From assembly GCA_034401795.1 (NCBI GenBank), contig CM067367.1, forward strand, positions 29,036,690 through 29,100,689: 64,000 nucleotides of DNA, given 5' to 3'. Below the pieces are notes generated by a model, which did not search any database, was not told the origin of the DNA, and saw only the letters and a program-made list of their open reading frames with translations. The position numbers and the translations under genes are program-made. This stretch comes from Chaetoderma sp. LZ-2023a (taxonomy: Eukaryota > Mollusca > Caudofoveata > Chaetodermatida > Chaetodermatidae). Of the stretch, positions 1 to 64,000 are shown piece after piece; position 1 is the stretch's first letter; every line of letters starts with the position of its first letter.

Positions 1-54
1 ACGACACGACGATGTTAACAACAACGACGACGACGACGACGACGACAACAACAA

Positions 55-97
<43 letters not shown>

Positions 98-612
98 AGC
101 ATCATCATCATCATCATCATCATCACCCACATTACCACCACTACTACCATTACCACCATCACTACCATCACCACGGCGGCCGGCACCGCCTCCGCCACCA
201 GCACCACCAACACCACCACAACACCACCACAACACCATCACCACCACTACCGCCACCACCACCACTGCTGCTGCCAATAGCACCACCACTACCACAAACT
301 CCAACAGCAGCAGCACCACCACCACCCCCTCCACCACCACCGCCGCCGCCACCACCGCCGCCGTCGCCATCGCCGACACTGCCACTGGCGCTGTCAACAC
401 CAGCGCCACCGTCGAAACTACCACCATCAGCAGCACCAGCACAAGCCCCATGACTATCACCACCTCCACCCCCACCACTACTACTACTACCACCACCACC
501 ACCACACCAACACCACTACCACCGCCACCGCCACCACCACCACCGCCACTACCACCACCACCACCACCACCGCCGCCGCCGCCGCCACCAAACAACACTA
601 CCGCTGCCACCT
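1..612. repeat. Compound trinucleotide microsatellite
   Basis: Runs of ACG, CAT, CAG and CAC/CCG triplets follow one another without a break. The 202-codon open frame read through it is only homopolymer-like Thr, Ser, Ala and Pro runs, so it is a by-product of stop-free triplet repeats and not a gene. Confidence 0.92.
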
Positions 613-1114
613 CTACGTAATAGTACTTATTATATTTTACAATCGTGTCAGATTTTATAACAATCAATTTACAAATTATGACCACGTACACTAAAAGTTC
701 TGTCTGCGAAACGTAATTAGACACCGCGTAACATCTGATCAGTTTCCAGTCAAATAAAAAAGAAAAAACTCAAAACGGTTACACAAACAAATTAGTCATC
801 AGAGCCCGCGCTTTTTGATGGATCGAGTGATGCGAAATTCCGTTATTAAATTATTGCTGCTTTTTAGCTAAAATATTAATGTTTTGTTCTTACACGTTTG
901 AGGTGCAAAGATAACTTCGGTAACCGAGGCGAAAGGATATAGTTAGATTACGCCCTATTACACGGCAGGTTAAAAATGGAAAAGTTTATAAGAGATGTCT
1001 TTGGGTCGCTTTGAAAGCGTCCTTTCTGACAAAAATGATGGATTGGTTATGCGGCGTGTGTGTTGGTGCTATAGCCAGCTTAGCACCTCGCGCCCTGAAT
1101 TCCCAGATTGTCGG
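613..1114. other. Anonymous AT-rich sequence
   Basis: No open frame of useful length and no recognisable repeat or RNA gene was seen here. Confidence 0.5.
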
Positions 1115-1270
1115 TTTCAAAATAACTATACAGGTAGGCCTAAGGTGTTGAATATTTTGGAAATAATTTGACAGGAGGCTGTTGCTGCCATAGGCAGCAA
1201 CAGCTTCCAGTTAAATTAATTTCAAAATATTCAACAGAATAGTTATTAAATCGTAAAGGCTAATTGGTGT
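1115..1270. repeat. Foldback repeat, outlying degenerate copy
   Basis: An imperfect inverted repeat spans 1147-1235. The arms meet at a short loop near 1190 between GTTGCTGCC and GGCAGCAAC. The core GTTGAATATTTTG...CAAAATATTCAAC and the flank TATTAAATCGTAAAG are those of the family abundant at 40.6-60.4 kb. The outer parts of the full-length unit are missing or unrecognisable. Confidence 0.75.
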
Positions 1271-1599
1271 TTGGTTCTTTCTGAGTTTAAAGGGTTAAGC
1301 CGATGACGCTCCCACTCACCTCCATCCACCCACCCCAGCGTCTGAGAGGTGACGGGTGCTGAAGTCAATAGCTTTCATTACACTAAAATAACCAGTTAAC
1401 TCATTTGTGTTATTATAAGGCCCGCTGACCCATCTCCCACTACACCGCCACGGGACAACTAACCTATTCTTATTATACACGAAAATATAGTCGTGTAACG
1501 ATGGCTGATTTTGAAAACAATTTGACTGAAAGCCGTCGCTGTCTAAATTCAGCTTAGTTAAGATCCGTATTTTAGATTTATTAAATGGGAGTTCGGAAA

Positions 1600-2175
1600 G
1601 TTGGAATCTGGCGACGGTGGGGGTGGGACACCAGGCCACCCCCACCCCCACTAATGACATCTTTACTATGAATTCCAAAATGGTGCGCCCCAACACACAC
1701 ACACCCCCCCCCCCCCCTATATGCATACACTAAATAGAGGGCTGTCACCATAGCCGTACCAATATTTTCAAACATAATCCATTGTTTATCATTGTTAAAA
1801 AAATCCAAAGATTTTAGGGCGGATGGGGGTATTCGATCCACTCCACCCCTTCCCCCACCTCCACTCAACATCACACGCCGCACAATATGGGTCCAGCCTA
1901 ATGCAGCAGCAACTTTCAATCAAAATATTTTCAAAATAACAAGTCTTTTAAATCTACGGTTATTTTACACTTTCTTTTAATTGAAAACGATTCTGCCATA
2001 ATAAGCATTGAAAAGTATTTTCAAAAGTTTGTTCATTAGCCGCCTGACATCCACCCACACCACCCCGCGGACAACGTACTTCCCAACCCCACTCCAACCA
2101 ACCACCCACCCCCACCCCACCCAATCCACCCCACCCCACCCCAACCAACCACCACCACCACCATCACCTTCCCAA
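1600..2175. repeat. C-rich low-complexity tracts
   Basis: Several CCACCC-type blocks and a poly-C run lie at about 1630-1650, 1704-1718, 1840-1868 and 2045-2165. Open frames crossing them on both strands are Gly- or Pro-rich artefacts. Confidence 0.8.
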
Positions 2176-3740
2176 TATGGGCAGATTTACCCTCAGTTAT
2201 TTTAGGGAAGAGTGTATACTCTGATAACGAAGCTTACTAGACCGATGCTTGGCACGATATCAGCTCAGTAAGCTGCGTTATCTGGGTAGGATCTGGAAGT
2301 CCTGGTGGGTGGTGTAGGGTGGGTGGTTTAGGAGTAGTGGCGCTGCAAAAAAAAACAACAGTTAGATTTCAACGGATCAAAATCTTCGAGTACAATTAGG
2401 AATTAGCTGAAATTTCATTGCGCTAATGAAAATAGTTACTATCGTACGCTCCCGCTATATAGTTCTTTTTGGCGTATTCAACGTCATTCCCCCTCCTCGA
2501 ACGAATGCTTACGCCGGATTGGGGCACGCGCGCCTCTCCCAATCTATCGTAAGGACTTTTTTCCCGGAGTGCTGACGACAGAGGGAGAATGTGTGTAATG
2601 TTATTTTAGTTAATCCCGAGGTCTGTGTAATTCTCCTGCTATTTCATTAGCAACTGACCTTTATTGAGCCGAGGCGAATTTAAGACCGTTTTCTGTGCAA
2701 TTAGAAAGTGACTGATTGAGCGGCCTTTCAGGGCACAAGAGTAAGCTTAATGAGGGACAGATTGCCGAATTCTGCCCGAACGAGACCACTCCACAATGCC
2801 TCTCAAAGCCGACGCGACGAAAAAAAATTAAGCAAAGTGTAGAAAAATTCGATTGGAATTTTGTCAAGATCGGCGTGATTGATGAGCGAATTCTTTAGAT
2901 AGAAAAACTGCAAAATAAAGGAAAGAAAAGGAACACGTACTCCCCCAGTAGGCCTTACATTGTGATACAAACATTAATACCAATCAATAATAACATAATA
3001 TTCTTTGTCGTTCACCCACCATTCGTCTCCACACCATAACCTTTATTAGGAAATATTAAAATATTAACTCCCGAATCGAGAGCCAGTCAGAAGTAAGGTT
3101 AATATTTCAATGTCCAATGCAGGTGTGCTGGGCTATTATGACAAGCACAGCTGCGAGTGAGAGCTCCAGGACAAACCCCCTAGCGGCCACGATCGCCGCA
3201 GGAACGGCCACTCTCGCAAGCTCCAAGCTGTGAATTGAATGATTGTCACACGCATCCACTTTTAGCACATTCAATAAATAGCATTGCAGAATCGGTATTT
3301 AAAGCCTGTCCATAGCGAATACTGTGTGTGTACCCTCGAAAAAGGGCACTAAAGACAAGTAGCCGCATTATGCAAACTATTATAGGCCTTTGTAACTAAT
3401 AGAACCACACTGTGGAGGTTTGTTAAGATGCGTGGTCTTACAGCCACCCGTATTACAGAATCGCCATCTTTGCCCCCTAGACGCATGTGTCCGTTATAGT
3501 GTTCGCGATACATTCCTTCCATTGACAGATTTATCTGATTGTTTTTTTATCAGGGAGACGTAAACTTTAAGGACATCATCCTGAAAGCGCCAAACATGTT
3601 AATGTTATTTACACTTCGTCGGCTCCCAACCCACCCTCCCCTTCCCACCTCCCACAAATGCAATCAATCATCCGAAATAAATGTCATCAGTGGAATCATT
3701 AATCTAAATATATAATTAATTACAAATACATACATATAAC
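2176..3740. other. No recognisable gene
   Basis: Only short overlapping frames on both strands (60-68 codons near 2661-2898) are present. None shows a domain, a credible start or repeat homology elsewhere in the window. Confidence 0.5.
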
Positions 3741-3747
3741 TGAAACT

Positions 3748-4015
3748 CAGTGTCTACCTGCTTGCCTGTCTGCCTGCCGTTCCACCTGCCTGCCTGCCCG
3801 TCTGCCTGGGGTGGCTGCCTGCCTGCCTGTCTGCCTGGGGTGGCTGCCTGCCTGTCTGCTTGTCGGCTTGCCTGTCTGCCTGCCTGCTCGATCGATCACT
3901 TGCTTGTCTTCCTTCTTGCCCACGTACGTACATGCCTACCTAACTGCCTACCCACTCACCCTAGCATCCACCCATCCATCTATCTACCTATATTTAGCTA
4001 TCTACCCGGTTGCCT
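3748..4015. repeat. Degenerate CTGC/TGCC tandem repeat
   Basis: Imperfect 4-mer repeats (CTGCCTGC, TCTGCCTG, later CTACC and ATCC variants) run through the block. The Cys/Leu/Pro-rich frames of 91-95 codons read through it are artefacts. Confidence 0.85.
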
Positions 4016-4522
4016 GGCTCAGGATTGCGCTTTTTAGGGCTTTATGCTTGCAATTGATCTTAAACCTATTTTTCTGGGGAATATGATGGTCCTGACCAAT
4101 TCTTGATAAAAAAAAAGTTGCTCAAGGTCATCCCTCACCCCTTACACACACACCCTTTAAGGGGGTGGGGGCATGATGAAAATGGAGTGGCTTGTCTAAA
4201 TATTGACCGATTTTGGCAATTTAAGCTTGTAGTCTCATGTATTTATAGGCATGCACAGTTTGAAGAAACAAATTTCGAAATCCAAAATTACCCTCTGTCG
4301 TGCCCAAATATGACAGTAGGTGCATCGAGTGAAGATTTTCTGTATCTCCTTGAAGCTCTGGATTTTGGAGCGTCCAAAGAAATGTTGGGTAGAGTCGTTC
4401 CCAGTTGCTACATCAACATAGTTCCTGGTCAAGATATTCCGCCAGTGCCTTGACATTAGGGTAGGCTAGCCCCTCTTTCGAATTGGGTGTCACCTGCCGG
4501 ACGGATAGTGAACACGGATGTG
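4016..4522. other. Unassigned; weak 116-codon frame
   Basis: A plus-strand frame at 4103-4453 has no recognisable domain. It begins in an A-rich stretch and overlaps minus-strand frames of similar length. I do not regard it as a supported gene. Confidence 0.3.
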
Positions 4523-5215
4523 AGTAGTATAGCACGGTTCGACTGGACTGGTACGGACCGTCCCAGCCAAGCTGGGTGCGGAATGACCGTTCCGGATTCG
4601 CTCCAAGCACGCCCCCTGAGTAGGATGGTACGCGTATATAAGCCCTATGGGAGAGGTTTTCGTTCAAAAGTCCGTTAGAACGCGTAGTGCGCATGCGCGC
4701 GAATCAGAGCTTCCCTGAAACACGTGTCGGAATTGGGAGAGAGTGTATGCCTATAGTGCACAGAGTTGGTGCTAGTGATTTCCTTAAATCATACTATTCT
4801 CGTCGTTCTTGGTACCGATCAGGGCCAGAATAAAACGAGGATCATAGAACTTTTTAGCATTTTAAAAGCGGACCAGAAATGGCCGAATTACCAACAAAAC
4901 TCCCGTTAAATTATTTACAAAATATTGCTTTTGACGTCGTAAATCGCGGGTATGCATTAACTGAATTGGAAATGTGCTGTTCACGTGATAGCCACATCAC
5001 CACTTCTAGCTACACGCTGATTGGCTACAGCTCGCCCACTGATTGGTTGAAGCGCCTGCCTCTGACGTCACGAGTAGTATAAAAGGGACGCAAAAATCGA
5101 AGATCAAGAGCATCATCGGCGTGGAAGCCTGCTGGACCAGCACAGTGCCAGAGGCGGGACAGCTGCTAACCGACGATGATTCCATCCACCATCATCGCGG
5201 TGCCATTCAGAATTT
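4523..5215 (+). repeat. Composite repeat segment A, copy 1
   Basis: This stretch is closely similar and co-linear with 35942-36615. Landmarks in both copies are the block around GTCCCAGCCAAGCTGGGTGC, a GCGTATATA box, AACACGTGTCGGAATTGGGA, and the CCAAT/CRE/TATA block near the end. Small indels separate the copies. It could be an LTR or promoter-bearing leader of the retroelement whose gag lies downstream, because segment D follows in the same order in both copies, but no 3' LTR partner was found. Confidence 0.8.
5020..5090 (+). promoter_or_regulatory. CCAAT-CRE-TATA promoter-like block
   Basis: Two ATTGG boxes (inverted CCAAT, near 5021 and 5042) precede the palindromic CRE TGACGTCA at 5063-5070 and TATAAAAG at 5078-5085. 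The copy at about 36416-36485 keeps the arrangement with substitutions (TGACATCA, CATAAAAG). It resembles a pol II core promoter inside a repeat. Activity is not shown. Confidence 0.55.
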
Positions 5216-5294
5216 AGTTCTCCTGCGCCGGTGGTCAGTCTTGCGACTTTCCGCGATACAACAATTTTGGATGCTCCCGGACGGCCATCCGGAG

Positions 5295-5317
5295 GGGGCG
5301 GGGGGGGGGGGGGGGGG
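5295..5317. repeat. Poly-G tract
   Basis: An 18-base G run (5300-5317) follows a shorter G run. It can form a G-quadruplex and is a likely site of length variation or sequencing error. Confidence 0.85.
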
Positions 5318-5464
5318 CAAAAATAAATTAAAGTAAGAACTCCCGCATCCGGACTTTCCTAAGGGAGCTTTCCTGCGGATGGGCCTTGCGGGCCCGATGT
5401 GATTCTACCGGATGTAAAGCTGATGGTGATTCTTGGTGGATAACTCGCCGGATCTTCTGACCAT

Positions 5465-5718
5465 GCTGAAATGTGTATTCAAACTTCAGCGCTGCTTGTC
5501 GCGTGTGATAATTAACTTTTAGACCACAGTCTGGTGGGACTTTGCTCGGTGCGCCGCAAGAGCTATGCGACGTATCCCGCACCATGTACCCAGTTATTGT
5601 ACATGCATAATTAATTATGACAGTAGCCCTCTCTGTTAATGGGCAACTTTCAACTTTCACACCGCCGTCGCCGGGTGGAAACTTTACAACAAACTGTTTA
5701 AATGTTTAAATCATGTAT
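5465..5718. repeat. Composite repeat segment B, copy 1
   Basis: This is the reverse complement of 36968-37220. It ends at the E1 insertion site, including GTAT 5715-5718. A minus-strand frame at 5328-5660 (110 codons) shares its first 60 or so codons with a plus-strand frame at 37026-37289. Several of the differences change amino acids, so the shared frame looks like repeat homology and not a conserved protein. Confidence 0.8.
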
Positions 5719-5723
5719 GTATA

Positions 5724-5866
5724 TTAACTACAAATTAACCTAGAACAAATTGCAACAGAATTTATTTCTTTTCTGCGGCATTCATGGGACTGCCAGGTGT
5801 CACATATCAAAAGTCCTCCAAAATCCCTCGATGGGAAAGTGGGTAAATTCGCATAGTTAGCTACCG
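5724..5866 (+). repeat. E1 left terminal inverted repeat
   Basis: It pairs with 10943-11094 in inverted orientation. Two perfectly matching blocks (5743-5763, 5802-5824) are followed by a weaker match through the GGGAAAG...GGTAAA stretch near 5837-5852. Divergence between blocks suggests an old element or weakly constrained spacers. Confidence 0.85.
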
Positions 5867-6187
5867 CCATTATCCGAATAATGAAACTTCCCTTACCTGC
5901 TTCATTCCGCAAATAAACGAAGTAGAAATGTTGTCTAAGCTCTGAATTTCATGGTCACGGAAGACAGTAAGCAATTGGCAATATTGCCTTGAACCACTTG
6001 TACAAATTCTCCAAACCACGGATTAAATATGAGTGTATGCACAGGGCCGGGGTAATTTAAAAAAATTATATTTAAAGTAAGTTTAATTTTGTTTTTCGCT
6101 TTTAAAATTTTATATAAAATAAATTGCATTTTAATTTTCACTTTTATCTCACAATTTGAATAAATTTCTATACAATTCAATCAGAAT

Positions 6188-8770
6188 ATGGACATGGATT
6201 TAGATACATGCGTTATTTGTAACCAGAGCCTAGAAAATGGCTCACAAACTGTTAAGCTTCGAGTTAAAGGCTGTGACGGTATTAACAATGCTAGCAGAGC
6301 CCGTGAAAGCGATGTCATAGCTGAAGTAGGACAGAGGGTTCATGTAAAATGTCGACGGGAGTTCATTGATCCCAAGCGGATTGCCCGTGACGCAGAGAAA
6401 ATTGAACAATCTCCGCCACCCATGCGAACACTCCGTTCAGAAAGTCCAACATTCAATTTTAGTGAACATTGTTTGCTATGCGGATACCCTGCAAAAATTC
6501 AAGATGGAAAGAAATGTGGCTATGATATTTATCCAGTAAGTACTCATGACTTTCAATGTAGTATCGCCGAGGCCTGTGAGCAGAGAAAAGACGAATGGGG
6601 CAAACTTGTAGCTGGGCGGCTTGCCTTCACGCCGGATTTATGCGTTGTCAATGCAGTATACCATCAAAGCTGCAGCGTAAATTTTCGAACCATGAAAAAT
6701 ATCCCTCAGCTGCACTCATCTTGCTCATCCCAAAAACATGGAAGGCCAGAAGACTTGGACAGAGTAAGAGCATTTAGTGCGACAATGGCATTTCTTGAAA
6801 ATAATGATGATGAGCAGCTGACCCTGCACGACCTCGTTAATAAAATGCAAGAGTATCTCGATGATAAAGAGAATAAAGCATACAGTACAAAATACATGCA
6901 GGATAAAATAAAAGATAATTATGGCGATGAAATATTTATTAGCACTGTGAATGGTAAGCCAAACGTTGTTACCTTTCGTTCTAAAGCATCTACTATTTTG
7001 ACTGACTTCTATAAGGAACAGAAGAGAAAGGATTCCAAATCAGAGAGCATGCTAATCATCCAGACAGCTGCCAAACTGCTTAGACACGATATTAAGTTAA
7101 TTGATTCATGCACATCATCTGAAAGCTATCCATCAAGGGAGCAAATGAGCGACCCAGTAAAGGCATTGAATTATTTACCAGAGACACTGCGGGAATTATT
7201 GCGGATTTTGTTTACTGGAAAAGACACAGAAATGAAACAGGCATCAGTTGGACAGGCTATTATGCAAGGAACTCGTCCTAGAGTTATTTTGGCACCTTTG
7301 CAGTTCGGGCTGTCATGTGAGATGCACCATAAATTTGGATCTAGATTTATTGTTGACACCTTGTACAAGCACGGATTTGGATGTTCATACGCGGAGATAC
7401 AGAGGTTTGAGCGCAGTGCATCACTTCATGGTGGAGATCTACCACAGCCATTATCAGGCGAGTTCATTCAGTTTGTTGCCGACAATGTGGATCACAATAT
7501 TTGCACAATAGATGGGCATAATACATTTCATGGAATGGGAATCATTGCATCTGTTACACCAGGAAACCTTTCGTGCAAACTTATTCCAAGGATAAATGTA
7601 ACATCTGAAGATATCAAGCAAGTTGGCAAGATCTGTATCAGGAACTTTGAGTCTCAGCATACCAGGAACTTCCCATTGACCTTTAAGGAGTTAACTGCGA
7701 TGGAACAAACAGACCCAACAGCTGACATTGACATCCTCTGGGATTTCTCTTTGTTTCTGCGTTCAAGGAGACAGTCATGGTCTGGCATGATGCAAACTGT
7801 TCACCAAGGAGTTTATCCAGGTAAATCGTCTGTTATTTTCCTTCCGATGATAGATCTAGAGCCAAGTAACATGACCTGCATCTTTTCCACTTTGACTTAT
7901 GTTTGTGAACAGGCAAACCGATACCATGTTGCATCCGTGATTACATTTGATCAGCCCTTATTTTGGAAAGCTATGACTATCATAGAGATTGAGCCGAGCT
8001 GGAGTCCATTAAAGCAAATTATTCTAAGACTCGGAGGTCTTCATATGGAGATGAGCTTCCTTGGCTGCATTGGTCACTTAATGGCAGGAAGCGGTCTTGC
8101 GCCTATTCTAGAGGTAGTCTACGCTGAGAATGCTGTCAAACACATTCTTAGTGGAAAGGCAATTTCTCGAGCAGTTCGAGGACACCTCATGGTTTTTGCT
8201 TCTCTCAGTACAATCTTGATTGCAAATGCATACAACCTACCACTACCTACAATTGCAGATGCTGAAGTTGACACAGTAGAATATTCCGCTGCAATGCATT
8301 CAAAAGAATTGTTTGACAATGATGATAATGTTGCAGGACATGAAACGATTGAAAGTTCCCTAAATAAAAGTCTGGTTAAAGTTGGAGAGCTCTATGATGA
8401 CATTATCAAAAATCCGTATGTAGCTACAAGATTGTCCTCGGAAAATGCATTACATGATGTCAAGGACAAACTAGACTCAGAGAAGGTGGTCATGAAAGAT
8501 AAGAGGACTGCACGACTCTGGCTTTTGTATATGGAGTTGGTTGACATTCTGCGCAAATTCATTAAGGCAGAACGAACTGGTGATTGGAACATGCACCTTC
8601 AGACCGTTCGTGAGATGCTTCCATATTTTGCAGCCGCTGGGCATAATCTGTACGCCAAGTCTGCATATGTATATTTACAAAAGATGTTAGAAATACCTGA
8701 AACTCATCCAGATATACACACCAGCTTCCTCAATGGTCATCATGTCATTCATCGAAGTGATAGGTATTAG
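6188..8770 (+). CDS. E1 ORF, N-terminal part: zinc-ribbon-like protein of the CXC/PIN family
   Basis: An 860-codon intronless frame. Two similar cysteine/histidine modules lie at the N-terminus: C8-x2-C11 with H52-x2-C55, and C95-x2-C98 with H159-x2-C162, likely zinc-binding. The remaining 690 residues are an alpha/beta region I cannot assign to a catalytic family. The start is the first ATG after an AT-rich leader with a TATATAAAA-like stretch near 6110. The frame ends at TAG 8768-8770. The next frame (8810-10642) is in the same phase, and the 13 codons between them are open, so the two are very probably one protein split by a point mutation (TAG is one change from TGG). Relatives with this overall layout occur as lineage-expanded uncharacterised proteins in aquatic invertebrates, as far as I recall. 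A nuclear, DNA-binding role in element mobility is inference. Confidence 0.8.
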   Translation: MDMDLDTCVICNQSLENGSQTVKLRVKGCDGINNASRARESDVIAEVGQRVHVKCRREFIDPKRIARDAEKIEQSPPPMRTLRSESPTFNFSEHCLLCGYPAKIQDGKKCGYDIYPVSTHDFQCSIAEACEQRKDEWGKLVAGRLAFTPDLCVVNAVYHQSCSVNFRTMKNIPQLHSSCSSQKHGRPEDLDRVRAFSATMAFLENNDDEQLTLHDLVNKMQEYLDDKENKAYSTKYMQDKIKDNYGDEIFISTVNGKPNVVTFRSKASTILTDFYKEQKRKDSKSESMLIIQTAAKLLRHDIKLIDSCTSSESYPSREQMSDPVKALNYLPETLRELLRILFTGKDTEMKQASVGQAIMQGTRPRVILAPLQFGLSCEMHHKFGSRFIVDTLYKHGFGCSYAEIQRFERSASLHGGDLPQPLSGEFIQFVADNVDHNICTIDGHNTFHGMGIIASVTPGNLSCKLIPRINVTSEDIKQVGKICIRNFESQHTRNFPLTFKELTAMEQTDPTADIDILWDFSLFLRSRRQSWSGMMQTVHQGVYPGKSSVIFLPMIDLEPSNMTCIFSTLTYVCEQANRYHVASVITFDQPLFWKAMTIIEIEPSWSPLKQIILRLGGLHMEMSFLGCIGHLMAGSGLAPILEVVYAENAVKHILSGKAISRAVRGHLMVFASLSTILIANAYNLPLPTIADAEVDTVEYSAAMHSKELFDNDDNVAGHETIESSLNKSLVKVGELYDDIIKNPYVATRLSSENALHDVKDKLDSEKVVMKDKRTARLWLLYMELVDILRKFIKAERTGDWNMHLQTVREMLPYFAAAGHNLYAKSAYVYLQKMLEIPETHPDIHTSFLNGHHVIHRSDRY

Positions 8771-8809
8771 GCAGGGTTATCTACTGATCTAGTTATTGAG
8801 CAGGTCCTT

Positions 8810-10642
8810 ATGAGAAGTGTAAAGTCAAGTGGTGGTCTAACACGAGGTCGTGGAATGACAGAACTTCAGCGTCTTGTTTGGTTGTTGTCTATGCCCGCAT
8901 GTGCAGATGTGTGTAATGCAATGCAAGAGCTCTCTGGGGTAAACTGTGATTCAAGTGAACAACACAAAGATTCCACACAATCTCGAATAAAGCGTGATAT
9001 GGATGATACTTACAAAATTCTCAAAATCCTTAGTGAACTGAATCCATTTGGACCAGACCCTTCTCTTAGAGGACTTGTTAGTGGATTGTCTGCACATGAA
9101 TCAGTCAATGTTGACGATGCTAAAGATATTGGAGAATCAATTATTAATTCGATGTGTGGCCAATGTGTATCAAGCATTTCGTTCCAGAGAAAGAGACAAG
9201 CTATTACCTTAGCATCCAAAACATCTCTCAAGATTGATGATGAATGTGTACAAATTGATCCACAACTCCTATTTCAAAGACTCAGTTTAATTGCTACAAA
9301 TGGATCAAAAGGGAATCCATCATCTTATTTTGAGTATGAGTTGTGCACTCATCCGCCCGCACTCTTTGATAATTCATCTCTTCCATGGGAAACAAATAAG
9401 CCGGCACTTGCTGATGCATTGTGGAAATTAATTCAAAATGAAGATGCAGTCCTTCCAGATTCTGTCCACTATGTGCTTGATGGAGGAGCTCTATTACACC
9501 GTGTTCCATGGCAGCGTGGAGAGACATTTGCAAATGTTTGTCAAAGATATGTAAAATATTGCATAAGCAAATATGGAAAGGCTACAGTAGTTTTTGATGG
9601 TTATGACCAAGGCGCAGACATAAAAGATGTAACACATAAGAGGCGAACTCGTGGATCAGGCGCAACTGTTGTACTGACTCCGCAAACAGTTGTAACTCTG
9701 AGTAAGCCTGATTTTCTTAGTAACAAGCAGAACAAACATCGGTTAATATCAATCTTAAGTTCATCTCTCGAACAGGCTGGATGCTTAACGATAAAGGCAA
9801 GCGGTGATGCTGATGTCTTAATTACGCAAACGGCTATCTTGGCTTCAAAGTCAACAAATACTGCTCTTGTTGGAGACGATACCGACCTACTGGTGTTGCT
9901 TCTATACCATACTGATATGAATGGCTGTCAGCTATTTTTCAGACCAGAGCCAAAGCAAAATGCAAAGAAACCCCGACTGTGGAATATCAAAATGGCAAAG
10001 GAAAAACTCGGGTTTTGTTTGTGCTCACAGCTGTTATTTATCCATGCTATCCTTGGCTGTGACTCAACATCTAGGCTTTATGGAATTGGAAAATCCGCAT
10101 CCCTTAGCAAAATCCAGTGCTGCAAAGAACTCTCTCAAATTGCTGAAGTGTTTACAATGAGTAATGCGAATAAAGATGACGTGATAAAAGCAGGTGAGAA
10201 GGCAATGCTTATTCTATACAATGGCACTTCAATGGATAGTCTAGTTGCTTTGCGGTACAAGCGATTCAGGGAGAAGGTTGCAAAAAGTTCCAAGTATGTT
10301 GAAGCACGAGATTTACCACCAACACCCGCATCCGCAAAGTTTCACAGTCTTCGCGTGTACTACCAAATTCAAGTTTGGAGAGGAGATGCTGGAGATATGG
10401 ATCCAACAGAATGGGGCTGGAAAGTTCTCAACCACCAAATGCTGCCTGTTAAGACTGACATGCTGGCAGCACCTGACGATTTCCTGTATTCATTTAGATG
10501 CAGCTGCAAAACTGGCTGTGAATCAAAGAGATGCACCTGTAGAAAACATGGGCTCAGCTGCACATCCGCCTGCGAAGACTGTAAGGGTCTCAGTTGCTCG
10601 AATTCAATAACGCTCATTGAGGAAGATGACTTGGATAATTGA
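8810..10642 (+). CDS. E1 ORF, C-terminal part: PIN/FEN-like core plus tesmin/TSO1-type CXC domain
   Basis: A 610-codon frame in phase with the preceding one. Its ATG is only the first Met after the TAG. A PIN/FEN-like core is suggested by spaced acidic motifs: VLDGG (D224), VVFDGYD (D263), GDADVLI (D333, D335), VGDDTDLLVLLLYH (D356, D357, D359) and HAILGCDSTSRLYGIGK (D418), the last resembling the GCD...GIG signature of flap-nuclease-type folds. Residues 564-597 form a CXC domain: C564-x-C566-x3-C570, C575-x-C577, C584-x3-C588-x2-C591, C596-x-N, the pattern of DNA-binding tesmin/TSO1 repeats, here a single repeat. The NVDDA motif near residue 100 recurs in the decayed relative at 50.1-50.4 kb. 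AATAAA at 10728-10733 lies 86 bases past the stop. Nuclease activity is untested inference. Confidence 0.82.
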   Translation: MRSVKSSGGLTRGRGMTELQRLVWLLSMPACADVCNAMQELSGVNCDSSEQHKDSTQSRIKRDMDDTYKILKILSELNPFGPDPSLRGLVSGLSAHESVNVDDAKDIGESIINSMCGQCVSSISFQRKRQAITLASKTSLKIDDECVQIDPQLLFQRLSLIATNGSKGNPSSYFEYELCTHPPALFDNSSLPWETNKPALADALWKLIQNEDAVLPDSVHYVLDGGALLHRVPWQRGETFANVCQRYVKYCISKYGKATVVFDGYDQGADIKDVTHKRRTRGSGATVVLTPQTVVTLSKPDFLSNKQNKHRLISILSSSLEQAGCLTIKASGDADVLITQTAILASKSTNTALVGDDTDLLVLLLYHTDMNGCQLFFRPEPKQNAKKPRLWNIKMAKEKLGFCLCSQLLFIHAILGCDSTSRLYGIGKSASLSKIQCCKELSQIAEVFTMSNANKDDVIKAGEKAMLILYNGTSMDSLVALRYKRFREKVAKSSKYVEARDLPPTPASAKFHSLRVYYQIQVWRGDAGDMDPTEWGWKVLNHQMLPVKTDMLAAPDDFLYSFRCSCKTGCESKRCTCRKHGLSCTSACEDCKGLSCSNSITLIEEDDLDN

Positions 10643-10727
10643 TGCAAGATGAAATTAGTAGAAACCAGGTAACTATGCAATACTATTTCATCTTAGCTTA
10701 GCTTAGAAACACACAATACCGTGACAT

Positions 10728-10733
10728 AATAAA
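10728..10733 (+). promoter_or_regulatory. Polyadenylation signal of the E1 gene
   Basis: A canonical AATAAA sits 86 bases after the stop codon of the E1 frame and inside the element. The position is normal for a pol II transcript, but the region is AT-rich, so chance occurrence is possible. Confidence 0.45.
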
Positions 10734-10942
10734 ATATAATATGTATTGTATCAATATCAATGATGGTATTAGGTAAATTCATGCAAGTGGCATAACACAA
10801 TACATTTAATTTGTGGAGAATATGTCAATCGTATTCATTTATTACTAAAAAAGTCCAAAAATACCCAGTCACACATATATTACATACCGGTTTTAAAGAA
10901 ATAAAGAAAAATGGATTTTTCAGGTGAAATGGCCCAAATCTG

Positions 10943-11094
10943 GTAATAATTATGCAAATTTTACCCTTTCCCCTATTGGAATTTTGGAGGACTTTTGATA
11001 TGTTGTACATGATGGCCCCCTATACACTGGGCGAGGTAAAAAAATTCTGTTGCAATTTGTTCCGGGTTAAAATATTTTTGGCCTAGATTGACTG
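10943..11094 (-). repeat. E1 right terminal inverted repeat
   Basis: Inverted partner of 5724-5866, with identical blocks at 11042-11062 and 10981-11003. The right terminus at 11099 is set by comparison with the empty site, not by TIR identity. Confidence 0.85.
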
Positions 11095-11099
11095 GACTA

Positions 11100-11445
11100 G
11101 TATCAGTTAAATGACTATCTAATGGACATCTTATTATCCATTCTTCTTCACCGTCATGAGAGTGTGCTGCATCAATAGTCTGCCTGCGGAAACCTGCTTG
11201 TGGAAATCTGCCTGTGGAAATCTTCCCTGCAGTAAAGATCATGCCATCTCGCGCTATTTTCATATTAGCGCATCAATTTCAGTGACTTATGAACTTTTAC
11301 CGTACGGATGACCAATAGGTACTCAAGTAGCTATACTATTGTATATTTCATTATTTCCGTATATGGTACTGATGCCTAATAGGTACCTTACCGGTCCTTC
11401 TTACCGCCATTTTATACTTTCTGTTTTATGTGAATATTATCCTTA
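11100..11445. repeat. Composite repeat segment C, copy 1
   Basis: This is the reverse complement of 36627-36971 with scattered substitutions. It includes an internal run of related short units (CCTGCGGAAA, CTTGTGGAAA, CCTGTGGAAA) near 11181-11225. It begins immediately after E1, with GTAT at 11100-11103. Confidence 0.8.
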
Positions 11446-11489
11446 TTTATTGTTGGTGCTCTCAACTAACAGCACCGTAAGGTCCTATG

Positions 11490-12715
11490 ACCGTTGATAT
11501 ATATCGTTCTCACTGTATTGTGTATATGGCAAGTAGCCATTCTAGTTAATATGTTTTGTGTATTTATAAAAACTCTAGAACGCAGTACGCTAGGTAATAC
11601 TATACAGCAACATTATAGATCCGCATCACTTCTCCCCTAGCCTAAATTTTACACTGAGGTCACTGATCATGCTCTAATTGCTTGAGCCTGACATGTTACC
11701 GACTAAACCTAGCTATTTTAGTTTAATAGGATAGGTTTAAAGTGGTTAGGGGCAATTCTCCATAAGAGACGCATAGTGTATGCCTCTTTTCCGGATGTAG
11801 TGGATATGTAACACCACGCACCGGCTAGGTTGTGTAAAATTAGCCAATTAACTTAGGGCCTCTTATTAATATCGAGTTATTGTCTCTTTCCACGACACAC
11901 CAGCCGCAACATTTAATAATTGTTTGGATTCCCTATCGACATGTTAGCAGGATCCAACTCTGGGGAACTATTGGCGTTTCTGAGCGGTGATAACTAAAGT
12001 GCCGATTTACATACATCTCCCCCTGTATCTTTGGACACTAGTTAGTTAGATAACGCCGCCATGTAGGAAGCACTGTGAAAAGAACTAATATTATGTGATA
12101 CCGGCCTGCAGTGTACCTAATGACAGGTAAATGTTAATTCCATAGCACGTGGTGATGGATGAGATGTGGATCTCCATCCAATTCGTTGTAGTGTCTGGGT
12201 GAGGTCTTAGAACCCACCACGCCCTTACGGGAAGGACACTAGCAGTGGATATCCGTCTCTTTATCCCCACCATAAATGGCATGGCGCTTTCTAAAAGTTT
12301 CTTATGTGAACTGTAAACTTGTCCTGGTGATGTTATATGTGGTTGCAGGACAGTAGTGACCGGATTGTTATTTGATTCAGGAGATATTGCTGTAATCGCG
12401 CTATCTTTCGGAGGTAAATGCTATGCAGGGCGACCTACGGGGAGCTGAGCATCTTTGCCTGTCAAATGTATCTAAAGTTAGGTAGGAATCCCTGCCACTT
12501 GCAGCCAAAGCTTGTACTCGTTTCTAATAACCAAATGGTAGGTTAGAATGTAGCAGAAGGCCGCATAAATAAAGCGGCAGCTACCAATGCAGTAACTTTG
12601 GACCTACATAACCCGATGACCTGAGAACTCTTCGGAAAGCATTCAACCCGTCATCACATAAACCAGTGTGCGACACAAATAAACTATGGCTTCACTAGAT
12701 TTTCAGCACTTAGAA
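11490..12715 (+). repeat. Composite repeat segment D, copy 1
   Basis: Co-linear and in the same orientation as 38908-40180, with moderate divergence and a few indels (the other copy has a poly-C expansion at 39469). It has no reading frame of note. Together with A, B and C it forms a repeat unit present twice in the window. It may be the leader of the gag-bearing retroelement that follows. Confidence 0.82.
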
Positions 12716-12837
12716 TTTTCTTTTTGAACAAAAGAGTTGCCTTTTTTGCCAGCTCTTTTCCTCCGCTTCAGCATTGAAGGCATTTTCCCACGATGGAGGC
12801 CCACGTGAGGCACCTTCCTCTCGCAACAACAACATTT

Positions 12838-12922
12838 TGTGTGTGTGTGTGTGTGTTTGTGCGTGCGTGCGTGCGTGCGTGCGTGGGTGCGTGCGTGCGT
12901 GCGTGCGTGCGTGTGTGTGTAT
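12838..12922. repeat. GT/GTGC microsatellite
   Basis: A (GT)n run passes into (GTGC)n with one interruption and back into (GT)n. It lies in the 540-bp stretch absent from the second composite copy. Confidence 0.92.
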
Positions 12923-13809
12923 GCTAGGGGTGTAATTAGTTTATATTAAACTACCAAGTGGCCTCGACGCGATACTCCTTTGTGGGGATACCTCTGTGGA
13001 TTTACGGATCTGTGTGGTTCCTTCGACGAGACCACGTAGAAAGAACACCGGTTGGCTCTATGTACTGTATTATTTGCTCATTACTGTCAAACGAGTGATA
13101 TTGTTTGTATAGTATATATTATTTTGTGACCGTTTAATTATTATCATCATGTCCATGTTCCTAAAATCGGATGGACTGTCATACCGGTGACACTAACATT
13201 TGGGACGAGACCATGTGGTTTAACCTCAGCGGCAATGGTCGCATGGCCCCACTGGAACGTGGATGTTCCACCGGCTCTAGAGGCCACTCTTTGTACTTTC
13301 CGGAGAGACGCGATATGGGATCCGCAACCCTGAGAACCGCAGCTAACCAGCCCTCCTGCGAATCATGTATATGCAGTGCAACTGAGTGGAGCGACATGGT
13401 GGACCAGCGCATACCCCCACGAGCTACTAGTGGCGCCTGATGTGGGGCCTGAATGAGAAGCGAACCCATGCCAACTCTCAACACATGCGAGTTTCAGTCT
13501 CCTTTATCAGACAGTCAGCTCTCCCTCGACATGGAAGTAGCATCATATGACGGACGAACTGCTTGCGTGCTCACCGACAATGTAAATAATTTCCCCAGTG
13601 CGGGACTACCAGCACCGCCTTTACATGAGTTTTCACCGATCAGCGAGGGGACATTTCGTGATGCCTCGCAGGTGGGAACTAGATTTATAACCCTGTTGGA
13701 TATCCGCGATAGGCACTCACCATCTATGCCGGATCGTGGACGACCATGACACAGACCCCTATGGGGGCAAACATATCCTTCACAACCATTTTGTTCGCCA
13801 ACGTCATCA

Positions 13810-15232
13810 ATGGATTACCAGTGGCTGAACGCTCATGTACCTTATCCCACATCTCCGCTGCTTCATGTGTTGTCACTATATTTTCCTTCGGGGCCACGAT
13901 ACAAGCCAGAGGATGTGGATACACCCTTCCAGCAATACACCAGAAGACCAACACATCACACACATCATCCCCGTCAGTCACCTGCACCGCCACCATATGA
14001 GGAACGTCCGTCACAACTACCAGCAGAACGCTCATGTCGTCTGCATAGCATGCCTCCACAGGTCTATAGACCAACACCTGTCAATGGACCCGCATCAGGG
14101 TGGTATTCAGTGGAACCTACATATCGGGTACAGCATCAATGACGGGAATCACCTTCATGGACACGGCAGCAGCACCATCATCATAGGGGACATCCACGGG
14201 AAACACTACCAACACCACCACCAACAACAACATGCAGACCAGCATCCATGTTTTCATCAGTCTCCCAAGCACCACCACCTGGATTCGAGCCGATCACTTC
14301 GCCGTGTGGACATGACCGGGTCATTTTTCCCCTCCCCACCCCACCCCCACCCCGAATTTAGTGGGGAGAATGATTGGGCCAATTACAAAGTTCAATTCGA
14401 AATAATAAGTCGCACGAACCGGGGGACAAATCGTCAAATGGGAGAATATCTGGCTGCAAAGCTGTCCAGGAAAGCATTACAAGTCCTGGCAGACTTCGGT
14501 ACAGATTACACACCAACATACATGGAGTTGGAGAGTGCGTTGTCGGAGAGATTCAGCGACACAGCCCTCAGAGAGACAAGTCGGCTGCAACTAAAGAACT
14601 TGCGTCGACACTCGGGAGAAACACTACTGGAATTAGCTAGTCGTATTTGACGACTCGTTACCCACGCATATCCCAGCACGAATCTCGAGGGTGCCACCCA
14701 TTTACATCTGGGCACCTTCATCGATGCATTGAGCCCGCCCTAAAAGAAAAACTATTCCTTATGGAGGACAGTAGTCTGCAACAACTCACAGCCACCACGG
14801 TTTGTATTGAGAATTTCCTAGAACAGGAAAAGAATAATCACCCTCAGCTGCACCCCATAAACGAAGTGAATGTTGTCAATCTCGCCACCACCCACATCAG
14901 CATCAGACCCGCAAACACAACCAGATCAACCCACCGGTCAGAATCACACATCTAGAGGAAGGGAGGGGGGCATGGCGAATCCCATCATGGGGGCCACAAC
15001 AACGCCCCAGGACGCAGGAACCAGCACAACAATAGCAATAAGTAACACATGCATGATAGTTTAGAAGAGGTCACTAAACAAATCTCAGCACTCACCAACT
15101 TAGTCACCACCCTCAGCACAACAGTAGCGATGCAATCCATAACACGTCCAGCAACCATAATAATTTCTGCACCACCACCGAACACATGTTTTGGATGTGG
15201 TCATCCAGGCTACTGGAAGGAGTGATGTCCTA
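13810..15232 (+). pseudogene. Ty3/gypsy gag remnant
   Basis: A proline-rich leader (frame from 13810) shifts into a frame ending at 14650 whose last 100 residues look like retrotransposon Gag. Signs are FSGENDWANYKVQFE, a Leu/Ala-rich block (LAAKLSRKALQVLADF) and MELESALSERF. After a stop, another frame continues with EPALKEKLFLMED and a run rich in Asn and Gln. A CCHC knuckle is recognisable at 15184-15225 (CFGCGHPGYWKE, then a stop, then C). At least two frameshifts and a stop in the knuckle show it is dead. It would have packaged element RNA in the cytoplasm. Confidence 0.68.
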
Positions 15233-15397
15233 ATCGCCCTCCATCAACAACTAGTCCGCTGACAGACGAACCACCCAGCCTGAGACACTAACAAGGGCAC
15301 CGATTACAGTCACCTCGTGCCCATTCTCACAGCCCGGCTCAACTGCAGCCTCTGAACGACAATGTCAGGTGGCCAGCACTACTATTCACTCGCCTAC

Positions 15398-15478
15398 CAC
15401 ATCACGCACACACACGCACGCACGCACGCACGCACGCACGAACGCACGTACGCACGCACGCAAGCACGTACGTACGTA

Positions 15479-15530
<52 letters not shown>

Positions 15531-15566
15531 CTCACGCACGCACGTATACACACACACACACACTCT
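15398..15566. repeat. ACGC microsatellite
   Basis: A long (ACGC)n run with GTAC interruptions, ending in (CA)n, inserted in the gypsy remnant just after the gag knuckle. The Thr/His/Ala/Arg frames through it are artefacts. Confidence 0.93.
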
Positions 15567-17199
15567 TATATGTCTGTGCCAACGATGCACACCACATCCA
15601 CAGCACCGACATCTCATCCTGCCAAAAAATTGTGACCCCCCCCCCCACAATTTCCACATCTAACAAACCTTCTTTTCTATGTAAAACGGCAGTGGTAGGC
15701 TGTAGCACCTCCGCTGAAACAACGTTTATACAAGCACCATGACACACTGCCAAGGCACTTAACACCCGGTGTCCCTTGGTGGTTTGCAATTCACAAGTCC
15801 TTACAGCATCATCTACTACATCCAGCAGCAGCAGCAGCAGTGATTCACATGGAAGTACACATTCGGCAGGCATCATGGTCCCTCAAGAAGGAGAGCTGCA
15901 CACAAAAAATGGAGACCAAGAGCGATAGGATCTTCGAAGGGTTTTCATTAACAGGCAGCAGTGTGCTCGCGAGGGTCCAGAGCCACGTAAACCAACACAG
16001 TGTATATAGCGCAGTGGAGATACTGAAGGCCTCCGTGTCTAACGAAGGATGAATCAACATCCTACTGTGGTACCGTCTAGTTGGCACATTGTTTGGGCTG
16101 CTGAACTTGGTAATAGTAAGTGGACATTCGTGGTACGTGGATAATAGTCCACACCCAGGACATCTCTAGCAGACTAGAAGTTTGCTGTGTTTACTTGAGA
16201 TGGCCTGCAGGCAGGCCAGGGAAAACAGTCAAAGTTTGTATACTGTTGGCAGATAGATGCGGATCAGACCATCGGTTGCCCGTGCGTGTGAGCTCAGATG
16301 GTGACTGCTATCAACATGTGTCTTGATCATGTCAGTTCATCAACCCGTTCTAGGTTATCAGTGGTCAAGATGGCTCAATGTACAGTCAGGCCATGGCAGG
16401 CGTTCATATTGTGAGTCATGCCTCCTGTGATCAGAGGTCATGAAAAGTGATTCTTTGGGAAGCAGGAGGGTGTGTGCGTGAGACGGTGTAACCTCTCATT
16501 TGCTGGACAGATGGAGCAGTCTGGGATCCCAAGTACCTGCAGGATGAATGACCTCTAGCAGGCATCAGCTCCGTGGTATGGTCCAGTCGGGCCATGGCCC
16601 TCGCAAAGACGACCTCTTAATTTGCATCCAGTACTGTGTCCGCTCAGGTCAGGAGTCGACAGGGTGGGCCTTGACTCTGTCCCAGATTATGTTCCCCTAA
16701 CCTGGACAGGTCTTTAACTCAGGCATGTACGGAGAGGTACCCAGCCTAGGCTGCATCCTGTGTGGAGAACTGGGCGTCCGTCTGTCGCGACGGGTACAGG
16801 GAAACACACTGGGAAGGCCAAAGGGTACAAGTGAAAATCCCATGCCATCATTTCTTCTTCTGTGCATCAACTAAACATCCCATGATGCATTGTCAAAAGT
16901 GGCTCACACAGGTAGCCTTCATCCGTGATCGTGACAATCCTATCTGCACTGCTGTTTACACCAACTCAAAATACACAGAAATGGCAGCAACACCACCACC
17001 ACTGCCACCCCAGCTCCGTCATCGCCTAAGCAATCCCAGCAGCAGCGACGACGGGTTGGCCCTTTCCACACTCAGCCAACAACCGCACTTACAGAAGCCA
17101 TCCGGAAACAGGCCGACCATATACAGGATGATACCACACCAAAAACACTTCCACAGATGGTATTATTGGAAACTCTTCCGCAGGCCCACCGTAAGGTGA
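15567..17199. other. Interior of gypsy remnant, unassigned
   Basis: Short frames only. This is where the protease should lie between the gag knuckle and the pre-RT linker, but no convincing D-T/S-G active-site context was found. The 145-codon frame at 16762-17199 has no recognisable motif. Confidence 0.4.
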
Positions 17200-18582
17200 T
17201 ATATAAATGTGCCTGTCTGTTTAGCAGTATTTCCACCAGTGCCACTGTTGACACAGGAGAAAATCTTATGGGCCACCACACCACAGTTAGGGAACAAGAC
17301 CCACATAGCCATGCTGGAACCCAACCCTGAGTATATAATGACCTCATAATGCGCCAGTCCGCGAATGGTCGTGGACACCACCAACAAGGATCACATACCA
17401 TTTTGTGTATTCAATGGCACAACGGACCCAATGACTCTTGAACTGGGAGTTTGTTGTGGCCATCTGGTAGATGTGATATCACTGGAGACAACCCCTATTA
17501 CACCTACTTCAGCCACAAATTCTGATGATTTGCCAGAACGCATACATGACATATATCTGCGTGCCACAGTTGGAATGATGCAATCCCACAAGAAAGACAT
17601 ACGGAAAATACTATACAAATATCGCGATAGTTATGCAAATGTGCCGAGTAAACTGAGTTACCAGTGGAAAGGCCCCTATGTGGTGGTAGGTAAGAAGTCA
17701 GACGTCACCTACCGCATCCGTGCCTCGGATGGCCTGATCTCAGTCATCCACTTCGATCGACTTAGACCTTGTCTCAATGATGACCCAGTTCCAGAGCTCG
17801 GAATGGGTGTACCACGTGACACCAGTACCCAGACAGATGTCTCTACAGAAACAAGTATTCCTGACGTTAGTCCCGAGCACTGCGGTGGCTGTTCGACCCC
17901 TCTCCTACCAAGCCAGGAGTATGGTAAACATATGACTAATGCTGAGGACGATGACGAGATACGTACTCGCCTTCTCCATCCTCAGTGTGGGTCTACGAGA
18001 TCTCGGAAGTCGTATCTGAAGACTTTCTCGTTTGTACTGTCCAAGCGGAAGGACGGAAACGTTGATCCGCCGACTTCTTCCCATTTCCACCGACTTCATG
18101 CTATTCCCCCAATTATAGAGTTACCACAAGCGGAAGCTGAGGCTGCCATGGGCCATGCTTCTTGCAGGGTGGAACATGTAATAAATATCATGGAAGTGAA
18201 GAGGCTTGGTGAGGCCTTGGCTAGTTTTGAAGATCAGCAGAACCCCACAACTCGGTGTACCCCTCCATTACCGCAAATCGCAAGACCAATGCCTTTCCAA
18301 GGTGCATCCCATCCGTTAGCATCCCAACCTCCACTCCAACTCGCGTCCCTTGTCTACACAACAAGTTCGGACATCATCGGCCCTGTTCATTTCACATTCC
18401 ACTCATCGTCTGTTGACTGTCAATCTTCAGATATGAGAAAGTCCGCTGTTACAGAGGAGGTGGCATCCCGCACCACAGTAACCACGCCCACCCCTCTCCC
18501 CCCCCCACCCCACCCCCGCTGGTGGTGGGCAGTGAAGCAGCCTGTTCAGCAGACTCTCGGCTCGAATATTCCCAGTATTTAA
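17200..18582 (+). pseudogene. Ty3/gypsy pol remnant: pre-RT linker fused to integrase C-terminus
   Basis: The frame open from 17365 continues upstream through one stop to about 17200. It contains the protease-to-RT linker type (IAMLEPNPEY, then VVDTTNKDHIPFCVFNGTTD, then LPERIHDIYLRATVGM). It then passes directly, near 17645, to the end of integrase: SYQWKGPYVVVGKKSDVTYRI and VIHFDRLRP, a GPY/F-like module. All catalytic domains between are missing, so a clean internal deletion joined the two ends in frame. The last 250 codons, rich in Pro, Ser and Thr, resemble nothing I recognise. Confidence 0.7.
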
Positions 18583-18600
18583 AAATTATGCCAGAGTACC

Positions 18601-20428
18601 AACCGTCCTGTAACGGGAGATGACTCTCTCCATCCAAAAAGCATCCCTGACCAAAACCGCCCTACCACACCCCACCCCCTCCCCCCCCCAACCCCCCGTG
18701 AGCAGTCAGAACATCACACAGACACAGAATGTCAGAAACATACAGAACACACTTGCCCACAAGGCTGGATACGTCAATTCATCGTTGCACGAACATCACG
18801 CACTTACGTGGTTATTTAAATGTATAACGCGGTCATTCAACATCAGCAACAACATTATTAGCACTCACCTAGCGTTTTTAATCGAAAAAGTTAGACACCT
18901 TTTTCGGGAACATTCCCTTCCGCACAGATGCGGGGAGCTCATCACCATCCTCAACACGAGTCGACATTTTACAACACTGCAGCCATCGACAGTACACGCT
19001 ACGGGGGTTTCCCCACTCCACCCCCCCCCCCCCTCACCCCACCCCCACCCCCAACGGAAACGTCGTACGGAAACAGCTAAAACTATCAGACTTCAATCAC
19101 ACGTAATAACAGTCAATATTATTAAGAGCTACCAAACGTGAATTCGATGATGGATTAATTCAAGTTACGACAGCACCCTTCTTGGTCATCCACGCTCTAA
19201 AGTAACTCTGTCCCGTCCACGGACTCGGCCATTACAGAGCGACATACATCATGTCCGATAAAGTTGACACCGCCCACACGCAGCTAACACCCCCACCCCC
19301 ACCCCACCCCCACCCACCCCACCCCACACCACTCCACCCCGCTGTAATAAAAACGTCACACTTCACAACAGCGCAAGAATCATCCACAGATAGGCAGCCA
19401 CGCGTATCAATGAAATTCATCAACATGAAAGAGACACAGATACTCAGGATCATTGTATTCACAATCTCCATACGATGGTATTGTAATTGTAAAACTGAAG
19501 CACGCATTTTCCGAGCTGTATTGTAATAAATTAAGTTCGGTCTAGGTAGGGATGGGACTAGTCCTACCTACAGAGGAGGATGCCTCAGAGGAAAACACAG
19601 TCCAGCTTCGCGGAATCAGTAGTCTTGATTTCCGCAAGCCATATAGCTGTTTAAACCAGCTTTACTGTGCTAATTTTGATTAGGAACACGACTGTTCTAC
19701 CGCGTATACAAATCATTAGTGCACGGGCTGGTGAAGCAGCATCAAAACTTCGACAGTATAACATAACAGAGAATCTCAAATATTCTCTTACCTACATATT
19801 CCAATCACAGATCAACACGGGCTGGAATACATCTATTACAGACAAGAGGCGACGCATTGTAGATATGGGATTGTCTTGTGGGAAGTCATGACCCCGCTGG
19901 ACATCTTATATGTACGAGTAAGTCCCGAGTAAAATTCAGGTGTGAATACCAGGTGAGCTAATAGACTATGTCACCATGTATATTAAGATGTACCGATCAG
20001 AGGCTATGTTTAGATACGTTACTAGCACTGATCATCATCTATACTTAGATGCATTACCAGCATCCTATTATTTGGATATATATTATCAGCACTGGATGAC
20101 TGGCAGCAGGTACGTCAGCTAGTGCGCAGGTACCGCTTCGCGGATAGTGAATAGAGTATGGTTAGCACCAGGTTGGAATCAATCAAAGAGATTAGATAGG
20201 ACAAACGGACTTAGTTAGTTACGTAGCGGTCTGTGTTCTCACGGAGCGTGGGACAAGATAAGCCGAAAATAATCCAGCTATGAGGAATGGTAACTCGTGT
20301 GCCGATTAACTCTAGCATCCTACAAGTTGTCGACTAATAGGTAAGGAACATGACATGGACAGTCCTGTAGGCATTAGGTACGCAATCGAAAGATATTATC
20401 AAAAACATATTAATTGTAGAGGCGTGCT
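18601..20428. other. C-rich tracts and anonymous sequence
   Basis: CCCCA/CACCCC low-complexity blocks lie at about 18660-18702, 19018-19055 and 19286-19345. No gene or LTR partner of segments A-D was found between 19.5 and 20.4 kb. Confidence 0.5.
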
Positions 20429-20577
20429 AATCCACCGGTAAGCCTTGCTATCAAACAAGCGTTCGTCATTCTTGGCAGGGCATCCGTCAGAAATGGCATG
20501 GTAATCCAGCCCAAACCCTTGTTATCAAACAAGCATTCGTCATTCTGGGCAGGGCATCCGTCAGAAATGACATGGGA
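20429..20577. repeat. Two-copy tandem repeat, about 75-bp unit
   Basis: The block holding TATCAAACAAGC...GGCAGGGCATCCGTCAGAAAT occurs twice in a row (near 20443 and 20518) with a few substitutions. Confidence 0.85.
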
Positions 20578-21894
20578 AGCCAGCTGGAATTCTAAAATAA
20601 AGTTATGGGGATGACAGATCCCATCACTCAAGAACCAGCCAAACCGTAAGTGCTAGGTAGAAAGCACCCTCCCAGGGAGGGAGGGTCAGAGATTTGATTA
20701 GTCAAAGTGATGTCATAATCCAATGAGAAACAGAGCAACCTCCGGCGGTGCGAAACCAAGATGGAGGGAGAATAGAAACTGAGATAGTATATAAGGGGGA
20801 CTTTAACTTTAATCGAGAGTTCGGTCCGCCTCGCACCTTGTGAAACTCTTGCTGAATGGTTTTAAGTAGGCAAGAGCTGGTTGAAAGTTAGGAAAACTTA
20901 AGAAACATTGAATTGTAATATTTAATCATTGTGAATAGATCGCTAGGTAACAGTAAAAGTTACCAACTTTGTAGGTTTATTGTATAGCTAAAGTTAGCAA
21001 GTAAAACGATCACCTTGTGATATATACAAGGCAAAAGTTTGTCATATATTTGTTGTTATTCTGGAGAACACGGAAGACCACCGTGTCGAACCAATCGTTC
21101 TGAAAACGCGCAGTTAGATCAGGCCCAGGCACTAATATAAATATCGTCAGGTACCTACGAGGCGAGCTAGTGTCCCGCTCCATCTTCATCGGTGGAACCG
21201 GTTGTCGCAGCAACCATTCGTACAAGGTTTCATCGAAGGGGGTAGAGCATACGTCATCAACAAGGGTAGACAACCCGAAATCTTCAGCATGTATAAGACG
21301 CGCGCATATATACGGACGCTGTTCTGAGCAACAGAACCTGAAAACATATATTTCCATTTTTCACATCAACTACGAATAATCAAGATCATCAACCCTCTGC
21401 CATTACAAACAGATTGCCTAAGTTTCCAATCAACCACGTGCTTTCAAAACAAGAACCCGGTGATCGTCGCTTCTAATTTCCAGTAAATTGAATAGATCAA
21501 AGAATATAAACAAAAGAACCGCCCAATGCGTATCTACCACAGCGTGATGGAAGCTATTGCTGCTGACGTCATCACGCTCTCCCACACCCCATCGGGCATT
21601 CCAGATTGAAATCTGAACATGCGAGTTTATAAGCATCCAATCTGAAAAGATGCTTCATGCTAATTAAAAGGTGAGTTTCCATGGGAATAAGTAGTTGCTG
21701 ATTTTAATGTTGATCAGAGACTCGATTTCCCGCCGAGTGGGGATGAAAGCGACTATCCTTCCTTTTTATAACTATATTTACTTCCTTTCTGTGAAAGGAA
21801 TATATCATCGGACTCCAGGGAAATTAAAATCAAAACTTTCCATATAGGGCGTGACAGACTCACCCTAAAACTTTCGGGTGTGGTAATCCGTCCT
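20578..21894. other. No recognisable gene
   Basis: There is a TATATAAG box near 20790 but no downstream frame. The frames at 21010-21379 overlap on opposite strands and show no domain. Confidence 0.4.
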
Positions 21895-21925
21895 CCTGTG
21901 ACGTCACCAAAAAGTATAAAAGGAG
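21895..21925 (+). promoter_or_regulatory. CRE-TATA promoter-like block
   Basis: TGACGTCA at 21899-21906 is followed 8 bases later by TATAAAAG at 21915-21922, almost the same spacing as in segment A (5063-5085). It precedes the Thr/Pro-rich frames at 22.1-23.4 kb on the same strand, which may be its target. Confidence 0.5.
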
Positions 21926-22169
21926 GAAAGCGCGCAATGAAATTTCATCTTCCCGTCAAACTCGACACAAGGGAAGATCGAGCATTAGGCTACTTTTGTG
22001 TCGGAAACCAAATTCTGCTGTTTACTTATTACTTTATTATTATCTATTAAATTTGGCCAGAAAAAGTATGAAGAGGTAGGAAATTTAAGATAGATTAAGT
22101 GGTTCCACGCAATTACCATCATGCGGGGATACGATTTCGCTTGGGGAAGATCTCGTTCTGTCCGACAGC

Positions 22170-23436
22170 TTGGAAGAGTCAGCACAAGCTCATCTCGAGA
22201 AGAAGTATCCGTGTACCACGTTACAGCCTAATGGACAGCCTTGTAAATGTGCTTTCTCCAGGAACTCGGACTTGACGTTTCATGTCATCTTTTGCAACGT
22301 GCCTTTTGTAATGACTGCAAGTAGGCCTACCTGTATTCAGCTACTCGGTACGGTGTGCTGCACGCTTTAACTTTCAAACATCGTGTGTTAGTAGTAATGT
22401 TAGCACCTGGTGAACAGAATGAGGACATAGATATTCTCACTACATGTTTCGAAAGCAGATTACCAGTTACCGTGCTTCCAACGGGAAAGATGGCAAAAAC
22501 AAAATGTACTAAACGTCGACAAACTGACTTTCCGCATTATAAAAGACCAACAGCATCCGCAACTCAACCATCTAGCAGCAACATTTCAGCACCCCTCACT
22601 ACGACAATGGCAGCACCAGCACGAACAGCACCGGCAGCACCTGCAGCATCGGTAATTACAACACCTGCAGTTTCCACACCGGCAGCTGTACTGACACCAT
22701 CGACAGCATGCCACATCACCACAACATCAGTATCCATGATCGGCCAGCCCATTTCCGTAGTTATTTCCACACCTGTAACAGTATCTGAACCCGGTTTACA
22801 GGACATTTCCAACCGATCTATACCTCCGTGCAGTTTAATTATAGATGAGGAGATCAGCCTCACGGAAGCAGTCATCATCACCACCGCACCGCAGACCAGC
22901 ACACCAACACACACGCGCAACATCAGCAATCCAGCAGATCCCGCCATCCACAAAGTAACTACACCAGATCGTCCATATTCAGGAAAAAGAAGAATAGCGC
23001 ACACGCCAGAAATCCATACAATTCCTAGGACGACCGCCAGCGAGTTACTGAAAGCTGTAAAAATCAGAAAGCCATCCGCAATCACAGCACCACATCTGCA
23101 CCGCACATCATCACCGCATTCAGCCAACCTGCATCCCGCACCACCACAACCACCTCCATGCCAACAGTGCTGTCAGCAGTCTCTACACCGCCTCCAGTCA
23201 GTACATCACCCGTCATCATCATCACCACCACCACTAGCACATCTAGGGATACATCAGCACCTTCCTCCAGTTTCAGTACTACCGACCTGGGCAATATAGA
23301 TAGTGATATTTCGGCAGTGGAGGACCACCCGCCACGTCTGTCCCGCACGAGCCGGGGTAAGCAGACTCACTGGGGAAATTTTTCAGCAGATATTTGTGGA
23401 CAATATTGTCGAGGTTGCAGCAGGATGTATGAATAG
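22170..23436 (+). pseudogene. Unrecognised Thr/Pro/Ser/Ala-rich frame, apparently frameshifted
   Basis: A first frame (22170-22370) has a C2H2-finger-like segment (C...C, then AFSRNSDLTFHVIF). A second frame (22355-23299, 314 codons) is basic at its start (KTKCTKRRQ) and then Thr/Ala/Pro-rich. Near 23090 the compositional character passes to another phase, which runs to the stop at 23436 and ends in a Cys-containing tail (ADICGQYCRGCSRMYE). This suggests one protein broken by one or two shifts, or exons of a spliced gene. I do not recognise the family. A retroelement ORF1 or a disordered nuclear protein are both possible. Confidence 0.35.
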
Positions 23437-23575
23437 GTGTGCGGAATAATTGAACTTATATTATTTTATTTTTTAAATCTTTTTCTTCTTATTATTATAT
23501 GTTTTTATAATTGACACCCAGTCCATAGGCTGCACAATATTCTTGCGTAGCTGTGTCTCACACAAATAATCGCTG

Positions 23576-23832
23576 CGGATACTGTGATAGTTCCGATTTT
23601 TCACATATTCGTTTTGCCGTCTGTTCCTAGATATGTCTATGGTTAAAATACGAGTTCGTTTTTCTGTTGATTAAAGCCAACCTTTAATCTTTAACATCCG
23701 TTGTTGTATCATGAACATTAGTTGGTTTACAACAATTTAACCAACAGAAAAGCGAACTCATTTTACCCATAGACATATCTAGGGATAGACGGCAAAACGA
23801 ATCTGTGAAAACTCGGAACTATCACATTCACC
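23576..23832. repeat. Inverted repeat of gypsy 3' terminal sequence
   Basis: The arms 23576-23672 and 23738-23832 match in inverted orientation (GATAGTTCCGA...CATAGACATATC family). The centre (23700-23750) is the reverse complement of 27700-27745, the leader next to the 5' LTR. The left arm also matches, inverted, 34935-35022. This looks like rearranged LTR and leader pieces at the 3' side of the minus-strand gypsy element. Confidence 0.7.
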
Positions 23833-23899
23833 GCACCTATGAAATAATACATATTCTTTTAGTACAATTTGAGTCATTGAAAGATGTTGAATTGTTATT

Positions 23900-24765
23900 C
23901 TACAGATCAAGTCTATTTGGAGGTTTCTTAATTCTAGCAGAACGCCGGAGTTCATTTTGGTCATCATGAACACCTGAATCAGTATAGGTGTCATCAGATA
24001 CATAAGTCTCTTCACGACGAATGGATTGAGTGTGATTAGTGTCAGTTAACAATAAGTCATTCAACTCACTTACCTCCGAGGGATCAGAAGCATTGTCCTC
24101 ATGGAATCTCGTGGAAGCTCAGATGGAGCTTCCCGAGACAAACACGGGATTTGTCCATTCACGCTACCACTGGGAGCAAGGTCCTTCGTAGAAACAGTTT
24201 TTTCATGTCCATTACACAGTCTGACATAAGCGTATTGATCAATTGCTTCCAATAGTTCAACTTCATCAACATATGGATCATATTTAGAGTTTCTAACAAA
24301 TCGTCGGAGCAGAACTGGACCTGCAGTAGTCAACGAAGCTGGAAGAGAGGCACCATTGCACGTATATCTAGGATATCTGAGCAAACAATCATGTGGTGAG
24401 TCATTGGTGGCAGTCGATATTAGTGAGCGAATCGAATGAAGAGTGACTGGCAGTACTTCCTCCCAACTTCCAGTTTCCAGGCCACATGAGTGTAGAGCTA
24501 ACTGAACGGCTTTCCAGATCACCCCCATTGACTCGTTCACATTGAGAGTTCCCTACTGGGTGGAATGGAGTGGTTCGACTAGTCTAGAAAATCCTTTACA
24601 CTAGAACTCATAAAGGCTGCACCTCTGTCTGAATGTATGAATTTTGGCATCCCAAAGACACTAAACAGATGTTTTAGGCTAGTAATCACACTCTTGCTAC
24701 TGACATCGGAACACAGGAATGCCCAAGGAAATCTACTAAATTCATCGACTACTGTCAAAATGTAT
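23900..24765 (-). pseudogene. Gypsy pol: integrase core, C-terminus and tail
   Basis: The minus strand from 24765 reads through TVVDEFSRFPWAF (first catalytic Asp), IHSDRGAAF (second Asp), a stop and a shift, then NESMGVIWKA (catalytic Glu). Next come a basic block and LLRRFVRNSKYDPYVDEVELLEA. The tail ends at 23900 with RRSARIKKPPNRLDL, a common pol C-terminus in these elements. The longest open part is 24070-24540. The enzyme would integrate element cDNA in the nucleus. Confidence 0.8.
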
Positions 24766-26460
24766 CAATTTCTCGATGATGGTAAGGGACCTTTGAAGTC
24801 TACATTAAATCTTTCAAAAGGCACTGTAGCTTTCACTAGATCTGAACGCAGTTTCTGAAATAATCTTGGCTTCAACAAACAGCATGACTTGCGTTCTAAG
24901 CACACTTTCCATACCTCTTCTGTCAAACATGGCATATTTTTACTACGAATATACTGAAGTAGGCGAGTGATGCCCGGATGACAAAGGTCATTGTGTAATT
25001 TGTGGAGCTTCTCCAATGAATGGTCCCGTGCGATACTCGCAGCGACACATGAGAGCGCATCAGCACTGGCATTGCAGATTCCTGGGCGAAATTGAATGTC
25101 ATAACTATAACAAGAAAGTTCTAATTTCCATCGCTCGATCTTGTCGTTCTTAATTTTACCCTTGGGGTTTTCATGGAAAATGAATGACACCGCTCTCTGA
25201 TCAGATATAGTATTGAAACGTCTCCCTACTAGGTAGAAGCTCCATCGTCTAATGGCTTCCACGATTGCATATGCTTCCTTCTCAATTGACGAATGGTTGC
25301 GTTCACTTGCAGTGAGTGTCCGAGAGAAGAATGCCACTGGACGACTGTTCTGATTTAAGACTGCAGCAATTGCAACATCAGACGCATCGGTTTCGATGGT
25401 GAAAGGTTGAGTTTCGCCAATAGATGCCATGACTGAATCTGCTGTTCCCTGTTTCAGTTTTTCAAAAGAGCTGATTTGGTTCGCGCTCATTGGAAATCGG
25501 TTTACAATAGTAAGCGGGCTGACCAAGGTAGAAATGTTACTTATCCACTTGGAATAATAAGCAAACATTCCCAGAGCACATGCTAGTTCAGACTTGCTTG
25601 ATGGCACAGGAAGATCTAGTAGTGGACGCATTCTTTCTGGGTCAAGATGAAGACGATCATGACTGATCTTGTAGCCCAGAAGATCTATCTCGGTTTTGGA
25701 AAACACAGACTTGTCATGATTGAATGACAAGTGATACTGTTCAGCCACACTTAGAAACTTCTGTAGTTCTCAATCGTGATCTGCCTGTTCATGACCGGCT
25801 ATTGTGATGTTGTCAACATAAGCAAAGGTTTGCTTTAAACCACTTTTCTCAAGAATCGAGTCCATCACATGTTGAAATGCAGCTACACCATTTGTAATAC
25901 CAAATGGGATTCGGCGATATTGATACAGTTTACCGTCAGCTTCGAATGCTGTGTACGGTTTTTTACTCAATGATTGGGATTTGGTTATATGCTTTGCGAA
26001 GGTCAAGTGTTGAGAACACTTTGAACCAAGCTAGATAATTTGCCATTGTATCAATGTGCGGCATCGAGTAAGTGTCACATTGTGTGAAACAATTAATGGT
26101 TCTAGAATAGTCGACTACCATACGCTCCTTACTGGAACTGTTCGCTGCTATTAGAACCTGTGCACGCCAAGGTGAATGACTTGGCTCGATTACACCCTCA
26201 GCTAAGTGACGAGACACCTCCGCATTGATAAACTTTTGGTTGCAGTCATTGAACTGTCGACATTTAGTGGCAATTGGTTTATAGTTGTCAGTGATATTCA
26301 GAAATATGGATTGTGGGTCAACCTTAGGGGTATATTCGGTTTCAATTTCACAAATAGTCAATTCTTTCTTAGAGCCCCCAAAGGAAAAATTCACAGATTG
26401 GTGCTTAGCCATAAAATCTCGACACAGGATGATATCTGTTACAAGGTTGTCAAGAATCAT
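24765..26460 (-). pseudogene. Gypsy pol: reverse transcriptase, RNase H and integrase zinc region
   Basis: The frame 26460-25963 carries the RT N-terminal motifs (SPWRAQVLIA, then FSTLDLRKAYNQIP). A frameshift leads into 26006-25770 with the YxDD-box region reading AYVDNITIAG. A single in-frame TGA (25770-25772) separates this from 25748-24765, which has DLLGYKIS, the RNase H stretch TIETDASDVAIAAVLNQ and IEKEAYAIVEAI, and then the H/C zinc region of integrase (LHNDLCHPG ... VCLERKSC). The box reads YVDN where YxDD is usual, which may be a lineage variant. Confidence 0.88.
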
Positions 26461-26696
26461 TAATTTTTGTTGAGGATATATGTGTGGTTTTGAAGGGATA
26501 GCTGTACTTCACATGTGCCGACAACTGGCGATTTGCAATTACTGATGGCGAGCATCACAGATTTTGCTGATGGCTTTGTGACTAAGTTCATGGACCGCAT
26601 TACAGATGCCTTTATGAACGATACATAACTCCCAGTGTCAACTAGTGCTCTCATGGCATGACCATTCACAAGTACATCATGCATGGCATCATTCAC
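26460..26696 (-). pseudogene. Gypsy aspartic protease
   Basis: ALVDTGSYVSFI holds the DTG active site near residue 16 of the frame. The phase is open upstream toward the CCHC region (about 26.9 kb). The frame ends where the RT frame begins (stop and ATG overlap near 26460), so a frameshift or decay separates PR from RT. It would cleave the Gag-Pol precursor. Confidence 0.8.
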
Positions 26697-26930
26697 TACT
26701 TTTAAGTTCCCAGCGTGGATAGCAGCTAATAAATATTCATCATCTGAATGTTCTTCGGCTAATAAATATTCATCATCTGAATTTTCTTTGATCGCTGCAG
26801 ATTTAACTGTCGTACATCTACATTTTCCGCACTGCTTGTTTCACGCCGAACACTTGTAACGAGGATGCCATGGTTCTTCACCACAATTTCCGCATGATGA
26901 GAAGTGTTGTTGGGGTTTTAGTGTTTGTTT

Positions 26931-27635
26931 CTAGAATTGTTTTCTTGGTGGTCTAATTTGAGCAGCTTGTTCTGATTGTTTATTGAGATTATCATATGTA
27001 CCACGTCGAGGGGCTGATTTCTCATAACTTAGCCCACCAGAGACCTTCGATACTGTCATTGCACTTAGAGAGCTAACAGGAACAAAGTAAGCAGCACTAT
27101 TCTTTTCAGCCATTTCCAAAGCCTTGGCGGTTCCTTTAGCTGCATCCAGTGTCAGGTCACTTTTCTCCAGCAGTCGTTGTCTGATGTTGGGTGATGCCAA
27201 ACCCGCTATGAACGCATCCAGCATACTCTGATGTTTGTTTTGATCAGCTGTCAGGGCATTGAAGTGACAGTTACGAGCTAAAGCAGCGAGCTCATTTATA
27301 AAACGCTGTATATCTTCACCAGATTTTTGTTTCCACATTGCTAACAGGTATCTAGCAGCAATTTTGTTTGGTCTACGATCATCGATTTCAGCTAGGCCTG
27401 CCATTGCTGTGTCATACGTCTGAAATTGTGCAATGTACTGAAACACTTTCTTGCCAACGTTTTTTCGTAGTAGACGTAGCTTGTAAGCGCAGTTATTGTT
27501 GACATCATCTCCTTGTACCTCCAAGTAATCTTGGAAAATTGCTTTCCAGTACTCCCATGAGAGCGTGGCCTCTGGGTCGTCAGGGTCGATGTCGAATATG
27601 TCTGATCGCAGTGCTCTGTTGGCGTCGAATGGCAT
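26931..27635 (-). CDS. Gypsy Gag, capsid part
   Basis: A 234-codon intact frame on the minus strand with capsid features: SWEYWKAIFQDYLEVQ, KLRLLRKNVGKKVFQYI, RYLLAMWKQKSGEDIQRFINELAALARNC (split by me only in description, positions 27320-27240) and IAGLASPNIRQRLLE. The knuckle follows after a frame change at about 26900: CGNC...H...C. A second knuckle is lost here but kept in the fragment at 35022-35190. Gag forms the particle and binds element RNA. Confidence 0.82.
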   Translation of the reverse strand: MPFDANRALRSDIFDIDPDDPEATLSWEYWKAIFQDYLEVQGDDVNNNCAYKLRLLRKNVGKKVFQYIAQFQTYDTAMAGLAEIDDRRPNKIAARYLLAMWKQKSGEDIQRFINELAALARNCHFNALTADQNKHQSMLDAFIAGLASPNIRQRLLEKSDLTLDAAKGTAKALEMAEKNSAAYFVPVSSLSAMTVSKVSGGLSYEKSAPRRGTYDNLNKQSEQAAQIRPPRKQF

Positions 27636-27736
27636 CGTGAATAAACGAAAACTAAGACGAATTATAGTGTCTTTGATGAACGGCTGGTTTGCGAAGATTT
27701 CTGTTGACTAAATTGTTGTAAACCAACTAATGTTCA

Positions 27737-28260
27737 TGATAAAACGACCCAGACGTATATATACTGGTCTGGCGTTTTGTTAGCTTACTAAAATACTTAC
27801 CACTCAATTCACTGTTTGCTAAAAGTCACCTGACTTAGATATCTCAGAAAATTTTCACCTATTCATTCCCATGGTGTAGGTTCCCTTGAAACAAGTTTAG
27901 CAGAGATACATCCCTCCATTGGGTAGTCTTGATAGTATCTCTTTAACTCTAAAGCAGTCATTGCTCTAGGGAACCGGTTCCTCTATTCCTATAGAGAACA
28001 TATAAACGAGTCTGTGAGCATGCGCACTTATGCTACTATGCATGCGACCGAGTCCAAGCCGTCATTAATTAATTCCACAAATTTTTAATGATTTGCAATT
28101 TAACGATGCGGGGTGGCTGAGGTGGGCCCCAGTGAATTGAGTGGTAAGTATTTTAGTAAGCTAACAAAACGCCAGACCAGTATATATACGTCTGGGTCGT
28201 TTTGTAACACAACAAAAATACTAAGCCACTCAATTCACTGTTTGCTAAAACACAGAATTG
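27737..28260 (-). repeat. LTR and rearranged LTR end
   Basis: 27790-28060 is the reverse complement of 34645-34915. 27737-27812 is repeated in inverted orientation at 28132-28205, and the LTR-start stretch TGTAACACAACAAAAATACT recurs at 28204 and, inverted, at 34917. This indicates nested or inverted LTR pieces and not one simple 5' LTR. A TATA-like ACATATAAACG lies near 28008. Confidence 0.7.
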
Positions 28261-28606
28261 GTCAGAGCCCAAATACTAGGTGGGTTGGTAAATTGCAAAT
28301 CAGGAATGAAAGGTTAATCACCAAAAATACTAAAACCAACTAAATCGCTGAAGTGCTGAAATAGCACGAACAGAAACAAATGTTCGAAATAAAATACAAT
28401 AATATAATGATAATTAGAAAATCTCAGCAAAGAGAATTTAAAAACAGCCGTGAGATGGTGAAGAAGACGGCTGACTAAAGAATCTAGGCAATTGAGCCTA
28501 GGTTTGAGTGGTGAAACGAGAAATGTGAATTGAATCTGATCTTTCAGATAAAAATAATGTAGAATCTGACATTTATACTGCAACTTACATAATTTCGTCC
28601 ACTGAT

Positions 28607-28940
28607 AGATCTGCATCGAATGCGAAGGAGAAGGCCATACCACGAACATCGTGTGCCTTAACACAAACTGAGTGTCTCCTGGAGATACATTCTAGTGTCA
28701 ATTAATGGTGTCTGTAATCCAGTTGATGAGATGCGCGCTTACTAAACAAATTCGCATAAGTAATCTGAACGGTAGATCTGCATAGAATGCGAAGGAGAAG
28801 GCCCTACCACGAACATCGTGTGCCTTAACACTTACTGAGTGTCTCCTGGAGGTACATTCTAGTGTCGATTAATGGTGTCTGTAATCCAGTTGATGAGATG
28901 CGCGCTTACTAAACAAATTTGCATAAGTAACCTGAACGGT
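28607..28940. repeat. Tandem duplication, 167-bp unit
   Basis: Two head-to-tail copies (28607-28773 and 28774-28940) differ at only a few positions. The unit starts AGATCTGCAT and ends CTGAACGGT. It looks recent. Confidence 0.92.
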
Positions 28941-31900
28941 GTTTCAAAAAGATATTTTAAATTGGGCATAGTTTTCGGAAAGGATCGAAAACAATTAATT
29001 AGGTTTTATATATATAAGATCTCTTCAAGGGCAAAGAATGAGGCCAGCTCTCCTACCACCTAGAAAAGATAATTTCCAAAAAGAATATGAATATCAAAAT
29101 GCCATCTAACAAACGCGGCCGCTAGTACAAAAAGAATGATTTCAGAGTTATACAATTAAACAGATGGACCCAAGAATGAATTAATAGAGGAATTTATTAT
29201 AGGTATTTGCCTTTGCGCTATACCCTAAAAATACCGGTACCATGGATAAATGATGTAAATACTTAATAACTCTCAAACCGGCTTCTAGAAAACAAAGAAG
29301 GATAGATGCTAGTGAAAACGATAACACCACCCCAGCATACAGGGATTTAAATCATCAAAAAATATGCCATGAATCTATGACTTGATGATGGGATGCAGAA
29401 TCGGGCGAGATAATGTGCTGTTCTAACAACCATTTGAAAACCTTAAATATACTCTGGTAAATTCTCCTGTAACAGATAGTTTGAATTGATTAAGAATACT
29501 AAAGTTCAGACAAAAAATCAATTTCTGATAAACAGGTCTCTTGGAAAATACCATATATACATATTGAAGATTTGTGGAATGATGAACTGAAAGCTGCTGT
29601 TAAACGAGATAGAAAATCAGCAAAATTGGTAAGACGCTTTGGATTTCCACAAAGAGGACTACGAGATCCACTGAATAACTCTCATTGGGCCAAGCAGGAG
29701 TGATTAAAGGGATAATACATTCTGCTGACAAAAGTTCTTAAAGACAATTGTACTAGAAACCGCTGACAAAAGTTCTTAAATACAATTGGCACTAGAAAGT
29801 TAAATTGAAGATAATTTTAAAAAATGTGAAGTCTATGACTGGGCCAGAGCATCTACCGCCAGAGCCTAGCCTGGAGGAAGAATATGAACATCAAATCTGG
29901 ACACTATACTGAGTAGAAACTTAATGGGATGTAATAAATGAGCTACAAGGAAAATCATTCTACCTGGAATGTGAGCTGCTGAAAGTTTTGCTGATATCTC
30001 CACCGCAGGAGGAAGACCAAGACTCCAGACAAAATATGATAACCTCAACTGCCCTGCTTGTTGATGAAGGTCACTACTATAGAAAAGACTGCATGAGCAG
30101 ATAGGTGCTTGTGAAAGAGACAATATCTCTTCATTCTCCAATATTCCTGAGTATTGAAGAGGAATACTAGAGTATTAGTTCCTGTTCTAGTTCCTGAAAA
30201 GGAAGAGAGTAGTAAGACTACTTTATCTGATTCCATAGACACAAGAACGAGATCCCCTCCCCCCAAACACGTAAGAACAAGACATCAAACTGGACCTGCA
30301 GATGGATAAACTGGTGAATTGGTACCGATGACACCCAACGAATGAAAATGCAGTGTATGCAGTCGTGGTGAGGGACAAAATTCTGAATTACCAGACTTGA
30401 CCTTCGTACACAAAACTGACTCCATTCGGCCCAAATTTTAACACAATTAAGCAACCTTCCAAGCCAGAGGAATCCCAGACTGGCTATGATGTAATTAAAA
30501 GAACCCAGATCCAGTTAGGACAAATTCTGTATATATAGAAATATCAGAAAACACTGTCCCTTATCCTTGACTAGACCAGTGATGACTAGCAAAATGACTC
30601 CATGTCCATATTATTCCTTTCATCGATGAACTCCATTTCTGAGACAACATAGTAGGAAAAGAGTTGAATATAAAACGATTGACTAAGTAATTTTTGTCTC
30701 AAACAGTATCAAAGCAGCCATGGGTTCCAGACAAAATAATTCCAAAATATACAACAGAATTAGTATTAAATCATGAAGTGTAAATTTTTTGGAAGTTGTC
30801 AGAAAAGGATAAATATATGAGTTGAAGATAAGAGCCGAGACCCTATAAAAGATGATCTGCCAGCACCTCATAATCCTTAGAGTCTGGATTCTGCCATTCC
30901 TCCACTGTATCCTACTTGAAAAGAGCAGAAAATTATTGATCAGGAACAGAAGCAGGACTAATGTCAAAGGAGACCAACATGGTTTGATAGAAAAAAGGGG
31001 AATTCAACGACTACATTGATTGTACCTTATATGTAGGAAATCTGCTACCTAAGACATGCATGAGGCTAGCTATACCCATCCCACCCCTGATAGAGTAGAG
31101 ATTATATAGAAGCGCTTAAGCATGACAGCTAGGACCAGAATAAACCTGCAGAATCTTATTTTACAAATCTAATTTTAAAACAAAGCTAGTATGATATGAG
31201 CCCAATTGTTAATATCTTTATCAGATGATTAAACAGGAAAGAAGTCCATCAAACCTGTGACCAGATCAATGATGGATAAGGACAAAGGACTGAAACTACA
31301 CAGAAGGGTGAAAGGAAAAAACCATATTCCACCATCCATGCAAAGGCAATAATCCAATCATCTTGGTTAGGCCCCCTTGAGGAATTTATTTAATAATGCC
31401 TGGGAAATTTAGAATTTAGAAGAATAAAAAATAGGCTTGAATAGATAAGGCTGAGAAGACCTCTCCATATGACAATAATAGAAATAGATATATCCCTAGA
31501 CAAATAAAAAGATCAAAATTTCTACTGAACTCGAGAAAGGAGCGGTGTAAATCTTGATAAGACAAAAAAGATTTTGTTATTGTGACAAGCTTACATTCAC
31601 CCATAGATATGCTTCATCATGGCGAGGGATCCTACTGACAGAAAAGAAAGACTGAAAAACTATGTTAAAAATAAATCAGGCCAGATATGATACTAAAAGA
31701 TAGCAAACCACTATTCACAATTAAAATAATAAAGTCTGACGCACTTATTTGCAGATTGATATTAGTCGAAAGATGGAGGCTGATAGTTAGAGTGTAATAC
31801 ATGAGAAGATTCAGGAGCAAAACGAAATCTAGTGAAATCAAAACGACAAAAGCACTGCTAGGATCATAAGAAAAAATTAAATTATTCCTAGAAGATAAAT

Positions 31901-32258
31901 GCGAAGAGTTGGGTGTACACAAGGTTTCGAAGGATGAGGATAATTGGATGGTTCAGCCATTGCACTAAGAGCAACTAATAAAGAATTAAAGAATCCAAAA
32001 TAAGAGCCCCTGAAATAGGGCATTTAAACTGTCAAGTGATTTAGAAACAAACAATACCAGCAAAACACCAGAAGTGATTTGATTTGGCATACCTAAACCA
32101 GAAGTTTAATTATAATCAGTTGCTATGCCATAAAAATTGAGTTATAATCTAGGTAATAATACTGAGCACAGGACAATTAGGCCTCATGGTCATCTCTTCT
32201 TCATTTATCTCCATGCCTGTGCCGTCACTTCTAGTCATGGGTTGCGTGTACGGTGTAG
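28941..32258. other. AT-rich region with possible decayed coding traces
   Basis: No frame over 96 codons. On the plus strand 29541-29702 is open and reads like protein (EDLWNDELKAAVKRD, then SAKLVRRFGFPQRG). More broken text follows to about 30075 (EEEYEHQIW, LECELLKVLL). A duplicated GCTGACAAAAGTTCTTAAA motif occurs at about 29722 and 29762. I cannot name the source. The hydrophobic minus-strand frames at 30683 and 31665 are AT-rich artefacts. Confidence 0.35.
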
Positions 32259-32438
32259 TCATACATTGGCTTGACTATGCCAAAGCCTACCTAAACCATT
32301 TTCGAATGTTTTAAGAGATGGTGTGGAAACAACATGTTCAGACCAACATTTCACAGTTTACACACCCCTTAGAGAGAAAATTTTTCTAACTAGGTTAGTT
32401 CTCCCCCTCTTCTAGACTTTCAGATGATTTCCACGAGT
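32259..32438 (-). pseudogene. LINE reverse transcriptase C-terminal fragment
   Basis: The minus strand from 32438 reads TRGNHLKV, a stop, KRGRTNLVRKIFSLRGV, a stop, then CWSEHVVSTPSLKTFENGLG and RLW. This is the end-of-RT pattern of many non-LTR retrotransposons (TRG...R.NL...FS..V..W...V..PS...F...L...W). No more of the element can be recognised upstream. Confidence 0.65.
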
Positions 32439-34120
32439 AATAGTCCATTTGCAAGCAGAATGTTATATTTGACTATAACAATTAATCGATTGAGAGCCGA
32501 TAGAATGATCCCTCATAGCCTGGGTACGTGCTCTATATATCCAATTTCACCCAAGTTAAGTACCCGCAGAAAGAATTTACAAAATGATGAGAGATTAGAT
32601 TATACATTAAGTAGGGAAAAAACCCATCTTAGGGCTAATAAAAGTGGCTGATAGTCAAGAACTTTCCTGATCCAAAGGCTATGCTTGCTACTAAAACACT
32701 GAGATCAACACGCATCTCTGATATAGTAAAACTTGGTCATCAAAGTTTGTAGCGTTTACTATCAAAATATTAACCATTTAACTCTCGAAGTTATTAGTCA
32801 TAAGTTGCAACTGAAATAAGTTGACTCTGAATGAGTACCAGCAAATATGGGAGTGGCGTATTTACTTAAAAATCCATAAATAGGTCGCACATTTATGCTC
32901 AATTTACATGTTCTAAAAAATTTGCGCGCACTATATACAAGGATAAAACTTATTTTCCTCTGAATTTTTAAACATCTTAACGTCTGAAGATACCACGAAA
33001 AAACCCTTCACAAATCTTGTCACCTCGCGGCTATGCTTAATGTATACCTCAAAACATCATTCGCAGAAGTGAAATTATTAAATTGAGCAGCCTAAATATT
33101 GAATATCCTTTAATAAAGATTGTTTTTTCCATCAAAATTAATCCTAACTTGACATAAATGTCGTCTTTATAATATATAAATCAGAATCACGTGATAATCA
33201 CATGATATATAAATCACGTGATATTATCTGACCAGATTAGGTTAAAGCAAATTTTAATGAAGTAGCTTAAGCGAGTACTCGGATATAGATATCCTGGAAT
33301 CGGAAATTCGGCAATGAGATCTACGCTTCTCGTCAGCGCCTCCAACGGAGATTTACTTTGCCACTGTCCGGCTCGCTAACAATAGACGCTGGCTACCCAG
33401 TTTAATTATCGGCCGTTCATGCAATTTTTCTAGAACATCGCATTACGTTTTAGATCATTTTAGGTTCACATTACAATATAACCAGTAATATATATAATAA
33501 GTTTTAACGCTAGATTTAGAAATCAAGTGAACGCAAGTTTCTCGCTAGATTTACAAATCAAGTGAACCTGATAATCTGGCACAGGCTTAATAGCCTATCT
33601 AACAAAAGCGGGTTATGTGATTACGAGGATTCAATTCAGTATCGTAATTTTGAACATCCGGGCATTCCGAGATCGTCCAACATTTGCCAATTTACGACAC
33701 ACTAAAGAGGATATCCCATAGCAACGCAATGTTTACATTTTTCATGAAACTACGGCCATAAAAAATACTTGCGTCGACTAACCCCGCCAGGTATTAGAAA
33801 ACAAAATCTCGAGTAATTTTTATAAGATATTAAATAAAAGGTAAAAAGGTTTCATGGCCCATTGCTAGTAATGTTAAATTAGCCTGCAAAAACGCCGCCA
33901 ATTGAAAGCGAACACCGAATCGCGAATTAATACGATGGTCTCGTCTTTATTGTAATACGACTGACATGACTGACTGATCATCATGAAGTAATTGCGAGTT
34001 TCATGTTAGTTGGTTAGTAACGGTCCTTAGAAGGACCACTCGCTTTTCTTCAGGGGATGATCGTGGTGTATCCTTGTGGTGTTCATCCGGTCCACCACGC
34101 CTCTTTGCACCACTGTCACA
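32439..34120. other. No recognisable gene
   Basis: AT-rich sequence with two CACGTGAT repeats near 33190-33232 and a short repeated stretch CTAGATTTA.AAATCAAGTGAACG near 33510 and 33544. No frame or domain. Confidence 0.45.
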
Positions 34121-34385
34121 TTCTTAATAGATCCAATAACTTCCCAACCGGTATATTACATAGTTATGTAGGATACCTTATGTAGGATTCGATCCAAACC
34201 GGTATGTAGTATACCTTATGTAGGAAAGAATGACGCTCGGAAATACGTACCTAGTCAAAACTCTTAATTGATCCACTAACTTCCCAACCGGTATGTTACA
34301 TATGTTATGTAGGATACCTTTCGTAGGAGATGTTCCAAACCGGTATATAGTATACCTTTCGTAGGAACGGAGCCTCGTGGCTAAA
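34121..34385. repeat. Tandem repeat, 140-bp unit
   Basis: Unit starts at 34121 and 34261. Each contains TTCCCAACCGGTAT and paired TATGTAGGATACC-type motifs, which are themselves internally repeated. Confidence 0.85.
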
Positions 34386-34644
34386 ATAGGATCAGAGTTA
34401 TTGACTTCACCTGGCTTGTAATGTGAAGCTGGCGCCATTTTCTTTCAACTTGGTCACAACGAACTTTCTGCTCATATTCACGTAAATTATAACCATTTTA
34501 CATACGTACTATGACTTATTCAACAAAGACCACTTGTACTGTGGTATTCATGAAAAGCAAATGTGGATGTAGCTCCACAAGATTATGGAATGAATAGGAT
34601 TTGTTGAGATAAAAGTTAGGTGTTTCCCGTAATACAGAAAATTA

Positions 34645-35190
34645 ATTAATGAAGGCTTGGACTCGGTCGCATGCATAGTAGCATAAGTGCGCATGCTCAC
34701 AGACTCGTTTATATGTTCTCTATAGGAATAGAGGAACCGGTTCCCTAGAGCAATGACTGCTTTAGAGTTAAAGAGATACTATCAAGACTACCCAATGGAG
34801 GGATGTATCTCTGCTAAACTTGTTTCAAGGGAACCTACACCATGGGAATGAATAGGTTAAAATTTTCTGAGATATCTAAGTCAGGTGACTTTTAGCAAAC
34901 AGTGAATTGAGTGGCTTAGTATTTTTGTTGTGTTACAAAACAATGGATATTAAAGATTAAAGTTTGGCTTTAATCAACAGAAAAACGAACTCGTATTTTA
35001 ACCATAGACATATCTAGGAATAGACGTCTTCAGATGATGAATGTTCATCATCTGAATTTTCTTCGATCCATGCAGATTTAACTGTACTGCAAACACGTGA
35101 CATATGCCCATATCTATGACATTTTCCGCACCGCTTGTTTCACGCCGAACACTTGTAACGAGGATGGCATGGTTCTTCACCACAGTTTAG
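34645..35190 (-). mobile_element. Rearranged gypsy fragment: LTR plus gag zinc-knuckle piece
   Basis: 34645-34930 is the inverse of the LTR at 27780-28060. 34935-35022 is the inverse of 23590-23690. 35022-35190 corresponds to 26735-26900 in the same strand sense. On the minus strand it encodes a complete second knuckle, CGKCHRYGHMSRVC (CX2CX4HX4C), which the larger element has lost. It derives from a different and less deleted copy of the same family. Confidence 0.75.
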
Positions 35191-35941
35191 TTGGTTTACA
35201 AGAGATACCTGTGTTGAAGACACGTCGTGTGCGACGTAAAGTACACAACACACCGTAGCGAATATGTCTTATTCCCGTCATGCCATCCCAGCTACGTTGG
35301 GGCTGCCTGATGAACTAGCTTTTTCACTTTATTAAAATATAATTTTTCTTAATTTTTCTTCCCGCATTAGTATGTCAGGACGGATTGTGGATAGCGAAAC
35401 ATATCCATGCGGACCCAATAAACGGGCCACACTGTATGCATTCCTTCATTTATCCGGGATGCATACGTAATTTACATTAAAACTGTGATATCACTGTTAA
35501 AACATATCTGTATAAATAAACTTTTCTTATATTTTCTTATATATTATAAATGATTGAGGTACATTAGAGCTTGGGTGTTCTCTGCGGAAAATAATTATCC
35601 GCACCCGAGAGAACGCCCATGAGAGCTATTGTTAGCCGAATCGTGGTATTAAATAAAAGTACAGCACGCACCACGAAATAAACAAACAAAAAATAAATAA
35701 AAGACCTAGAAAAGTAATTCCAGGTCAAAAATGAAAACTAAGAGTATGCCTCCCTCCCAAACTCTTTCACACCCTAGGTGCTCTTCTCTTATAACCACGC
35801 GTCTCTCGTGTCACTCTCCTCTCGGCTACGCACCTACTCAGGAAGTCTATAATTCCCACCTGGCATGCTCCCATGTGTTCGATCCGCGATGCATTGATCG
35901 TTTGTCACAGGTGTCAAACTAGGAGGTGGGTGGGGGGGGGG
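35191..35941. other. No recognisable gene
   Basis: AT-rich stretch with two inverted ATCCGCAC/GTGCGGAT-like motifs near 35400-35600. Ends in a G-rich run at 35930-35942. Confidence 0.4.
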
Positions 35942-36615
35942 GGAGAGTGTAGCACGGATCGACCGGATGGGTACGGACTGTCCCAGCCAAGCTGGGTGCG
36001 GAATGACCATTCCGGAATCGCTCCAAGCACGCCACCTGAGTAGGATGGTACGCGTATATAGGCCCTGGGAGAGGTTTTTGTTTAAAATGGCTAAGTCCAT
36101 TGGAATGTGTAGTGAGCATGCGCGCGCGTCAGAGCTTCCCTGACAACACGTGTCGGAATTGGGAGAGAGAGTGTATGCCTATAGTATACCGAGTTGGTAC
36201 TAGTGATTTCCTTAAATCATACTATTCTCGTCGTTCTTGGTATCGAGCAAGATCAGATTAAAACGAGGATCATAGAACTTTTTACCATTTTAAAATCATA
36301 TCAGAAATGGCGGAGTTATCAACAAAACTCCCGGTAAATTATTTACAAAATATTGCTTTTGACGTAACTGAATGGGGAATGTGCTGTTCACATCACCACA
36401 TCTAGTTGCAGGCTGATTGGCTACAGCTCGTCCACTGATTGGCTAAAGCGCCTGCCTCTGACATCACGAGTAGCATAAAAGGGACGAAAAATGGAAGATC
36501 AAGAGCATCATCGGCGTGGAAGCCGACCCGTCAAGAAGATTGCTGGACCAGCGCGCAGTGCCAGATGCGGGACAACCGACGGTGAGTCCATTGATCATCA
36601 TCACGGTGCCATTCG
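35942..36615 (+). repeat. Composite repeat segment A, copy 2
   Basis: Co-linear with 4523-5215. The CRE and TATA equivalents near 36460-36485 are mutated. A deletion near 36365 removes about 25 bases present in copy 1. Confidence 0.8.
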
Positions 36616-36626
36616 GAATTCAGGAT

Positions 36627-37220
36627 AAGGATAACATTCATATAAAATAGAAAGTATAAAACTGCAGTCAGAAGGACCGGTAAGGTACTTATTAGGCATC
36701 AGTACCATATATGGAAATAATGAAATATACAACAGTATCGCTACTTGAGTACCTATTGGTCATTGGTACGGTAAAAGTTCATAAGTCACTGAAATTGATG
36801 CGTTAATATGAAAATAGCGCGAGATGGCACAATCTTTAATGCAGGGAAGATTTTCGCAGGCAGGTCTCCGCAAGCAGGTTTCCGCAGGCAGACTATTGAT
36901 GCGGCACACTATCATGATGGAGAAGAAGAACGGATAATAAGATGTCAATTAGATAGTCATTTAACTGATACATGATTTAAACATTTAAACAGGTTGTTGT
37001 AAAGTTTCCGTCTGTCAACAGCAGTGTGAAAGTTGAAGCTTGCCCATTAACAGAGAGGGCTACTGTCATAATTAATTATGCATGTACAATAACTGGGTAC
37101 ATGGTGCGGAATACATCGCATAGCTCTTGCGGCGCACCGAGCAAAATCCCACCAGACTGTGGTCTAAAAGTTAATTATCACACGCGTCATGCAGCGCGGA
37201 AGTTTGAATCCACATTTCAG
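36627..37220. repeat. Inverted B-C block with the E1 empty site
   Basis: 36627-36971 is the reverse complement of segment C (11445-11100), and 36968-37220 is the reverse complement of segment B (5718-5465). They abut with no E1 between them, at ATAC 36968-36971 (GTAT on the other strand). Relative to segments A and D the block is inverted compared with copy 1. Confidence 0.85.
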
Positions 37221-37514
37221 CGTTTATTCTGGTTGCTCTATATATATATATGGGGTTTTAGTTATCCGGACTTAAATGACACTGGATGAATGATCGGGCT
37301 AAGTGTAGAGCAAATTTATGCGCCAACCTAGTTGTATCATATACAAAAGATTGCACATGGTAGATAGTGGTAAAAGGATAAACCCTCGGTAAAAAGATAA
37401 ACCATAAAAAGTATAAACATACAATTATAGTGTAACCATTTAAAGGACAACCATTCAGCTCTAAGTCACAATGTCTATGGAAGCCAAATTTAAAACACAA
37501 ATAAATTGGGCTAG

Positions 37515-38717
37515 TGTTCTCTTTGTCGAGAGGACAAGAATGGCGATCTTAAGTCACCATTTAAAAACCCTGCCGAAAAAGGACAAGATGGGTATACCGA
37601 ATTAGCAAAGAATATCCCTCGGTTCCATGCATTGAATGCACTCCCGCTCAAGCTTAACATAGCAAAACTAGATGACGGTGCTGGGATAGAGGAAACCTTG
37701 AGAGAAAATAGTCATGAAAGTTGCAAGATTCTTTTTAACAACACAAAGCTGGATAGAGCTGAAAAAATAACTTCCACCGCTGGAGTTGATAGAGATGAGA
37801 GCTGCAGTAGCAAGATTCCACGAAACGCCAGAGATCCTACAACTACAACAGAATTCTTTCTATGTGAAATGCCAGCTCAAGGAAATGCTCTCAGACAAGC
37901 AATGATGATGAAACTGAATGAGAGAATGCATCACCAAGAATCCCAATCACCCACCAATGCCGAGTCAGTCATTACCAGCACCTGAATCAATCAACTCACA
38001 CCTGAGGGAAGAGTATGCCTGGCTAGAGGAAGTTCACATCACTGAAGATGTGGCTGATATCAGTATAACATGGGCAGCCAACCATGCAACACAGAAGAGG
38101 AGCCATCCATTTGAAGTGAGCATTTCGTCATTACTTCCACTGATTCAAGATCAAGCGCACTCTGTTGCAACAATCAAACATGTCATAGCGAAGATCCGAG
38201 ACACAATCACTTTCCTGAACCCTAAGTACTCAAAGAATTTTTTCAGCAAGTGCTAAAGCTTTCGACTGTTCTAAAGGAGAAGGGGGATCCTTTCCAGGAA
38301 GAGTCAGCTGAACTGCTGGTGTTGGATACAAAAGACATTTCCGATCGCGATCTCGCTGAAATGATTGGTACCCACCACCAGGGCGGCAAGGAGCAGTTCA
38401 TGTCATTCATCGAAGATCTAGAGAGGGGAGACAAATGCTATTCTACCAGCCAATTAAGAAAAACAAGGTGACTTTCTTCAAACATGAACAGGTGATCAGT
38501 AGTTCCAAGGAGAAGGTGTTGAAAGATGAATACCAGCTCTTTTCCCAAATATTCTTTTCATGCCAGATAAGACATGAGAATCAGTCTGCCCCTGCCTCCC
38601 TTAGTGACAATGGTCAACTTCATGCTTGTCATAAATCACAGCTTGTTGAAATACTTGAAGCAGAAGTGACAATACGAGATATAGAATCAAAGGCAGATTC
38701 TATAATCATAGATGGTT
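37515..38717 (+). pseudogene. PIN/CXC-family gene fragment, near-identical to E2 copy
   Basis: Nearly identical to 42858-44060 (offset 5343). The N-terminal CxxC (CSLCRED at 37515) leads to LPLKLNIAKL and HESCKILFNNTKLDRAEK, matching the zinc-module plan of the E1 protein. The reading then passes through several frames (37632-37985, 37918-38256, 38250-38471). It stops abruptly in (AT)n before the PIN-like part. Only a handful of bases differ from the E2 copy, plus one stretch of about 19 bp absent here near 38573. Confidence 0.75.
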
Positions 38718-38718
38718 G

Positions 38719-38842
<124 letters not shown>

Positions 38843-38907
38843 CAACCAGAATAAATAAGGATAACATTCATATAAAATAGAAAGTATAAAACTGCAGTCA
38901 GAAGGAC

Positions 38908-40180
38908 TATATATATTGTTCTCACTGTATTAGTTAGTTTTGTATATGGTAAGTAGCCATTCTAGTTAATATGTTTTGTGTATTTATAAAAACTCTAGAA
39001 TGCAGTACGCTAGGTAATACTATACAGCATTATAGATCCGCATCACTTCTCCCCTAGCATCAATTTTACACTGAGGTCGCTGATCATGCTCTAATTGCTC
39101 GAGCCTGACATGTTATCGACTAAACCTGGCTATTTTAGCCCAATAGGATAGGCTTAATGTGGTTAGGGACAATTTCTCCATAAGAGACGCATAGTGTACG
39201 CCTCTTTTCCGGATGTAGTGGATATGTAACACCACGCACGGGCTATGTTGTGTAAAATTGGCCAATTACCTTAGGGCCTCTTATTAATATCAAGTTTTTG
39301 TCTCTTTCCACAATCCACTAGCCGCAAGGCTTAATAATTGTTTGGATTCCCTATCGACACATTAGCAGGGTCTGACTCTAGGGAACTACTGGGGTTTCTG
39401 AGTAGTGATAACTAAAGTGCCGATTTACATACATCTCCCCTGTATCCTCTGATACTAGTTAGTTAGATCCCCCCCCCCCCCGCCAATGTAGGAAGCACTG
39501 TGAAAAGAAATAATATTATGTGATACCGGCCTGCAGTGCATCTCTGGGCATTCTGGAACTTAACCCCCAATGACAGGTATATGTTAATTCCGTAACACGC
39601 GGTGACGGATGAGATGCGGATCTCCATCCAATTCATTGTAGTGTCTGGGTGAGGTCTTAGAAACCACCACGCCCTTACGGGAAGGACACTAGCCGTGGAT
39701 ATCCGTCACTTTATCCCCACCATAAATGACATGGCGCTTTCTAAAAATTGCTTTTGTGAACTGTAAACGTGTCCTGGTGATGTTATATGTGTTTGCGGGA
39801 CAGTGGTGACCAGATTGTTATTTGATTCGGGAGCTATTGCTCCGTAACGTGTTCGCATGCTATCTTTCGGAGGTAGATGCTATGCAGGGCGACCTACGGG
39901 GAGCTGAGCATCTTCGCCTGTTAGATAAATGTATCTAAAGTTAGGTAGGAATCCCTGCCACTTGCGGCCAATGCTTGTACTCGTTTCTAATAACTAAATG
40001 GTAGGTTAGAATGTAGCAGAAGGCCCGCATAAATAAAGCGGCAACTACCAATGCAGTAACTTTGGACCTACATAAGACGGTGACCTGTGAATTCTTCGGA
40101 AATCATTCGTCCCGTCTTCACTTAAACCAGTGTGCATCACATTAATTATGGCTTCACTAGGATTTTCAGCACTTAGCATT
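38908..40180 (+). repeat. Composite repeat segment D, copy 2
   Basis: Co-linear with 11490-12715. It is preceded by a direct copy (38857-38907) of the 51 bases at 36627-36677 and contains a 13-base poly-C run at 39469-39481. Confidence 0.82.
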
Positions 40181-40186
40181 TTCTGA

Positions 40187-40350
40187 TCGTTCCACCAGCT
40201 CTAGAGGCCAGTCTTTGTACTTTCCGGAGAGATGCGATATAGGATCCGCAACCCCGAGAACCGCAGCTAACCAGACCTCCTGTGCATCATGTATATGCGG
40301 TGCAATGGAGTGGAGCGACATGGGGGACCAGCGCGTACCCCCCCCCCCCC
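40187..40350 (+). repeat. Start of the gypsy-like unit, copy 2
   Basis: Matches 13262-13440, directly after segment D. The 540 bp between D and this stretch in copy 1 is absent here. Homology ends at a poly-C run near 40339, so no gag follows. Confidence 0.8.
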
Positions 40351-40659
40351 CTTACCCTACAGTAGCAACAATTAGAAACAGAGTGCATACATATGTACCA
40401 TCAGCTACGGCACGCGTGGCTGAATGCACATCATGGAGTGCTAGCCTTAGGTCAGCTTCCCTGTGGAATAAATGGCAGTCAGGGTTATTTGTCCCTGGGC
40501 CGGGTTTATTCACAGACAAATACATACCCTTTGTGACATAGACGTGTTTGCTTGTCTGTGAATAACCAGCCAAGATATCGTCAGTAAGGAGTTGTCACAC
40601 CTGTTGTTTGATGGCATCGTTTGTGAGAAAGTTATTCCAATCTCTTAGGTTTGGTAATG

Positions 40660-41010
40660 GAACTCTCCAAGTGTATCCATCGATCATCTGACGTCATATG
40701 ACGTCATAATTAACTAAGGCATGAATGATTCGATTAAGCCCATCTGTGACGATTAATAGTCCGACACGTTGTACGAATTGTATGTCTTTACTATTTAATA
40801 AATATGCTGTCGAATATTTTGAATATTTTGAAACTAATTTGACTGGGCGCTGTTGCTGCACCCAGTCAAATTAGTTTCAAAATACTCAACAGCTTACCTG
40901 TATAGTTTTCTGGAAATTGATAGTCAGGACGTTCGTGGATCGATCGATCCCAACATGGGCGAAGCGTGGGTGGAGCTTAACTAGTGATGGGCGGAGCATA
41001 GTTAAACCTG
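40660..41010 (+). repeat. Foldback repeat copy
   Basis: The hairpin core spans 40805-40893. The left flank has TGTACGAATTGTATGTCTTT at 40776; the right flank has GATCGATCGATCCCAACA and GTGGGTGGAGCTTA. The left arm has an internal TTTTGAATATTTTGAA duplication. Confidence 0.85.
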
Positions 41011-41212
41011 CAAATGTCCATTTTCTCATGATGTTTCACGCCTTCCCGTTGTGTCGGATCCCGTATTTTAAAGACCGAGTTTCCGATAATCCGTCGTTGA
41101 AGGTGACGCCAAGTTACGGTTGTCGGTCTTCGTAAGGCAAAACGGTGTCTCAGATGTTCATATCTGCTACTTGTTAGTTCGTTGATAGGATTAAGAGATA
41201 AAGGAATCCAGT

Positions 41213-41592
41213 TTTAGCTATGCCCGGCCCATCTCTAGCTAAGCTCCACCCACGCTATGTCCGTGTTGTGATCGGTCGCTGACTGTCAATTTCCAGAAGA
41301 GTATAGGCCTACGAGGCCTACGGGTAAGCTGTTTGAATATTTTGAACCTAATTTGACAGGGTGCTGTGGTTGCCTATGGCAGCCCTAAACTGCAGTTTCA
41401 AAATATTCAACAGCATATTAATTAAATAGTAAAGACATACAATTCGTTCAGCAACGCTTAATTATTCCGTCACCAATTAAGCGTTCGTAACGAACCTACC
41501 CACGTCAGTCATGACGCAATTGATTATGACGTTAGCCTACATGTCACGTAGTTGATTATGACGCCATATGATTGATGGATAAAACGGAATCC
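41213..41592 (-). repeat. Foldback repeat copy, opposite orientation
   Basis: The hairpin core is 41328-41414. The ends GGAATCCAGTTTTA and TAAAACGGAATCC are short terminal inverted repeats. It carries the same TGACGT-rich arm as the other copies. Confidence 0.85.
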
Positions 41593-41737
41593 TCCATTAT
41601 ACCTAATATGAGTTGCTTTCCATGTGAAATGAACACTCATGTTAAGGGGTCCAGCATCTTTGGTACCAAAATACGTGTCTCTTATAGACGTGTTTCAAGA
41701 TTAGGCACAAGCCTAAAATGATAATTAGGCCTAGTTG

Positions 41738-41975
41738 ATAGAGCATGAAATTTGGTATGGTTAATCTACACATGTCCATTTTCATATCTACCCGATTGGC
41801 CATTGGAAAATTCAAAATGGCGGCCATTTTCCCAGATGGTCGCCAAATTCACATATAAAACACATTATTTATATAAATGGATCGGCTTGATAGATTTAAG
41901 TGATCTTGATGTTGATTTATATGTTTTCAAACATGCTGAAACTGATTTTACTAGTTTTAGGGCACTCAAGTAAAC
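41738..41975 (+). repeat. E2 left terminal inverted repeat
   Basis: Inverted partner of 45380-45600. Shared landmarks are AATTTGG, GATTGGCCATT, ATGGCGGCCATTTT, GATTTATATGT and GAAACTGATTT, in order. Confidence 0.78.
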
Positions 41976-42039
41976 CATTTTCCATATTAAACTACTCTCG
42001 AGAACAATCTGGCATTGTCACGCGACTTGTCTGTGTTGT

Positions 42040-42593
42040 TTGCAGTGCTTACCCCTAACTCCTAATATGTGGGGTATAGTGGTAGAGGTAGTACTCTTGT
42101 CTCAGCAGTCAGCTACATTCTTTGAATGGACTCTGGTACTGGTCCTCATTGTATCATCCAGCTCTCACTTATGGCTCCAAGAAGTTTTTAGTGCATGACA
42201 ATGGCCACACCCGGTAAACCGTGTTAGCTCGTGGGCTAAACTAGGTGATGGTCGCGTATAGAGTTTCTATGTATACGTGAGTATGGTGACACCAAAATTT
42301 CAATTGTATGAAGTGGACAATATTCAATGCCTAAACTGGCTCAAGAAGAAAAATACAATATCGTTAAAAGATTGAATGTTCGCGAACTACTAGGGCACAC
42401 TGGTGACATCACTGTTGTGGAATGGAACTCAGCATAGGGTTCAGTGTCAGCTAAGCATGGTATTCAACATATAGGGTGAGATAGCCACAACTACTTAGTG
42501 TCTCAAATGCTACCTAACCAGCCCTACATAGGTTGGGCAACCGTACCTGGATTGACAGGATGTGCCAGCACGGGAGAGCCGAGACAAGGGTAA
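42040..42593. other. E2 interior upstream of the duplicated segment
   Basis: No frame. A tRNA-like stretch near 42066-42140 (GTATAGTGGTAGAGG) hints at a pol III A box, but no convincing B box or cloverleaf was found. Confidence 0.3.
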
Positions 42594-44060
42594 TGGGGTT
42601 TTAGTTATCCGGACTTAAATGACACTGGATGAATGATCGGGCTAAGTGTAGAGCAAATTTATGCGCCAACCTAGTTGTATCTTATACAAAAGATTGCACA
42701 TGGTAGATAGTGGTAAAAGGATAAACCCTCGGTAAAAAGATAAACCATAAAAAGTATAAACATACAATTATAGTGTAACCATTTAAAGGACAACCATTCA
42801 GCTCTAAGTCACAATGTCTATGGAAGCCAAATTTAAAACACAAATAAATTGGGCTAGTGTTCTCTTTGTCGAGAGGACAAGAATGGCGATCTTAAGTCAC
42901 CATTTAAAAACCCTGCCGAAAAAGGACAAGATGGGTATACCGAATTAGCAAAGAATATCCCTCGGTTCCATGCATTGAATGCACTCCCGCTCAAGCTTAA
43001 CATAGCAAAACTAGATGACGGTGCTGGGATAGAGGAAACCTTGAGAGAAAATAGTCATGAAAGTTGCAAGATTCTTTTTAACAACACAAAGCTGGATAGA
43101 GCTGAAAAAATAACTTCCACCGCTGGAGTTGATAGAGATGAGAGCTGCAGTAGCAAGATTCCACGAAACGCCAGAGATCCTACAACTACAACAGAATTCT
43201 TTCTATGTGAAATGCCAGCTCAAGGAAATGCTCTCAGACAAGCAATGATGATGAAACTGAATGAGAGAATGCATCACCAAGAATCCCAATCACCCACCAA
43301 TGCCGAGTCACTCATTACCAGCACCTGAATCAATCAACTCACACCTGAGGGAAGAGTATGCCTGGCTAGAGGAAGTTCACATCACTGAAGATGTGGCTGA
43401 TATCAGTATAACATGGGCAGCCAACCATGCAACACAGAAGAGGAGTCATCCATTTGAAGTGAGCATTTCGTCATTACTTCCACTGATTCAAGATCAAGCG
43501 CACTCTGTTGCAACAATCAAACATGTCATAGCGAAGATCCGAGACACAATCACTTTCCTGAACCCTAAGTACTCAAAGAATTTTTTCAGCAAGTGCTAAA
43601 GCTTTCGACTGTTCTAAAGGAGAAGGGGGATCCTTTCCAGGAAGAGTCAGCTGAACTGCTGGTGTTGGATACAAAAGACATTTCCGATCGCGATCTCGCT
43701 GAAATGATTGGTACCCACCACCAGGGCGGCAAGGAGCAGTTCATGTCATTCATCGAAGATCTAGAGAGGGGAGACAAATGCTATTCTACCAGCCAATTAA
43801 GAAAAACAAGGTGACTTTCTTCAAACATGAACAGGTGATCAGTAGTTCCAAGGAGAAGGTGTTGAAAGATGAATACCAGCTCTTTTCCCAAATATTCTTT
43901 TCATGCCAGATAAGACTTAGAAGAGTTCTTCACACATGAGAATCAGTCTGCCCCTGCCTCCCTTAGTGACAATGGTCAACTTCATGCTTGTCATAAATCA
44001 CAGCTTGTTGAAATACTTGAAGCAGAAGTGACAATACGAGATATAGAATCAAAGGCAGAT
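42594..44060 (+). repeat. E2 segment duplicated at 37251-38717
   Basis: Offset 5343 throughout most of its length, with only a few substitutions. It starts at ATGGGGTTTTAG and ends at GATGGTT in both copies. Confidence 0.93.
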
Positions 44061-45240
44061 TCTATAATCATAGATGGTTCAGCATTGGTCAATTCCATAC
44101 CTCCACGTTCCTCCACGACATTTAATGATTATACCAGTAAAGATGTTCTGCTAAAACTGGAATCCTACTGCCCGAAGTTGTTGTGTTTGATGTGCACGAG
44201 AAATCCCGTCTAAAGTCTGAGGCAAGGTCCAAACGAGGCAAGGGGATCAAAAGAACGGTTACCGGAACAAGCAAAACTCCGACAAATTGCAAAAGCTTTC
44301 TACGAGATGATAACAACAAGACTGAACTGTTTCATTTCCTTGCAGACAAAATGTGTGAAGTACATACGCCAAGCGTAATCATTGTAACAAAAGAAGAAGA
44401 CATGATTAGCAACCAGAGAAGGTCGCTAGATGATCTAGCTCCGTGCTCCCATGAAGAGGCCAATACACGTCTCTTTCTACATGATAGTCAAGCCACAGCC
44501 GAGGGTAGCAAGTCACTTATAATAAATGCCAATGACACATAACCGCAGAAAACCACAGATTTCATCTTGAGAAGGGCTCTCCAAGTGTGATACCAGCGAT
44601 CGAAAAGAAGAAGAAGACACATATGTAATTGTGATAGCCATATCTGTGTTGGTATCTCTGAAGGTGCTTGGTCTCGAGGAAATGTGGATTGCCTTTGGAC
44701 AAGGAGCCAATACTAGGTGGATCCCAGTACATGAGATAGCGGCTGCAATAGGACCAAAGCAAGCCAGTGGAATGCCATTCTTCCATGCATTCAGTGGCTA
44801 TGACGTTGTATCAGCTTTTCCTGGTAAAGGGAAGAAGTCCACCTGGCAGACATGGAATGTATGTAATGATGTATCTGCTACCTTCACCAAACTCAGCCAG
44901 TTTCCAGCAACAGTCGATGGTGATGACATTCAGATCATGGAGAGATTTGTGGTGATCATGTATGATTGGTGCAGCTACACGTGTCAATGACGCAATGCGC
45001 AACCTCTTTGGCTGCAAGCAAAGACCATATAACACAATTCTACCCACCAAGTCAGCACTCAAGGAACATGTGAAACGTGCGGCCTACCAGAAATCCTGCT
45101 GACTGGGGATGTACAAAGAAGGGAGACCTCTGGCAGGTATACTGGACAGACCTTCCACCGGTGTACATGCTTCCGACGGGGTCTCACCCGCACGGCATTC
45201 TGTGGTTACATGTGTCAGAATGAGCAAGTGTGAGAAAGAC
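42858..45240 (+). pseudogene. E2 gene: decayed PIN-like/CXC family protein
   Basis: Pieces in order: the N-terminal CxxC (42858), LPLKLNIAKL and the HESC module (42975-43328), a middle region (43261-43814), FDVHEKSRLK and RGKGIKRTVTG (about 44183-44280). Then come the PIN-like part with HEEANTRLFLH (about 44450) and IINANDT (44525), MWIAFGQGANTRWIPVHE (44680-44735), FFHAFSGYDVVSAFPGKGK (44780-44835, the counterpart of HAILGCDSTSRLYGIGK in E1) and VVIMYDW. HVKRAAYQ (45070) and Cys remnants of the CXC domain (45150-45220) close it. At least six frameshifts or stops make it dead. It belongs to the same superfamily as E1 but to a distant branch. Confidence 0.75.
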
Positions 45241-45379
45241 ATTCATGATGAGCATTAGAAATTGTGAATTGAACTATTGAACTTTAGTACAATTACAATC
45301 ATGTCATATATTACATGAATAAAGAGAGGATTTAAGGGTTTTTTAAATTTGAAATGCGATGTCTGGTCGTTTTTTAACT

Positions 45380-45600
45380 ATTAAATCAGTTTCTACATAG
45401 TGGAACACATATAAATCGACACCAGGATCACTCAAATTGACCAACCGTATCCATTTATACGTCAATAAATAGCTCTGATAGGTGGATTTTGGCAGCCATC
45501 TTGAAAAATGGCCGCCATCTTGGATTTTCAAATGGCCAATCTGGTAGATTTGAAAAGGGGACCTGTATAGATTAATTATGCCAAATTACATGCTTGTATC
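45380..45600 (-). repeat. E2 right terminal inverted repeat
   Basis: Inverted partner of 41738-41975. It contains two degenerate copies of the GCCATCTTG motif, at 45494 and 45513. Confidence 0.78.
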
Positions 45601-45907
45601 ACCGTTTGCACGATTCCGCTGAAAAACGCCTCTTATCTGCCCCACTAATAGTTTAAATGTGTAATGTAAAGAAATGTCATTCCAGGCACAGTATAATAAT
45701 GTCCGGAATATTAGCTAATGTATCCCAGAATGAGTTGTTCCCCATTAGTATATTATTACAGTGATCGGAAGTTCATGTGCTATGGCCGGAACCCGATATC
45801 CGCCCGTATTTAAGCCCACTTGTGTCAATAGCGCCTCAAAGCGCTCAAAATACTACTTATGTCAATTCATCGTTTTATTGGTCAACATTTTTCAAATAAT
45901 TTTAATT

Positions 45908-46520
45908 TTAGAAGACTATTTTGATAAACTTACTACTGGAACTTTTGCCGGCTTGACCATCAAAAGGGTAACGTTAAAGAAAATTTACGTTTTTGCTTGG
46001 CCAGTGTCCATTCGAAGGCCAAGAGAGGAGTATTTTTGACAATTTACCACTGGAATGACTGGCTCGCTTACCGAGTCAGTCATTCCACTGGTAAATATTC
46101 AAAAATAATCTTCTCTTGACCTGCAAATAGACATGTCTCAAGACCACTACATAGCATGGTTTGAACTACTACACGCAAAGAGTAGTCGGAAGGAAAATCA
46201 CGTACAAAGTGGGACCTCTCAGGAACAATTGCTATGATATAAGCATGTTATTTATAATAATAGTAATTAAGATGACAGTTTATTGTAAAGTTAGGCGTGT
46301 CGTCGTGTTTCTTTTTCGATATATTATTGAAATCCGGTTCACAGCACAAATATTGATTCGCAGAAAGTGGAATAATGAAATTTAAATGTTTCACAAGGCT
46401 TATTAAAAATGCTAATCTGGTTCAAAATCTAAATTTGCAGTTCAATTGTTCAGATCACACCGTCGGTGCTGTTTTCAGCCAGTCATTACAGTGATAAATT
46501 TTCAAAAATTGTCTTCTGTT
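45908..46520. repeat. Second foldback family: one hairpin nested in another
   Basis: 46021-46062 and 46077-46117 form a 41-42-bp imperfect hairpin (AAGAGAGGAGTATTTTTGAC...). A separated left-arm-like copy lies at about 45908-45955 and a right-arm-like copy at about 46479-46520, so the intact hairpin seems to sit inside an older split one. Confidence 0.6.
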
Positions 46521-46875
46521 GGCCTGCAAATGTGCATCACTCAAGAGCACGCCAGGTGCCATTTTGCAGGTTTAACCATTATAAGATTCAGCTGAAACAA
46601 GGGGGGTTAGGAACGTCTTCACTGAGCCGAAGCAATAGAGAAGAGCATCTAAATCTCCTGATGATGCGTGTTATTGCGCTAGTACTGGCCCAATACCGGC
46701 AGTATTAGCCCAGCATGTGCCCAGTACCCACCCAGTAACCTACCTTATCATGACACTTGAATCAAGCTAAAGAGCATCCAGTCATTTTGGCACGTTGCTT
46801 AAATCTTTCAATAACATGAAACATTGTAGAGAGTTAGAGATATTTAAAAAATTTTGTTCCAAGCAATGGTCCCTT
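46521..46875. other. No recognisable gene
   Basis: Short anonymous stretch between foldback families. Confidence 0.4.
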
Positions 46876-47217
46876 GGAGGAATTCAGTTTTATCTATGCC
46901 TCGCCCATCTCTAGCCAAGCTTCACCCACCGGTCGCTCGTGTTGGGATAGATCGATCCCTGAACTCCCTGACTATTAATTTCCAGAAAACTATACAGGTA
47001 AGCTGTTGAATATTTGGTTAGTAATTTGACTGAGTGCTGTTGCTGCCTATTTATTAAATAGTAGACACACAATTCGTACAACAACGCTTAGTCCGTTATC
47101 AATTAAGCGTGACGAACTTATCTACCTCATTCATGGCGTAATTGATTATGATGTCATCATACACGTCACGTAGTTGATTATGGCGTCATATTATTGATGA
47201 ATAAACTGGATTCCTCC
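46876..47217 (-). repeat. Foldback repeat copy with one arm of the hairpin deleted
   Basis: Terminal inverted repeats are GGAGGAATTCAGTTTTAT (46876 on) and ATAAACTGGATTCCTCC (to 47217). Only the left hairpin arm remains (47002-47047), and it joins directly to TATTTATTAAATAG. Confidence 0.85.
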
Positions 47218-47728
47218 ATTCCCACTCCTCAGATCATTTTGCAGAGTAAGTGGAAGCAGCTGAAGAGAATATAACTGCGCAGAGACGTCTCCCGGCACTA
47301 TCAGTTGTCCAGAGCCTGATTCTGGACATCAGCAGGCGGCGTCTTGGTCTTAACTAACTTCCTTCATTCCGCGGAGTCGCAAGGGTTTGTAAAGTACCCT
47401 TGCTCCGTAAACAAAGACCGGAGTCTTAGTCACGCATCCCAGAGAAGTAGTAAGCCCAAAATATAGGAGGTAGAGATGGATATACATATTAAATAGGAGT
47501 CAGGAGAATGGGTTCGATGAGTTTTGTTGTAAAACTAGTAAAGAAAGTATAACCGAACTGTTGTAAAGCTAGTAAAGAAACTATAACCGAACGTCAATGA
47601 TTTAAATCGTCTGCACTAATCGGCCATCGCCTTTCCGACCCGACACGTGGAGGTACAAGCTCGGAAGCTCCATATAAGCTATCAAGCAGGATTAAGAGAT
47701 CCGGACTTCAGTGATCCCAATGTAATGG

Positions 47729-48121
47729 ACCTTTTCCAGTTTATTCATCAATCATATGACGTCATAATCAACTACGTGACGTGTGGGATGGCGTCATAAT
47801 CATCTACCTCATGAATGACGTAGATAAGTACGTCACTAACGCAGAATTGATGACGGGCAAAGCGTTGTTGTACGAATTGCATGTCTTTAATATTTAATAA
47901 ACATGCTGTTGAACATTTTGAAACTAATTTGACTGGGCGCTGTTGTTGCCAGGGCAGCAGCATCACCCGGTTAAATTAGTTTCAAAATATTTAACAACAT
48001 ACCTGTATATTTTTCTGGGAATTGATAGGCAGGGAGTTCGGGGATTGGTCCATCCAACACGCGCGATGTGTGGGTGGAGCTTAGCTAGAGATGGCCGGTG
48101 CATAGCAAAAACTGGAAAGGT
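47729..48121 (+). repeat. Foldback repeat, full-length copy
   Basis: Ends ACCTTTTCCAGTTT and AAAACTGGAAAGGT are inverted repeats. The hairpin core is 47905-47998. The left arm is rich in TGACGTCA-like half sites; the right arm carries GGGTGGAGCTTAGCTAGAG. This copy defines the unit length at about 393 bp. Confidence 0.88.
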
Positions 48122-48146
48122 GCAATGATGACGGACTGAGCGTTGC

Positions 48147-48400
48147 TAGTCTGGCAGCCATGGGGTGTAAGCCAAAATTCTGGGATAAAAATTTTTCTCT
48201 TGCTGATTATTTATGTTTGGGATATATATTATGATATTCAGGTGGGTGTGGCATTGTCAAGCTTGAGCAATGTAAGAAATCCAAGATGGCCGCCGTGACA
48301 CCAGAAAATCATCAAAAATTTAGAAATTATCATGTCTAAAAAAAACCTAGAAAACTTAGAAACATGATTGAAGTGTCTTTTTTATGTTTTAAGACATGCA
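48147..48400 (+). repeat. E4 left terminal inverted repeat
   Basis: Inverted partner of 51780-52037. Shared in order: TTTGGGATRTATAT, ATGATATTCAGGTGGG, TTGAGCAAT, GAAATCCAAGATGGCCGCC, AAAATTTAGAAATT, GTGATTGAAGT. Confidence 0.82.
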
Positions 48401-48687
48401 GAAATCCACGGGAATTAAGACGTGGCCATGTTTATACCGCAAATAGCTATACCAGGCTCCCATTTGAGCCTAAAAATTACTGCCATTTTAATTTCATTAC
48501 CACTTGGCTCTTATCGCTGAAACTGCATGTTATCTATGCTAAACATAAACATTTGTGTTTTTGTAAGATGCTCGTTTATCAATTAACCAACCTAGTTTTG
48601 CATTTCCACTGTGCCATTCTACAACTAGTTAGTCTGATTCCATTAGTCATCTTCATCATCTACTTGGTGGACTTGCTTATATATATA

Positions 48688-49276
48688 AGAAAATGTGGCC
48701 ATAGAAAGTAGGACATTGGGACAACACCCACCGAAACTGGATCAACTGCACACAGCGGGTCACGACAAGTAGGGTCTACATCACTTAACCCAACTACAAT
48801 TCCAGAGGATACCATATTGCTCAAATGGATTGCTCAAATTGATAAGATGCTCCTGTGGCAGTGCCTATCGGGTAATACACAAATGTGTTGTTGCAGCCAT
48901 TCCAAGCGTGCGTGTACTGCTTTCTGTTCGTGCCATGGAAGGTCAGAATGTTTTAACGACCAGACTATATATACAGATTATATATATATGTATATATAGT
49001 CTGGTCGTTAAAACATTCTGACCTTCCATGGCACGAACAGAAAGCAGTACACGCACGCTTGGAATGGCTGCAACAACACATTTGTGTATTACCCGATAGG
49101 CACTGCCACAGGAGCATCTTATCAATTTGAGCAATCCATTTGAGCAATATGGTATCCTCTGGAATTGTAGCTGGGTTAAGTGATGTAGACCCTACTTGTC
49201 GTGACCCGCTGTGTGCAGTTGATCCAGTTTCGGTGGGTGTTGTCCCAATGTCCTACTTTCTATGGCCACATTTTCT
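48688..49276. repeat. 589-bp near-perfect palindrome
   Basis: The arms (48688 to about 48975 and about 48990 to 49276) are identical apart from one A/G difference next to CTACAATT, with a centre of alternating TA around 48982. The duplicated text is the 3' end of the E4 gene: the same 60-codon Cys-rich frame is read at 48817-48999 on plus and 48965-49147 on minus. Confidence 0.93.
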
Positions 49277-50283
49277 GACGTGCATCTGTCAAGGAATAGC
49301 ACCGAAACTGGTCATGTCGTGTTAATATGAATTATGTGGCTTGGCGTATGAGGTCGAGTACATCTATAGTAGCATTACCTAACTAGCCGAGAGAATGCGA
49401 ATTACATTTCAGCACATCATGTGCAATACCGTTGGCAAGCACGATGCCACAGTATCGCACCCAGTGAGGCCATGGGTAGGCAAGAAGTCTGGAATTATAG
49501 CACAGTGCTTATCTACAATTAAGTTAATATCAATAGGCACACGACTATGAGCTGTAGAAACTATCATGACATGTCCAGAAATATCACCATGATAACAAGA
49601 ATTTCAGAAAAAAGACAACTCTGTCTATGTCATCTGTCACTACAAGAGAAGTATCATTCCTCGTGAATTGATCCCATATTATATCGCCTGATGAGTACAC
49701 TGTGGTTTATCTCGACTGCCACAGGGTCCTTTCAAGAGGTAATAAGCATATGATACAGGAAGTCATCCTTATGTAAAGAAATGTATTAGCCTATGAGATT
49801 GATCAGTGTTTGCTTTGTTAGTGTCCACTGCCAGTGTTATCTTGCCGACATGCCATGTCGAGTAGATTCCTCCCCTCACTGAAACGGTCAAACACGAGGT
49901 AAACATTACTTGTCTTCAAATGATAACAAATGTAGCTACAGAACCTGTATACATAGTCCTGAACTGTACCAGTTGCTGGTCATGCACAAACATGAGGTTG
50001 ATATACCAATCTAGGAACAGTACCTCTATATTATTGTCTGCAAGCCGGATTAATGATTTCACTTTGAGTACATTCTTTAGAATGGACTTTGTCTTGGCTT
50101 CACGTATATGCCATTATCTTCGAACACAGATGCGGGGTAATGGGATAGAGAATGGGCTAACAGTTTCTCTGTGTCAACGCAATGAGAAATGGATTGTAGG
50201 CCCATAGCCCGCGCGTATATGACGTCTGTGTTGAATGTCTTTGCATCATCCACATTGACATGCTTACGTGATAATGCCATGGT

Positions 50284-50352
<69 letters not shown>

Positions 50353-51320
50353 CGCTCTCTCTCTGGCATTTTGGTCATAAAATCCATCAGGCCAGCTGTT
50401 CTCAAATGACTTCATTTTAATGAATCAATTGTCAACATTTATTTACAAACAAGCGAGTGACAATTTTACCAGAATCGGTATAAACTAGACCAACTTGGTG
50501 TTGAGTGAGGTGCAGTGGATCGATACAAAACACCAATTTTACTAGCAATTGTTTCCTGTCCTGTGAATCAGCTTTGAGGTTGTCCTGTTTCCTCCATGTG
50601 AAAATTTTAGCATACGGTTGCGCCTTTTCCCTCATCTGATAAAGTCATGTACGATGCCTGCATGTATGTAAATTGGAAGGCCATGTCTTAAGGGTGTTTG
50701 GCTTGAGTGTGAGGGATTATCCCTGAACGACCATGACCATATCTCATGAAGGTTGTTTCAAGTGCCATGTCGTTCCGTATGTCATTGAACAAGCCAGAAT
50801 TACTGCATACTCTCTTTGCATAAAAGATCTGCAGACTTCCCCAGGAAGGCCTCCATTAAGCGTACGCAGTACAAGCCGTATCATTCATAGTGTGTATGTC
50901 CTGCAGCGAAAACAAGGGACAGCATCGATATAGTTACTGGTCAGCTATAAAGATTACATAAACTTGGCCTACACTCTCTGATATGACTATTGCCGTATCA
51001 ATGATTTTGATAGCCCTGAAACAATTCATATGCTATGTTTATCGTCATTAATGGTATTTACTAGTTACTACATGTGCCAGAGCTACATCTTCTGGTGCCT
51101 GTGTTGATAAGGTACCGTGCTCTTCATATTCAAGATTCAGATTGCTAAGACACAGACTAATACCGTCTCTGTGGTATCTAGCCTCGACTGTATGCACATC
51201 ACTCACTGCACCTTTCAGCCGATCACGCATCCCATCTGTCAAACGATCACAATAAGCTTCACCCGTCTCTAATAAGTACTGCTAAACTGGCTTTCGATCA
51301 TGCTCTGAGTTGAAAGATCT
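48965..51320 (-). pseudogene. E4 gene: decayed PIN-like/CXC family protein
   Basis: Read on the minus strand from about 51310, EAYCDRL and GAVSDVHTVEARYHRDG (51242-51048) match the N-terminal H-x-x-x zinc-module region. 50635-50432 is a middle fragment. 50270-50090 has HVNVDDAKTFNTDVIYARAMG, the counterpart of HESVNVDDAKDIGES in E1. The C-terminus (49147-48965) is a CXC remnant: CCCSHSKRAC, FCSCHGRSEC, then FND. A (CT)n run interrupts it at 50285-50363. Many stops and deletions, including most of the PIN-like core, show long decay. Confidence 0.65.
50285..50363. repeat. CT microsatellite
   Basis: About 80 bp of (CT)n with two CG interruptions near its end, inside the E4 pseudogene. Confidence 0.95.
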
Positions 51321-51779
51321 GAACAATTATGCGGCTCTCCCTCTTTCCGCATTTTTTAGTCTTTATTTAAGACTCACAGCTCTCCACAGTAAAGGCAATG
51401 ATGCATGACATGAAGTTAAATGGTATATATGAAGGTCATTCCTCTGTTGGTTGGGAAGTCTCACCATCTGTGTTTCCATCTAATCGTTTCAAATTAGTCT
51501 TTGACGTGTATCATGACGGTTTTCTATGATCGTGAACGGTTAGGTATCCATTTTCAGCGAGCTGTCTTTCCAGATCAACACGTAGACCATCTCTATATGC
51601 TTTGCTTGCTTTGATGATGATGTGTATTCGTGCTGGTCAATTGTGAGAGCTTTCTCAAATTGCATTAAACTCCAAGCTTCATTATTCATCTGCAAAACAA
51701 AAACAAAAACCAGAATTGGCATTACTGAGTAATAATCCGACAGTGTCTCGTATAAACATAGTCATATCTCGATATCTCT

Positions 51780-52037
51780 TCATTTTAGCGGTCTAAAACA
51801 TGGAAAACGATACTTCAATCACGTTTCACGGTTTTGTGAGATATTAGAATTTCTAAATTTTCGCTGAATTTCTAGTGTCTGGGCGGCCATCTTGGATTTC
51901 TCAAATTGCTCAAGTGTGGCAATCCCATCCCCACCTGAATATCATTATATACATCCCAAAGATAAACAATCAGCAAAGAAAAATGTTATGAGTGAATTTT
52001 GGGTCTGGAAAAATTTTGCCACTCTGCTACCAGATTA
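51780..52037 (-). repeat. E4 right terminal inverted repeat
   Basis: Inverted partner of 48147-48400. Contains the GGCGGCCATCTTGG motif at 51882-51895. Confidence 0.82.
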
Positions 52038-52310
52038 TGTTGTACGAATTGTATGTCTTTACTATTTAATAAAGATGCTGTTGAATATTTTGAAACTAAT
52101 TTGACTGGGCGCTGTTGTGGCCATAGCCAGCAACAACACACAGTCAACTTAGTTTCAAAATATTTACTAGCTTACCTGTATAGTTTTCTGTAAATTGAGC
52201 TTCATGGAATGCCGGGATCGATTGATTACGATCAACGCGTGGGTGGAGCTTAGCTAGAGATGGGTGGAGCTTAGCCAGAGATGGGTGGGGTACTGCTAAT
52301 ACTGGGTTCA
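52038..52310 (+). repeat. Foldback repeat copy split by E4
   Basis: The hairpin core is 52077-52172, with the right arm ending in repeated GATGGGTGGAGCTTAGC units (52245-52290). Its missing left end is represented by about 20 bases before 48147. Confidence 0.78.
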
Positions 52311-53574
52311 TCCATTGTTCTATTTTAACCGCTTAACTTCATTTTTTGTTCACTCCAGTTTTTTGGAGCGGCTCAAGTTTTGATTCGTATTTCACTTCAA
52401 TTTTTCTTGAATCCAGAAACCTATTAATACAGACTAAGGCCCAGGCTGAAACCATGTTTTTAGATGATAATCAGGAATCGGGATGAAATGTGGTTTTAAT
52501 AAAAAGACAGAAATCAAACGTCGACCGTCGCCGAGGCCACGAGGGAATGATAAATATACGCCGAACAAAAATAATGGCTATTTGAGAGAATGACTCGGTT
52601 GTGTGGTGTTGTCCAATATTGTCTAATTCCACTGTAAAACACATAAATAATAAATTACGTGCGTAATAACATCTGAGTTCCTTCAGAGCAAAAGGAATCG
52701 CCGACCATGATACGTTTTCTGCCAAAATTAGAGATTTAGCTCGCTTATTGTCAACCGTGTAAAATAGAAAGCCATTTCGCGCCGTTGATGAGTTATATTA
52801 ACGAACAAAACATTGGCCGGTTCGTTCCCCGTGGCCCTGTGTTGCTGGGTATAGGCAGCGCCGGGTTCAATCATAACGCTTTATAGGTTATGGCATTATT
52901 GTCGAATATAACATCATAGCTGACGGAAAACCATTTCCTTAGTGCCTCGGAATAAGCTGTATCTTCGCATGATGTTCATTAGCAAAGAAACTCCCAAAGG
53001 AGACGATTTTGAGTTATGAGCGAATTTCTGTGAAACTAACGTTGCTTGATCAAGCCATCCAAGCGAGGACGGTGGTGGGTGAGGGATGAGGGGGTGGGGC
53101 TTTCTATAGCGCCATGGCTTTTAATTAGATTGGCGCATATTTTTGCCACAGTAAACGAACACGGTCCATCTCGGCTTGACTGCGTTCACAAAATGGAATT
53201 TCTGTAATTGTCGGCATTTCTAGATGTTTGGGGAAAAGGTGCTGGGGTGCAGGGGGTTGAATATAGTGACGCAAATGCTGGGAGCAGCTGCTACGGTTAT
53301 CCGGTTTGTTCAACGAAATTGATAAAGGAAATACATTTTTCCCTCGAAATATGCATAATTACTGAGATTAACTCATTTTAAACAACGACGTTACGAATCA
53401 CAGTGAAATAGTTTTTTGGGGGCAAGATACGATGTGGTTGATAAATGGAGACCATAATATTTGTCATAATAAATGTCAAGGTGACGTCAAGAGAAGGTGG
53501 TTCCTTAAGACATCAACCCCCTGTCTTAAAGAACCGCCACCGCTTGCCCCCCCCCCACACACACACACACCACA
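52311..53574. other. No recognisable gene
   Basis: Anonymous sequence with a C/CA-rich run at 53548-53577. Frames at 52471-52725 and 53125-53313 (minus) show no domain. Confidence 0.45.
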
Positions 53575-53940
53575 CACCTCTCTGGCTAATCTCCAGCTAC
53601 ACTTTGACCATGTTGGGGTCGGTCGATCCCTGAACTCACTGACTTTCAATTTCTAGAGAACTATACAGGTATGATGTTGAATATTTTGAAACTACTTTGA
53701 CTGGGTGTTACTGCCTATGGCACCAACAGCGTCAAGTCAAATTTTCAAAATATTTAACATAATGTTTATTAAATAGTAAAGACATACAATGTGTACAACA
53801 ACGCTTAGTCCGTCATCAATTAAGCGTCCGTGACGAACTTATCTACGTCATTCATGACGTCATTAATTATGACGTCATCCTACACGTCACGTAGTTGATT
53901 ATGACGTCATATGGTTGATGGATAAACTGGACAGGTTCAT
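53575..53940 (-). repeat. Foldback repeat copy
   Basis: The hairpin core is 53676-53759, followed by the TGACGTCAT-rich arm (53840-53912) and the end GATAAACTGGACAGG. The left end is divergent. Confidence 0.82.
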
Positions 53941-54795
53941 CGGTGCCGAGAAAACAGCATATTATGAAATAACCAACATACCTAATGTTGACATAATTTA
54001 CCGAGACCTTATGGAAATCCATCTCGGTCGTCTTGAACTCTTTCGGGTACGAAGTGGAGGGGGTGAGTGGGCGATGTGCAGGAGCAAATTTTCCCAGCTG
54101 ATTAATGATTTAAGGCGAGATGGAAAGTTAGGAAAATTTCATTAAGCCTCTCCGGGGATGCGGCCATTTGCAAACAAAACGATAACCGCGACAAAAGAGT
54201 ACGCCATTACAACGACCCAATATTTACCCGGCGTATGAACGAATTGCGCACCAGTAATTATCGTCGCATCTCGTATGCTGTATCCTGGCATAACTTGGCC
54301 AGGATCAATACCTCTATAAGACCCCGGATTGAAACACTAAGGCCACGCGCTAACACCCTAATCAAAATCTTGACCGACCCTCAAATAATATCAATATTCG
54401 CGAAACAAGTCGTCATATCGACTCGGTCTCGAACCAATAATAGGACGATTGTAATTTATATTGCCGACACCTTTCAAACAATTAAAGCTGAAAAGTCGTC
54501 TAGGATAAAAAAAAATGTTCTCAGAATATTTATAGCCTCTTAATGTCACGTGATTATGATGTGTCTACAGGAAATATTAACTTGAATTAACTGTTCGTCT
54601 TTGAAAATGGTAAAGTTAATGTGTACTGGAAACGGTTGCTGTCTTAGGCAGCAACGACTTCTACTATTACTTCTAAATTGTTCAAGGGGTGCCTTGGAAT
54701 TGAGATATTGGGACGTCAACTGTTAATAGGTTATGAAGAATCGTGGACAGCTACATTCTTACATTCCATTATTAACCGTCAGACAAGTCGCAAAA
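53941..54795. other. No recognisable gene
   Basis: Frames at 53915-54145 and 54235-54543 (plus) have no domain. A degenerate foldback trace (GGTTGCTGTCTTAGGCAGCAAC) lies at 54634-54655. Confidence 0.4.
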
Positions 54796-54934
54796 CAATA
54801 ATTTCAGGGGCCATAACTCTTCATCTACTGAATATTTTGAATACAATTTGAGTGAAAGTTGTTTAGCCGCCAACAACTCAGTCAAACTGTTTCAAGATAT
54901 TCAATAGGTGAAGAGTTATAAGCCCTGAAATTGC
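54796..54934. repeat. Foldback repeat, variant with longer arms
   Basis: The inverted repeat extends from CAATAATTTCAGGGGC at 54796 to GCCCTGAAATTG at 54934. The usual core (GAATATTTTGAA...TTCAAGATATTC) lies at its centre. Confidence 0.78.
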
Positions 54935-55104
54935 TGTCCGCTAACATTTAGCCGTAATGCAGTTAAAATCTCTACCGCATATGTAGCTTGGGGGTATAAG
55001 TAGGCCGCTACTGCTGGAATTTGTCGCTGTTTAAGATAGCAACATGTTCCAGTAACAACATTCGACAGAAATGGAGATAAGTTGGCATAGATTATGTCCA
55101 CCCA

Positions 55105-55285
55105 TTTTTTGCACGCGCGCGCACGTAGGCCCGCTCGCTCGCCCACTCCTCTGCCTGGCAGCCCGCCCGCTCGCCCGCCCGCCCGTGCGCACGCGCTCCC
55201 TCGCCCGCAAGCTCGTTCACAGGCACGCAGGCACGTCTGAGCACACCACCATGCACACACACGCGCGCTCACGCACACAGAAGTC
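55105..55285. repeat. GC-rich CGCC/CACG low-complexity block
   Basis: Imperfect CGCCCGC, GCACGC and CACACG repeats. The Arg/Ala/Cys frames on both strands are artefacts. Confidence 0.8.
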
Positions 55286-55609
55286 ACGGACCCTCTAACA
55301 ATTGTTTCATCATTGACTGACGGACGCACGCTCATACATGCATGTACACGCACACGTGCAAACTTACCTCCGCTACTACACTACGACAATTTACAATCAC
55401 ATTTGACCATTGTTTTGAAAACCAGATGAGATTAGGCCTACCCCGCAACGGAGACAAATGATCAATTTCGATAACATTTGTGCTACCAGTTTATGCAACT
55501 GACCGGGCTCGCTGACCAGAACTCAAGGCGTAATCATATCATGAGATATTAGTATGCAATTTAAAGTACAAATTTCTTAATTTGATCCTACGCAATTAAC
55601 CTACTCACC

Positions 55610-55790
55610 GATGAAGTCCCGAATATCCCAATCTCGGAGCAAACAAACAGGAAAGATGTTGACTATTCTGAAATTAATATGACTGGAAGCCAATGCTGCC
55701 TGACTTCCAGTCATAGGTCCCCTATTAATTTCAAAATATCCAACACAATATGCTTATAAATAGTAAGGAATTTGCTTGTTCACGGATTTG
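55610..55790. repeat. Foldback repeat, short divergent copy
   Basis: The hairpin core is 55657-55744 with arms GTTGACTATTCTGAAATTAATATGAC-like and their inverted partner. The inner arm GACTGGAAGC differs from the usual GACTGGGCGC. Confidence 0.75.
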
Positions 55791-56394
55791 TTGTTGAAAG
55801 GGGTAAACGTCGTTGAGAAGCCTACCTAGCCTAGCCTTTCGCCGATAAAGGAAGGGGATTTTTAAAAACCACTGTCAATAGTGAATAGTGATTGTCAGCT
55901 TGTGCTCCATCAGGTGGCCGCCTGAGACAGGTTTTATAGTATCGATTTAGTCTGCTAGGATTACCTCCCTTCGATCAAAATAATAAGGACGCGTGGTCAG
56001 AAGTGTAGCGGCTAATATTTAACTCCGCGACAGGAATTTAATCATTTATAATAATAGGCCCTGTAAGTAGAATTCTACGGAATGTGTGAAGATAATTTAG
56101 CTTCAAAATAACTGTTACATGCAGCTCACCTGTATCATGGGGGGGGGGGGGGGGGGGGGGGGGGGGGTGGCGGCGTGAGAAAATCATGTCATCTGATTGC
56201 CGAAACATGTGGCACGAGTTCTTTCACACCCAAAAATCGAGATGAATGCTAATCATGTATCTATCTGAGCCAGAATGCGGGTGCAAAGGTAAAATGGTAT
56301 GTGCAAGTTTCGATATCGTTTAATATCTTATCTACGATAAGGATGTATTACGCTGACGAACCTGTACAGACGACACATCAATCCTCCTCTGCAC
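55791..56394. other. Anonymous sequence with poly-G run
   Basis: A 29-base G run lies at 56139-56167. No gene seen. Confidence 0.5.
56139..56167. repeat. Poly-G tract, 29 bases
   Basis: Uninterrupted G run, the longest in the window. A strong G-quadruplex former on the plus strand and probably length-polymorphic. Confidence 0.95.
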
Positions 56395-56765
56395 CAATGG
56401 ATGAATCCGATCTGTCGGTCAAGTATATGGCGTCATAAACAATTACGTCACATGCAGGCTGACTTCACACTCATAATTGACGGACATACTCCGTTATGAA
56501 CTTGGAATAGTCCGTCAGCTGTACGAATTGTATGTCTTTACTATTTAATAAACATTCCGGTGAATATTTTGAAACTAATTTCATTGGGCGCAGTTGCTGC
56601 CATAGGTAAAATTAGTTTCAAAATATACAACAGGTTGGCTGCATAGTTACCATGAAATTGTGATTCTCGTAATTCAGGATTCAAAGTATATGCCTACACA
56701 TCGATCCCAAAACACCCAAATTATGAGTGGAGCTTAGCTATAGAAGGACGTGGCATAGGGTACGG
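56395..56765 (+). repeat. Foldback repeat copy
   Basis: The hairpin core is 56558-56632. It shares the start ATGGATGAATCCGATC with the copy at 60035, which shows a subfamily with its own left end. Confidence 0.82.
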
Positions 56766-57192
56766 TAGATGCATCCATTAAGCAAAAGGGATAGTGGTGG
56801 AGGTAACGAGGTAGCCAGTCCATCTGTGACCGATGGTCATCCAATAACCTCAACATGATAGCAATAGATAAAATTAATCTGCAAACTCAGTTTAATCTAT
56901 AGCGATAGTCTATCCAGGCTTCTATCCAGAGTATAGACGACACAAGTACCAAGGTACCAAGAATGTGAGTGTCACAAATGGCACACGTCTACAATGTACC
57001 GACCTATACCGAGTCCATGCGAAATTTACTGACAGAAGACAGAGGTTGCAGATTCGGCGAGACATCTCGCAATCCAGAGATACACAAAACTCGGAAATGG
57101 TATAGATCCATCTGATGAGGAAAGCGAGCCGATCATTATATCGTCCATTGGGAGCAGGTTTACATAGTAACTAAGGTCCGCCTCCTCTAGCC
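56766..57192. other. No recognisable gene
   Basis: Anonymous sequence; only short frames. Confidence 0.4.
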
Positions 57193-57196
57193 TTAA

Positions 57197-57538
57197 AGTG
57201 CATATTCACGCCAAAATGCTTCAAAATTATTGCTAAAATTATCTACTTTCATAAGATTAAATTGTGTGCATAGATGCACGGAAACAAAATAAATCTTAAC
57301 ATATGGTGGTTTCATTCCGTATAGATTGATACAATTTTTCAGTTGTGAAATTGAATTAGAGACACGAGTCCCTAATTCAATTTCACAACTCAAAAAATTC
57401 TATTAATTTCTACGAAATGAAACCACCATATGATAAGATTGATTTCATTTCATTACATTTAGATACACAATCTAAGCCTCTAAAAATATACAATCTTGAC
57501 AATTTTATTTTCAAGCATTTTCTTGTGAATCTGCACCT
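57197..57538. mobile_element. Foldback MITE with TTAA target duplication
   Basis: A 342-bp element flanked by TTAA at 57193-57196 and 57539-57542. Termini AGTGCATATTCAC and GTGAATCTGCACCT are inverted. A long internal hairpin holds CATATGGTGGTTTCATT (57300 on) and its inverse near 57413-57431, with a centre near 57368. TTAA with TIRs is typical of piggyBac- and Kolobok-type elements; no protein is encoded. Confidence 0.8.
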
Positions 57539-57624
57539 TTAATGAGTATGCTGCTATAGCGACCATCATACCTGTGCTTATTGGCATATTAATTAGAAGC
57601 ATTGCTATCAAATAAGAACGCGGT

Positions 57625-58065
57625 TTCAACAGCACCCAGTCAACTTAGTTTCAAAATATTTAACAGCTTACCTGTATAGTTACCATGAAATTGGGTATTC
57701 TAAGAATTTAGGGCTCAAAGTATATAAATCTATCGCAACACGGGAAAAATGTGGGCGGAGCTTAGCTAGAACTGGGTGGGGCATAGGTAGAAATGGGCGG
57801 GGCATATGTAGAAATGGATGACTATATTTGCCCAATTGAAGCAATTCTAGATACTAAGATGCTTTCTAGTGGTATATTGACGGTGACGCGCGACAACGAA
57901 ACTACTAGCAAGGTATCTACGTGACTCCTACAAGTTGATAATGGCCAATAGACAGATACTGGCTGGACTGCTATCGATGACAAATGTCCAGAGACAGCTC
58001 CAGCTTCCAATCAAATTAGTTACCAAACATTCAGCAGAATATTTATTAAATCGTGAAAAATATTG
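57625..58065. repeat. Two partial foldback repeat fragments
   Basis: 57641-57675 is a single right arm followed by the GGGCGGAGCTTAGC end, with three tandem GAAATGGGCGGGGCATA-like units to 57815. 58003-58058 is another right arm ending TATTTATTAAATCGTGAA. Confidence 0.72.
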
Positions 58066-58179
58066 GTGTTCTTGGTATTTCATGCTCAATGGCTTAAACA
58101 TTAGGCCTACACGTTTGGCTTCAGACAGAAGCAGGTCACCTTCTTAAACCATTCCCCCTATGGACTTCTGTTATTATAC

Positions 58180-58578
58180 ATCTTTTTAGCTATGCCCCGC
58201 CCATCTCTAGCTAAGCTCTACTCACACCTCGCTCGTGCTGGGATCGATCGATCTCTGAACACCTTGACTATTAATATTTTTAAAACTACACATGAAATCT
58301 GTTGAATATTTTGAAACTAATTTGACTGGGTGCTGTTGCTGCCTAAGGCAGCAACAGCGCCCAGTCAAATTAGTTTCAAAATATTCAACAGCGTGTTTAT
58401 TAAATAGCAAAGAATTACAAAGACATACAATCCATACAACGTGTCGGACCATTTGAGATTTGCTGACGGTCTATATGGAACCCTTTGTGATGCAATGATT
58501 ATGACGTTATCATACATGCGCTGAACGGATTATGACGTCATACGAGGTCTGATAATGGATGGATACTCTGGAAAGGTG
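58180..58578 (-). repeat. Foldback repeat, best-preserved hairpin
   Basis: The core 58299-58391 has arms of about 45 bp with a single G/C-T difference and a 3-base loop. The flanks carry the GCCCATCTCTAGCTAAGCTC arm and the TGACGT arm. Right end CTCTGGAAAGGTG. Confidence 0.9.
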
Positions 58579-58744
58579 AATTACCGTAGCTCATGACATG
58601 TGCTTACAATGTGGTAAGCTCAGTCTGGCACACGTTCACTTTTTGGGATCGCTGACGTAATGCATGTCGACATAAAACATGCTTTGCTGCCATTAAATTT
58701 AAATACATATTTATATATTAAATCTATACTATCCCAAACCACGA

Positions 58745-58990
58745 TCGGTCATGGTCTTATCATTTCCGAGCTATAGGCAGACCATGGTCAGCCATGGTCA
58801 AAACATGATCGAAGCTATTAAATCTGACCATGGTCAAACCATAGACGGCCATGCTCAAAGTTATCTGACTATGGTCGACCATGTTCTAGCCATTGTGATC
58901 TTGCGACCATGAGCGATTTTTTTTATCCTACTGACCACGGTTTGACCATGATGCCATTTACATGTCAAACCATGGATGAAAATGGTAAAA
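58745..58990. repeat. Irregular array of ATGGTC/GACCAT motifs
   Basis: About a dozen CCATGGTC, GACCATGG, CCATGATC and related units occur in both orientations at irregular spacing. Several are perfect palindromes. Confidence 0.7.
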
Positions 58991-59074
58991 AATTTAACAT
59001 GGGACGGTTCATTTGAGTGACACCTTATCGTGTCATTCCTCAAAAAAGCATGTGACACCACTATATGTCATATA

Positions 59075-59435
59075 AGCATTACCGGGCCCCGCCCATTTCA
59101 AGCTAAGCTCCACCCACACCTTGCCCGTGGTGGGATTTATCGAACGCTGAATTCCAAGAATCGCAATATCACGGTAACTATACAGGAAAGCTGATGAATA
59201 TTTTGAAAGTAATTTTACTGGGTGCTGTTGCTGCCTATGTTTCAAAATATTCAACAAAATGTATACGAAATTGTAAATCCATCAAGACTATACAATTCGT
59301 ACACTTGTCGGACTTCGAACATCATGACGGGCCTATAATACGTCATTATGATTGTGACGTCAGCTGCCTAGTGAACTAATTGGTCATGATGTTAGATATT
59401 TGAGTGACTCGTCGGATTAATGAGACTGGTAATCT
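59075..59435 (-). repeat. Foldback repeat copy, hairpin partly deleted
   Basis: The left arm 59191-59236 is intact. Only the outer part of the right arm (TTTCAAAATATTCAACA, 59240-59256) remains. Confidence 0.82.
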
Positions 59436-60034
59436 GGATCTGTAACTCTAAGTGAATGCCGGGATGCAAATATCCGGCAAGTGTTTATAAGGATGGTAAA
59501 CATAAACTGGCATTGTCCAACAGCAGACCTGCTGTATACCCATGAGGGGCACGCGCACACGCGGACGCTTGAACTCACACACCTATGCAAACACACATGT
59601 AACGTAAACGTACTCACGCACGCACGGGCCTACCGTGCGTGCGTGAGCACATGCGTCAGACAGCTTAGTAAGTTCTTCACACTTGCTTCTCAATTTTCCA
59701 TCCGTGGCATCTTTACAATAGTCGCCTCTGAATCTGCTTTATTATGATCTGTATATCCATAGTTAACCTGGCCCTTACTTTCTCAATATATGCTTTTCAT
59801 TAAGTACACGCCTGTGTTTTTTTCAAATTAGCTATATATTCTGACACCGTACTTTATCGCGTATCTCTGTTTCGTATGCCCATATGTCGTGACATATGTT
59901 TTAGCTTCCAAAGAGACTCAAATCTTTGATTCTGGGTCTCAAACTTTGTTTGTTCTATTGTCAACTTTTCTTCTATTACAGACTCCAGTCTTTGCTTCCG
60001 GCTTTAGATCTGCTGCTATGTCACTGTCTCTCAA
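59436..60034. other. No gene; short CACG hairpin
   Basis: A GTACTCACGCACGCACGG...CCGTGCGTGCGTGAGC hairpin lies at about 59609-59648. No frame with a domain. Confidence 0.5.
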
Positions 60035-60390
60035 TGGATGAATCCGATCCGTCACTCAAGTATATGACGTTATAATCTATTACGTCATATGTATGCTGAC
60101 GTCACATTCAAAATGTGTTATCAAGGATGTAACTACATGTCCGTCATATGTACGAATTGTATGCCTTTGCTACTTAATAACCATTTTGTTGAATATGTTT
60201 AAACTAATTTCACTGGGCGCTTTTGTTGCCATAGGTAACAGCGCCCAGTGAAAATAGTTTAAAAATATTCAACAGCTTCTCTATATAGTTACCTTGATAT
60301 TTGGGATTCTGGACATTCAGGGTCCAATCGATCCTAACACTGGCAAAGCATGGGTCAAGCTTAGCTGGAAATGGGCGGGGCCAAAATTGA
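60035..60390 (+). repeat. Foldback repeat copy
   Basis: The hairpin core is 60187-60275. It belongs to the subfamily starting ATGGATGAATCCGATC (also at 56395). The right end is GAAATGGGCGGGGCCAAAA. Confidence 0.82.
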
Positions 60391-62099
60391 TTCAAAAATT
60401 CAATGAGCTTTGCTCAGGGCAGCAGCAAATCAATTAATGGTGGGTGTATCGCTATTACTGCTTTCCTAACAAACCTGTAGGTTCTGGCGTGATGTATGTG
60501 AACTAGATTTGATGACCCAGGCATAAGTTCCATGCCACTATGACTAGTTCAGAAGGTCTAGAAGGGACATCATCTTATCTATCTTCTATATCTAACTGCA
60601 GCTTGGGGCCCTGGGCACGGCGTCAAAGAGATATTAGTCTATTCGTACAGAAAGTTGCTCACCCATCACTGAGGTCCGGCTGTCCTCAGCCTTCTCGATG
60701 GCATATATTGGAGCATGAAGGTCTGGGAGGGGTGGGGGCGGAAAGGAAGTAGTCAAAATTCATATAGATCAATGTTCCTCCAGTTTTCATTTCTGTTCTT
60801 GTTGTTTCTTCTATCTTCCAGAACCAGCCTGACAGCCTAGTCTCTACAAAACTCCAAGTCTTCGCTAAGCCTGCCCGTAGTTTTATCTGTTCCTAGTTAT
60901 CGGCTGCTCTACTTGTTGTATTTATAACATGTGTTTCTTTCCGGGTATCAGGCTTTCGTCTTGCCGATTCTTAAGTATTCTCTCTGTTCTTACATGGCCG
61001 TAACATGTTCTCTTTCTACTTCAGATTTCTAATGGGGTGAGGTGGGTAATTGTTTGTTCTCGGGTCCTTCAGGATTCTGGTGGTCTCTAATTAGCCTAGT
61101 TCTTTTAGTCTTCTGACACTTCGACTCATATACAGTGAAACTAATGATTCTCAGAATTATGTTGCCAATCTCATATCTCTATGGATCAGCCATAATCAGG
61201 TAACTGTTGGAGGTCCCATATACCGAGGTGAACTGCAACGATTTTTTGCTTGCAGCAGAACTTGTCTCTGTTATCGTTTAGAACATATCGCTGAGAAACT
61301 TCCCGTGATGGGAGATGAGTTTGTATAGTTCTCTCTTCAGCTATATCCCCATAATCAGATGCTAGCACCGTTGGGGTTCTGAGCTGCAATTACTCAGGTC
61401 TTTCTTTTAGATGGGATGAAACTTAGGCTACATGCAAAAGAGTCTATTTTATCAGGATTCATGTTTTGTGTGCGTTATGAATCAGTACACATCAACTAGA
61501 TGTCCACTCTCACCTTGCCCAACGTCCAGATATTCGCTGCATCGTGTGAGTATCTGGACTGGGCATTACTGTACTACAAAATAGTACACCATTACCATGC
61601 CAATTATATGTCTGTGTATATCATTATGTCCGTTATATTAATCTTTGTGTTGTCGCCCTTACACATGGTACTGCTTCGTACACGACAACAGAGAGTGCTA
61701 CTGCTAAATAACTGCTAAATAACTATCGCTAAATAACGTGTATACCCGGTATAATTCAAATAGGCGTAGCACTTGCAAGAACGTAAATTACTGAAAAAAT
61801 TGTCCGAGCAACACAAAAATAAATCCACAAAATAGATATTTGCATGGTGTGTATTTTCATAAACTATGTTAAGATTTTCCGATAAACCGAATCCCAATTA
61901 AGATATGTAAACGTGTTGATCTCACTGTGGCATGGCTCTCGCAAAAGGAAGCTCACGCAAATGTCAAACCGCAAGCAGTCTCTAGTGCTAGAATCGTGTG
62001 ACATGGTACATGAACCATTAAACCACATGGTCATTCATCAAGTCAGCATCTAGAATTCTCACAGTGAATACTTATCATGTGACCCTCATGAACAGTTTA
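60391..62099. other. No recognisable gene
   Basis: T-rich sequence; short frames on both strands without motifs. Confidence 0.4.
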
Positions 62100-63650
62100 T
62101 AATGATCGAAAAGCGACGCTATTAGTCAGTTCAGTGGGTGTTCAGGTGCAGAGTCAATTGTACTCGTGTTATTGATTTCATGATTGGATAAGACACCTGA
62201 CACCTTCTTCCTTCATGGAAAAAAGCTGACTTTTTGCATTGAGAACCTCTTCCTCGTCATTAGTGCCAAGATTTGACCAATAAACTGAGTATCCGCTCCT
62301 CACAAAGCTTCATAATGACAGCGCATACTGACTCATGTTGGTTGATCGAACAGCAAAGCAAGCCGTCCATCTGCATAATCAACAAGGACTAATTGCATAC
62401 CCTGTAAAATGAACTAGTCAGTAGTCACTTCAAGCAGTGAGCCGCAGCCATGGCAGGCCACCTCTGGTTATTTCAAAGGAAGGTAACCTTAGATTTGAGA
62501 TACCTTATCCGCTGAAAGCCAACAGTGTGTAATCATAGAACCATCAGTTTTGAACTTAGTAAACGAACCACCAATGCGCAGCCAAACTCCTCCATCCAGG
62601 GGGCGAGCTAAGAGGTAGACGCCATTCATCTCTTTGGCCATCACCAGCTTTGAAGCTCTTACTCAATGGATGAATATTGTCGACCAGTAGCAGAAATCCC
62701 CTAGCAACTGTGATAAGATATTAGTCTGAAGTGTGTTTTGTGAGAGAGCCGAAAAAGAGCTCAGGTGTGGCTTGAAGGGCATGAGTGATCATATTCCTGA
62801 AACAGTTGCATCCGATTTCCAATGGTGTACTTGTTAGCCAGAAACGCTAGTGAAATACAAAAATAGACTAAGTTACAACATGGAAGACACAGACGTGATG
62901 TTTAATGCAAATGGTCGACCTTCCATAACAACAGACAGTTCGATTCCAACGGACTGAATCAACATGGGTCGGATTTTCATCAGCTAAGTCTGTTACAGAT
63001 CTTCACTTTAATTCTCATCCCTCCTCTTACATGGTAGTTCGTGGCCTTGGATAACTTGTCTTTTTGCTACTGATATTATTTCAACTGACTGGGCTTCACA
63101 TTATCGAGTAATGACAAATTGCAAAGGTCCAACAGATGTGTTTTGCATTGCAAATCTATGGGTCCCATCCAGTCAAACCTATTCCTCTATCTTGGAGTGT
63201 TTGAAGACTGTGTTGGTTGATCTTGGTGATGGTCAACCATTCGGTTAGAATTGGGAACCCTCCTTCACGAAAGTTTGATTGGGAACGCATTGTTTGGTAT
63301 TGAGGTAGGATTCACCAGCAGGTTGATGAACTATTGGTACCATTTGTTATGTCTCTTTTCCGGTGCTCATCAAGACCTACGCTGCCCTTCGGCGATCTCG
63401 TCAATAATCCGACAGGTCACCTGGGACATTCTGGAGCTTGTCATTCAACAGTCTTACCTTCAAAAGTGCAGGCATCCTTTATTAGTTGGTTTGATGATGT
63501 GTGTCCTTTGTGGTTCTCGTATAGTGCAGTCTAGAAGTCGGTCATGACAGCGTTTACAGACAGCTCTTGTGATGTTGTTCAAGGCACTTCTTGGTGTTTT
63601 TAGGTATGTGGATACTAGCATATCACATTCCCTTTGTGATGGCAATGAAC
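62100..63650 (-). other. Possible decayed coding stretch, unrecognised
   Basis: The minus strand has several protein-like islands: ALNNITRAVCKRCHDRLLD (63600-63530), FINLLVNPTSIPNNAFPIKL (about 63330-63270) and GGVWLRIGGSFTKFKTDG (about 62605-62550). They lie in different frames with many stops. One CxxC is seen. I cannot assign a family; an old transposon gene is the likeliest source. Confidence 0.25.
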
Positions 63651-64000
63651 CTATTGTGGCATTGAAATGCCCAGTTTCTCTGTCTTTTGGAATTTAATGT
63701 TTCTTGACAAGATGACGGATGTATCCATAGTGTCTATTAGATGGGAGCCATTACAATCTGTTGCATCATATCATAGGTGTACCCGTGAAGAGCTGAGCTT
63801 TGAAGCTGTCATATAATAGTAGTATCAGCCAGCTTATCTGTACACCTCGGTGTCTGCAAGGCCAGTACAGAATACTCTACCAGCTGCCTCTTCCAAGACT
63901 AAAGTTAGGCAGCTGATGGGCCCTCGCCCATGAGATAGCGGGCACCTCGAACCACAACTAAGCAGTGTTAAAGGTGGCTGATAATGTTATCAGCAACTTA
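63651..64000. other. No recognisable gene
   Basis: Nothing identifiable to the end of the window. Confidence 0.4.

Follow-up and report, generated by a model that had tools for sequence, protein, structure and literature searches.

A probable Academ-type DNA transposon, recently amplified in the Chaetoderma genome, with a predicted DDE transposase joined to an XPG-type nuclease

In a stretch of 64,000 nucleotides from Chaetoderma sp. LZ-2023a (contig CM067367.1; hereafter the window), a long reading frame lies between inverted sequence blocks, and a second copy of the surrounding repeat runs on without it. What kind of element is this, and which enzyme would move it? We conclude, with a probability of about 0.87, that the element, E1, is a copy of a recently amplified Academ DNA transposon family, most likely AcademX, which moves by DDE-type and presumably cut-and-paste transposition.

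When the 2.44-Gb assembly was searched with the leftmost 582 bp of E1, there were 40 matches, E1 itself and at least 39 other places at 99% identity. Scoring covered 40 of 962 candidates, and the copy number is therefore a lower bound. Outside E1, every match begins at base 8 or base 10 of the query. For 20 of these 39 places, the copy was fetched together with its flanks. The 5′ end TAGTCCAGTAA is present in all 20 and is followed by AACTAC in 19. The right end ...TTGACTGGACTA is retained in 18 (in L013 with one change) and is missing from L024 and L026. The 30-base flanks of these copies are unlike one another, while an exact 3-bp target duplication surrounds E1 and 17 of the 18 two-ended fetched copies, L009 being the one without it. 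The duplicated sequences vary (TAG, CTT, TTA, CTA, TAA, TAT, TCA, AAA, TAC). E1 and its many near-identical relatives were thus inserted at different sites with common ends. An earlier account made from the window alone (the sequence-only reading) would have been overturned by a single-copy gene or by copies lacking common ends; neither was the case. Inside the window, tblastn with the related protein P0001 (E ≤ 0.01) matched E1 alone and no degenerate copy. No relative was found in viral contigs by protein, 23-base pattern or alignment search, or in prokaryote genome contigs by alignment search.

The 20 genomic copies and the empty site described below place E1 at 5718-11099 on the plus strand. 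Its length is 5382 bp, and the column-majority length over 19 copies is 5385. The target duplication had been read as GTAT and the element start as 5719. Since the duplication is exactly 3 bp long in 17 of the 18 other copies with both ends, the fourth base on the left, a T, is read as the first base of the element itself; the duplication in E1 is GTA (5715-5717 and 11100-11102). Both the 4-bp duplication and the start at 5719, which disagrees with the shared left end of the fetched copies, were rejected. The 5′ terminus of E1 (5718-5725) is damaged: it reads TGTATATT before AACTAC, against TAGTCCAGTAA in the 20 other fetched copies, so that 11 bases have been swapped for 8 others. These 8 bases repeat the neighbouring GTAT. 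The 3′ terminus TTGACTGGACTA (11088-11099) is intact and forms one arm of the terminal inverted repeat TAGTCCAGT(A/C)AA; TAGTCCAGT is leftmost in 20/20 copies and its complement is at the right of 18/20, one of them with a single change. The exact inverted blocks reported previously were found again, one of 21 bp (5743-5763 on the plus strand, 11042-11062 on the minus strand) and one of 23 bp (5802-5824 plus, 10981-11003 minus), with a spacer of 38 bases between them at either end. They are real, but they had been described as lying at the two ends and are in fact subterminal. In single-base shuffles of the two ends of E1 (144 and 156 bases, n = 2000), a shared exact word of 12 appeared in 4 shuffles and one of 14 or more in none.

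The host repeat of E1 (5465-5718 and 11100-11446; second copy at 36625-37221) is very common, with 2013 first-look candidates, of which 40 were scored. Compared with the flanks of E1, the paralogous copy in the window has GTA once, at 36969-36971 (minus strand), and the empty site noticed earlier at 36968-36971 is genuine. Thirty of the scored loci were fetched, including this one (L029), and all are uninterrupted at the site of E1; the query spanned the empty junction, and uninterrupted copies therefore rank first. Empty copies are common, and other filled copies may exist. GTA is kept in 24 of the 30 loci and has one altered base in five, while L038 has a 6-base deletion at this site. Further empty sites were found for L017, which is inserted at a different point in a second filled copy of this repeat: its flanks, joined with one CTA, run through empty copies, among them 5466-5653 of the window, with 78-89% identity. 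The sequence-only reading was right in describing E1 as a TIR element whose target duplication is short and whose empty sites are clean. In the second composite locus, the unit that holds E1 in the first is inverted relative to the shared outer flanks.

E1 encodes one long protein. The single 4.4-kb frame described earlier is present at 6188-10642 on the plus strand (1484 codons), but it is interrupted by an in-frame TAG at codon 861 (8768-8770), ten codons ahead of the invariant E871. Its intact relative P0001 (1484 aa) differs from E1 at 9 positions, the stop among them. A product of E1 truncated there would retain its N-terminal regions with two of the Asp residues, but neither the probable third catalytic residue nor the nuclease. 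The protein family comprises 357 proteins at E ≤ 0.001. Among the matches listed (120 of 357), the named sources include Porites, Mytilus, Pinctada, Mercenaria, Mizuhopecten, Patella and Elysia, which include gastropods and corals, and Mytilus edulis is named in at least four rows. Judged from its sequence, the protein appears to combine a transposase of the DDE (RNase H-fold) type with an XPG/FEN1/Exo1-type nuclease and a C-terminal Cys-rich motif; that it is the mobility protein of the element, as had been proposed, is very likely. Its N-terminal Cys/His-rich region (6209-6673, plus strand) has conserved C8, C11, H52, C55, C95, C98, C130, H159 and C162 in an alignment of 30 rows and is a probable zinc-binding, DNA-binding part. 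The CXC-like motif at the other end (10499-10603, plus strand) is recognized from conserved Cys columns, and the relatives P0021, P0075 and P0081 have the source name of Tesmin/TSO1-like CXC domain proteins. In a Pfam search of 30 members (E ≤ 0.1), DUF6589 was matched in 11, at best with 3.5e-6 and 26.4 bits where the cut-off is 27; XPG_I was matched in two, and each of eight further families in a single member. For three proteins, NCBIfam had no useful match.

The N-terminal half has its best match in the P-element transposase, and conserved D, D and E residues are found in fitting places, so the statement of the sequence-only reading that no DDE enzyme is present does not hold. The putative RNase H-like region covers 7205-8902 on the plus strand, with D432 (7481-7483) or D435, D588 (7949-7951) and E871 (8798-8800) as candidate catalytic residues. 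Past beta 5 it has a GxxH motif (616-619) and then a helical insertion; at this place the available portions of PMC8230255 and PMC9587614 describe [C/D]xxH for P and hAT. On P0030, DUF6589 (PF20231) covers residues 629-925 with the probable third catalytic residue. When slices round the putative catalytic Glu were searched against Pfam, DUF6589 was matched weakly in 2/3 and no P-type RNase H family was matched, and Foldseek with the N-half alone gave no informative match. Our literature search found no paper tying DUF6589 to transposition and none on the Academ catalytic triad.

The PIN/FEN-like part, by contrast with the claim about DDE, is confirmed: the region 9395-10420 (plus strand) matches the Exo1/FEN1 fold, and D1098, D1137, D1207, D1209, D1231, D1233 and D1292 are invariant or at least 90% conserved. 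We take these to be equivalent to the active-site residues of FEN1 and Exo1, partly by alignment and otherwise by FEN1 motifs. Fold and conserved, presumably metal-binding, acidic residues place the domain in the XPG/FEN1 nuclease superfamily. The identity to Exo1, FEN1 and XPG nucleases is 11-17% in the rows shown; here the nuclease is joined to a transposase. With the C-half alone, phmmer against PDB sequences returned only two weak unrelated matches.

Academ is a described, little-studied transposon group, and the accessory nuclease of AcademX is of the XPG type. The E1 family has the corresponding features: a predicted DDE-type transposase, an accessory nuclease, terminal inverted repeats and a duplication of 3 bp (17/18 two-ended copies and E1). 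The sequence-only reading knew of no described superfamily with this layout; the available portions of PMC10045372 and PMC10294476 describe it for Academ and AcademX. According to the former, AcademX (Repbase) encodes a nuclease and has 3- or 4-bp duplications, AcademH encodes a helicase and has 9- or 10-bp duplications, and the duplication length is tied to the encoded nuclease or helicase. In bivalves, the available text of PMC10294476 gives 100 curated Academ consensus elements with a mean length of 5565 bp, similar to the 5.4 kb of the E1 family, and Academ is rare in non-bivalve molluscs. The E1 family would be new while its kind is already known. It fits AcademX in each feature compared, the reference elements being compared by description and not by sequence. 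Our literature search found no paper joining Academ with XPG, and the available parts of PMC8290104, PMC3627910, PMC5753468, PMC9783078 and PMC10799480 held nothing further on AcademX. AcademH belongs to the same superfamily but differs in its duplication length, and helicase is absent from the 10 Pfam families found in the 30 members (E ≤ 0.1). The target duplications of P elements and of hAT transposons are 8 bp and that of Kolobok is TTAA, and we know of no XPG nuclease in P element or THAP9 transposases. The E1 family, with its variable 3-bp duplications (e.g. CTA, TTA, TAT, AAA), matches none of these, and its GxxH differs from the [C/D]xxH of P element and THAP9 transposases (PDB 6pe2, 6p5a). 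KolobokE, KolobokD and KolobokP are also DDE transposons with an accessory nuclease, but of other folds (PD-D/ExK, DEDDh and His-Me; available text of PMC9587614).

Could E1 instead belong to a new superfamily, kin to P, hAT and Academ by fold only, whose XPG nuclease was acquired independently? The match to Academ is one of described features; bar weak single-member matches, Pfam gives DUF6589 and XPG_I alone; and after beta 5 the protein has GxxH, not the C/DxxH that the available texts describe for P and hAT. Yet duplication length, nuclease fusion and size all agree with the descriptions of AcademX and Academ in the available sources, and we regard a new superfamily as improbable. It is very improbable that a TIR element is moved by the PIN/FEN-like nuclease with no DDE enzyme. 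The nuclease is real and its acidic residues are conserved, but the other half of the protein is closest to the P-element transposase and has the conserved D, D and E. Furthermore, constant short target duplications are typical of DDE integration. This relation is discussed in the available text of PMC10045372.

The remaining explanation takes the frame for a host gene in a segmental duplication and the empty site for a deletion between GTAT microhomologies. E1 taken alone invites it, with its 4-base repeat inside a duplicated composite repeat. However, the left end is common to 20/20 and the right end to 18/20 fetched copies at different sites, and the 19 two-ended copies, E1 included, show a pN/pS of 1.08. 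In addition, 30/30 fetched repeat loci are empty, a count that the junction-spanning query favours; with so many copies lacking the element, the empty site can be accounted for without a deletion, which was rejected on the shared ends, the 3-bp duplications and these loci. The shared ends and 3-bp duplications speak decisively against this explanation, whose likelihood we consider negligible.

For the Academ-type transposon, the following course of transposition can be proposed. The zinc-binding N-terminal parts and the CXC tail would bind the ends and the target. The DDE site (D432 or D435, D588, E871) would cut the 3′ ends and join them to phosphates of the target with a stagger of 3 bp, and the nuclease may trim or cut the 5′ strand that is not transferred, or gap flaps. 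This would be cut-and-paste rather than another DDE pathway. We offer only tentatively, and regard as rather unlikely, the more specific idea of a P-element-like DDE transposase whose built-in Exo1/FEN1-type nuclease is a dedicated second-strand cutter or 5′-flap processor, sharing the work much as TnsB and TnsA do in Tn7, and sets the 3-bp stagger, with DUF6589 as a conserved core part of such transposases.

The family appears young. The mean pairwise difference among the 19 two-ended copies is 0.92%, and 362 variants are private and 16 shared, a private-rich pattern that indicates a recent burst; two fetched copies are each 3 positions away from the column majority. In the frame, 276 nonsynonymous and 71 synonymous changes give the pN/pS of 1.08, which would mean no constraint after insertion, as expected. 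Eight of the 32 near-full-length genomic frames scored (of 21609 candidates) are stop-free, a count that may include frameshifted frames. Among 10 fetched copies of nearly full length, one is open over all 1484 codons. Internal deletion has given rise to several of the fetched copies, and L023 and L027 carry the identical deletion at different sites, which suggests movement in trans. E1 itself is probably immobile, because the stop at codon 861 precedes E871 and the left 11 bases are lost; the 8-base replacement there could have been left, with filler DNA, by an excision that was aborted. Inside L021, at about 2054-2288 in element orientation, there is a direct duplication of ~176 bp.

DDE transposons have repeatedly acquired nucleases or helicases. 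With a young family, exact ends and a known target duplication, the role of the accessory nuclease becomes approachable by a cell-based transposition assay. Our results also suggest that there are transposases among the proteins named Tesmin/TSO1-like CXC domain-containing (P0021, P0075, P0081), and that the transposase part with the probable third catalytic residue lies in an overlap with Pfam DUF6589. Elsewhere in the window, an open frame with a reverse-transcriptase RNase H domain (24765-25748, minus strand) and another with an integrase p58 C-terminal domain (17365-18582, plus strand) are probably retrotransposon remnants.
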